From contig CAJFVQ010000068.1 in NCBI GenBank assembly GCA_904420535.1, positions 1 to 34,826 of the forward strand: DNA of 34,826 nucleotides, read 5' to 3'. Origin of the DNA: Candidatus Cryptoclostridium obscurum (GTDB lineage Bacteria > Bacillota > Dehalobacteriia > UBA7702). Shown here piece after piece: positions 1 to 34,826 of this stretch. The notes beneath the pieces were generated by a model. That model was not told the DNA's origin. It did no database searches and saw nothing but the letters and a program-made list of their open reading frames with translations. Every line of letters begins with the position of its first letter. Positions within the stretch are counted from its first letter, which is position 1. The translations under genes were made by a program, and so were the position numbers.

Positions 1-2277
1 GAAAAGCTGACGGAGAGTTTTCAATGGCTCCGTTGGATGATTATTATATTCGTCACTTTCGGCGTATTGATCCTGCGTTCCTTTGGCGGCAGTGAGGCGT
101 TAAGCGTCGGGGATATTAGCAACGAAGATATTTATTATGAAGGCAGTACCCTGTCTTATATGAGCGACGTAAAATATGAACAGGCCAGGGAAGCTGTCAA
201 AGAACAGGTAAACGATATTTATGAATTGGATCAGACAAAAATTACGGAAGTAAAAGAACGTTTGGCATCTTTTGTTTCCGAACTTGCAGAGGCAAAAGAT
301 GCAGATGAAGCTGACCGCAGCAGCCTCTATGAATCTCTGCTAGGAGATGATTACAGTGCTGATCTCGGGGCGACCCTCGATGCCGTATCCGTTGACCGTT
401 TGTATCAGTTGGAAACGGACTTCAACAGTATGCTGGATCAATTATATGCCCCGGGAATTCGGGAAAGCGACATGGATGCCTTTCAGGAACAATTCCTCTA
501 TCAGATTGAAGACGGCAACTACAGCGAGGGAGAAAAACAAATTCTGAATGCTTATTATACCGCCGCGAAATTGGAGGCAAACAGCATTTATGATGAGGAG
601 GCTACAGAAAGCATCCTGGAAGCCCGATTAAGCGAAGTGCAGCCGGTAGAAGTTACGGTGCGTCCTGGTCAGATTGTAGTACAAAGAGGTACCACGGTTA
701 CAGAAGAACAAGTGGAAATGCTCAATAAAACAGGTCTTGCAGAACATGACAAAAATTTCCTTTATTATCCCGGTATCTTTTTGTATGTTTTATGTTTATA
801 CTTCTTGATTTATATTTACTGTCGCAGATTTTTCCCTTACTATGCTTACGACAACCATGGAATTCGTTTTTTAGGGGCTTTTTTGGTAGGATTTCTCATC
901 TTATGCCAAACCATTATGGTTGTCACTTACAGTATGAACGGTACTTTATACAGTGTTTTGGGGTATCTTTTGCCTTTGCCCGCTTTGGCTATTGTTTTAA
1001 CTACCATGATTAATCAGCGTTTTTCCTATTTTTTGGTAGCCATTGCTTCGATGTTTCTTGCAGTGATGACCTTAAGCCAGCCGGCATATTTGATTGTGAC
1101 ATTGATCTCCTCCCTCTTTACCGTTCACATGGTAGGTCGTATACGGGAACGGTATCAATTGGTGGCTTTTGGGTTCTACATTGGTATCATTAATGTAGTG
1201 TTAATTTTGTGCATGGGGTTTATCGGCGATCAAAATACAACGACGATGGTGATTGCTTCGGTGGTCGGTTTGGCTGGAGGGTTCCTCTCATCACTGTTGG
1301 CATTGGGTGTGATTCCCATTGCGGAAAATAAATTCAGTATGAATACGCCCATGAAATTGATGGAGCTTTCCAATCCTGGGCATCCTTTGATTAAACGGCT
1401 GATGACAGAGGCCCCCGGCACCTATTACCATAGTGTTTTAGTCGGGAATCTTGCCGAAGCCGGTGCAGATGCTATTGGGGCCGATTCCTTGTTGGTACGA
1501 GCAGCTTCCTATTTCCATGATATTGGGAAGCTGGAACGTCCCCAATACTTTGTGGAGAACCAAGAACCCAACATGAATCCGCATGAAAAATTAACCCCAT
1601 CTTTGAGCACACTGATTATCATCTCACACGTAAAAGACGGAGTGGAAATGGCGGAAGACTATGATCTTCCCCAGGCGATCATTGATATCATCAACGAACA
1701 TCACGGCAATAGTGTGGTGCGTTATTTCTATCATAAAGCAAAGGAAATGGCCGATAATCCTGACGAAATATCGCGGGAGGCCTTTTCCTATCCAAATCCC
1801 CGTCCCCAAACCAGAGAGAGTGCCATTGTGATGATGGCCGATAGTGTCCAGGCAGCATTACAAAGCCAGAGCATTCGTTCCCGCGGTGATATGGAAGCTC
1901 GCATCCATGAAATCATTCAAGCCCAGCTCAACGATGGGCAGTTTGAAGAATGCGATCTGACTTTCCGCGATTTGCATAAGATTCAAGAGGCATTCGTTAA
2001 TGTCCTCAGCGGTTTGTCCCATTATCGTATTGCCTATCCCTCTCTCACTCCTAAAGGAGAAAGAATGTTAGCAGACCGTTTAAAAAAGAAAATGGGAGAT
2101 GTCAAAGGAATTTCTTATTTGGTCAATGAGGATCTCACTAATCAAACTGATTTTGTGGATCTTTCTGGGGACGAAAATCTTCCCTCTGTTTCGGATGGAG
2201 AAGAAGCCACTGATATGCCCTTGGATGGAACGACGGATAATACCGCGATGAAAAGGAATCAAACCGATGAAAATTGA
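1..2277 (+). CDS. pgpH: Cyclic-di-AMP phosphodiesterase PgpH (7TM-HD family), 5' partial
   Basis: Membrane HD-domain phosphohydrolase expected to hydrolyse c-di-AMP. The reading frame is open to base 1 and codons upstream of the first ATG (base 37) encode more of the first membrane segment ([17 protein letters not shown]), so the gene almost certainly starts outside the window. Layout: N-terminal membrane anchor; extracytoplasmic region to about base 750 (7TM-7TMR-HD extracellular type); seven hydrophobic segments at about 760-1320; cytoplasmic HD domain at about 1380-2050. The HD motif is visible as YFHDIGK, with His-Asp at bases 1516-1521, followed by NPHEK and NEHHG, the usual metal ligands. 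The acidic C-terminal tail is poorly conserved. It heads the cluster pgpH-ybeY-dgkA-DUF3048-era, a common Firmicute order, and overlaps ybeY by 11 bases. Family assignment is firm; c-di-AMP specificity comes from the family. Confidence 0.93.
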
Positions 2278-2746
2278 AATGCGCAGTAATCTGCAAGATT
2301 TTAAATTATCCCGAGATGAAATGGCTTTTCTATCGAAAGTATTGAATCATGCTGCCAAAGGGGAGGGGGTGCCCCGCTACACCATGGTTACAATCTTTTT
2401 TACTGATAACGAGACCATTCAAAAGTTTAACCGCAAGTTTCGGCATATCGACAAGGCCACGGATGTACTCTCCTTTCCTACGGCGGAACCGGGAGAATCT
2501 TGGGATCATTACCATGATTTGCCGGGGCTCGGTCCCGTGAGTTTGGGGGATTTGATCGTTTCTTTAGAGCGCTGCGAAGAACAGGCCGACGCTTATGGCC
2601 ACAGTTTTTGTCGGGAACTTTGTTTTTTAGCGCTTCATGGCTTGTTACATCTTCTGGGTTACGATCATGTGAAACCGGAGGAGGCCCGTGTCATGGAAGA
2701 AAAAACCGAGGGATACCTTACTTCCATGGGGGTGACCCGCTGTTGA
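2267..2746 (+). CDS. ybeY: Endoribonuclease YbeY (rRNA maturation factor)
   Basis: Metal-dependent single-strand endoribonuclease involved in 16S rRNA 3' processing and ribosome quality control. The 159-aa length is normal. The zinc-binding signature [11 protein letters not shown] is present, with His124, His128 and His134 as ligands, and the earlier block [10 protein letters not shown] is typical of the family. The ATG at 2267 overlaps the end of pgpH and has an AAAGGA-like ribosome site about 10 bases upstream inside pgpH; a second ATG at 2279 would remove four residues. The overlap suggests translational coupling in the pgpH-to-era operon. Confidence 0.95.
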
Positions 2747-3105
2747 AAACGAAAAATCTTTGGGAAAGTTTTCATCACGCCTTTGATGGTTTGATGCATT
2801 GCATCCGCCATGAACGCAATATTCGCATCCATTTAACCATGGGCTGTCTTGCCTTGATTTTGGCGGTTGCCCTTTCGGTGAAACCCATTGAATTAGTGGT
2901 TCTTGTGCTGATTATTGCAGCAGTCATCGTTAGTGAGATGATTAATACCGCCATTGAAAATGTGATTGACCTGGTGTCTCCGGAATTTCATCCTTTGGCA
3001 AAGATTGTCAAGGATATTACTGCCGGCGCGGTACTCTTTTCCTGTATTGCAGCAGTCATCATTGGCTGCCTGATATTCATACCCTATTTATGGGCATTAC
3101 TATGA
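2743..3105 (+). CDS. dgkA: Diacylglycerol/undecaprenol kinase (DgkA family)
   Basis: Small integral-membrane lipid kinase of about 120 aa; in Gram-positive bacteria this family phosphorylates undecaprenol. The signature [13 protein letters not shown] and the following KDITAGAVL are present, with three hydrophobic segments. I chose the TTG at 2743: it overlaps the ybeY stop by four bases, has GGGGTGA eight bases upstream, and begins the family-like N-terminus [11 protein letters not shown] longer frame from 2608 would lie inside ybeY and adds nothing recognisable. The neighbours ybeY and era are the usual genomic context. Confidence 0.9.
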
Positions 3106-3134
3106 TAATGCATGAAATGAATTAGGAGGTCATG

Positions 3135-4169
3135 ATGAAAAATTTTTCGATTTTCACTGTTGTACTGCTTTGTTGCCTCAGCATGTTGATGTGGGGATGT
3201 GGAAAAAATGATTCCGCAGAGAATGAGTCTTCCCCCGTACCGGAGCCGGAGCCCATTTATTGCCCCTTGGATCATGAGGTCATCGACGCGATGCCGAATC
3301 GTGTTTTTGCCGTGGCCATTGATAATGGTCCCAAAGCGGAGCCCCAGACAAATCTCGATGAAGCAGATCTTGTATTTGAAGTTCCGGTAGAAGGTGGAAT
3401 TAACCGCTTTTTGGCGCTGTATTATCACAATCAGCCCGATGTTATCGGTCCCGTGCGCAGCGCGCGTCATTATTTCATTGATCTGATTCAGGCTTTTGAC
3501 GGAATCTATGTTCATTGCGGCGGTAGTGAGCAGGCCTATGAGGCGCTGGAAGGCATTGAAGATATCGACGAAATGGCGGCATCTTCTACGTTCTGGCGGG
3601 ATAATTCCCGCAATGCTCCTGTAAATCTCTATACCAGTTGGGAAAAACTTAATGAAAAGACCGTCGAAAACGGTTGGAATGATTCTCGGTCCATTCCGGC
3701 ATTTGCTTTTTACGGTGATGAGGAATCGGCAGCATTGGCCCAGGGAGACGCCACGGAAATTAGTATTCCTTACACTTATAAGTCTGTGGGGTACACCTGG
3801 GACGATACCCAAAATTGCTACCTGCGCTCTTCCGACGGCAGCCCCCATGTGGACAATGAAAGTGGAGAAACCCTCAAGGCAGACAATATCGTTACTATGA
3901 ACATCAGTACCCGAGTGATTGATGATAAGGGACGCCTTGACATGTCTTTTGCCGGCAACAGCGGCAGCGGCTATCTCTTCCAAAAGGGTAATGTCCAGGA
4001 AATTACCTGGTCCATGGAGTCTTCAGGATCGCCCTTGGTCTTTACTTTGGCCGACGGTTCTGCTGCACAATTGCTCCCTGGGCATACTTTTATCCAGGTC
4101 GTGCCCAATCAGCTTACAGTAACTCATAACGGCACCCTTTCCGACACTTCGGCAGAAGGAGTTGAATAA
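3135..4169 (+). CDS. DUF3048 domain lipoprotein (YerB-like)
   Basis: Predicted exported lipoprotein of about 344 aa. A hydrophobic signal segment (about residues 4-20) ends in LMWGC, an imperfect lipobox with Trp at -2, and is followed by an acidic Ser/Pro/Glu-rich linker. The mature part matches DUF3048: PNRVFAVAIDN, the block VEGGINRFLALYY, then GPVRSARHYF, with the second DUF3048 half in the C-terminal third. The function of this family is unknown. AGGAGG at 3124-3129 sits five bases before the ATG at 3135 but only two before an ATG at 3132, so the second Met is preferred. It sits between dgkA and era (two-base gap to era) and is probably co-transcribed with them. Confidence 0.86.
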   Translation: MKNFSIFTVVLLCCLSMLMWGCGKNDSAENESSPVPEPEPIYCPLDHEVIDAMPNRVFAVAIDNGPKAEPQTNLDEADLVFEVPVEGGINRFLALYYHNQPDVIGPVRSARHYFIDLIQAFDGIYVHCGGSEQAYEALEGIEDIDEMAASSTFWRDNSRNAPVNLYTSWEKLNEKTVENGWNDSRSIPAFAFYGDEESAALAQGDATEISIPYTYKSVGYTWDDTQNCYLRSSDGSPHVDNESGETLKADNIVTMNISTRVIDDKGRLDMSFAGNSGSGYLFQKGNVQEITWSMESSGSPLVFTLADGSAAQLLPGHTFIQVVPNQLTVTHNGTLSDTSAEGVE

Positions 4170-4171
4170 AG

Positions 4172-5083
4172 ATGAGTGAAAAAGAATTCCGTTCCGGTTT
4201 TATTACCATTATAGGACGACCCAACGCCGGTAAAAGCACTTTGTTGAATACCATTTTGGGGCAGAAGGTCGCCATTGTTTCTGATAAACCCCAAACCACT
4301 CAAAACAAGATTCGGGGATTTTATACCACCGACGATGCCCAACTGGTCTTCATCGATACCCCTGGCATTCACAAACCAAAACATAAATTAGGGGAATATA
4401 TGGTGGAGGCAGCCAAAAGCGCCATCGGCGGCGTAGATCTGATCTTTTATATTGTGGATGGTTCGGAGAAATTTGGTCGCGGGGAAGAGTATATCATCAA
4501 TACTTTGCCCCGTAATATCCCTGTCTTTCTGCTGTTGAATAAGATTGATTTAATGCCCAAAGAACACATTTTGGAATTGATTGCTTTTTATCGTGAAAAA
4601 TTTGATTTCGCAGAGATCGTTCCGATCTCTGCGTTGAAGGATGAAAACGTGACCCATCTGTTAGAAACTGTTGTCCGCTATTTGGAGCCGGGCCCTTGTT
4701 ATTATCCCGAAGATATGGTGACAGATCAGCCGGAACGAGCCATTATGGCGGAAATTGTACGGGAAAAAGTTTTAGAATTGACCAAAGATGAGATCCCCCA
4801 CGCTGTTGCTGTAGAAATGGTGGAAGTAAAAGAACGCCCCGATGGCCGCGTTTACGCCAATGCCACGATCTATGTGGAGCGAGAGTCTCAAAAAGGAATC
4901 ATTATAGGCAAAAACGGTGCGATGTTGAAGGAAATCGGACGGCGTGCCCGTCTGGAAATGGAGGAAACTTTAGGATCTCCTTTTTATTTAGAGTTATGGG
5001 TTAAGGTAAAGAAGGATTGGAGAAATAAGGAGATCTACTTGCGTAATTTTGGCTTTGATAAAAGAAAAATTGACGAATCTTAG
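4172..5083 (+). CDS. era: GTPase Era
   Basis: Ras-like GTPase that binds the 3' end of 16S rRNA and assists 30S assembly. The 303-aa length is typical. G motifs: G1 GRPNAGKS (15-22), G2 around TTQNKIRG, G3 DTPG (62-65), G4 NKID (123-126), G5 SAL (153-155). The C-terminal KH RNA-binding domain is marked by GKNG (246-249). Translation starts two bases after the DUF3048 stop, with an AAGGAG-like site inside the end of that gene. It is the last gene before a 318-base intergenic region. Confidence 0.97.
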   Translation: MSEKEFRSGFITIIGRPNAGKSTLLNTILGQKVAIVSDKPQTTQNKIRGFYTTDDAQLVFIDTPGIHKPKHKLGEYMVEAAKSAIGGVDLIFYIVDGSEKFGRGEEYIINTLPRNIPVFLLLNKIDLMPKEHILELIAFYREKFDFAEIVPISALKDENVTHLLETVVRYLEPGPCYYPEDMVTDQPERAIMAEIVREKVLELTKDEIPHAVAVEMVEVKERPDGRVYANATIYVERESQKGIIIGKNGAMLKEIGRRARLEMEETLGSPFYLELWVKVKKDWRNKEIYLRNFGFDKRKIDES

Positions 5084-5159
5084 TGAAAATTTAACAAAAA
5101 AGAATTTCTTTTTTCATATGAAAATGGTAAACTATAAAATAGGAGCATTTTATCAGTGA

Positions 5160-5190
5160 TTGTAAGATATCGATATATCGATGATATAAT
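5160..5190 (+). promoter_or_regulatory. mgtE promoter with palindrome in the spacer
   Basis: TTGTAA (5160-5165) and a perfect TATAAT (5185-5190) are separated by 19 bases. A perfect 14-base palindrome, ATCGATATATCGAT (5169-5182), fills the spacer between the two boxes, a good place for a repressor, or for a MerR-like activator that tolerates 19-bp spacers. The expected start of transcription is about 5197, giving a leader of about 205 nt before mgtE. The factor that binds is unknown. Confidence 0.55.
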
Positions 5191-5233
5191 GATAGAATGT
5201 TCTAATGAAAGAATAATCAAAGGCGGTGAGCAT

Positions 5234-5329
5234 ATGGACGGTGTTCCTCGATGTTGTTTGTATCAAAAAGGAAATATATTAAAGGCAGGGAGCTCGTTCA
5301 TGTGTGACTCCCTGCGTACTGTCTGTTGA
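5234..5329 (+). CDS. Putative 31-aa leader peptide upstream of mgtE
   Basis: Small ORF starting at ATG 5234 (MDGVPRCC...) and ending at TGA 5327. Its ribosome site AAGGCGGTGAG is very strong, matching the anti-Shine-Dalgarno at seven of eight positions. It begins about 37 nt into the predicted mgtE leader. The peptide has four Cys but no run of one amino acid, so it does not look like an amino-acid sensor. Its coding region contains a hairpin (5285-5292 with 5308-5315) and ends on a segment (5319-5326) that can pair with 5377-5384 just before mgtE. It may be a regulatory leader ORF or a small orphan protein; no homologue is recognised. Confidence 0.4.
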   Translation: MDGVPRCCLYQKGNILKAGSSFMCDSLRTVC

Positions 5330-5397
5330 TAGGGGTGGATCATATACTTTCTTCTTTCCATAGTTGCCCCTTGCTGACAGACAGCAAGAAGGGAGAG
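5285..5397 (+). promoter_or_regulatory. Structured mgtE leader with alternative pairings
   Basis: Three exact complementarities are visible. First, GCAGGGAG (5285-5292) pairs with CTCCCTGC (5308-5315), a 15-base loop. Second, CTTGCTG (5370-5376) pairs with CAGCAAG (5382-5388), a 5-base loop, directly before the mgtE ribosome site GGGAG (5391-5395). Third, CTGTCTGT (5319-5326) pairs with ACAGACAG (5377-5384), which excludes the second hairpin. CTCCC of the first hairpin could also mask the mgtE ribosome site. No M-box magnesium riboswitch signature is recognised. There is no U-tract after the hairpins, so any control is more likely translational. Confidence 0.4.
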
Positions 5398-5401
5398 TCT
5401 T

Positions 5402-6772
5402 ATGGATATTCAGGAAAGATTGATTCGACTGGAACCATTCATCGAAACCCGGGATTATCCTGCCATCGCAGCGGTTCTGGCACCATCGGCCCCGGTGGAT
5501 ATCGCCGAACTTCTTTCCCATCTCGATGAAAGTTTTATCTCTTCGGTGTTGCAGTATCTTCCTGCCAGCGTGACAGGGGAAGTGTTGAGCCATCTCGACG
5601 CTGAACTGATTCCCCAAATTATGAAGGACTTGGGCAGTGATCGAAGCGCTCAGATCCTCGATACTATGTATTCCGATGATGTCGCTGACCTTTTGGGGGA
5701 ATTAACGCCGAAAGAGCAAAAAGAAGTCTTCGACCTCATGGAAGATGAGGATGCGGAAGATGTTAAGGGATTGATGGTCTATCCCGAAGATACTGCCGGT
5801 TCTATCATGACCACAGAATTTGTGGCATTGAATCAGCATGTTACAGCGGAAGAAGCCATTAATATTTTGCGTGCCGAGGCTCCTTCGGCAGAAACTGTTT
5901 ATTACGTTTACGTCGTCGATGACGACGAAGTATTGGTGGGCGTTTTGTCCCTCCGGGATTTAATTGTAACGCCACCCAGTTGGCCTCTGGAACACATTAT
6001 GCATACCCGTGTCAAATACGTTGACGATTATATGGATCAAGAAGAAGTTGCGCGTATTGTGTCTCGTTATGATATTATGGCTGTTCCCGTTGTCGATCGG
6101 AACCACCGGCTGGTGGGGATTGTTACAGTCGACGATGTTTTAGATGTCATCCAGGAAGAAACCACAGAAGACGTCTTTCGTATGGCCGGTGTTCATGAGG
6201 ACGAATTGGAAGAAGATGATTCCGTACCGAAAATGATTTGGGGAGCCGTGAAATCTCGTTTGCCGTGGTTGTTCGTAACGCTATTTGGCGGCATTTTATC
6301 CAGCACTATTATGCGCGGATTGGAGTCGGAACTGGAAGCCGTTGTGGCTTTGGCATATTTTACACCGCTTCTTTGCGGTATGGGGGGAAATGTTGGCACC
6401 CAAAGTTCCACTGTTACGGTACGAGGACTTTCTACAGGGCAGATTTCCAAATCGGGATTTTTTGCTACCGTATTGAAGGAATCCAGTGTGGGACTGATTG
6501 TCGGTCTATTTTGTGCCGTAATTCTAGCTGTGGTGGCTTGGGTATGGCAAGGCAGCGCAATTTTAGGTATTTTATTGGGAATTACCCTTATTTGCAATAT
6601 GTTTATTGCCGCTACGGTAGGGACTGCTGTTCCCCTGGTCTTAAAACGGCTCAACGTGGATCCCGCTGTGGCGTCAGCGCCCTTTATCAGCACCAGCATT
6701 GATGTTTTGGGGCTTGTGATTTATTCTGTTTTAGCGTCGCTTTTTATTCCACTGTTGACGACGGGGATGTGA
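5402..6772 (+). CDS. mgtE: Magnesium channel/transporter MgtE
   Basis: Dimeric Mg2+ channel of the cytoplasmic membrane gated by cytosolic Mg2+. The 456-aa protein has the full architecture: N-terminal alpha-helical MgtE_N repeats (about 1-125), a CBS pair (about 130-255) ending in VTVDDVLDVIQEE, a connecting helix, and five membrane helices (about 285-456). Asp434 in FISTSIDVLGLV matches the conserved pore-lining Asp of the last helix. The ATG at 5402 follows AAGGGAGAG. It is inserted between era and recO, which are often adjacent in Firmicutes, and recO starts four bases after its stop, so the two are co-transcribed. The long leader (5197-5401) implies gene-specific control. Confidence 0.95.
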   Translation: MDIQERLIRLEPFIETRDYPAIAAVLAPSAPVDIAELLSHLDESFISSVLQYLPASVTGEVLSHLDAELIPQIMKDLGSDRSAQILDTMYSDDVADLLGELTPKEQKEVFDLMEDEDAEDVKGLMVYPEDTAGSIMTTEFVALNQHVTAEEAINILRAEAPSAETVYYVYVVDDDEVLVGVLSLRDLIVTPPSWPLEHIMHTRVKYVDDYMDQEEVARIVSRYDIMAVPVVDRNHRLVGIVTVDDVLDVIQEETTEDVFRMAGVHEDELEEDDSVPKMIWGAVKSRLPWLFVTLFGGILSSTIMRGLESELEAVVALAYFTPLLCGMGGNVGTQSSTVTVRGLSTGQISKSGFFATVLKESSVGLIVGLFCAVILAVVAWVWQGSAILGILLGITLICNMFIAATVGTAVPLVLKRLNVDPAVASAPFISTSIDVLGLVIYSVLASLFIPLLTTGM

Positions 6773-6776
6773 TACT

Positions 6777-7502
6777 ATGACGCGTTATTATTCGGTGGAT
6801 GCCATTGTCCTGAAGGCCATGGATTACGGTGAGGGGCATCGCATTTTTACCTTTTATTCCAGAGAAGAAGGAAAACTATCGGCCATTGCACGCGGTATCA
6901 AAAAGCAAACAAGTAAATTGAAAGGCCATCTTCAACTGGGAAATCGCTGTCATCTTCTATTGTATCGGGGACGTAATCTCGACACGGTAAGTCAAGCTGC
7001 GGCTACATCGGTATATTCTCATATTCGGGAAAATCCCAAAGCATATCTTTACAGTTCTTATTTATTGGAGTTATTGGACTCTTCCGTACCGGAGCGGGAA
7101 CCGAACGCGGAACTTTTTTATTTGGCCCATGAGGTACTCACTTCTATGGCGGAGCTGGAACCTGCCTTGGCAGTCCATTATTTTGAGATTCATCTTTTGC
7201 GGCTTCTGGGATATGAAGCGAACTTCCGCCGCTGTATCCATTGCGGCAGGCCGTTGAAAGAGGGCTTTCTTTCTCCAAGATTTGAAGGGATCGTAGGCGA
7301 AGAATGCGGCGAAGGATATCCCGTTTCCGCCCAGGCTCTTTACGCTCTGACTTATTACAGCGAAAGCCAGTTGCCGCAGATTGGACGATTAAAAATCAGC
7401 AAAGAAACCGAAAAAATGATGGCCAGAGTGACCAGGCATATGTTGGATTTCCATCTGGATCGAAAATTGCGTTCCGTCGATATTTTACAGGATTTAACTT
7501 GA
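6777..7502 (+). CDS. recO: DNA repair protein RecO
   Basis: RecO mediates loading of RecA onto SSB-coated single-stranded DNA in the RecFOR pathway. The 241-aa protein shows the N-terminal OB-fold (YYSVDAIVLKAMDYGEGHR) and a helical C-terminal domain. The zinc-finger region has CIHCGRP followed by only one later Cys (GEEC), so the usual second CxxC pair appears incomplete. The ATG lies four bases after the mgtE stop, with a GGGGATGTGA-like site at the end of mgtE. It is the last gene of its unit; a terminator follows at 7521. Confidence 0.93.
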   Translation: MTRYYSVDAIVLKAMDYGEGHRIFTFYSREEGKLSAIARGIKKQTSKLKGHLQLGNRCHLLLYRGRNLDTVSQAAATSVYSHIRENPKAYLYSSYLLELLDSSVPEREPNAELFYLAHEVLTSMAELEPALAVHYFEIHLLRLLGYEANFRRCIHCGRPLKEGFLSPRFEGIVGEECGEGYPVSAQALYALTYYSESQLPQIGRLKISKETEKMMARVTRHMLDFHLDRKLRSVDILQDLT

Positions 7503-7520
7503 ACAGCCGTTAGTAAATAC

Positions 7521-7565
7521 AAGCAGTCATTGGCAGGAGAAACCGGTGGCTGCTTTATTCTTTAT
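7521..7565 (+). terminator. Rho-independent terminator after recO
   Basis: A 13-bp stem pairs 7521-7533 with 7543-7555 (three G-U pairs) around a 9-base loop. A T-rich tail follows. It lies 19 bases after the recO stop. Confidence 0.8.
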
Positions 7566-7698
7566 TTCTCTTTAATAAATTTTTTTAGAAAAAATTATCA
7601 TGAATATGATAGCCACTGTGTGCAGATGGAAATACAGGAAGCATCTGAATGAATGCGTGCCATGCAAAGGTTCTTTTGTGTCACGTTTATTTTTCTTG

Positions 7699-7727
7699 TT
7701 GATTTTACGGATTTTCTATGATGTAAT
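7699..7727 (+). promoter_or_regulatory. SigmaA-type promoter for a possible small RNA
   Basis: TTGATT (7699-7704), 17-base spacer, TGTAAT (7722-7727). The predicted start is about 7734. No ORF with a ribosome site follows before the terminator at 7782, so it would drive a transcript of about 75 nt. Confidence 0.4.
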
Positions 7728-7733
7728 CGGTTA

Positions 7734-7812
7734 CTTAGGTACAACACCATGATTTCTAAAGGCTAAATATGTAATTCAATGCGACAGGTCTTGAAAAACC
7801 TGTCGTTTTTTT
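7734..7812 (+). ncRNA. Candidate small RNA of about 75 nt
   Basis: The region between a good sigmaA-type promoter (7699-7727) and a strong intrinsic terminator (7782-7812) has no credible ORF. The 5' 45 bases are largely unstructured and the 3' end is the terminator hairpin, the layout of a trans-acting sRNA. It could instead be a remnant or an attenuated leader of spoIIGA. No known RNA family is recognised. Confidence 0.3.
7782..7812 (+). terminator. Rho-independent terminator upstream of spoIIGA
   Basis: CGACAGGT (7782-7789) pairs perfectly with ACCTGTCG (7798-7805), followed by eight T. It isolates spoIIGA from upstream transcription. Confidence 0.8.
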
Positions 7813-7833
7813 TATTGTTTTCATTTTCTATAA

Positions 7834-7866
7834 GCGACAAAGTTCCCACTGTACCGGGGATATAAT
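7834..7866 (+). promoter_or_regulatory. spoIIGA promoter, probably Spo0A-activated
   Basis: A perfect TATAAT lies at 7861-7866 with no recognisable -35 at the usual distance. Instead GCGACAAA (7834-7841), the reverse complement of the 0A-box-like TTTGTCGC, overlaps the -35 position. The spoIIG promoter of Bacillus subtilis is built this way, with Spo0A~P replacing a good -35. The match to the 0A core TGTCGAA is five of seven, so this is suggestive only. Confidence 0.45.
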
Positions 7867-7897
7867 AGAATCATGGTTTTGGGAAAGGAGATCCGGG

Positions 7898-8788
7898 ATG
7901 ACTACTTATGTTGTCTATGGGGACCTGCTGTTTCTCACCAATTTTATCCTGGACTTGGCATTGCTCATCGCCGTTAAGCGCTTTGGCAACTTCCCGGGAC
8001 CTCTATGGCGCGTTTTCCTTGCCGCAGCTTTTGGGGCAATGATAGGAGTCATTTCACTTTCCGCTCGCTGGATGGTGCTGCGCACTATTTTTGGGAAAAT
8101 AATTGTTTCTTTTTTGATTGTTTCTTTGGCTTTTCCAGCCAAAGGATCACGGCTCATCACTGCTTTTATTTATTTTTATTTGATTGGCTTTGCCATGGCC
8201 GGCGGTGTGATGGCTTTGACATGGCTGGTTCATGATACGAGTTGGCAAAATTCTCAACTTCCTTATACAGCGTTGGGGTTGGGCGCCGCTCTTTTACTGG
8301 CTCTGGCCTTTTCATACTGGGGCGCCTCCTATGTAAAAAAGAACCTGCGGCGCAGTGTGATGACAGAACCTTTGGAAATTGTCTTAGGCGGTCGTAAAAC
8401 ATCACTGCCTGCTTTGATGGATACGGGAAATGAATTATTGGACCCTGTGACCGGACGGCCTGTGATCATTGTGGAGTATCATGCTGTAGAGGAGATTTTG
8501 CCCAAGGATTTTCGTCAGGCGTGGCTCCATTGGGGACACAGTGACGTAACAAAAATTTTCACCATGGCTGAAGAAAAAAATTTTGGCCTTTCCCTACGTT
8601 TGGTTCCTTTTTCCAGCATTGGGAAAAGGAACGGCATGCTTTTGGGCTTTTGCCCACAATGTATTATTTTACCTCAAAGGAAACATGCAGTGATTCGCCA
8701 TGCCGTTGTTTGTCTCTATGATGGTGCCATCGGCTCCCGTGAAGATTGCCGCGGCATTGTGAATCCTGCAATTCTGGATATGGTATAA
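7898..8788 (+). CDS. spoIIGA: Sigma-E processing peptidase SpoIIGA
   Basis: Membrane aspartic protease that cleaves the pro-sequence of SigE in the mother cell after asymmetric septation. The 296-aa length is near normal. The N-terminal half (about 1-145) has five hydrophobic segments; the cytoplasmic half holds the catalytic motif [11 protein letters not shown], with Asp175 the expected active-site Asp. AAAGGAG lies about 10 bases before the ATG. sigE starts 14 bases after its stop, the standard spoIIG arrangement in which protease and substrate are co-expressed. Its presence identifies the organism as a spore-former or a recent descendant of one. Confidence 0.95.
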
Positions 8789-8801
8789 GGAGGAAGCTTC
8801 T

Positions 8802-9521
8802 ATGGAAGTCAATGGATTGCAGCAAGTGTTTTCAATTTTTTTTCCAAAATATGAACGGTGTGACCCGCATACGGTATTTTATGTCGGCGGCAGCGATGTC
8901 CTTCCCGCCCCCCTCACCACAGAGGAAGAGAGGGATCTTCTGAGTCGCATGGGAACAGGAGATGAAAAAGTACGGTCTACGCTCATTGAGCATAACCTCC
9001 GTTTGGTGGTTTATATTGCCCGCCGCTTTGAGAATACCGGCATCAATATTGAAGACCTTGTATCCATTGGCACTATTGGTCTCATTAAGGCAGTAAATAC
9101 CTTTGATCCCACGAAAAAAATTAAGCTGGCAACTTATGCTTCCCGCTGTATAGAAAATGAAATATTGATGTTTTTGCGCCGCACCTGCAAAACGAAGGGA
9201 GAAATTTCCTTCGATGAACCTTTGAATGTGGATTGGGACGGAAATGAACTGTTACTATCTGATATTATGGGTACGGACCCCGATCTTTGTTCTCGCGGCC
9301 TTGAAGACGAGGTGGATAAGGCATTACTACACATGGCTATGGAAAAACTCACCGATCGAGAGCGGATGATTGTGGAACTGCGTTACGGTCTAAACGATGA
9401 AGGCAATGAAAAGACCCAAAAAGAAGTTGCCGATGTATTGGGAATTTCTCAGTCGTATATTTCCCGCCTGGAAAAGCGTATCATGAAGCGGCTGCGCAAA
9501 GAAATTATGAAAACCATTTGA
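8802..9521 (+). CDS. sigE: Sporulation sigma factor SigE (pro-SigE)
   Basis: Mother-cell sigma factor of early sporulation. The 239-aa protein has a pro-sequence of about 25-30 residues before [13 protein letters not shown], matching the YIGG region where SpoIIGA cuts in Bacillus. Region 2 ([20 protein letters not shown], then [10 protein letters not shown] and [13 protein letters not shown]) and region 4 ([20 protein letters not shown]) are intact. AAGGAGG precedes the ATG. sigG, which often follows sigE, is not here; a terminator lies at 9595 and pfkA follows. Confidence 0.96.
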
Positions 9522-9594
9522 GAACCGTTGTAATATGTCGGAATCAGTTTAAATACGAAATGAATCACAAAACCAAATTGAAGAGAAATGATAC

Positions 9595-9630
9595 GATCCC
9601 TGTGCCTTTGAAAGGACACAGGGATCTTTT
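9595..9630 (+). terminator. Rho-independent terminator of spoIIGA-sigE
   Basis: GATCCCTGTG (9595-9604) pairs perfectly with CACAGGGATC (9617-9626); the apical bases CCTTT/AAAGG extend the stem. TTTT follows. Confidence 0.85.
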
Positions 9631-9690
9631 ATCAATGGTTTCAATCAATAAAAAGTGGAATTTTACAAAAAACAAGCGTGGTGTAATCGC

Positions 9691-9709
9691 CTATTTTATG
9701 GTAAAATAG
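9691..9709 (+). promoter_or_regulatory. pfkA extended -10 promoter inside a dyad
   Basis: TGG-TAAAAT (9699-9707) is an extended -10 element with a weak -35. It overlaps a perfect inverted repeat, CTATTTTA (9691-9698) and TAAAATAG (9702-9709), spaced by three bases, which could be an operator. The regulator is unknown. Confidence 0.4.
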
Positions 9710-9741
9710 AGGCAATCTTTGAGAGCAAAGGAGGTCTCTTT

Positions 9742-10818
9742 ATGAAAATAGGCGTGCTTACCGGTGGTGGAGACTGCCCCGGATTAAATGCCGTAATTCG
9801 CGGTGTTGTAAAGTCCGCCCATCGGGAAGGCATTGAGATTATTGGTATTTACGATGGCTTTAAAGGACTGATGGAGAAACGTTATCAAACGCTGACTCCC
9901 CACGATGTCCAGGGAATTCTGCCCAAAGGCGGTACCATTTTAGGAACGACCAACCGTGACAATCCCTTTCATTATCCGGTGAAAGAAAGGGACAGCGTTG
10001 TATATAAAGATGAAAGTAAACGGCTTTTGGCAAATGTGGAAGAGATGGGACTTGATTCGGTCATTGTCATTGGTGGTGACGGTACCATGAATATTGCCCA
10101 TGAAATGGCTGGCCTTGGTTTAAAGGTGGTCGGTGTTCCCAAAACCATCGACAATGACCTTTCTGCCACTGACCAAACCTTTGGTTTTGAAACAGCGGTC
10201 AATACTGCTACTGATGCCATCGACAAACTTCACACCACTGCGGAAAGCCATCATCGCGTTATGATCCTGGAACTAATGGGGCGTGACGCTGGTTTTATTT
10301 CGCTTTATGCGGGCCTGGCCGGCGGAGCAGATATTATCTTAATTCCTGAGATTCCCTTTACCATTGAAGGGATTCTGAAAAAAGTTCATGCCCGGGCGGA
10401 ACGGGGGAGTCATTTCAGTATTATCGTCGTATCGGAAGGTTGTCAATTTGAAGGAAAACAAGTAGTGGAAGGGGAGAATCAGGGAAACCCCTATAATACT
10501 CACCGCCTTGGCGGTATTGGTGAGGTATTGGCAGCAGAGATCCAGAAGGTTAGTAATTTAGAGGTTCGTACCACTGTTTTGGGGCATTTACAACGGGGAG
10601 GAAGCCCTGCTCCTTTTGACCGCATTCTTTCCTCTCGCTATGGCGTAGCGGCACTGGAAGCTGCCAAGGATGGCGTCTCAGATCGGATGGTTTGTTTGAG
10701 AAATGGAGAGATCCGTACTGTTTCCATGGCGGAAGCAACCCACGTGCAAAAATCCGTAGATCCCATGGGAGAACTGGTTAAAACCGCCCGTATGCTGGAT
10801 ATCTCCTTTGGCGATTGA
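9742..10818 (+). CDS. pfkA: 6-phosphofructokinase (mixed-substrate PFK subgroup)
   Basis: Glycolytic enzyme phosphorylating fructose 6-phosphate to the 1,6-bisphosphate. 358 aa, longer than the 320-aa Bacillus/E. coli type. The start at 9742 is set by AAAGGAGGT (9728-9735) and the family N-terminus MKIGVLTGGGDCPGLNA. GGDGT (111-115) keeps the Gly equivalent to E. coli Gly104, typical of ATP use, while PKTIDND (133-139) has Lys where ATP enzymes have Gly124, a feature of PPi enzymes. This Gly/Lys combination is that of the mixed group that includes actinobacterial ATP-PFKs, so ATP is the likelier donor but PPi cannot be excluded. Single gene between two terminators. Confidence 0.93.
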   Translation: MKIGVLTGGGDCPGLNAVIRGVVKSAHREGIEIIGIYDGFKGLMEKRYQTLTPHDVQGILPKGGTILGTTNRDNPFHYPVKERDSVVYKDESKRLLANVEEMGLDSVIVIGGDGTMNIAHEMAGLGLKVVGVPKTIDNDLSATDQTFGFETAVNTATDAIDKLHTTAESHHRVMILELMGRDAGFISLYAGLAGGADIILIPEIPFTIEGILKKVHARAERGSHFSIIVVSEGCQFEGKQVVEGENQGNPYNTHRLGGIGEVLAAEIQKVSNLEVRTTVLGHLQRGGSPAPFDRILSSRYGVAALEAAKDGVSDRMVCLRNGEIRTVSMAEATHVQKSVDPMGELVKTARMLDISFGD

Positions 10819-10840
10819 TGGCGTTTGTTGTATAAAGTTG

Positions 10841-10884
10841 AAAAGCGTTTGGGCTGGTCTCATATCCCCAAACGCTTTTTGTTT
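10841..10884 (+). terminator. Rho-independent terminator of pfkA
   Basis: AAAAGCGTTTGGG (10841-10853) pairs with CCCAAACGCTTTT (10867-10879), followed by a T-rich tail. The flanking A and T runs could let it act on both strands, also ending the convergent MarR-GNAT transcript. Confidence 0.85.
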
Positions 10885-10926
10885 TCGTGATCCATTGTAA
10901 TGATTTATGATATCAAGTGTTTCCGT

Positions 10927-11853
10927 TTATAAATCAGTATCCCACCGTTCTTCCAAAACTTCTGTTCCCCATTCATTGGAAGCCCGGGTCTCTGTAATGA
11001 CAAATCCGTGCTTTTCATAGAGATGGCGGGCTGTCTTTTGCGCGCTAACTGTCCACAAAAAAACGTGATGATAATCTTTTTCCCGACAATAATCCAAAGC
11101 ATGGTCAAGAAGTTTTTTCCCTGCGCCCAGTCCCCTTACCTCTGGTTCCAGGAAAAAATAACGCAATTGTGCGACGTGACTTCCATCATCTTTTACGGCG
11201 ATGCATCCTGCGTGTTCTCCCTGGTATTCCAGAATAAAAATTGATTCTTTTTCGGCATTAAAATTGTCGGTAAAAGAACGAACACCGTCAATCAGGTATC
11301 GGTTCCATGTGTCGGAGTCAAATCCCCGCTCCGTTTTATATAAAGAAAGCTGGCGGGCGATGATATAGTCGATATCTTCGGATTCAAATTTTCGTAAAGC
11401 CAAATCTGCTGTGGCAATGGTGAGATATTTTCGGATCACGGCCATGGATTCAACGATCTGATTTTTTGCATCGTCTTCTATGGGCTCTATCATTTTTTCA
11501 ATTTGGCGATAGGATTCTTCTTCCAATTGATTCAATAATTGATGTCCTTGCTCCGTCATGCGGATATTGCTGCTACGGTTATCTCTGGAGGACGGTTCCC
11601 TTTGAATAAGTCCCGATGCTTCAAAACGGTTTAAGATTCGGCTGAGATAACTCTTATCAATTTCCAACAGAGAAGATAATGATTTGGCTTTGCAGTGATC
11701 TTGTTTTCCGATTTCATAAAGTACTCGTGCTTCTGTTAGGGAATAATCAGAATGTAAAACACCTTTATTTAATAATCCTAAGATGTTGGTATAAAATCGG
11801 TTGAATCCTCGGATGGATGTAATAAGATCTGATTCTTTGATATTGTCTTTCAT
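10927..11853 (-). CDS. MarR-family regulator fused to a GNAT acetyltransferase
   Basis: Two-domain protein of 308 aa. Residues about 1-140 form a MarR winged helix (recognition region LSSLLEIDKSYLSRILNRFE, wing around REPSSRDNRSSNIRMTEQG). Residues about 150-308 form a GNAT N-acetyltransferase with the acetyl-CoA loop VRGLGAGKKLLDHAL and the C-terminal ARHLYEKHGF. The substrate is unknown. I chose the ATG at 11853, which has GAAAGG seven to ten bases upstream; a TTG 13 codons earlier would put coding sequence over an operator-like dyad. Single gene with its own promoter, probably autoregulated. Such fusions are widespread in Firmicutes. Confidence 0.85.
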   Translation of the reverse strand: MKDNIKESDLITSIRGFNRFYTNILGLLNKGVLHSDYSLTEARVLYEIGKQDHCKAKSLSSLLEIDKSYLSRILNRFEASGLIQREPSSRDNRSSNIRMTEQGHQLLNQLEEESYRQIEKMIEPIEDDAKNQIVESMAVIRKYLTIATADLALRKFESEDIDYIIARQLSLYKTERGFDSDTWNRYLIDGVRSFTDNFNAEKESIFILEYQGEHAGCIAVKDDGSHVAQLRYFFLEPEVRGLGAGKKLLDHALDYCREKDYHHVFLWTVSAQKTARHLYEKHGFVITETRASNEWGTEVLEERWDTDL

Positions 11854-11873
11854 TATTTTTAACCTTTCGGATA

Positions 11874-11936
11874 TTTTTGTTGACAAAGTCAACTATATGA
11901 GTGGTATAATCAAAAATAGTTTTTTGTCAACAAAAA
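11874..11936 (-). promoter_or_regulatory. Promoter and operator-like dyads of the MarR-GNAT gene
   Basis: On the minus strand TTGACA (plus 11925-11930), a 16-base spacer and TATACC form a promoter. A perfect dyad GTTGAC-aaa-GTCAAC (11879-11893) lies just downstream in the 5' leader. An 11-base arm of it, TTTTTGTTGAC (11874-11884), recurs in inverted orientation over the -35 (GTCAACAAAAA, 11926-11936). Two matching sites bracketing the promoter fit autorepression by a dimeric MarR protein. Confidence 0.5.
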
Positions 11937-11966
11937 AGTCTGAAACTTTTAAGTTTCAGACTTTTT
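11933..11966 (-). terminator. Terminator of the aro operon, probably bidirectional
   Basis: A 16-bp perfect stem (11933-11948 with 11951-11966) has A and T runs on both sides. The aroQ stop codon lies inside the hairpin. On the minus strand it ends aroQ transcription and lies upstream of the MarR-GNAT promoter. Confidence 0.85.
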
Positions 11967-12407
11967 CGTATTTTGCCCTTTGATATAATCGTTTAAATAA
12001 GCGATCGCTTCTTTATAGCCATCGAATCCCATTCCGTAATACGTTTTAATACAGGCCATTCCGGCATAAGAATGGTGGCGAAAGGATTCACGCTCATAAA
12101 TATTGGAAAGATGGACTTCTACTGCGGGAAGGCCCACTGCCTTCAGAGCGTCAAGAATGGCAACGCTGGTGTGAGTGTAGGCGGCGGGGTTTATGATGAT
12201 ACCGTCGGCATCGCCATAGGCGGCTTGGATATAATCGACAAGATCTCCCTCATGGTTGGATTGAAAAAATACTGATTCGATTTGTTTTGCATCGCATTGG
12301 TTTTTGATAAATTGTACCAGAGCTTCATAATTTTCCTTACCGTAGATGGTAGGTTCTCGCAATCCCAATAAATTGATGTTGGGGCCATGAATAATGTAAA
12401 ACTTCAT
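11949..12407 (-). CDS. aroQ: 3-dehydroquinate dehydratase, type II
   Basis: Third shikimate-pathway enzyme, converting 3-dehydroquinate to 3-dehydroshikimate; the type II form is a small dodecameric enzyme. 152 aa from the ATG at 12407. Conserved blocks: GPNINLLGLREPTIYG with the catalytic Tyr, NPAAYTHTS, and EVHLSNIYERESFRHHS with the active-site His. The start overlaps the aroE stop (ATGA), with AAGGAG just upstream inside aroE. Last gene of the aro operon. Confidence 0.95.
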   Translation of the reverse strand: MKFYIIHGPNINLLGLREPTIYGKENYEALVQFIKNQCDAKQIESVFFQSNHEGDLVDYIQAAYGDADGIIINPAAYTHTSVAILDALKAVGLPAVEVHLSNIYERESFRHHSYAGMACIKTYYGMGFDGYKEAIAYLNDYIKGQNTKKSET

Positions 12408-13435
12408 AAAACGCTCCTTAGAATCTGTTCCAACGCATTTTTCCATTCTAAACGTGATACAGAGATATCGGGCTGTAATTTATCGCTTTTTTCCGAAGCG
12501 GAAATTAAAATGCCGTTTTGGGTAAAGGCGTCACGGTTGAGCATCACGCTTTGGTAATCGGCGCCGATCACGATGCCGTTTTGTTTGCCCATGGCCTCGG
12601 GAAAACTGTCATAAAGGAATTTTCTTTTTGATAGATTGGCAGTCCGCTCGGCCAAACGCATATTGTCAATGATAACGAGATTGGAGAAATCTTTGCGCAT
12701 CCTCTGGTAAATGGCTTCTCCTTTTTCTTTAGGGATGGGCTTCTGAAAGAATAGTTCCGCCGCACAACGGGCTTGCTCCACCAGCATGGAAAGACCGTTG
12801 GAGTAGGGAAGCCTTCGTTTTTTCGCCTGTAAGAGGAGAGCTGTATGCAGGGGATTATAGATGACATCCAGCACCCCTTCCAAATGATGAAATTCCTCTA
12901 GATGGACAAGGAGTTCTCCGTTGTTGGGGTACATCCCCACCGGTGTGGTGTTGACGAGAATCTCTGCGTCAAGATAACAGCTTTTATCTTCGTAGCGGAT
13001 TCCCCTGTGCAAAGATACCATGACAACCTCTCTCGCGCCCTGATCTCTGGCGGCGATTCGAGCCATGAGGCCGGTTCCCCCGTCACCGAGGATGACAACT
13101 TTTTTTTTCTCAAAGGAAATTTTTGCCTTTTCGGCCATGTGAAGAAATCCTAGATAATCGGTATTCTCTCCGTATAAAGTTCCGTCGTCTCGCCGCACCA
13201 AAGTATTGATGCTGCCGATACTGAGTGCTTGGGGGGAAATTTCATCACAAAAAGACATTACAGCTTGTTTATAAGGGATGGTCACATTTAAACCGCAGTA
13301 TTCTCCATGTTTGATAAAGTCTTCCAAGTCATCGGGGGCCAGGGATTTTAATTCGTAATCATCATTTCCCAGCATACTGTGAATGGCAGGAGAAAAACTA
13401 TGCCCCAACCTTTCTCCAATTAAGCCATATTTCAT
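12404..13435 (-). CDS. aroE: Shikimate dehydrogenase with C-terminal degenerate shikimate-kinase-like extension
   Basis: NADPH-dependent reduction of 3-dehydroshikimate to shikimate. Residues 1-250 are a complete AroE: GHSFSP (Ser13, Ser15) for shikimate binding, NVTIPYK with catalytic Lys56, ENTD with Asp93, the nucleotide loop ILGDGGTG (115-122), VNTTPVGMYP, and SMLVEQA near the end. The protein is 343 aa, about 70-90 longer than usual. Residues 252-343 align by eye with shikimate kinase: NLVII leads into DNMRLAERT (257-265) where a kinase has GFMGSGKST, and KQNGIVIGADYQSVML resembles the GGG-containing kinase segment. The P-loop Gly and Lys and the GGG are lost and the middle is missing, so kinase activity is very unlikely. 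No separate aroK exists in this operon. Start has AAAGGAG upstream. Confidence 0.9.
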   Translation of the reverse strand: MKYGLIGERLGHSFSPAIHSMLGNDDYELKSLAPDDLEDFIKHGEYCGLNVTIPYKQAVMSFCDEISPQALSIGSINTLVRRDDGTLYGENTDYLGFLHMAEKAKISFEKKKVVILGDGGTGLMARIAARDQGAREVVMVSLHRGIRYEDKSCYLDAEILVNTTPVGMYPNNGELLVHLEEFHHLEGVLDVIYNPLHTALLLQAKKRRLPYSNGLSMLVEQARCAAELFFQKPIPKEKGEAIYQRMRKDFSNLVIIDNMRLAERTANLSKRKFLYDSFPEAMGKQNGIVIGADYQSVMLNRDAFTQNGILISASEKSDKLQPDISVSRLEWKNALEQILRSVL

Positions 13436-13448
13436 AACAAAACTCCTT

Positions 13449-14591
13449 TCAGCAGATTTCTGAATAGCTTCCTAAATAAGCAAACTGGGGCAGTTCGCTT
13501 TCCAGCTGGCAGAGAAGTTTCAGAACATCCTCAGAGTAACAGGAAGCATCAATATCGAAATAGAACATGAATTCAAAATCTTTTCCCGGAATGGGGCGAC
13601 TTTCCAGTTTTGTCAGATTTAAGCCCAGGGAAGAAAAACGGGTGATCACCCGGTAGAGGGAACCAGGACTGTGGGGAACTGTCAGCATTAAACTGATTTT
13701 ATCGGCGCCGGGATAGATCTCCAGATCTTTGGTGATGCAGATGAATCGGGTAAAATTGCTGCCGTTGTCCTGAATGTTTTCCCCTAAAAGATTCAGGCCG
13801 TAGAGAGAGCCGCAATAGATGGAGGAGATCGCGGCAATGTCGTTTCTAGGAGATTCCGCAACCATTCTCGCGGCAGTGGCGGTGTTCTCACAAAGAGTGA
13901 TCTTAACACCGGGCATTTGTTTTAAGAAATTATAACATTGAGAAATGGCCTGTTCGTGGGAGATGATCTCTTTGATATCCTCCATTTTTACACCTTTTTT
14001 GGCCAAAAGGGAGTGGTCAACTTTGAGACGCAGACTTTTGACGATATAGAATTTATATTTTTTCATCAGATCGTAAACTTCATTGACTGAGCCTGCGGTG
14101 CTGTTTTCAATGGGTAAAATGCCGTAACGACAAAGCCCTTGTTCCACACCTTGAAAAACGCCTTCAAATTCCTGAAAGTACATGATATTGGGAATATGAA
14201 AGATTTTATCACAGGCGATTTGCGAATAAGCACCTTCTACGCCTTGGCAAGCCACTGTCGCCTTGGTGGGAAACATACGCGGCGTTTTTTTGATGGCCTC
14301 GTTGATTTCCCGCTCCATGGCGGGATCCGGATTGATAAAGCGGTTTTGGTAGGCGCGGCTTAAGTCGAATAACATATTGAATAGCGTTTTACTGTAGCCT
14401 GCGTATTCTTCATGAATCTCATTTGAGATGCGGTTGATAATTTCCCGTTCTCTGGTACGATTCACCGCCGGAAGATTGTTGTCATGTTTATAAGTTCCAA
14501 TCTCTTTGGCTAAATCCATGCGTTTCTCAAAGAGTTTGGCCATTTGATCGTCGATGAGATCGATTTGTTCTCGTGCTTCATTTAGATCCAT
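13449..14591 (-). CDS. pheA: Bifunctional chorismate mutase/prephenate dehydratase (P-protein)
   Basis: Converts chorismate to prephenate and then to phenylpyruvate, the committed steps to phenylalanine. 380 aa: AroQ-class chorismate mutase (about 1-90, starting LNEAREQIDLIDDQMAKLF), prephenate dehydratase (about 110-290) with the NFTRF motif, and a C-terminal ACT domain (about 300-380) with ESRPIPG, the usual Phe-feedback site. GGAGGAG precedes the ATG, and the gene starts seven bases after aroC. The operon thus contains both a Phe branch (pheA) and a Tyr branch (tyrA). Confidence 0.95.
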   Translation of the reverse strand: MDLNEAREQIDLIDDQMAKLFEKRMDLAKEIGTYKHDNNLPAVNRTREREIINRISNEIHEEYAGYSKTLFNMLFDLSRAYQNRFINPDPAMEREINEAIKKTPRMFPTKATVACQGVEGAYSQIACDKIFHIPNIMYFQEFEGVFQGVEQGLCRYGILPIENSTAGSVNEVYDLMKKYKFYIVKSLRLKVDHSLLAKKGVKMEDIKEIISHEQAISQCYNFLKQMPGVKITLCENTATAARMVAESPRNDIAAISSIYCGSLYGLNLLGENIQDNGSNFTRFICITKDLEIYPGADKISLMLTVPHSPGSLYRVITRFSSLGLNLTKLESRPIPGKDFEFMFYFDIDASCYSEDVLKLLCQLESELPQFAYLGSYSEIC

Positions 14592-14598
14592 AGGTAAT

Positions 14599-15678
14599 TC
14601 ACTCCTCCATGAGATAATCTAAAATCGTAATTGCCATCACCGATTCTAAAACCGGTACGGCTCGCGGTACGATACAGGGATCGTGGCGCCCCTCAATTAC
14701 CAGTTCTTGCGAAGTCCTGTCGTGGAAATTAACGCTTTGCTGAGGACGTGCAATGGATGGCGTCGGTTTGACGGCGATTCGCATGATGATAGGCATTCCC
14801 GTAGAGATGCCCCCGATGATGCCGCCGTGGCGGTTGGTTTTTGTTTTCAGTATATCGCCATCGTATTCGTAGGCGTCATTGTGTTGGGAACCTAATTTCG
14901 ATGCGGCTTCAAATCCCATGCCGAATTCTACGCCCCGAACGGCGGGAATGCCGAAAACTGCCTTAGCCAAGGCATTTTCCAGGCCGTCGAACATGGGATC
15001 GCCCAGTCCCGGCGGAACGCCGATGGCGCATCCCTCAATGATGCCGCCGACGGAATCCTGCTTTTCCTTGGCCAGCATGATCTTGGCGATCATGGTATCA
15101 CCGACATTGGTATTGTTGACGGGGAATTCCATTTTTGCAGGAAATTCCAGTTCCTCTCTGGTGACGGAAACGGGGTCAAAGGGCTGATCTTGAATGCCGC
15201 CGATGGCAGCAATGTGACTGCCGATAAAAATGCCCCGTTTTGCCAAAATATCCTTGCAGAGTGCCCCGGCAAAACAAAGGGGTGCTGTGAGGCGGCCGCT
15301 GAAATGGCCGCCGCCGCGGTAGTCCTCGAAACCGTTGTAACGGATGTGGGCAGGATAATCGGCGTGGGACGGGCGGGGAATATCCTTCGTCTTTTCGTAA
15401 TCCTTTGAACGGGTATTGGTATTTTCGATGATGGCAGTCAAAGGGGCGCCGCAGGTCTTCCCCATGAATACACCCGATACGATTCTGGGGAGATCTGCTT
15501 CTTTTCTCGACGTGGACCAGGGGGTTCGTCCTGGTGCCCGACGTGCCATGAACTCCCGAATGCGGTTTTCGTCGACGATTTCTCCCGGAGGCAGTCCGTC
15601 AATGACGACACCCATGGCTTCGGAATGGGACTGCCCGAAGATTGTACACTTGATGTTTTTTCCGAATTCAGAGGACAT
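14599..15678 (-). CDS. aroC: Chorismate synthase
   Basis: FMN-dependent conversion of EPSP to chorismate, the last common step. 359 aa from the ATG at 15678, where GGGAGGG lies at the right distance; a start 11 codons upstream is less likely. Signatures: GQSHSEAMGVVIDGLPPGE, RAPGRTPWSTSRKEAD, YRGGGHFSGRLTAP and HDPCIVPRAVPV. The start overlaps the end of aroA by 11 bases, implying translational coupling. Confidence 0.96.
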   Translation of the reverse strand: MSSEFGKNIKCTIFGQSHSEAMGVVIDGLPPGEIVDENRIREFMARRAPGRTPWSTSRKEADLPRIVSGVFMGKTCGAPLTAIIENTNTRSKDYEKTKDIPRPSHADYPAHIRYNGFEDYRGGGHFSGRLTAPLCFAGALCKDILAKRGIFIGSHIAAIGGIQDQPFDPVSVTREELEFPAKMEFPVNNTNVGDTMIAKIMLAKEKQDSVGGIIEGCAIGVPPGLGDPMFDGLENALAKAVFGIPAVRGVEFGMGFEAASKLGSQHNDAYEYDGDILKTKTNRHGGIIGGISTGMPIIMRIAVKPTPSIARPQQSVNFHDRTSQELVIEGRHDPCIVPRAVPVLESVMAITILDYLMEE

Positions 15679-16930
15679 GGGCTTTCCCTCCCAACTGCCG
15701 GTAATCTTCAAAAAAGGTGGGGTAGCTTTTATCCACGGCTTCCGCTCCCTCCACTGTAATATCGCTCTGGCAAATGAGAGCCGCCATAGCCATGGACATG
15801 ACGATGCGATGATCGTTGAACCCAGATACCGTATTTCCCTTCAGTGAAGTTTTTCCGTGGATAATCAATCCGTCTTCCAGTTCCACTACGTTTCCTCCCA
15901 AGGCGTTGAGACATTGGCTTATGGCAGCCAAGCGATCGCATTCCTTCAGACGGAGACGTTTTGCGTTGGTGATTTTAGTGTCTCCCTGAGCTGCGGTGGC
16001 CACCACAGAGAGGATGGGGACGAGATCCGGAATTTCCCGGGCGTCGATGGTGATGCCGTGGAGAGAGCCGGGGCTCACGGTGACGCTGTTTCCCTTTTTG
16101 GTCACTTCGGCGCCCATGGCCTCCATCAGATCTACCATCGCTTTGTCTCCTTGCCTGGATCGGAAATCGAGTCCGGTTACGGTCATCGTATCGCTTATGG
16201 CGCCTGCTCCCAGCCAAAAGGCAGCATTGGACCAATCTCCTTCTACGGTGATGGTTCCGGGGGAGCGGTATTGCTGCCGTCCCAAGATATGATAATCGTT
16301 CCCTTTTTGTTCTACTTTGATACCGAATTGAGACAACGTAGACAGGGTCATTGCAATGTATGCTTCGGATTCCGGTTTTGATGCCAGGTGAATGACACTG
16401 TCTTCCAACAGTAGAGGAAGAGCAAAGAGGAGTCCTGAAACGTATTGGGAACTGATATCTCCCGGCAGTGTGTAGTTGCCGCCGTGGAGTTGGCCTGAGA
16501 TTGTCATGGGAAGCATTGCCCCTTTGCACAGCGCGCCATGGCTGACGATTTCGGAACGCAGTGGTTCCATGGGCCGTTGGGGCAGTTTGCCGCGGCCGGT
16601 AAATGTAAAACCGTTGCTACCCAAAGCGGCGGCAACGGGAAACAAAAAGCGCAGGGTGGAACCGCTCTCGCCGCAGTCCAGCGTTGCGGTGGCGGGTATT
16701 TCGTCGATGGGATCGATGCGCAAATGATTGGTATCGACCCAATGGGCTTTCGCTCCCATGGCGGTAACAACATTCAGTGTGGCCTCCATATCTTTGGACC
16801 AAGTATCTAGCAAGACGGTGGTAGGGCGATCGGCCAAAGCAGCGCAGATCAAAATGCGGTGTCCGTCGGATTTTGAGGCAATGGCTTTGACCGTACCACT
16901 GAGTTTGGTTGGTGTGATTCGTATATCCAT
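15668..16930 (-). CDS. aroA: 3-phosphoshikimate 1-carboxyvinyltransferase (EPSP synthase)
   Basis: Adds enolpyruvyl from PEP to shikimate 3-phosphate. 420 aa, two-lobed fold. The start at 16930 (MDIRITPTKLSGTVKAIASK) places the first conserved substrate-binding Lys/Ser correctly; an upstream extension of 43 codons is inside aroB and unlike the family. Other blocks: LDCGESGSTLRFLFPVAAAL, QYVSGLLFALPLL, RLRLKECDRLAAI and FNDHRIVMSMAMAAL. The gap to aroB is four bases. Its substrate requires shikimate kinase activity, which is not encoded in this operon. Confidence 0.95.
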   Translation of the reverse strand: MDIRITPTKLSGTVKAIASKSDGHRILICAALADRPTTVLLDTWSKDMEATLNVVTAMGAKAHWVDTNHLRIDPIDEIPATATLDCGESGSTLRFLFPVAAALGSNGFTFTGRGKLPQRPMEPLRSEIVSHGALCKGAMLPMTISGQLHGGNYTLPGDISSQYVSGLLFALPLLLEDSVIHLASKPESEAYIAMTLSTLSQFGIKVEQKGNDYHILGRQQYRSPGTITVEGDWSNAAFWLGAGAISDTMTVTGLDFRSRQGDKAMVDLMEAMGAEVTKKGNSVTVSPGSLHGITIDAREIPDLVPILSVVATAAQGDTKITNAKRLRLKECDRLAAISQCLNALGGNVVELEDGLIIHGKTSLKGNTVSGFNDHRIVMSMAMAALICQSDITVEGAEAVDKSYPTFFEDYRQLGGKAHVL

Positions 16931-16934
16931 AGAA

Positions 16935-17993
16935 TTATGATTCTCCAATCGGTTGTAAAAACGCTTCCATTTTATTGACGTCAACGGCGTGGAGCGCACA
17001 ATGGCCGATGGTTTTCGGCACGACAAACTGGATGGAATCGCCGTTGCGTTTCTTATCATTTTTTATAGTATCAAGGTAAGTATCGATGGGATACGGGCTT
17101 TCGATCGGGAGGTGGTGCTTTTGCAAAACTTCAATGATAGGAGCCGCACAGTCCATCTCGGAAATCCCTTGAGCCTTAGCGACTTTGGCGATGAGCACCA
17201 TACCGATGGCCACGGCATGGCCGTGGGTGATTGTGAAGTCACTTTCTTTTTCAATGGCATGACCCAGGGTGTGGCCAAGATTCAGAAGCTGGCGGGCGCC
17301 GCGGTCAAATTCATCTTCTCGCACCAGTCGTTCCTTCATCGTCAGGCATCGGAGAATGATGGGTTCCATTTGCTCCCAGAGATCTTCTTCCCGCAGCATA
17401 CGGAACAATTCCTTATCACCGAGGACACCGTATTTTACCGCTTCGGCAATGCCGTCGGCAAATCGGTCGTAAGTCTGGGTCTTGAGGGTCTCGTAGTCGC
17501 ACCATACCAGGGAAGGCTGATAAAAAGCGCCGGCCAGATTTTTTCCCGCTTTGAGATTAACGGCGGTCTTCCCGCCGACGGATGAATCAATGGCCGACAA
17601 AAAGGTGGTAGGCACCTGGATGTAAGGAATCCCACGTAAATAGCTGGCAGCGACAAATCCTGCCATATCGCCGACAACGCCGCCGCCCAAAGCGACGATA
17701 AGGTCTCCGCGGGTCAGCTGTTTTCCCGCCAAAAATTCTAAGATTTCTCCGTAAATAGTGAGGTTTTTGGAGTGTTCCCCATTGGGAAATGAAAAGGTAA
17801 TCACCTGAAATCCCTGCCGTTCCAGGGAGTTTTTCACTTTATCCAAATAAAGATTGGCAACGATATCGTCGGTAATGATTGCAGCGGTACAAGGAGAAAA
17901 TTCTTTCGCCACAGCTTTGCCCAGATCGTTTAAAATGTGATTCCCAATATAAATATTATAAGGGGTATGGGCGTGAATGGTCAAGCTTCTCAT
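16935..17993 (-). CDS. aroB: 3-dehydroquinate synthase
   Basis: NAD+- and metal-dependent cyclisation of DAHP to 3-dehydroquinate. 352 aa. Visible blocks: PNGEHSKNL, the NAD loop ALGGGVVGDMAGFVAA, PTTFLSAIDSSVGGKTAVN, and the metal ligands in LLNLGHTLGHAIE and THGHAVAIGM. The ATG overlaps the tyrA stop (ATGA), so translation is probably coupled. Confidence 0.96.
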   Translation of the reverse strand: MRSLTIHAHTPYNIYIGNHILNDLGKAVAKEFSPCTAAIITDDIVANLYLDKVKNSLERQGFQVITFSFPNGEHSKNLTIYGEILEFLAGKQLTRGDLIVALGGGVVGDMAGFVAASYLRGIPYIQVPTTFLSAIDSSVGGKTAVNLKAGKNLAGAFYQPSLVWCDYETLKTQTYDRFADGIAEAVKYGVLGDKELFRMLREEDLWEQMEPIILRCLTMKERLVREDEFDRGARQLLNLGHTLGHAIEKESDFTITHGHAVAIGMVLIAKVAKAQGISEMDCAAPIIEVLQKHHLPIESPYPIDTYLDTIKNDKKRNGDSIQFVVPKTIGHCALHAVDVNKMEAFLQPIGES

Positions 17994-18826
17994 AAGGGAT
18001 CCACCATTTCCTTCCGTTCTCGTCCCTCTTTTAACAGACGGCAGAGGGTCTCAGTTTGATTTTTTTTGATGGCGTCTGCGTATTCCTGCAAATGACCGAT
18101 GATGGTTTCAATTTCCTTGACAAGATAGTCTCCGTTTTTCAGAAATAATTCAGTCCACATGGTTTCTTCTAGCCGAGCCACGCGAGTCAGATCCTTGAAA
18201 CTGCCGGCGGAGAATCCTCGATGGATTACTGCACCGGGGCTTTTGACATAGGCGTTGGATACGACGTGAGCCAGTTGGGAGGTATAGGCGATGTTACGGT
18301 CATGACGTTTTGCCGTGGTGACTTCGATATGGCCAAACCCCAAAGTGAGAAAGAATTCTCCCACACGATCTACGGCATAGCGGGGAGTTTCGGCATATGG
18401 GGTCAGAATCATAGAGGCGCCGCGGTATAGCGTCGGCGTTGCGTTTTCGTACCCCGCCACTTCCATCCCGGCCATGGGATGGCCGCCGATAAAGGTAAAT
18501 CCATATGCTTCAGATACAGGTCGCATCGCGTCGCAAACAAAGCGTTTGACGCCGCAACCGTCTACCACCACGGTCTCTTTCCGAATCTGAGGGGCGATAG
18601 AGGTGAGATATGCCACTGCCGCTTCGGGATAGATTGCGATAAAGATGAAATCACATTGGGGAATCGTTTCTTCGTTGAGCTTTCCTGCAATGACGCCGTC
18701 AGACATGGCTTGGACAATGACATCTTCATTGTGATCTGCGCCGAAAATAACGTCGTTACGATAAGCTTTGATGGCCTTGGCCATGGAGCCGCCAATGAGC
18801 CCCAGGCCAATGATACCGATGTTCAT
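17990..18826 (-). CDS. tyrA: Prephenate dehydrogenase
   Basis: Oxidative decarboxylation of prephenate to 4-hydroxyphenylpyruvate, the tyrosine branch. 278 aa with an N-terminal Rossmann motif GIIGLGLIGGSMAKAIK, followed by FIGGHPMAGME with the conserved His, and the helical C-terminal domain with AYTSQLAHVVSNAY. There is no ACT domain, so feedback by Tyr would have to act elsewhere, for example through the leader attenuator. Second gene of the operon. Confidence 0.94.
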   Translation of the reverse strand: MNIGIIGLGLIGGSMAKAIKAYRNDVIFGADHNEDVIVQAMSDGVIAGKLNEETIPQCDFIFIAIYPEAAVAYLTSIAPQIRKETVVVDGCGVKRFVCDAMRPVSEAYGFTFIGGHPMAGMEVAGYENATPTLYRGASMILTPYAETPRYAVDRVGEFFLTLGFGHIEVTTAKRHDRNIAYTSQLAHVVSNAYVKSPGAVIHRGFSAGSFKDLTRVARLEETMWTELFLKNGDYLVKEIETIIGHLQEYADAIKKNQTETLCRLLKEGRERKEMVDPL

Positions 18827-18843
18827 GGAAGGTGCCGCCTTTC

Positions 18844-19854
18844 TTATTTTTGCGCTTGGATCAAAGGAAGCAAGGTGCGAATCTGGGTCATCAGTTCGTC
18901 AAAGGCTTCCGGTGTCAGGGATTGGGGACCGTCGCACAGAGCGTGGGCGGGGTCATTGTGTACTTCAATAATGAGACCATCTGCTCCGGCGGCTACGGCG
19001 GCCAGGGACAACGGTTTGACCAAGCGAGCCATACCCGAGGCGTGGCTGGGATCGATGATCACGGGAAGGTGGGTCAGTTCTTTTAAGACGGGAACCGCGG
19101 AAATATCTAAGGTGTTTCTGGTGTAAGTTTCAAAAGTTCTGATTCCTCGTTCGCACAGGATGACATTGCTGTTCCCGCCGGCTAAAATGTATTCTGCACT
19201 CATCAGGAGTTCCTGAATGGTGCTGGAAAGGCCACGTTTCAAAAGAATCGGTTTATCTACCTTGCCGAGTCGTTTCAGCAGTTCGAAATTTTGCATATTT
19301 CTTGCGCCCACCTGGATCACATCGACATTTTCGAACATGGGTAAGTGAGAGGCATCCATGATTTCCGTTACGATAGGCAGTCCCGTCGCTGCTTTGGCCT
19401 TTTCCAAAAGTTCCAATCCTTCGCCGCGAAGTCCCTGGAAAGCATAGGGAGATGTACGGGGTTTGAAGGCGCCGCCGCGAAGCATTCCCGCACCGGAGGC
19501 TTTGACGCTTTTGGCAATGCCGGTGAGTTGTTCTTCTGATTCCACGGAACAAGGTCCTGCGATTACTTGGAAATTTCCACCGCCAATCTTAATGTCGCCG
19601 ATCTCCACCACAGTGTCGTCGGGGTGGAATTTGCGGTTGGCATTTTTATAGGGTTCTTGAATCCGTTTGACGTCTTCCACAATGTCGAGTCCATTGAGTA
19701 AATCAATGTCCACTGCGGTGGTATCGCCGATGAGTCCTAAAATGGTTTGGAATTTTCCTTTAACTAAATGGGTCTCTAAACCAAGACCTTTCAGCCATTC
19801 CATAAGGTGTTCGATTTGTTGCTGTTCGGTGTTTCTTTTTAAAAGTAAAATCAT
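18844..19854 (-). CDS. aroF: 3-deoxy-7-phosphoheptulonate (DAHP) synthase, type I beta
   Basis: First committed step, condensing E4P and PEP. 336 aa. The N-terminal 70 residues form the small ferredoxin-like regulatory domain seen in type I-beta enzymes (as in Thermotoga), which can mediate Tyr/Phe inhibition. The TIM barrel carries FQVIAGPCSVES, GAFKPRTSPYAFQG, PILLKRGLSSTI, CERGIRTFE and IDPSHASG. GGAGGT lies at the right distance before the ATG. First structural gene after the aromatic leader attenuator at 19914-20068. Confidence 0.96.
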   Translation of the reverse strand: MILLLKRNTEQQQIEHLMEWLKGLGLETHLVKGKFQTILGLIGDTTAVDIDLLNGLDIVEDVKRIQEPYKNANRKFHPDDTVVEIGDIKIGGGNFQVIAGPCSVESEEQLTGIAKSVKASGAGMLRGGAFKPRTSPYAFQGLRGEGLELLEKAKAATGLPIVTEIMDASHLPMFENVDVIQVGARNMQNFELLKRLGKVDKPILLKRGLSSTIQELLMSAEYILAGGNSNVILCERGIRTFETYTRNTLDISAVPVLKELTHLPVIIDPSHASGMARLVKPLSLAAVAAGADGLIIEVHNDPAHALCDGPQSLTPEAFDELMTQIRTLLPLIQAQK

Positions 19855-19913
19855 GGTTCATACCTCCGTAAAATAAGTAATATGAAAATAATTGAAAACA
19901 GAAATCAAAGGAA

Positions 19914-19944
19914 CAAAAAAACCGCAGCGCGTTTGCTGCGGTTC
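19914..19944 (-). terminator. Attenuator terminator upstream of aroF
   Basis: On the minus strand AACCGCAGC (plus 19935-19943), a 6-base loop, GCTGCGGTT (plus 19920-19928) and a run of T form a strong intrinsic terminator. It lies 32 bases after the leader-peptide stop and before aroF. Part of its 5' arm and loop, GCAGCAAA (plus 19932-19939), is exactly complementary to TTTGCTGC in the leader coding sequence (plus 19983-19990), which would form a competing antiterminator. Confidence 0.88.
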
Positions 19945-19975
19945 TAGTCACCTTAATATACCAAGAACTCAAATA

Positions 19976-20068
19976 TTATGATGCAGCAAAACACGACGAA
20001 TAAACTTTACCAAAAAAGTAGGTAAAGTAAAAATAGCCGTATTCAGCTGTGGCATATAAATGAGCCAT
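19976..20068 (-). CDS. Tyr/Phe-rich leader peptide of the aro operon attenuator
   Basis: A 30-codon ORF (MAHLYATAEY... to TAA at 19976-19978) preceded by AAGGAG at a good distance. It has six Tyr and five Phe among 30 residues, with nine of them packed in residues 10-19, and no Trp. A hairpin (20004-20011 with 20021-20028) is encoded over the aromatic codons, and the antiterminator strand (plus 19983-19990) covers codons 27-29, just before the stop. Stalling at Tyr or Phe codons would leave that strand free to pair and prevent termination; a ribosome reaching the stop would cover it and allow termination. This is the logic of ribosome-mediated attenuation. Confidence 0.88.
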   Translation of the reverse strand: MAHLYATAEYGYFYFTYFFGKVYSSCFAAS

Positions 20069-20098
20069 GAGAAATTCTCCTTACTTGATATTGCGATC

Positions 20099-20127
20099 AT
20101 CATAACACAATGGTTTGGATTTGTAAA
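20099..20127 (-). promoter_or_regulatory. Promoter of the aro operon
   Basis: On the minus strand TTTACA (plus 20122-20127), a 17-base spacer ending in TGTGT, and TATGAT (plus 20099-20104). Upstream DNA is very A/T-rich, like an UP element. Predicted start is about 20092, 24 nt before the leader peptide ATG. Confidence 0.75.
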
Positions 20128-20171
20128 GTATTATTTTTATAAATTTTACGTTAAAATATTTTATTTGGTCG

Positions 20172-21362
20172 TTACCGTTGCCCGTACCTCGCTCCCATAC
20201 CGCTGAGATTATAGAAAGAGGTGTTATCTTTAATACAGACCACCGCGTCGGGGCGATTTTCCATAATGTAATGAGTAAGGGTCTCTCCTTCGTAATAGCG
20301 AAAATCCAGCGATGTCATAGTGTTAAAGCTGTGATAGGCAAAGGTTTCAAAAGCATTGGTAAAAGAATCTCCAAAAATTAGCAGATCCGGAAGCTCCTCC
20401 CGATCCGTTTCAATACGGGTCTTTGGATTGTCTCCGTTCATATAAAGGCTGTAGTTGATCCGAGGGTTCTCAGCATCTTCATCGATGTGGAACACGGTAG
20501 CTTCTGTTTCTTTGTTGTCATCATACCGGCGGAAGGGCAAATGGTTTTTTTCTTCATAATATACACCGTGTTCCGGAAAGGGTGAAAGCATATAAAGTTT
20601 TCTGTTTCGGGAGCCGTAATAATCATATTCCGAAAGCTCTTTCCAAGTGAATTGATCTTCCGTAAAAATAGGAAGATCCCCTAAAACCGGTGTCAGACGC
20701 TCCATGACGGCAAGATAGGTTTCGTAAGCGCCAAAGAGATTGTAGTGGTGATCATTGTGGGAATAGTATTTTTCATAGTCTGGCAAAAGGGACGAGGACA
20801 TATCCAAATAGGGGACTCCCATGGTTTCGAGGGTTTTGGCCATCCACTGATTATCCTGATCCATTGAGGTATAATCGATCTCTAAATATTCAGGGTATTC
20901 TTCACGGAATGCAGAGCTTTGATGGGGCACATTGACGATTAACAAGGTACCGCCATAGGATGTAACTAAATCGTTTAAATAGCCAAAATACTGTATGGTC
21001 GCCAAAAGGTCGTTTCGATTCCCTCCCGTGTCCGGGTTCGCAGAGACCAGGGCTTTCTGACCGGTATAAATATCATTGACCACTGGACGCTGGAATATAT
21101 TAAGATCCAGCCAAGTTTTGCTGGCCAGGATTGCGTCTCGTTGAAAGATTTGATCGGAAAGATAAGATTCCAAAGTTTGGAAAAGGGCGCCGGACTGAAG
21201 GCTTTGGGTGGATAATTCATTTCTTACTTGTTCGATTTGGGTCATTGATCGGAACTCGTAAAAATCCCATACCTTATCTTTCCCAAAACAGGACAAGATC
21301 GGAATTGCGAATATGATCATAAGAAAAACAACAATCACAACTAATTCGTTGAAACGTTTCAT
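20172..21362 (-). CDS. DHHW family protein (AlgJ/AlgX-like SGNH O-acyltransferase partner)
   Basis: Membrane-anchored extracytoplasmic protein of 396 aa. One N-terminal hydrophobic segment (about 7-27) is followed by an SGNH-like domain. SHNDHHYNLFGAYETY corresponds to the DHHW motif (Tyr in place of Trp), and LLIFGDSFTNAF supplies the nucleophile Ser in GDSF. In alginate and related systems such proteins complete acetyl transfer begun by an MBOAT membrane protein; that partner is the gene immediately upstream (gap 17 bases). The polymer modified is unknown. It is the last gene of a two-gene unit that ends just before the aro promoter. Confidence 0.8.
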   Translation of the reverse strand: MKRFNELVVIVVFLMIIFAIPILSCFGKDKVWDFYEFRSMTQIEQVRNELSTQSLQSGALFQTLESYLSDQIFQRDAILASKTWLDLNIFQRPVVNDIYTGQKALVSANPDTGGNRNDLLATIQYFGYLNDLVTSYGGTLLIVNVPHQSSAFREEYPEYLEIDYTSMDQDNQWMAKTLETMGVPYLDMSSSLLPDYEKYYSHNDHHYNLFGAYETYLAVMERLTPVLGDLPIFTEDQFTWKELSEYDYYGSRNRKLYMLSPFPEHGVYYEEKNHLPFRRYDDNKETEATVFHIDEDAENPRINYSLYMNGDNPKTRIETDREELPDLLIFGDSFTNAFETFAYHSFNTMTSLDFRYYEGETLTHYIMENRPDAVVCIKDNTSFYNLSGMGARYGQR

Positions 21363-21379
21363 ATCAATTTAGCCTGCCT

Positions 21380-22783
21380 TTAGAAACGGAAATAAATAAA
21401 GGGATTAAAGGTAGAACCTACCAGAGACAATACGGACAGTATCAGTAAAATGATGGTAAAAAGGTTGGTAATTAGCATGAACTTCTGACTTCCCCGATAT
21501 TTGTTCCACAAAGCAGAAAAAATGGGAAGAGAGCAGATTGCCGCAAAAATCCATTCAAAACGATATTCTTTCCAAAAATAAACAGCAAGGTTGATAGAGT
21601 CTCCGCCTTCATTGAGCCCAAACATAGCCGTGAGATAGGCAAAGATTTCATGGAAGGTAGGAAATTGAAATATCACCCAGCCGATTACGATTAAAAATAG
21701 TGCGTAAATATGTTGTATTGGTTGCCATACTTTATCCAACCAGCGGAGTAAAAAGATTTTTTCCAGGACGAGGATCGCGGCAAAATAGAGACCCCATAAA
21801 ATAAAATTCCATGATGCCCCGTGCCAAAAACCCGTCAATAGCCAAACAATGAGGATATTAACCAGTTGGCGGGGAAGTCCTTTACGGTTCCCTCCCAGAG
21901 GGATATAAACGTAATCGCGGAACCATTGGCCCAAAGACATATGCCATCGCCGCCAGAATTCCGTGATTGAACGGGAGATGTAAGGGAAATCAAAGTTTTT
22001 GGGAAAGTGAAACCCAAACACTTTTCCCAGACCAATGGCCATATCAGAGTAGCCGGCAAAATCAAAAAATATTTGAAATGTAAAAGCGATGATTCCCATC
22101 CAGGCTGTCAGCGGCGCCATGGTAGCAATATTTTGGGAGAATATTTCCGTGGCCACAAGTCCCAAAGGATTGGCTAAAAGCACCTTTTTTGCTAGGCCAA
22201 AAATAAATTGCCGAATGCCTGCACTAACATCTTCTAAAGAGGTGTTGCGGCAACTGATTTCCTCGGCTACAGTCTGATACCGTACGATGGGGCCGGCTAC
22301 CAATTGGGGAAATAGGGAAATATAAAGCCCGACATGGAAGGGGTTTTTTTGTACTTCCACAGTCCGATAATAGACGTCAAAAGCATAGCTCATTCCCTGG
22401 AAGGTAAAAAAGGAGATACCAATGGGCATCACGACTTCAGGAACGTGGATATGACTTTGGAAAAGTTGGTTGATATTATCGAGAAAGAAAGTGCTATATT
22501 TATAATAACAAAGAATTGCCAAATTCATGGCAATGGTCAAGATTAAAAATAGTTTTTTCTTTCTGCCACTGCATTTGTCAATGAAAATTGCCCCGAGATA
22601 ATTGATGACAATGGAGACAATCATGACAAAAATGCCCTTGGGTTCGCCGTAAAAATAAAAAAACAGGCTGAACAAAATTAAAACTGCATTGCGCAGTCTC
22701 AAATATTTTCGCGGGACGAGAAAGTAACATAACAGCACCGCTGGAAGGAAATAAAAAAGGAAAATAATGCTGCTGAATACCAT
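21380..22783 (-). CDS. MBOAT family membrane O-acyltransferase (AlgI/DltB-like)
   Basis: Polytopic membrane protein of 467 aa that passes acyl groups across the membrane onto an extracellular polymer. About ten hydrophobic segments. Hallmarks: FFDFAGYSDMAIGLGKVFGF, RSITEFWRRWHMSLGQWFRD, YIPLGGNRKG and the catalytic His in TGFWHGASWNF. I chose the ATG at 22783; a TTG four codons upstream is possible. No dltA/dltC or exopolysaccharide genes lie nearby, so the target (peptidoglycan, secondary polymer or exopolysaccharide) is unknown. Paired with the DHHW gene. Confidence 0.9.
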   Translation of the reverse strand: MVFSSIIFLFYFLPAVLLCYFLVPRKYLRLRNAVLILFSLFFYFYGEPKGIFVMIVSIVINYLGAIFIDKCSGRKKKLFLILTIAMNLAILCYYKYSTFFLDNINQLFQSHIHVPEVVMPIGISFFTFQGMSYAFDVYYRTVEVQKNPFHVGLYISLFPQLVAGPIVRYQTVAEEISCRNTSLEDVSAGIRQFIFGLAKKVLLANPLGLVATEIFSQNIATMAPLTAWMGIIAFTFQIFFDFAGYSDMAIGLGKVFGFHFPKNFDFPYISRSITEFWRRWHMSLGQWFRDYVYIPLGGNRKGLPRQLVNILIVWLLTGFWHGASWNFILWGLYFAAILVLEKIFLLRWLDKVWQPIQHIYALFLIVIGWVIFQFPTFHEIFAYLTAMFGLNEGGDSINLAVYFWKEYRFEWIFAAICSLPIFSALWNKYRGSQKFMLITNLFTIILLILSVLSLVGSTFNPFIYFRF

Positions 22784-22850
22784 AACTCTTACCAAAAACC
22801 TTTATGCTTCTAATATTTATATTAAAATTGAAAATAATGAAAACAGAAAT

Positions 22851-22879
22851 ATTATAGCAGATTCATATTGTAAATGGAA
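22851..22879 (-). promoter_or_regulatory. Promoter of the MBOAT-DHHW unit
   Basis: On the minus strand, TGC-TATAAT (perfect extended -10, plus 22851-22856) with a weak TTCCAT at 17 bases. Transcription would start about 60 bases before the MBOAT ATG. Confidence 0.5.
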
Positions 22880-22908
22880 GCAAAATTTTATGTAAAAATA
22901 TAAGATAA

Positions 22909-22948
22909 AATAAAAATTCCAAAAACCTTGTAAATAGGTTTTTGGAAT
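22909..22948 (-). terminator. Rho-independent terminator of pdxS-pdxT
   Basis: ATTCCAAAAACC (22916-22927) pairs perfectly with GGTTTTTGGAAT (22937-22948). On the minus strand it is followed by a TTTTTATTTTA tail. It lies 16 bases after the pdxT stop. Confidence 0.85.
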
Positions 22949-22963
22949 GGTGGAAAAACGGTC

Positions 22964-23548
22964 TTAATCCGACAGATGCGGTCTAACCATCGTATCAAGG
23001 AAATAGCGGTGAACAGAAAAATTATCGGTAAGTTCCGGATGAAAGGATGTCACCAGCATATTTCCCTCTCGGGCTGCTACGATCCGTTCATCGATCGTTG
23101 CCAAAACTTCAGTTTTACCCGAAACAGAAACAATGTATGGAGCACGGATAAATACCATGGGGATCTCTCCTAAGGGGGACATCGGGGCTGTCCTGCGGAA
23201 ACTTCCCAGTTGACGGCCGTAGCCGTTCCTACGTACTGTGATATCCATAACCCCGAAGTGAACAGTGTCGTCTTTTTCAATGGTTTTTGCCAAAAGGATG
23301 AGCCCGGCACAGGTACCGAACACCGGCAGTCCTTGGCGAATCTTTTCCCGCAGCGGTTCGAACATTTTTAGTTGGTGCAAGAGTTTTCCCATGACAGTGC
23401 TTTCTCCCCCGGGAAGGATCAGTCCGTCGAAAGGGCGGTCTAGATCACTTTTTTGTCGCAGCTCAAAGCCGTTGACCCCGTGTTTTTTTAGGTGTTTAAT
23501 ATGTTCTTCGAATGCGCCTTGTACTGCTAAAACAGCAATGTCAATCAT
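22964..23548 (-). CDS. pdxT: Pyridoxal 5'-phosphate synthase glutaminase subunit PdxT
   Basis: Class I glutaminase that feeds ammonia to PdxS. 194 aa. [10 protein letters not shown] (oxyanion region), nucleophile Cys in [11 protein letters not shown], and the His/Glu of the triad in [10 protein letters not shown] are present. The ATG overlaps the pdxS stop (ATGA), so the two subunits are translationally coupled. Confidence 0.97.
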
Positions 23549-24420
23549 TTTCCCCGTTCCGCCATGAGTATTTCGATTTCGTTTTCATTGATACCTACCA
23601 TGGCTTCACCGAGATCTTCGGACAATTCCGCCAAGATTTTGGGGTCGTTATAATTGGTCACGGCTTTGACAATGGCATTGGCGCGTTTCTGCGGGTTCCC
23701 CGATTTGAAAATCCCCGATCCTACGAAGACTCCTTCTGCTCCCAGTTGCATCATTAAGGCGGCGTCCGCCGGTGTCGCAACGCCGCCGGCGGCAAAGTTG
23801 ACCACGGGCAATTTGCCGTTTTCATGGATGTGGCGAATCAAATCGTAAGAGACCTGTAACTGTTTGGCGGCTTCAAATAATTCGTCTTCTCTCATATTTT
23901 GGACTTTTCGGATTTCGGACATGATGAGACGCATATGTCGTACAGCCTGTACTACATCTCCGGTGCCGGGTTCCCCTTTGGTGCGAATCATGGATGCGCC
24001 CTCCTGAATCCGACGCAATGCTTCTCCGAGATCCCTGGCGCCGCAAACAAAGGGAACTTGGAACTTGGTCTTATCAATATGGTACACATCATCGGCAGGG
24101 GAGAGGACTTCGCTTTCATCGATGTAATCGATTTCAATGGCTTCCAAGATCTGGGCTTCAACCATATGACCGATACGGACTTTGGCCATGACGGGAATGG
24201 ATACCGCATTTTGAATGCCTTTAATCATTTTGGGGTCACTCATTCTCGATACACCGCCGGCGGCGCGAATATCGGCGGGAATACGTTCCAGTGCCATCAC
24301 TGCGCAGGCTCCGGCTTCTTCCGCAATTTTGGCCTGTTCTGGTGTGGTAACGTCCATAATGACGCCTCCCTTTAACATTTGGGCTAAATTTTTGTTTAAC
24401 TCATAACGGTTTTCACTCAT
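23545..24420 (-). CDS. pdxS: Pyridoxal 5'-phosphate synthase lyase subunit PdxS
   Basis: TIM-barrel synthase making PLP from ribose 5-phosphate, glyceraldehyde 3-phosphate and ammonia. 291 aa, normal length, very conserved: [58 protein letters not shown] and GEPGTGD. First gene of pdxS-pdxT, transcribed away from a PdxR-like regulator. Confidence 0.98.
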
Positions 24421-24456
24421 TTTTCATGCCTCTTTTCTCAATTTAATAATTATTGG

Positions 24457-24508
24457 TTGACTTCCTTTGTTTTCTTCCCTATTATAATAACAACTGATAT
24501 GATCTCAA
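24457..24508. promoter_or_regulatory. Overlapping divergent promoters of pdxST and pdxR
   Basis: Plus strand (pdxR): TTGACT (24457-24462), 17 bases, TATTAT (24480-24485). Minus strand (pdxS): TTGAGA (plus 24503-24508), 16 bases, TATAAT (plus 24481-24486). The two -10 elements occupy the same bases, so the promoters compete. A PdxR dimer here could repress its own gene and favour pdxST, as known for this regulator family. Confidence 0.55.
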
Positions 24509-24557
24509 TATCCAGATTTATATTTTTTAACCATGTCAGATGAAAGAAGGGAAAATC

Positions 24558-25967
24558 TTGCTTACCATTTCTTTGGATACTTCCTCCAAAGAGCCATTGT
24601 ATCAACAAATTTACCGCCATATACGCCACGCCATTGAATCGGGTGATGTTGCTCCCCGAGAGAAGCTTCCCTCCAAACGGAGATTGGCATCGTATTTAAA
24701 GGTGAGTCTCAGTACGGTGGAAACGGCTTATGCCCAACTAAAGGCTGAGGGGTACATTGAAACAAAAATGAAAAGCGGTTGCTATGCTGCAGAAATCCAA
24801 CCGCTGGAAAGGGTACGGCCTCCCTTACGTCCCAAACTGCTACGGGAAAAGACAGGACTGTCTCCTTTCCTCTATGATTTTCGTACCGATCGCGTGGACC
24901 CTGAAGCCTTTCCTTTTTCTGTCTGGGCCAAACTGACCCGAAAAGTTTTAAGCGAAGGAGGCAAAGAACTGCTGGAAACTGCATATCCCAAAGGGCTTTA
25001 TGAGTTGCGGGAAACCATTGCAGAATATCTGCGTCGGTTTCGAGGCATGGATGTATTGCCTGAACAGATCGTCATTGGTGCGGGGTGGGAATACCTTTTT
25101 ACCTTGATCATCCAGCTTCTGGGCCACCGCTGTTGTTATGGAGTGGAAAACCCGGGATATCAAAAAGTATCTAAAATTTTACATAGTCTCGACTGTCCCG
25201 TATCCTACCTTCCTGTGGAAGCGGAGGGAATCAGTCTTAGCGCATTGGAACGTACTTCGGTGGAAGTCCTTCATGTGACGCCGTCCCACCATTTCCCTTT
25301 GGGGATTGTTACCACGGCCCAACGGCGGCGGGAATTGCTCCGTTGGGCCAACGGCGGCAACCGCTACATCATCGAGGACGACTATGACAGTGAATTTCGC
25401 TACGAGGGGCGCCCTATCCCTGCCCTTGCGGAGATGGATCACAATGGCAGGGTGATCTATATTAAAACCTTTGCCAAAATTCTTGCTCCGTCTTTCCGTA
25501 TCGCCTACATGGTTTTGCCTTTGACGTTATTGGAGCAATACGAGGCTCGGCTCCTGTTTTATGCTTGTACCGTTTCTTCCATTGAACAGCGGGTTTTGCG
25601 TGATTTTATTGGCGACGGCTATTTGGAGCGCCATTTGAACCGCAGCAGAAACCTCTATAAAAAGCGGAGAGACATTTTTATTGAAACTATAAAAAAAAGC
25701 GCCCTCGGCTCCAAAGTAGAGATCTTTGGCGAGGACGCAGGGATGCATTTGTTGTTGAGAGTCCAGGGAATGACAGAACATGAATTGGTGGCCAAAGCTC
25801 GCAGACGCGGCATTTCCCTGAACGGGCTCTCCCGCTACTATATTGATCCCGCTGAAGCACTTCAGAATACGGTGATCGCGGGTTATGCGGGCTGGCAGGA
25901 TCAACGTCTCCGCCAAGGTGTTACAGCCCTTATCGAAGCCTGGGAAAAAGGTTCAACCGAGCCATAA
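24558..25967 (+). CDS. pdxR: MocR-type transcriptional regulator, PdxR-like
   Basis: GntR-type DNA-binding domain fused to a PLP-binding fold type I aminotransferase-like domain. N-terminal wHTH about residues 10-75 (LPSKRRLASYLKVSLSTVET); aminotransferase-like domain from about 95, with DDYDSEFRY and the PLP Lys region IKTFAKILAPSFRIAY. In this family PLP is the effector. Divergence from pdxS-pdxT strongly suggests PdxR. I prefer the TTG at 24558: it gives the family-typical start MLTISLDTSS and has GAAGGG six bases upstream, while the ATG at 24540 has no visible ribosome site. The 3' end overlaps the convergent ZIP gene by 15 bases. Confidence 0.88.
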   Translation: MLTISLDTSSKEPLYQQIYRHIRHAIESGDVAPREKLPSKRRLASYLKVSLSTVETAYAQLKAEGYIETKMKSGCYAAEIQPLERVRPPLRPKLLREKTGLSPFLYDFRTDRVDPEAFPFSVWAKLTRKVLSEGGKELLETAYPKGLYELRETIAEYLRRFRGMDVLPEQIVIGAGWEYLFTLIIQLLGHRCCYGVENPGYQKVSKILHSLDCPVSYLPVEAEGISLSALERTSVEVLHVTPSHHFPLGIVTTAQRRRELLRWANGGNRYIIEDDYDSEFRYEGRPIPALAEMDHNGRVIYIKTFAKILAPSFRIAYMVLPLTLLEQYEARLLFYACTVSSIEQRVLRDFIGDGYLERHLNRSRNLYKKRRDIFIETIKKSALGSKVEIFGEDAGMHLLLRVQGMTEHELVAKARRRGISLNGLSRYYIDPAEALQNTVIAGYAGWQDQRLRQGVTALIEAWEKGSTEP

Positions 25968-26747
25968 ATCGAGAAACATCATGACGGCAAATCCCAGCAT
26001 TGATAAGGCTGCCACGGTTTTTTTGTTTCCTCCAGAATGGGCTTCGGGATTGATTTCCGCGAAAACCACGTAGATCATGGCGCCGGCAGCAAAGGCCAGG
26101 GCATAGGGAAGAATAGCGCTACAGGATACTGTGAGAATCGCCCCCAATACTGCGGAAATGGTTTCCATGAAAGAAGATATTTGACCGAAAAAAAATGATC
26201 GCTTGGCGGAAAAACCGTCGCGCCGTAAAGGGAGTGAAACAGCGGCGCCTTCGGGAAAATTTTGAATCCCAATTCCCAGAGCCAAGGCCAAAGCAGCCAC
26301 CATGGTATCGGAGGTAACTGCTGCCCCCACAGCGACCCCAATGGCCAATCCTTCGGGAATATTATGGAGGGTAATGGCAATAAACAACAGGGCATTTTTC
26401 CCAAAATGGCGACGCAGATGCTTGGCGCATTTTTCCCGGAGCCCTCGGATGGGGACGACTTTATCAGCAAAAAGTAAAAATAGCACCCCGGCAATAAAAC
26501 CGCACATCACGGGAATCAGGGGATTCAGTCCCATGGCTTCGGCATGACTATGGGCTGGATTTAACAAAGAGTAAAACGACGCAGCCAACATAATGCCGCC
26601 GGCCAGTCCGAGCATACCGTTCATCAATTTTGGGCTTAAATTGCGGAAGGGAAATACCATAGCAGCACCGACAGACGCCGGAATCCAGGCGATGAGCCCC
26701 GCCAGGAATCCTTGGAGCGGCGTAGGCAACGATAAAAACCAATCCAT
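25953..26747 (-). CDS. ZIP family divalent metal transporter
   Basis: Integral membrane importer of Zn2+ and possibly other divalent metals. 264 aa, eight predicted helices. Binuclear metal motifs HNIPEGLAIGVAVG (TM4) and NFPEGAAVSLPL (TM5) are intact. A His-containing loop, NPAHSHAEAMG, follows TM2. AGAGGAG precedes the ATG. Monocistronic, convergent with pdxR. Metal specificity cannot be read from sequence. Confidence 0.92.
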   Translation of the reverse strand: MDWFLSLPTPLQGFLAGLIAWIPASVGAAMVFPFRNLSPKLMNGMLGLAGGIMLAASFYSLLNPAHSHAEAMGLNPLIPVMCGFIAGVLFLLFADKVVPIRGLREKCAKHLRRHFGKNALLFIAITLHNIPEGLAIGVAVGAAVTSDTMVAALALALGIGIQNFPEGAAVSLPLRRDGFSAKRSFFFGQISSFMETISAVLGAILTVSCSAILPYALAFAAGAMIYVVFAEINPEAHSGGNKKTVAALSMLGFAVMMFLDLWLG

Positions 26748-26772
26748 ATTTTCTCCTCTTTTCCATACCTTT

Positions 26773-26804
26773 CGTTGCCAAAGCGCAACGGTGTTTCAAA
26801 ACAC
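26773..26804 (-). promoter_or_regulatory. Two adjacent dyads upstream of the ZIP gene
   Basis: CGTTGC-caaagc-GCAACG (26773-26790) is followed directly by GTGTTT-ca-AAACAC (26791-26804), 26-57 bases before the ZIP start codon. They could be an operator for a metal-responsive repressor or leader hairpins. No clear -10/-35 pair was found for this gene. Confidence 0.3.
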
Positions 26805-26891
26805 AGACGTCCCCGGTCAACGGATGGTAAATTCTCATGGTATGGTATGCGTTTACATCAAAAAGGGTGCAGAAATTTCATAGTCTTACCG

Positions 26892-26921
26892 TTGCATTAT
26901 TTCACAGTTTTGTGGTATAAT
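26892..26921 (+). promoter_or_regulatory. Promoter of the his operon
   Basis: TTGCAT (26892-26897), 18 bases, TATAAT (26916-26921), with TG one base upstream of the -10 (TGG-TATAAT, extended -10). The predicted start, about 26928, leaves a 63-nt leader. The leader has no T-box, no His-codon run and no terminator hairpin. Confidence 0.7.
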
Positions 26922-26990
26922 TTCTTAATATTATGGTTTCTCCACTCTCAAATAGGCAATGGGGAAATGTAGAAGAAAGGATATCTCAGC

Positions 26991-27998
26991 ATGAAATGGA
27001 AACTTTATATCCCCGATGGTGTACAGGACATTCTGGCTGAAGATTCATTTATGAAGCGGAAGCTGGAGTATACGATGATGACTACGTTTCGACACCGCCA
27101 TTTCCATGAAATCGCCACGCCGTCCATTGAGTTTTTTGATTCTTTCAGCGGCCAAAAAGATATCATTTCTCAGGAAAATATGGTGAAATTTTTCGACGAA
27201 GAAGGTCGCATTCTTGTATTAAAGCCTGATCTAACTGTTCCTGTCGCCCGGGTGGCGGCGACGAAGTATAAAGAAATCCGTCCTTTCAATGTTTGTTATT
27301 GCCAAAATATTTTTCGCAATAAAAAAGACCGCTATCTGGACTTAAAAGAATTTACCCAGGCCGGTTGCGAGATCATCGGTATTGGGGATCCTTCTGCCGA
27401 TGGTGAGCTGATCGTCACTGCCATTGAAAGCCTGAAAAACGCAGGGCTTACCGACTTTACCATCGAGTTAAATCAGATCGATTATTTCAAGGGGCTGATG
27501 GCTGACAGCGGTCTTGATGATTCCGCTGTGGAAATCGTTCGCCAACTGGTGGATAAAAAGGACTTTCTGGGCCTGGAAAAAGAAGTGGAATCTCTGGGAT
27601 TACAGGGAGATTTAAAAACAGCCGTAGTGGAATTGCCCTATCTTTACGGTGGTGTAGAGTTGCTGGAGCGTCTGCAAAAACTGGACTTGGGGGAATGTTC
27701 CCGTAATGCTTTAAGAAATCTCGGCGATGTTCTCACATACCTGGAAAAGGCGAACTGCCTCTCCTGGATCGCTATTGATATGGGTATGGTCCCTACATTG
27801 CATTATTATACGGGCCTCGTTTATCAGGGGTTCGTGCCCGGTATGGGGATGCCCATTTTATCCGGTGGACGGTACGACGACCTGGTTGCGAAATTCGGAG
27901 AGCCTTCTCCTGCCACAGGGTTTTCCGTTAATGTAAATTATTTGATGGAAGCCCTGAAACGAGACGGCATCCCTGCCATGTATCGGGAGGAGGAATAA
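26991..27998 (+). CDS. hisZ: ATP phosphoribosyltransferase regulatory subunit HisZ
   Basis: Histidyl-tRNA-synthetase-like protein without the anticodon-binding domain, required by short-form HisG and responsible for His feedback. 335 aa. Class II motifs remain visible: [11 protein letters not shown] at the N-terminus, [16 protein letters not shown] (motif 2 region), [12 protein letters not shown] and [16 protein letters not shown] lies before the ATG. First gene of the his operon, three bases before hisG. Confidence 0.94.
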
Positions 27999-28000
27999 TT

Positions 28001-28648
28001 ATGGAATATTTGAATGTCGCTCTTGCCAAAGGGCGTTTGGCCGACCTCTCCATGGATTTCTTTGAGAAAAGTGGGATCCACTGCCCGGAGTTCGATAATC
28101 CGGAGCGGAAGTTGATCCTTTTTGATGAAACGAAAACCGTTCGTTTCTTCTTAGGAAAACCTTCAGATATTCCCACCTTTGTGGAGTACGGCGCTGCCGA
28201 TATTGGTATCGTCGGCAAGGATACCCTGCTAGAGGAACACCGCGATCTATACGAAGTGTTGGATTTGGGCTTTGGCGCCTGTAAATTCAGTGTGGCCGGT
28301 CCTCCGGAATTAAAGGATTCTCTGGACTCGATCCACCGCAAAAAGGTGGCGACAAAATACCCTCATGTAGCTCAAGAATATTTTCGTGAAGAAAAGAAGG
28401 AGCGGGTGGAGATCATTAAGATCAACGGTTCCGTGGAATTGGCTCCTTTGGTGGGCTTGGCCGATGTGATTGTAGATATCGTTCAAAGCGGTGCTACGTT
28501 AGATGCCAACGGTCTCGTGGTTTTAGAGGATATTTGCCCCATCAGCGCCCGCATGGTGGTAAATAAGGTCAGCATGAAAACGAAAAATGATCGGATCATC
28601 CAATTGATCGAATCGTTCAAAGAACAATTATTAAAGCGAGGTAACTGA
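28001..28648 (+). CDS. hisG: ATP phosphoribosyltransferase catalytic subunit, short form
   Basis: First step of histidine synthesis, joining PRPP and ATP. 215 aa, lacking the C-terminal regulatory domain of long HisG, consistent with the adjacent hisZ. Conserved: ALAKGRL at the start, [12 protein letters not shown], and the PRPP-binding segment [27 protein letters not shown] lies upstream of the ATG at the end of hisZ. It is followed almost directly by hisD (one-base gap). Confidence 0.96.
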
Positions 28649-28649
28649 A

Positions 28650-29942
28650 ATGCGCAGATTTGATTTTAGAACATCCTCAGATTACAGTGAATTAGAAGAA
28701 TTCCTGGAAATGAGGAAAGAAAATAACAGCAGCGATGTGGAAGGGATTGTAAAAGATATCATTGCCAAGGTACGCGCCGAAGGCGACGACGCCTTGCGTT
28801 TTTACAATGCGAAATTCGACGGCTGCGATGTTCATGACCTGAAAGTAAGTGAAAAAGAGATTGACGAGGCTTTTTCTGCCATCGACAAAGAACTTTTGGG
28901 GTCCATTGAAAAAGCGGCGGAAAATATCCGCTATTTCCATGCCAAGCAGATGGAAAATTCTTGGTTTGAACAGAAGGAGGACGGCACGACTTTGGGGATG
29001 CTAATCCAGCCGCTGCAAACGGTGGGGATCTATGTACCCGGCGGTGCCGGCGGCAAAACGCCCCTTCCTTCCTCAGTTTTGATGAATGCAATCCCTGCTC
29101 AAGTCGCAGGGGTGGAAAATATCGTGATGGTAACGCCGCCCTCGGCCGACGGATCCATCCCCGGCGTCACCTTAGTGGCGGCCAAGATTGCCGGCGTAAA
29201 AGAAATCTATAAAGTCGGCGGCGCTCAGTCCATTGCCGCTTTGGCTTATGGTACCGAAACGATTCCCGCAGTGGATAAAATTGCCGGTCCCGGCAATGCC
29301 TTTGTGGCCACTGCCAAAAAGATCGTTTTCGGACAGTGCGGCATCGATATGGTCGCCGGTCCCAGCGAGATCTGCGTCATTGCCGACAGCAGCACCAATC
29401 CTAAATGGTTGGCAGCGGATCTTCTTTCTCAGGCGGAACATGATAAACTTGCTTCTGCCGTCCTTGTTACCTGCGATGAAAATCTTTACAAAATCATGGA
29501 GGATGAAGTGGAAGCTGCTTTGCAGCCCTTAGAACGGTATGAAATCGCCAGAGCCTCCTGGGATGATTACGGCGCGATTATTATCTGTAAAGATCTCGAT
29601 CAGTGCTTTGACGTCGCTAATATCGTAGCGCCGGAGCACTTGGAACTTTCCATTGATAATCCTCTGGCTTATATTCACAAACCTAAAACCGCAGGGGCTT
29701 TGTTCCTGGGACACTATACGCCTGAGGCGCTGGGGGACTATATGGCAGGGCCCAACCACGTTCTGCCCACCATCGGGACGGCTCGTTTTTCTTCGCCTTT
29801 GAATACCATGGATTTCATGAAAAAAACTACTATTCTTTGTTATAATAAAGAGGCGTTCCTGGCGGTTCAAGATGATGTCAGTCGTTTTGCCAAATCAGAG
29901 GGATTGACGGCCCATGCCAGATCCGCTGAGATTAGAAAATAA
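28650..29942 (+). CDS. hisD: Histidinol dehydrogenase
   Basis: Zn- and NAD-dependent four-electron oxidation of histidinol to histidine. 430 aa. Signature GPGNAFVATAKKIVFG, then DMVAGPSEICVIAD, the Zn/active-site QAEHD, and GPNHVLPTIGTARF, all intact. Translation is coupled to hisG by proximity. Confidence 0.97.
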   Translation: MRRFDFRTSSDYSELEEFLEMRKENNSSDVEGIVKDIIAKVRAEGDDALRFYNAKFDGCDVHDLKVSEKEIDEAFSAIDKELLGSIEKAAENIRYFHAKQMENSWFEQKEDGTTLGMLIQPLQTVGIYVPGGAGGKTPLPSSVLMNAIPAQVAGVENIVMVTPPSADGSIPGVTLVAAKIAGVKEIYKVGGAQSIAALAYGTETIPAVDKIAGPGNAFVATAKKIVFGQCGIDMVAGPSEICVIADSSTNPKWLAADLLSQAEHDKLASAVLVTCDENLYKIMEDEVEAALQPLERYEIARASWDDYGAIIICKDLDQCFDVANIVAPEHLELSIDNPLAYIHKPKTAGALFLGHYTPEALGDYMAGPNHVLPTIGTARFSSPLNTMDFMKKTTILCYNKEAFLAVQDDVSRFAKSEGLTAHARSAEIRK

Positions 29943-29966
29943 ATCTTGAATGAATCGAGTATTATT

Positions 29967-31025
29967 ATGAGTAGATTCTGGAACGAAAAAACCAAAGGGC
30001 TGGAACCCTATATTCCCGGGGAACAGCCCAAAAGTAAAAAATTGGTGAAGCTGAATACCAATGAAAATCCCTATCCGCCCACCCGTGCAGTGCGGGACGC
30101 TATTGCCGCTGCCAACTGCGGTGATCTACGGCTTTATCCCGATCCGGAGGCTACGGCGTTGCGGGAAGCCTTCGCTAAGTATGTAGGAGTCAAGGCGGAA
30201 AATGTATTTGTGGGCAACGGTTCCGATGAAGTGCTGGCCTTTGCCTTTGATACATTTTTTGAGAAAGGGAAGCCGATTCTCTTCCCCGATATTTGTTACA
30301 GCTTTTACCCTGTCTATTGTAGATATTTTGAAATTGATTATGAGACGGTTCCCCTCAAAGAGGATTTTACCGTGGATATTGACGGTTTCCGCAAAGAAAA
30401 CGGTGGCGTTGTGATTACCAATCCCAACGCCCCTACGGGCATCGCCTTAAGCCGTGACGATATAGAAGAGATCCTCAAGGCAAATCCCAACCGTGTGGTA
30501 CTGATCGACGAAGCCTATGTAAAGTTCGGTGCCGAAAGCGCCGTGCCTTTGATCGAAACGTATCCCAACTTACTGGTGGTGCAGACTATGTCCAAATCCC
30601 ACTCCTTGGCGGGGCTGCGCGTCGGCTTTGCCATTGGCAGCGCCGAGTTGATCGAAGGGTTGAATCGAGTAAAAAATTCTTTTAATTCTTATCCGGTGGA
30701 TCGTCTTGCCCAGGCAGGGGCTCTAGCCGCCATCGAAGACAGCGCTGTGATCGAAAAACGATGCCGGCGCATTGCCGCCACGCGGCAAGGGGTCAGCGTT
30801 GCTTTGCGCAGTATGGGGTTTGACGTACTGCCCTCGAAAACTAATTTTATTATGATTCATTATTGGAATGCCGATACCGAAGCCATGTTCCAGTATCTGA
30901 GGGAACATGGGATCGTCGTACGGCATTTCCAAGGGCCGCGGATCGGCGATTACCTCCGTGTCACCATTGGCAACCGTAGTGATATGCGCAGGTTCCTCGA
31001 TGCCGTGGAAGAATATATCTCATAG
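29967..31025 (+). CDS. hisC: Histidinol-phosphate aminotransferase
   Basis: PLP enzyme converting imidazole acetol phosphate to histidinol phosphate. 352 aa from the ATG at 29967 (MSRFWNEKTKG); a TTG at 29946 would add seven residues. Motifs: KLNTNENPYPPT, NPNAPTG, IDEAYVKFG, and the PLP Lys in SKSHSLAGLRVGF. HisC enzymes can also act in Tyr/Phe transamination, relevant because no aromatic aminotransferase is present in the aro operon. Its ribosome site is weak. Confidence 0.95.
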   Translation: MSRFWNEKTKGLEPYIPGEQPKSKKLVKLNTNENPYPPTRAVRDAIAAANCGDLRLYPDPEATALREAFAKYVGVKAENVFVGNGSDEVLAFAFDTFFEKGKPILFPDICYSFYPVYCRYFEIDYETVPLKEDFTVDIDGFRKENGGVVITNPNAPTGIALSRDDIEEILKANPNRVVLIDEAYVKFGAESAVPLIETYPNLLVVQTMSKSHSLAGLRVGFAIGSAELIEGLNRVKNSFNSYPVDRLAQAGALAAIEDSAVIEKRCRRIAATRQGVSVALRSMGFDVLPSKTNFIMIHYWNADTEAMFQYLREHGIVVRHFQGPRIGDYLRVTIGNRSDMRRFLDAVEEYIS

Positions 31026-31035
31026 AGGTGATCCA

Positions 31036-31617
31036 ATGAGAACAGCGGCGATTGTAAGAAAGACCAATGAAACGTCGGTGGAGATCCGTCTCAATCTCGA
31101 CGGGGAAGGCACCGGTGAAATCAATACAGGTATCGGTTTTTTTGACCATATGCTGACGCTTTTTGCCAAGCACAGCGGTATTGACCTTTATGTCAACGCC
31201 AAAGGCGATCTTGATGTGGACGGCCATCATACCATTGAAGATACTGGCATCGCCTTGGGACGCTGCTTGAAAGACGCCTTCGGTGACAAAGCGGGAATCC
31301 GTCGCTACGGCAGCGCACTGATCCCCATGGACGAAACCTTAGCGGAAGTGGCCGTTGACCTGTCGGGCCGCAGCTTTCTCGTATTCCACGGCGCTTTTAC
31401 CGCGGAAATGGCAGGGACCTTTCCCTTGGAAATGGTGGAGGAATTCTTCCGCGCCGTGGCGTCTCAAGGAGAATTGAATCTCCACATCAACCTGCGCTAC
31501 GGAAAGAACAATCACCACATGGCCGAGGCAATGTTTAAAGCCTTTGCCCATGCCGTAAAAGAGGCAAAAACCATAGAGGGGGAAGCAATTCTTTCCACCA
31601 AAGGGGTGTTGGAATGA
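31036..31617 (+). CDS. hisB: Imidazoleglycerol-phosphate dehydratase
   Basis: Mn-dependent dehydration to imidazole acetol phosphate. 193 aa, monofunctional (no histidinol phosphatase domain). Metal-binding motifs GFFDHML, DGHHTIEDTGIALG and GKNNHHMAEAMFKAFA are intact. AGAGGTGATC precedes the ATG at 31036. Histidinol-phosphate phosphatase is therefore needed from elsewhere. Confidence 0.97.
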   Translation: MRTAAIVRKTNETSVEIRLNLDGEGTGEINTGIGFFDHMLTLFAKHSGIDLYVNAKGDLDVDGHHTIEDTGIALGRCLKDAFGDKAGIRRYGSALIPMDETLAEVAVDLSGRSFLVFHGAFTAEMAGTFPLEMVEEFFRAVASQGELNLHINLRYGKNNHHMAEAMFKAFAHAVKEAKTIEGEAILSTKGVLE

Positions 31618-32324
31618 AAGAGTTTCAAATTTTACCCGCCATCGATATGATCGATGGGCAATGCGTCCGCTTAATTCAAGGGGACTATGGAAAAAAAACC
31701 GTATTCGCTCCTGACCCTGTGGCAAAAGCCAAAGAATTTCAGGCTTTGGGCGCCGATTCCATCCATTTGGTGGATCTCGATGGCGCCAAAGCAGGATATC
31801 CCGTCAACCATGACATCGTCAAAAGAGTCAAAAAGGAAACAGGGCTTTTTGCCGAAGTCGGCGGCGGCATTCGCAAAATGGAAGAGATTGAAATGTATCT
31901 GGAAGCGGGGTTGGATCGGGTGATCCTGGGAACCTCCGCGGTGCGCAACCGCAAACTGGTAGAAGAAGCAGCGAAAAAATACGGGAAAAATATCGCCGTG
32001 GGCATCGATGCCAAAGACGGCATGGTGGCGATTGAAGGCTGGGAGGAAAAAAGCAATCTCAACGCTTTAGATTTTGCCAAAACCATTGCCGACCTTGGAG
32101 TCGCCACTATTATTTATACGGATATTTCCCGGGACGGAATGCTGATGGGGCCTAATTTAAAAGCGATGAAGGATATTGTTTCCGCTGTGCCTTCCAGAGT
32201 GATTGCTTCCGGCGGCGTGACTAAGGAAAGCGATGTGGAGGATCTGAAAAATACCGGTGTCGGCGGTGTCATTATCGGCAAGGCGATTTATACCGGTGAT
32301 GTAAAGTTAGAGAATTTATTTTGA
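31614..32324 (+). CDS. hisA: ProFAR isomerase HisA
   Basis: TIM-barrel Amadori isomerase acting on ProFAR. 236 aa. ILPAIDMIDGQCVRL carries the catalytic Asp (LPAIDMI), VGGGIRK, VGIDAKDGMVAIEGW, YTDISRDGMLMGPN with the second acid, and IASGGV and GGVIIGKAIY as phosphate loops. These residues mark HisA rather than HisF. ATGA overlap with hisB. hisH and hisF, which usually flank hisA, are absent. Confidence 0.95.
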   Translation: MKEFQILPAIDMIDGQCVRLIQGDYGKKTVFAPDPVAKAKEFQALGADSIHLVDLDGAKAGYPVNHDIVKRVKKETGLFAEVGGGIRKMEEIEMYLEAGLDRVILGTSAVRNRKLVEEAAKKYGKNIAVGIDAKDGMVAIEGWEEKSNLNALDFAKTIADLGVATIIYTDISRDGMLMGPNLKAMKDIVSAVPSRVIASGGVTKESDVEDLKNTGVGGVIIGKAIYTGDVKLENLF

Positions 32325-32338
32325 TTGGGTGAATAGTA

Positions 32339-32980
32339 ATGAGCGATTTTATCAATGAAGTAACATGGAATCATCACGGTTTGGTGCCCGCTGTGGCTTA
32401 TGACAATATCAGCGGTCAAGTCGTGATGTTGGCCTATATGAACGAAGAATCTTTGAAAAAAACTGTGGAAACGGGGTATGCCCATTATTTCAGCCGCAGC
32501 CGTCAGGAACTGTGGAAGAAAGGGGAAACCAGCGGTCATCTTCAAAAGGTCAAGGCCATAAAATTGGATTGTGACGGCGACGCAATCTTATTGGAGATCG
32601 AACAGGAAGGTGCGGCCTGTCATACCGGTAACAAGACATGCTTTTTCCGTGAATTGAAAGACGGCCAATGGGGCGATGCTGCGGAAAATACCTCCATTGC
32701 CCGGGGGATGGCTCTGGAATACAATATCATTCGGGAACGGGGGGAACATCCTGTCGATGGCTCTTACACCAACTACCTTTTGGAAAAAGGTGTCGATAAA
32801 ATTTGTAAAAAAGTCGGGGAGGAATCTACAGAAGTGGTCATCGCGGCAAAAAATCGTTCTCAGGAGGAACTGATTTACGAAACTGCCGATTTGATTTATC
32901 ATGTTTCTGTCCTCCTTTATGAACAAGGACTTACCTGGGATGATATTGGGAAAGAGATCTTGTCCCGCCGCAAATCCTGA
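32339..32980 (+). CDS. hisIE: Bifunctional PR-AMP cyclohydrolase/PR-ATP pyrophosphohydrolase
   Basis: Second and third steps of histidine synthesis. 213 aa: HisI domain (about 1-115) with [15 protein letters not shown] and zinc ligands in LDCDGDA and [11 protein letters not shown]; HisE domain (about 120-213) with [16 protein letters not shown] and [13 protein letters not shown]. Starts 14 bases after hisA. Last his gene in the window; no hisF or hisH follows before the accessory region. Confidence 0.96.
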
Positions 32981-33048
32981 GTTGCCGTGAACACCCGGGA
33001 AACTTTACCGAAGATTTTGTGATAATTTCTGTGGGATACGAAAAAGCC

Positions 33049-33077
33049 TTGTCATCATACTATTTTTATGCTATAGT
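33049..33077 (+). promoter_or_regulatory. Promoter of a short transcription unit after hisIE
   Basis: TTGTCA (33049-33054), 17 bases, TATAGT (33072-33077), extended by TGC. Transcription would run from about 33084 to the terminator at 33252-33289, about 205 nt. Confidence 0.55.
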
Positions 33078-33155
33078 TATACTGGAAGTTTGAGAAACCC
33101 CGCCGATTTCGCGGTGGAAGGGTTGGTAATACAGGTGTTTCATGGGAGTGTTTCT

Positions 33156-33598
<443 letters not shown>

Positions 33599-33610
33599 TT
33601 AAAGGGCGTT

Positions 33611-33638
33611 TTTACAGAAAAGTGTACTTTTTTGCAAA
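33611..33638 (+). repeat. Left recombination-like site, core GT
   Basis: Two imperfect 13-base half-sites (33611-33623 and the complement of 33626-33638; 11 of 13 identical) surround the dinucleotide GT (33624-33625). This dyad with a 2-bp core is the architecture of serine-recombinase crossover sites. Bases 33618-33637 are repeated exactly, inverted, at 33748-33767. Confidence 0.6.
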
Positions 33639-33660
33639 CAAAAACCGCTCGGAGGCTCAT

Positions 33661-33696
33661 ATGCCAAAAAGCGAACAACTTTCTGAAAAAGTATAG
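33661..33696 (+). CDS. Possible 11-codon ORF between the inverted sites
   Basis: ATG 33661 to TAG 33694 encodes MPKSEQLSEKV and is preceded by GGAGG (33651-33655). It is too short to assign and may be the residue of a truncated gene or a translated leader. Listed because its ribosome site is good. Confidence 0.15.
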   Translation: MPKSEQLSEKV

Positions 33697-33738
33697 AAAT
33701 CGAAATAAACTTGTGTTATACTACTTTTGTATTAGAAT
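33694..33738 (+). promoter_or_regulatory. Promoter(s) inside the inverted-site segment, pointing to the surface protein
   Basis: Two overlapping candidates. First, TAGAAA (33694-33699), 17 bases, TATACT (33717-33722), with TG at -15/-14. Second, TTGTGT (33711-33716), 16 bases, TAGAAT (33733-33738). Both point rightward, so in the present orientation they would transcribe the leader at 33768-34104 and the surface-protein gene. Confidence 0.55.
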
Positions 33739-33746
33739 TTATCCTA

Positions 33747-33774
33747 CTTGCAAAAAAGTACACTTTTTTATAAG
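33747..33774 (+). repeat. Right recombination-like site, core AC (inverted copy)
   Basis: Half-sites 33747-33759 and the complement of 33762-33774 agree at 11 of 13 positions around core AC (33760-33761). The core is the complement of the left-site GT, so the two sites are in inverted orientation, with centres 136 bp apart. The central 20 bases are an exact inverted copy of the left site. Confidence 0.6.
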
Positions 33775-34104
33775 CAGTGCGGCAGGCAGAAACTGAGGTG
33801 TATAGGACGGGAAACTAAAAATTGCCTTTGTTGGACGAAAGCCGGCAAACGAAAGGCAAAAAGAGCGAGCCGACAAAGGGGATGAACCTTACGCTTGCTG
33901 GGCTGCATAGCGGAATGAAAGGGTGCGCATATCGGTTCAGTTTGCACAACCTGAATGCTGCACAGCAGGTGGCCGGAACGGCATGCCGGAGAATTTTTCT
34001 CATGCCTCGGCGCAGGCAACCTCACAGACTGCTCAGTGGCGGTTGCAGCCTATGGGATATTTTGCCCCTCAGGGCAGAAATTTAAAAACAAGGAGGAACA
34101 TTAC
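33775..34104 (+). promoter_or_regulatory. Long structured 5' leader of the surface-protein gene
   Basis: About 330 bases without a credible gene but with many complementary segments. CCTTTGTTGG (33825-33834) pairs with CCGACAAAGG (33870-33879), and competes with TTGCCTTT (33822-33829) pairing with AAAGGCAA (33852-33859). GGCATG (33980-33985) pairs with CATGCC (34001-34006) around AGAA/TTCT. GCAACC (34016-34021) pairs with GGTTGC (34041-34046). TGCCC (34063-34067) pairs with GGGCA (34072-34076), close to the ribosome site. The alternative pairing is switch-like. No known riboswitch class was recognised. Confidence 0.45.
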
Positions 34105-34826
34105 ATGAAACAACGATTACCAGCAACGCTATTATCGCTGCTCCTGGCCTTCACTTTGGTACTGGCCATGGGCACTGCGGTCACGGCGGAGGAAACGTGG
34201 ACAGAAGTTAATTCAGCAGATGCTTTGGCAACTGCGCTTCAGGAAGGCGGCAATATCAAGCTGACCGGAAATATTGACATTTCAGAAAGGCAGTCTTGGA
34301 CAGTTGGCAGCGGCGTCAACGTTGTGCTGGACTTGAACAATTTCACCATTTCCAGCAGTTGCGCTGTAAGTAACAACTACATTATTGTCGTAAATGGCGG
34401 TTCCCTGACCATTACGGACAACTCCACAGAAAAGGGAGGAAAAATTGAAGCAACAGACAAAAGCTATGGCTATGGTATCCAGTTGAGAGGCAACGGCAGT
34501 AGCTTCACTCTTTTAGCCGGGACGATCCAGACAACTCAGGAGACCGTGGATATTTATGACTCTGCCTCCAGTTGCTCCATCGATATTTCCGGCGGAAAGC
34601 TAGTCAGTACCGCTGATAATGTCCTTGGTGTCCGGGGAAGCGAAACCACTGTAGATATCACTGGCGGTGAAATGGAAAGTGCCGGTAGAACAGGCGTTTA
34701 TATCTCCAATTACGGCGAGCCGGACAGCATTATTTTCAACATGACCGGCGGCACGCTGACCCACACCGGAGGCCGCAGTGGCGCTATTCAGATGTACAAA
34801 GGCGCAACCCTCACCGTTGGCGGGAC
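34105..34826 (+). CDS. Secreted surface protein with beta-helix-like repeats, 3' partial
   Basis: Open frame from ATG 34105 to the window end (240 codons visible). AGGAGG (34091-34096) precedes the start. Residues 1 to about 29 are a signal peptide: basic MKQR, hydrophobic core LLSLLLAFTLVLAMG, cleavage probably after AVTA. The mature part is rich in Gly, Thr, Ser and Asn, with short repeating turns such as ISGGKLVS, ITGGEMES and MTGGTLTH, typical of right-handed parallel beta-helix surface proteins and adhesins of gut Clostridia. Codon and base use are more GC- and repeat-rich than in the his operon, which fits an accessory gene. The cell-wall anchor and function are outside the window. Confidence 0.8.
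   Translation, partial: MKQRLPATLLSLLLAFTLVLAMGTAVTAEETWTEVNSADALATALQEGGNIKLTGNIDISERQSWTVGSGVNVVLDLNNFTISSSCAVSNNYIIVVNGGSLTITDNSTEKGGKIEATDKSYGYGIQLRGNGSSFTLLAGTIQTTQETVDIYDSASSCSIDISGGKLVSTADNVLGVRGSETTVDITGGEMESAGRTGVYISNYGEPDSIIFNMTGGTLTHTGGRSGAIQMYKGATLTVGG

What the first reader, a model, noticed from the sequence alone, without database searches (positions are those of the whole stretch)
33611..33774. Candidate invertible promoter (phase switch) controlling a surface protein
Two 28-bp dyads, each with 13-base half-sites around a 2-bp core (GT on the left, AC on the right), lie in inverted orientation with centres 136 bp apart and share an exact 20-bp inverted repeat. Serine recombinases cut at such 2-bp cores. 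The segment between carries promoter elements pointing to a secreted beta-helix protein 330 bp away, and a serine-recombinase remnant lies immediately upstream. Inversion would turn the promoter away from the gene. Because the local recombinase is broken, the switch would be locked in the drawn (ON) orientation or driven in trans. Extra half-site-like sequences at 33680-33692 and 33723-33735 leave open that this is instead a resolvase res site.
Basis: partly seen in the sequence, partly recalled or inferred. Interest (0 to 1): 0.85.

Follow-up and report, generated by a model that had tools for sequence, protein, structure and literature searches.

The report
Decayed invertible promoter, probably locked on
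A short DNA segment in front of a secreted surface-protein gene is a DNA switch (an invertible promoter) of a kind common in gut Clostridia, but in this bacterium the enzyme gene that flips it is broken, so the switch is probably frozen in the ON position.

Summary
Two GTGTAC-centred dyads (33611-33638, 33747-33774) form an exact 20-bp inverted repeat, with centres 136 bp apart; 0 of 200 simulated windows had one as long. In gut Clostridia, intact small serine recombinases related to the local remnant carry the same dyad pair about 20 bp after their stop codon (53 of 93 loci against 10 of 3926 random positions). The segment is found in both orientations in two cases: between related species (L048 against L053/L056) and between two copies in one genome (L151/L165). 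Flanks stay colinear while the part between the cores is reverse-complemented. Core spacing follows helical turns, and the interior promoter sits about 45 bp from the downstream core. The window matches this geometry, with the promoter facing the secreted-protein gene. The res-site alternative is rejected. In the window the recombinase lacks its catalytic half, and no intact small recombinase or second site was found in the draft genome, so the switch is most likely locked ON. Inversion in this strain could not be tested. The kind is known. Related cassettes also precede restriction-modification and helicase defence genes, which is the more interesting part.

The parts
33300..33598 (+). Remnant of a small serine recombinase: the first ~97-100 codons (catalytic Ser and active-site Arg region) are missing, and what is left is split over three frames by a ~30-bp deletion and a frameshift
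   Evidence: tblastn of intact relative L047: residues 98-148, 151-194 and 182-206 in three pieces, 64-75% identity; aligned; about 65-72% DNA identity over ~350 bp to most relatives
33611..33638 (+). Left recombination dyad, 13-bp half-sites, core GT at 33624-33625
   Evidence: matches the family consensus TTTACAGAAATGT-GT-ACTTTTCTGTAAA
33747..33774 (-). Right recombination dyad, inverted, core AC at 33760-33761
33625..33760 (+). Segment between the cores, predicted to be invertible (29.6% GC over 33612-33773)
   Evidence: homologous segments inverted between the cores in relatives; GC
33694..33722 (+). Promoter: TAGAAA, 17 bp, extended -10 TGtTATACT; -10 starts 45 bp before the right core centre (the family mode); predicted start near 33729
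33775..34104 (+). Long 5' leader, no Rfam match, not unusually folded, no terminator-like site
34105..34826 (+). Predicted target: secreted protein with signal peptide, probably a right-handed beta-helix; cut by the contig end at 34826
   Evidence: low-confidence model (pLDDT 63) whose weak fold matches are mostly beta-helices such as pectate lyases and the L. reuteri SRRP adhesin

Best explanation
The region is a decayed copy of a two-part cassette: a small serine recombinase gene followed about 20 bp later by a ~136-bp promoter segment between two inverted crossover sites. When intact, recombinase dimers bind the two 13-bp half-sites of each dyad and cut at the 2-bp core (GT / AC, so only inverted alignment gives matched joints). 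They flip the segment and so turn the outward promoter towards or away from the next gene. Here the promoter faces right, towards the secreted surface protein (ON). The recombinase has lost its catalytic part and no substitute was found in the genome, so the switch is most likely locked ON. Shown: the sites, their family-wide link to the recombinase, inversion of homologous segments between genomes and between copies, and the decay of the local recombinase. Inferred: recombinase action on these sites, promoter activity, control of the surface gene, and locking.
For: Dyad pair within 300 bp of the recombinase stop in 53/93 relatives against 10/3926 random positions and 7/4650 shuffles. Cores GT/AC in 53 of 55 pairs, AT/AT in 2, window included. 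L048 against L053/L056: 82-83% colinear flanks over 1.47 kb, while the segment between the cores is inverted at 86-88%. Two copies in one genome (L151, L165) in opposite orientation: recombinase side 85% colinear, segment inverted at 84%. Spacings cluster at 113-118, 127-128, 134-140 and 147-148, i.e. whole helical turns. The -10 lies 44-46 bp from the downstream core in 39 of 55; window 45, facing right. Own genome: one Resolvase-family hit only, in a 535-aa frame; no intact relative of the small recombinase; no other full dyad. Relatives' next genes include SLH, LRR and VWA surface proteins.
Against: No reads or second isolate were available, so neither orientation switching nor locking is shown in this strain. 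The gene starts 330 bp past the right dyad, against mostly 11-120 bp in relatives, so its control by this promoter is less certain. The genome is a 101-contig draft, and a recombinase on a missing piece or plasmid cannot be excluded. Promoter calls are consensus matches.
Confidence: 0.8

Rival explanations
1. The switch still works because a recombinase elsewhere in the cell acts on these sites in trans.
For: One relative element (L160, in the genome of L126) has no recombinase within about 1.5 kb while that genome carries one elsewhere. Both dyads of the window are still nearly perfect although the recombinase is decayed.
Against: The 99%-complete draft has one Resolvase-family hit, in a 535-aa frame, and no intact relative of the small recombinase.
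Confidence: 0.12
2. It is the res site of a Tn3- or Sin-type resolvase, not an invertible promoter.
For: The nearest solved relative of the recombinase family is Sin, a resolvase. A half-site-like sequence lies at 33680-33692.
Against: The two sites are inverted, with inverted cores, in nearly all relatives. Homologous segments are found inverted. Interior half-sites are not conserved in position, while a promoter at fixed distance is.
Confidence: 0.02
3. A dead relic: the segment is a leftover of a cassette that served another gene, and the secreted protein has its own promoter in the 330-bp leader.
For: Unusually long distance to the gene; the leader has no match in the relatives' loci; the recombinase is decayed.
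Against: The promoter keeps the family geometry and faces the gene; no terminator-like site and no other + strand promoter match in between.
Confidence: 0.15

Closest known systems
Invertible promoters (invertons) of gut bacteria, as profiled in PMC11892184 and Jiang et al. 2019 (the latter known here only as a cited reference)
   Same: Short promoter segment between inverted repeats next to surface genes, often with a recombinase nearby
   Different: In the passages read of PMC11892184 the invertase families tied to inverton groups are tyrosine-type or site-specific integrases; here it is a small serine recombinase at a fixed ~20 bp distance, and the local one is broken
Master DNA invertase Mpi of Bacteroides fragilis (PRK13413)
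   Same: Small serine recombinase flipping promoters of surface genes (own knowledge)
   Different: The intact relatives score far below the Mpi cut-off (51 and 48 against 272 bits); here one recombinase lies next to its segment rather than a master enzyme serving many (own knowledge)
Hin, Gin and Sin small serine recombinases
   Same: Same catalytic family, 2-bp core, paired half-sites
   Different: Sin is a resolvase on direct sites; Hin and Gin flip larger segments with an enhancer (own knowledge); here the segment is ~136 bp and no enhancer was identified
Clostridioides difficile flagellar and cwpV switches (RecV; PMC7446863, PMC5903667)
   Same: Short invertible segment upstream of surface or flagellar genes in a Clostridium; loss of recV gives phase-locked strains
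   Different: RecV is a tyrosine recombinase (own knowledge) and the sites are unrelated

Membership tests
Small serine recombinase-linked invertible promoter (gut Clostridia type) | Inverted pair of dyads with 2-bp core after the recombinase stop | tested here: met
   Left dyad 19 bp after the remnant stop, spacing 136, cores GT/AC, as in the relatives
Small serine recombinase-linked invertible promoter (gut Clostridia type) | Outward promoter at fixed distance from the downstream core | tested here: met
   -10 at 45 bp; family 44-46 in 39/55
Small serine recombinase-linked invertible promoter (gut Clostridia type) | Intact small serine recombinase | tested here: not met
   Remnant lacks the catalytic half and is frameshifted: a decayed member at most
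Small serine recombinase-linked invertible promoter (gut Clostridia type) | Both orientations occur | tested here: inconclusive
   Met for relatives; not testable for this strain, no reads and one genome of the genus
Tn3/Sin-type res site | Directly repeated crossover sites with conserved accessory subsites | tested here: not met
   Sites inverted, interior half-sites not conserved
Mpi family (PRK13413) | Recombinase above the curated cut-off | tested here: not met
   Intact relatives L047 and L053: 51 and 48 bits against 272

The most novel reading that the evidence does not exclude
The recombinase plus ~113-148-bp promoter segment is a modular cassette that moves between genomes and is placed in front of very different genes, including DNA methyltransferases, PLD-SNF2 helicase defence operons and surface proteins. 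It would make phage defence phase-variable in gut Clostridia. The window shows such a cassette being domesticated: acquired horizontally, flipper lost, promoter fixed ON.
Probability: 0.5. Interest if true: 0.68.

Novelty: new member of a known kind. Interest (0 to 1): 0.5.

Why it matters
For the window: it is a plain example of a phase switch frozen by loss of its recombinase, with comparative evidence that the sites are inversion sites. For the family: the same serine recombinase, about 20 bp from its own invertible promoter, precedes restriction-modification or helicase genes in 12 of the 50 loci with a downstream gene examined (several of the 12 are related to each other). This makes a concrete test possible of why recombinases sit next to defence genes, whose role PMC12529663 calls unknown. 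The fixed geometry (whole helical turns, -10 at about 45 bp) gives a search rule for such switches in assemblies without reads.

Tried and rejected
Family, order and class searches for the segment or leader found nothing of note beyond the own genome. The gap-limited patterns used too short a gap and say nothing; one search repeats the search with the right gap (0 of 398 other genomes), but that strict pattern catches only 15 of 54 known loci. Leader as a structured RNA: no Rfam match, folding z -0.92. Pfam and NCBIfam on the surface protein: nothing. DNA search in plasmids and phages: no match. Most viral-contig matches to the bare site motif are single sites, not pairs, and were not followed. 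Res-site reading rejected (see rivals). Literature searches found no description of this GTGTAC family, but most subscription papers are not in the library.

Full report
Observation. The window ends at a contig end (34826 bases) inside a secreted-protein gene. Upstream of it lie two dyads, 33611-33638 and 33747-33774, in inverted orientation, with centres 136 bp apart and cores GT and AC. The exact 20-bp inverted repeat is longer than any in 200 simulated windows (maximum 16), and the motif AAAAGTRYACTTTT occurs nowhere else in the draft genome. A looser 26-base pattern finds these two sites with 0-1 mismatches, and only chance-level matches elsewhere (23 in all against 24 for the reversed control).

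Remnant. An intact relative (L047) matches 33304-33589 in three pieces in three frames, residues 98-148, 151-194 and 182-206, at 64-75% identity. The N-terminal half with the catalytic serine is gone, and the rest carries a deletion of about 30 bp and a frameshift. The only Resolvase-family match in the genome at E 0.001 lies in a 535-aa frame on contig C13, larger than the small recombinase type.

Relatives. One scan of genome contigs gave 80 loci encoding close relatives, nearly all from gut Clostridia by their record titles; viral contigs gave 23. In 53 of 93 loci with enough sequence, a dyad pair of the same type lies within 300 bp of the recombinase stop, against 10 of 3926 random positions in the same loci and 7 of 4650 shuffled stretches. 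The left 14-base site usually starts 14-22 bp after the stop; in the window it is 19. Cores are GT/AC in 53 of 55 pairs, the window included, and AT/AT in two.

Inversion. L048 (Acetatifactor MAG), L053 (Merdimonas faecis) and L056 (Mediterraneibacter glycyrrhizinilyticus) share the same recombinase, segment and downstream helicase gene. Over 1.47 kb L048 aligns colinearly with the other two at 82-83%, except that the ~129 bp between its cores is the reverse complement of theirs (112 and 114 identical of 130 when flipped, against 83 of 149 and 84 of 150 unflipped). In the genome of L073, two copies of the cassette (L151, L165) are 85% colinear on the recombinase side and inverted at 84% between the dyads. 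This is direct comparative evidence that segments of this family invert at the cores.

Geometry. After removing obvious relatives, 41 spacings fall in clusters 113-118, 127-128, 134-140 and 147-148. The periodicity is strongest near 11 bp and high at 10.5 (R about 0.70-0.72; no smoothed-null draw of 20000 reached it). The best promoter in each segment has its -10 44-46 bp before the downstream core in 39 of 55 segments, against 2 of 55 for the weaker strand. The window's promoter is at 45 bp and points right. With the position fixed, 42 segments point left (away from the downstream gene), 11 right and 2 are undecided. So the left state predominates in assemblies and the window shows the minority, ON, state. 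These promoter calls rest on a simple consensus score.

Targets. Genes after the right dyad in relatives include cytosine methyltransferases (L051, L061, L109), MmeI- or Eco57I-like methyltransferases (L052, L054, L055, L065, L079, L120), a PLD-SNF2 helicase of candidate defence type (L048, L053, L056), and secreted LRR, SLH and VWA proteins. The assignment of L054, L065 and L079 rests on N-terminal similarity to L052 and on the tally. The window's own target has a signal peptide and a repeat pattern; a low-confidence model (pLDDT 63) has only weak fold matches (E 0.05 or worse), mostly to right-handed beta-helices including an L. reuteri adhesin. It has no paralogue in the genome.

Origin. 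The segment was not found in 3 family members or, with a strict pattern, in 398 other genomes of the phylum, while relatives abound in gut Clostridia. The remnant is 58% GC and the segment 30%, against 46% for the window. Horizontal acquisition is the likely reading, but the strict pattern is insensitive (15 of 54).

Judgement. The thing works like, and descends from, a serine-recombinase invertible promoter. It fails one defining feature of an active member, the intact recombinase, so it is filed as a decayed member. Whether the segment still flips, and whether it drives the gene 330 bp away, are open.

Noticed in passing
L048, L051, L052, L053, L054, L055, L056, L061, L065, L079, L109, L120, downstream of the right dyad: The same recombinase-promoter cassette precedes methyltransferase or PLD-SNF2 helicase genes in 12 loci, suggesting phase-variable phage defence.
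   Followed up: partly
L151 and L165 (one genome): Two copies of the cassette in opposite orientation, one before a predicted lipoprotein gene (promoter towards it), one before a predicted membrane protein gene (promoter away).
   Followed up: partly
L160: A dyad pair with a right-facing promoter but no recombinase within about 1.5 kb; another recombinase copy (L126) lies elsewhere in that genome, so action in trans is possible.
   Followed up: partly
segments of 55 loci: Promoters point left, into the 3' end of the recombinase gene, in 42 and right in 11; an antisense effect on the recombinase in the left state is conceivable.
   Followed up: no
L036, L117: Dyads with palindromic AT/AT cores, which would not fix the direction of recombination.
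   Followed up: no
window 33662-33697: A short reading frame with a good ribosome site (MPKSEQLSEKV) lies inside the segment; not examined in the relatives.
   Followed up: no
window 33252-33285: Strong terminator-like hairpin after the his operon; the remnant begins right after it.
   Followed up: no
window 33775-34104; L142: The 330-nt leader is unique apart from a 37-nt match (86%) in one other genome of the class (G008).
   Followed up: no
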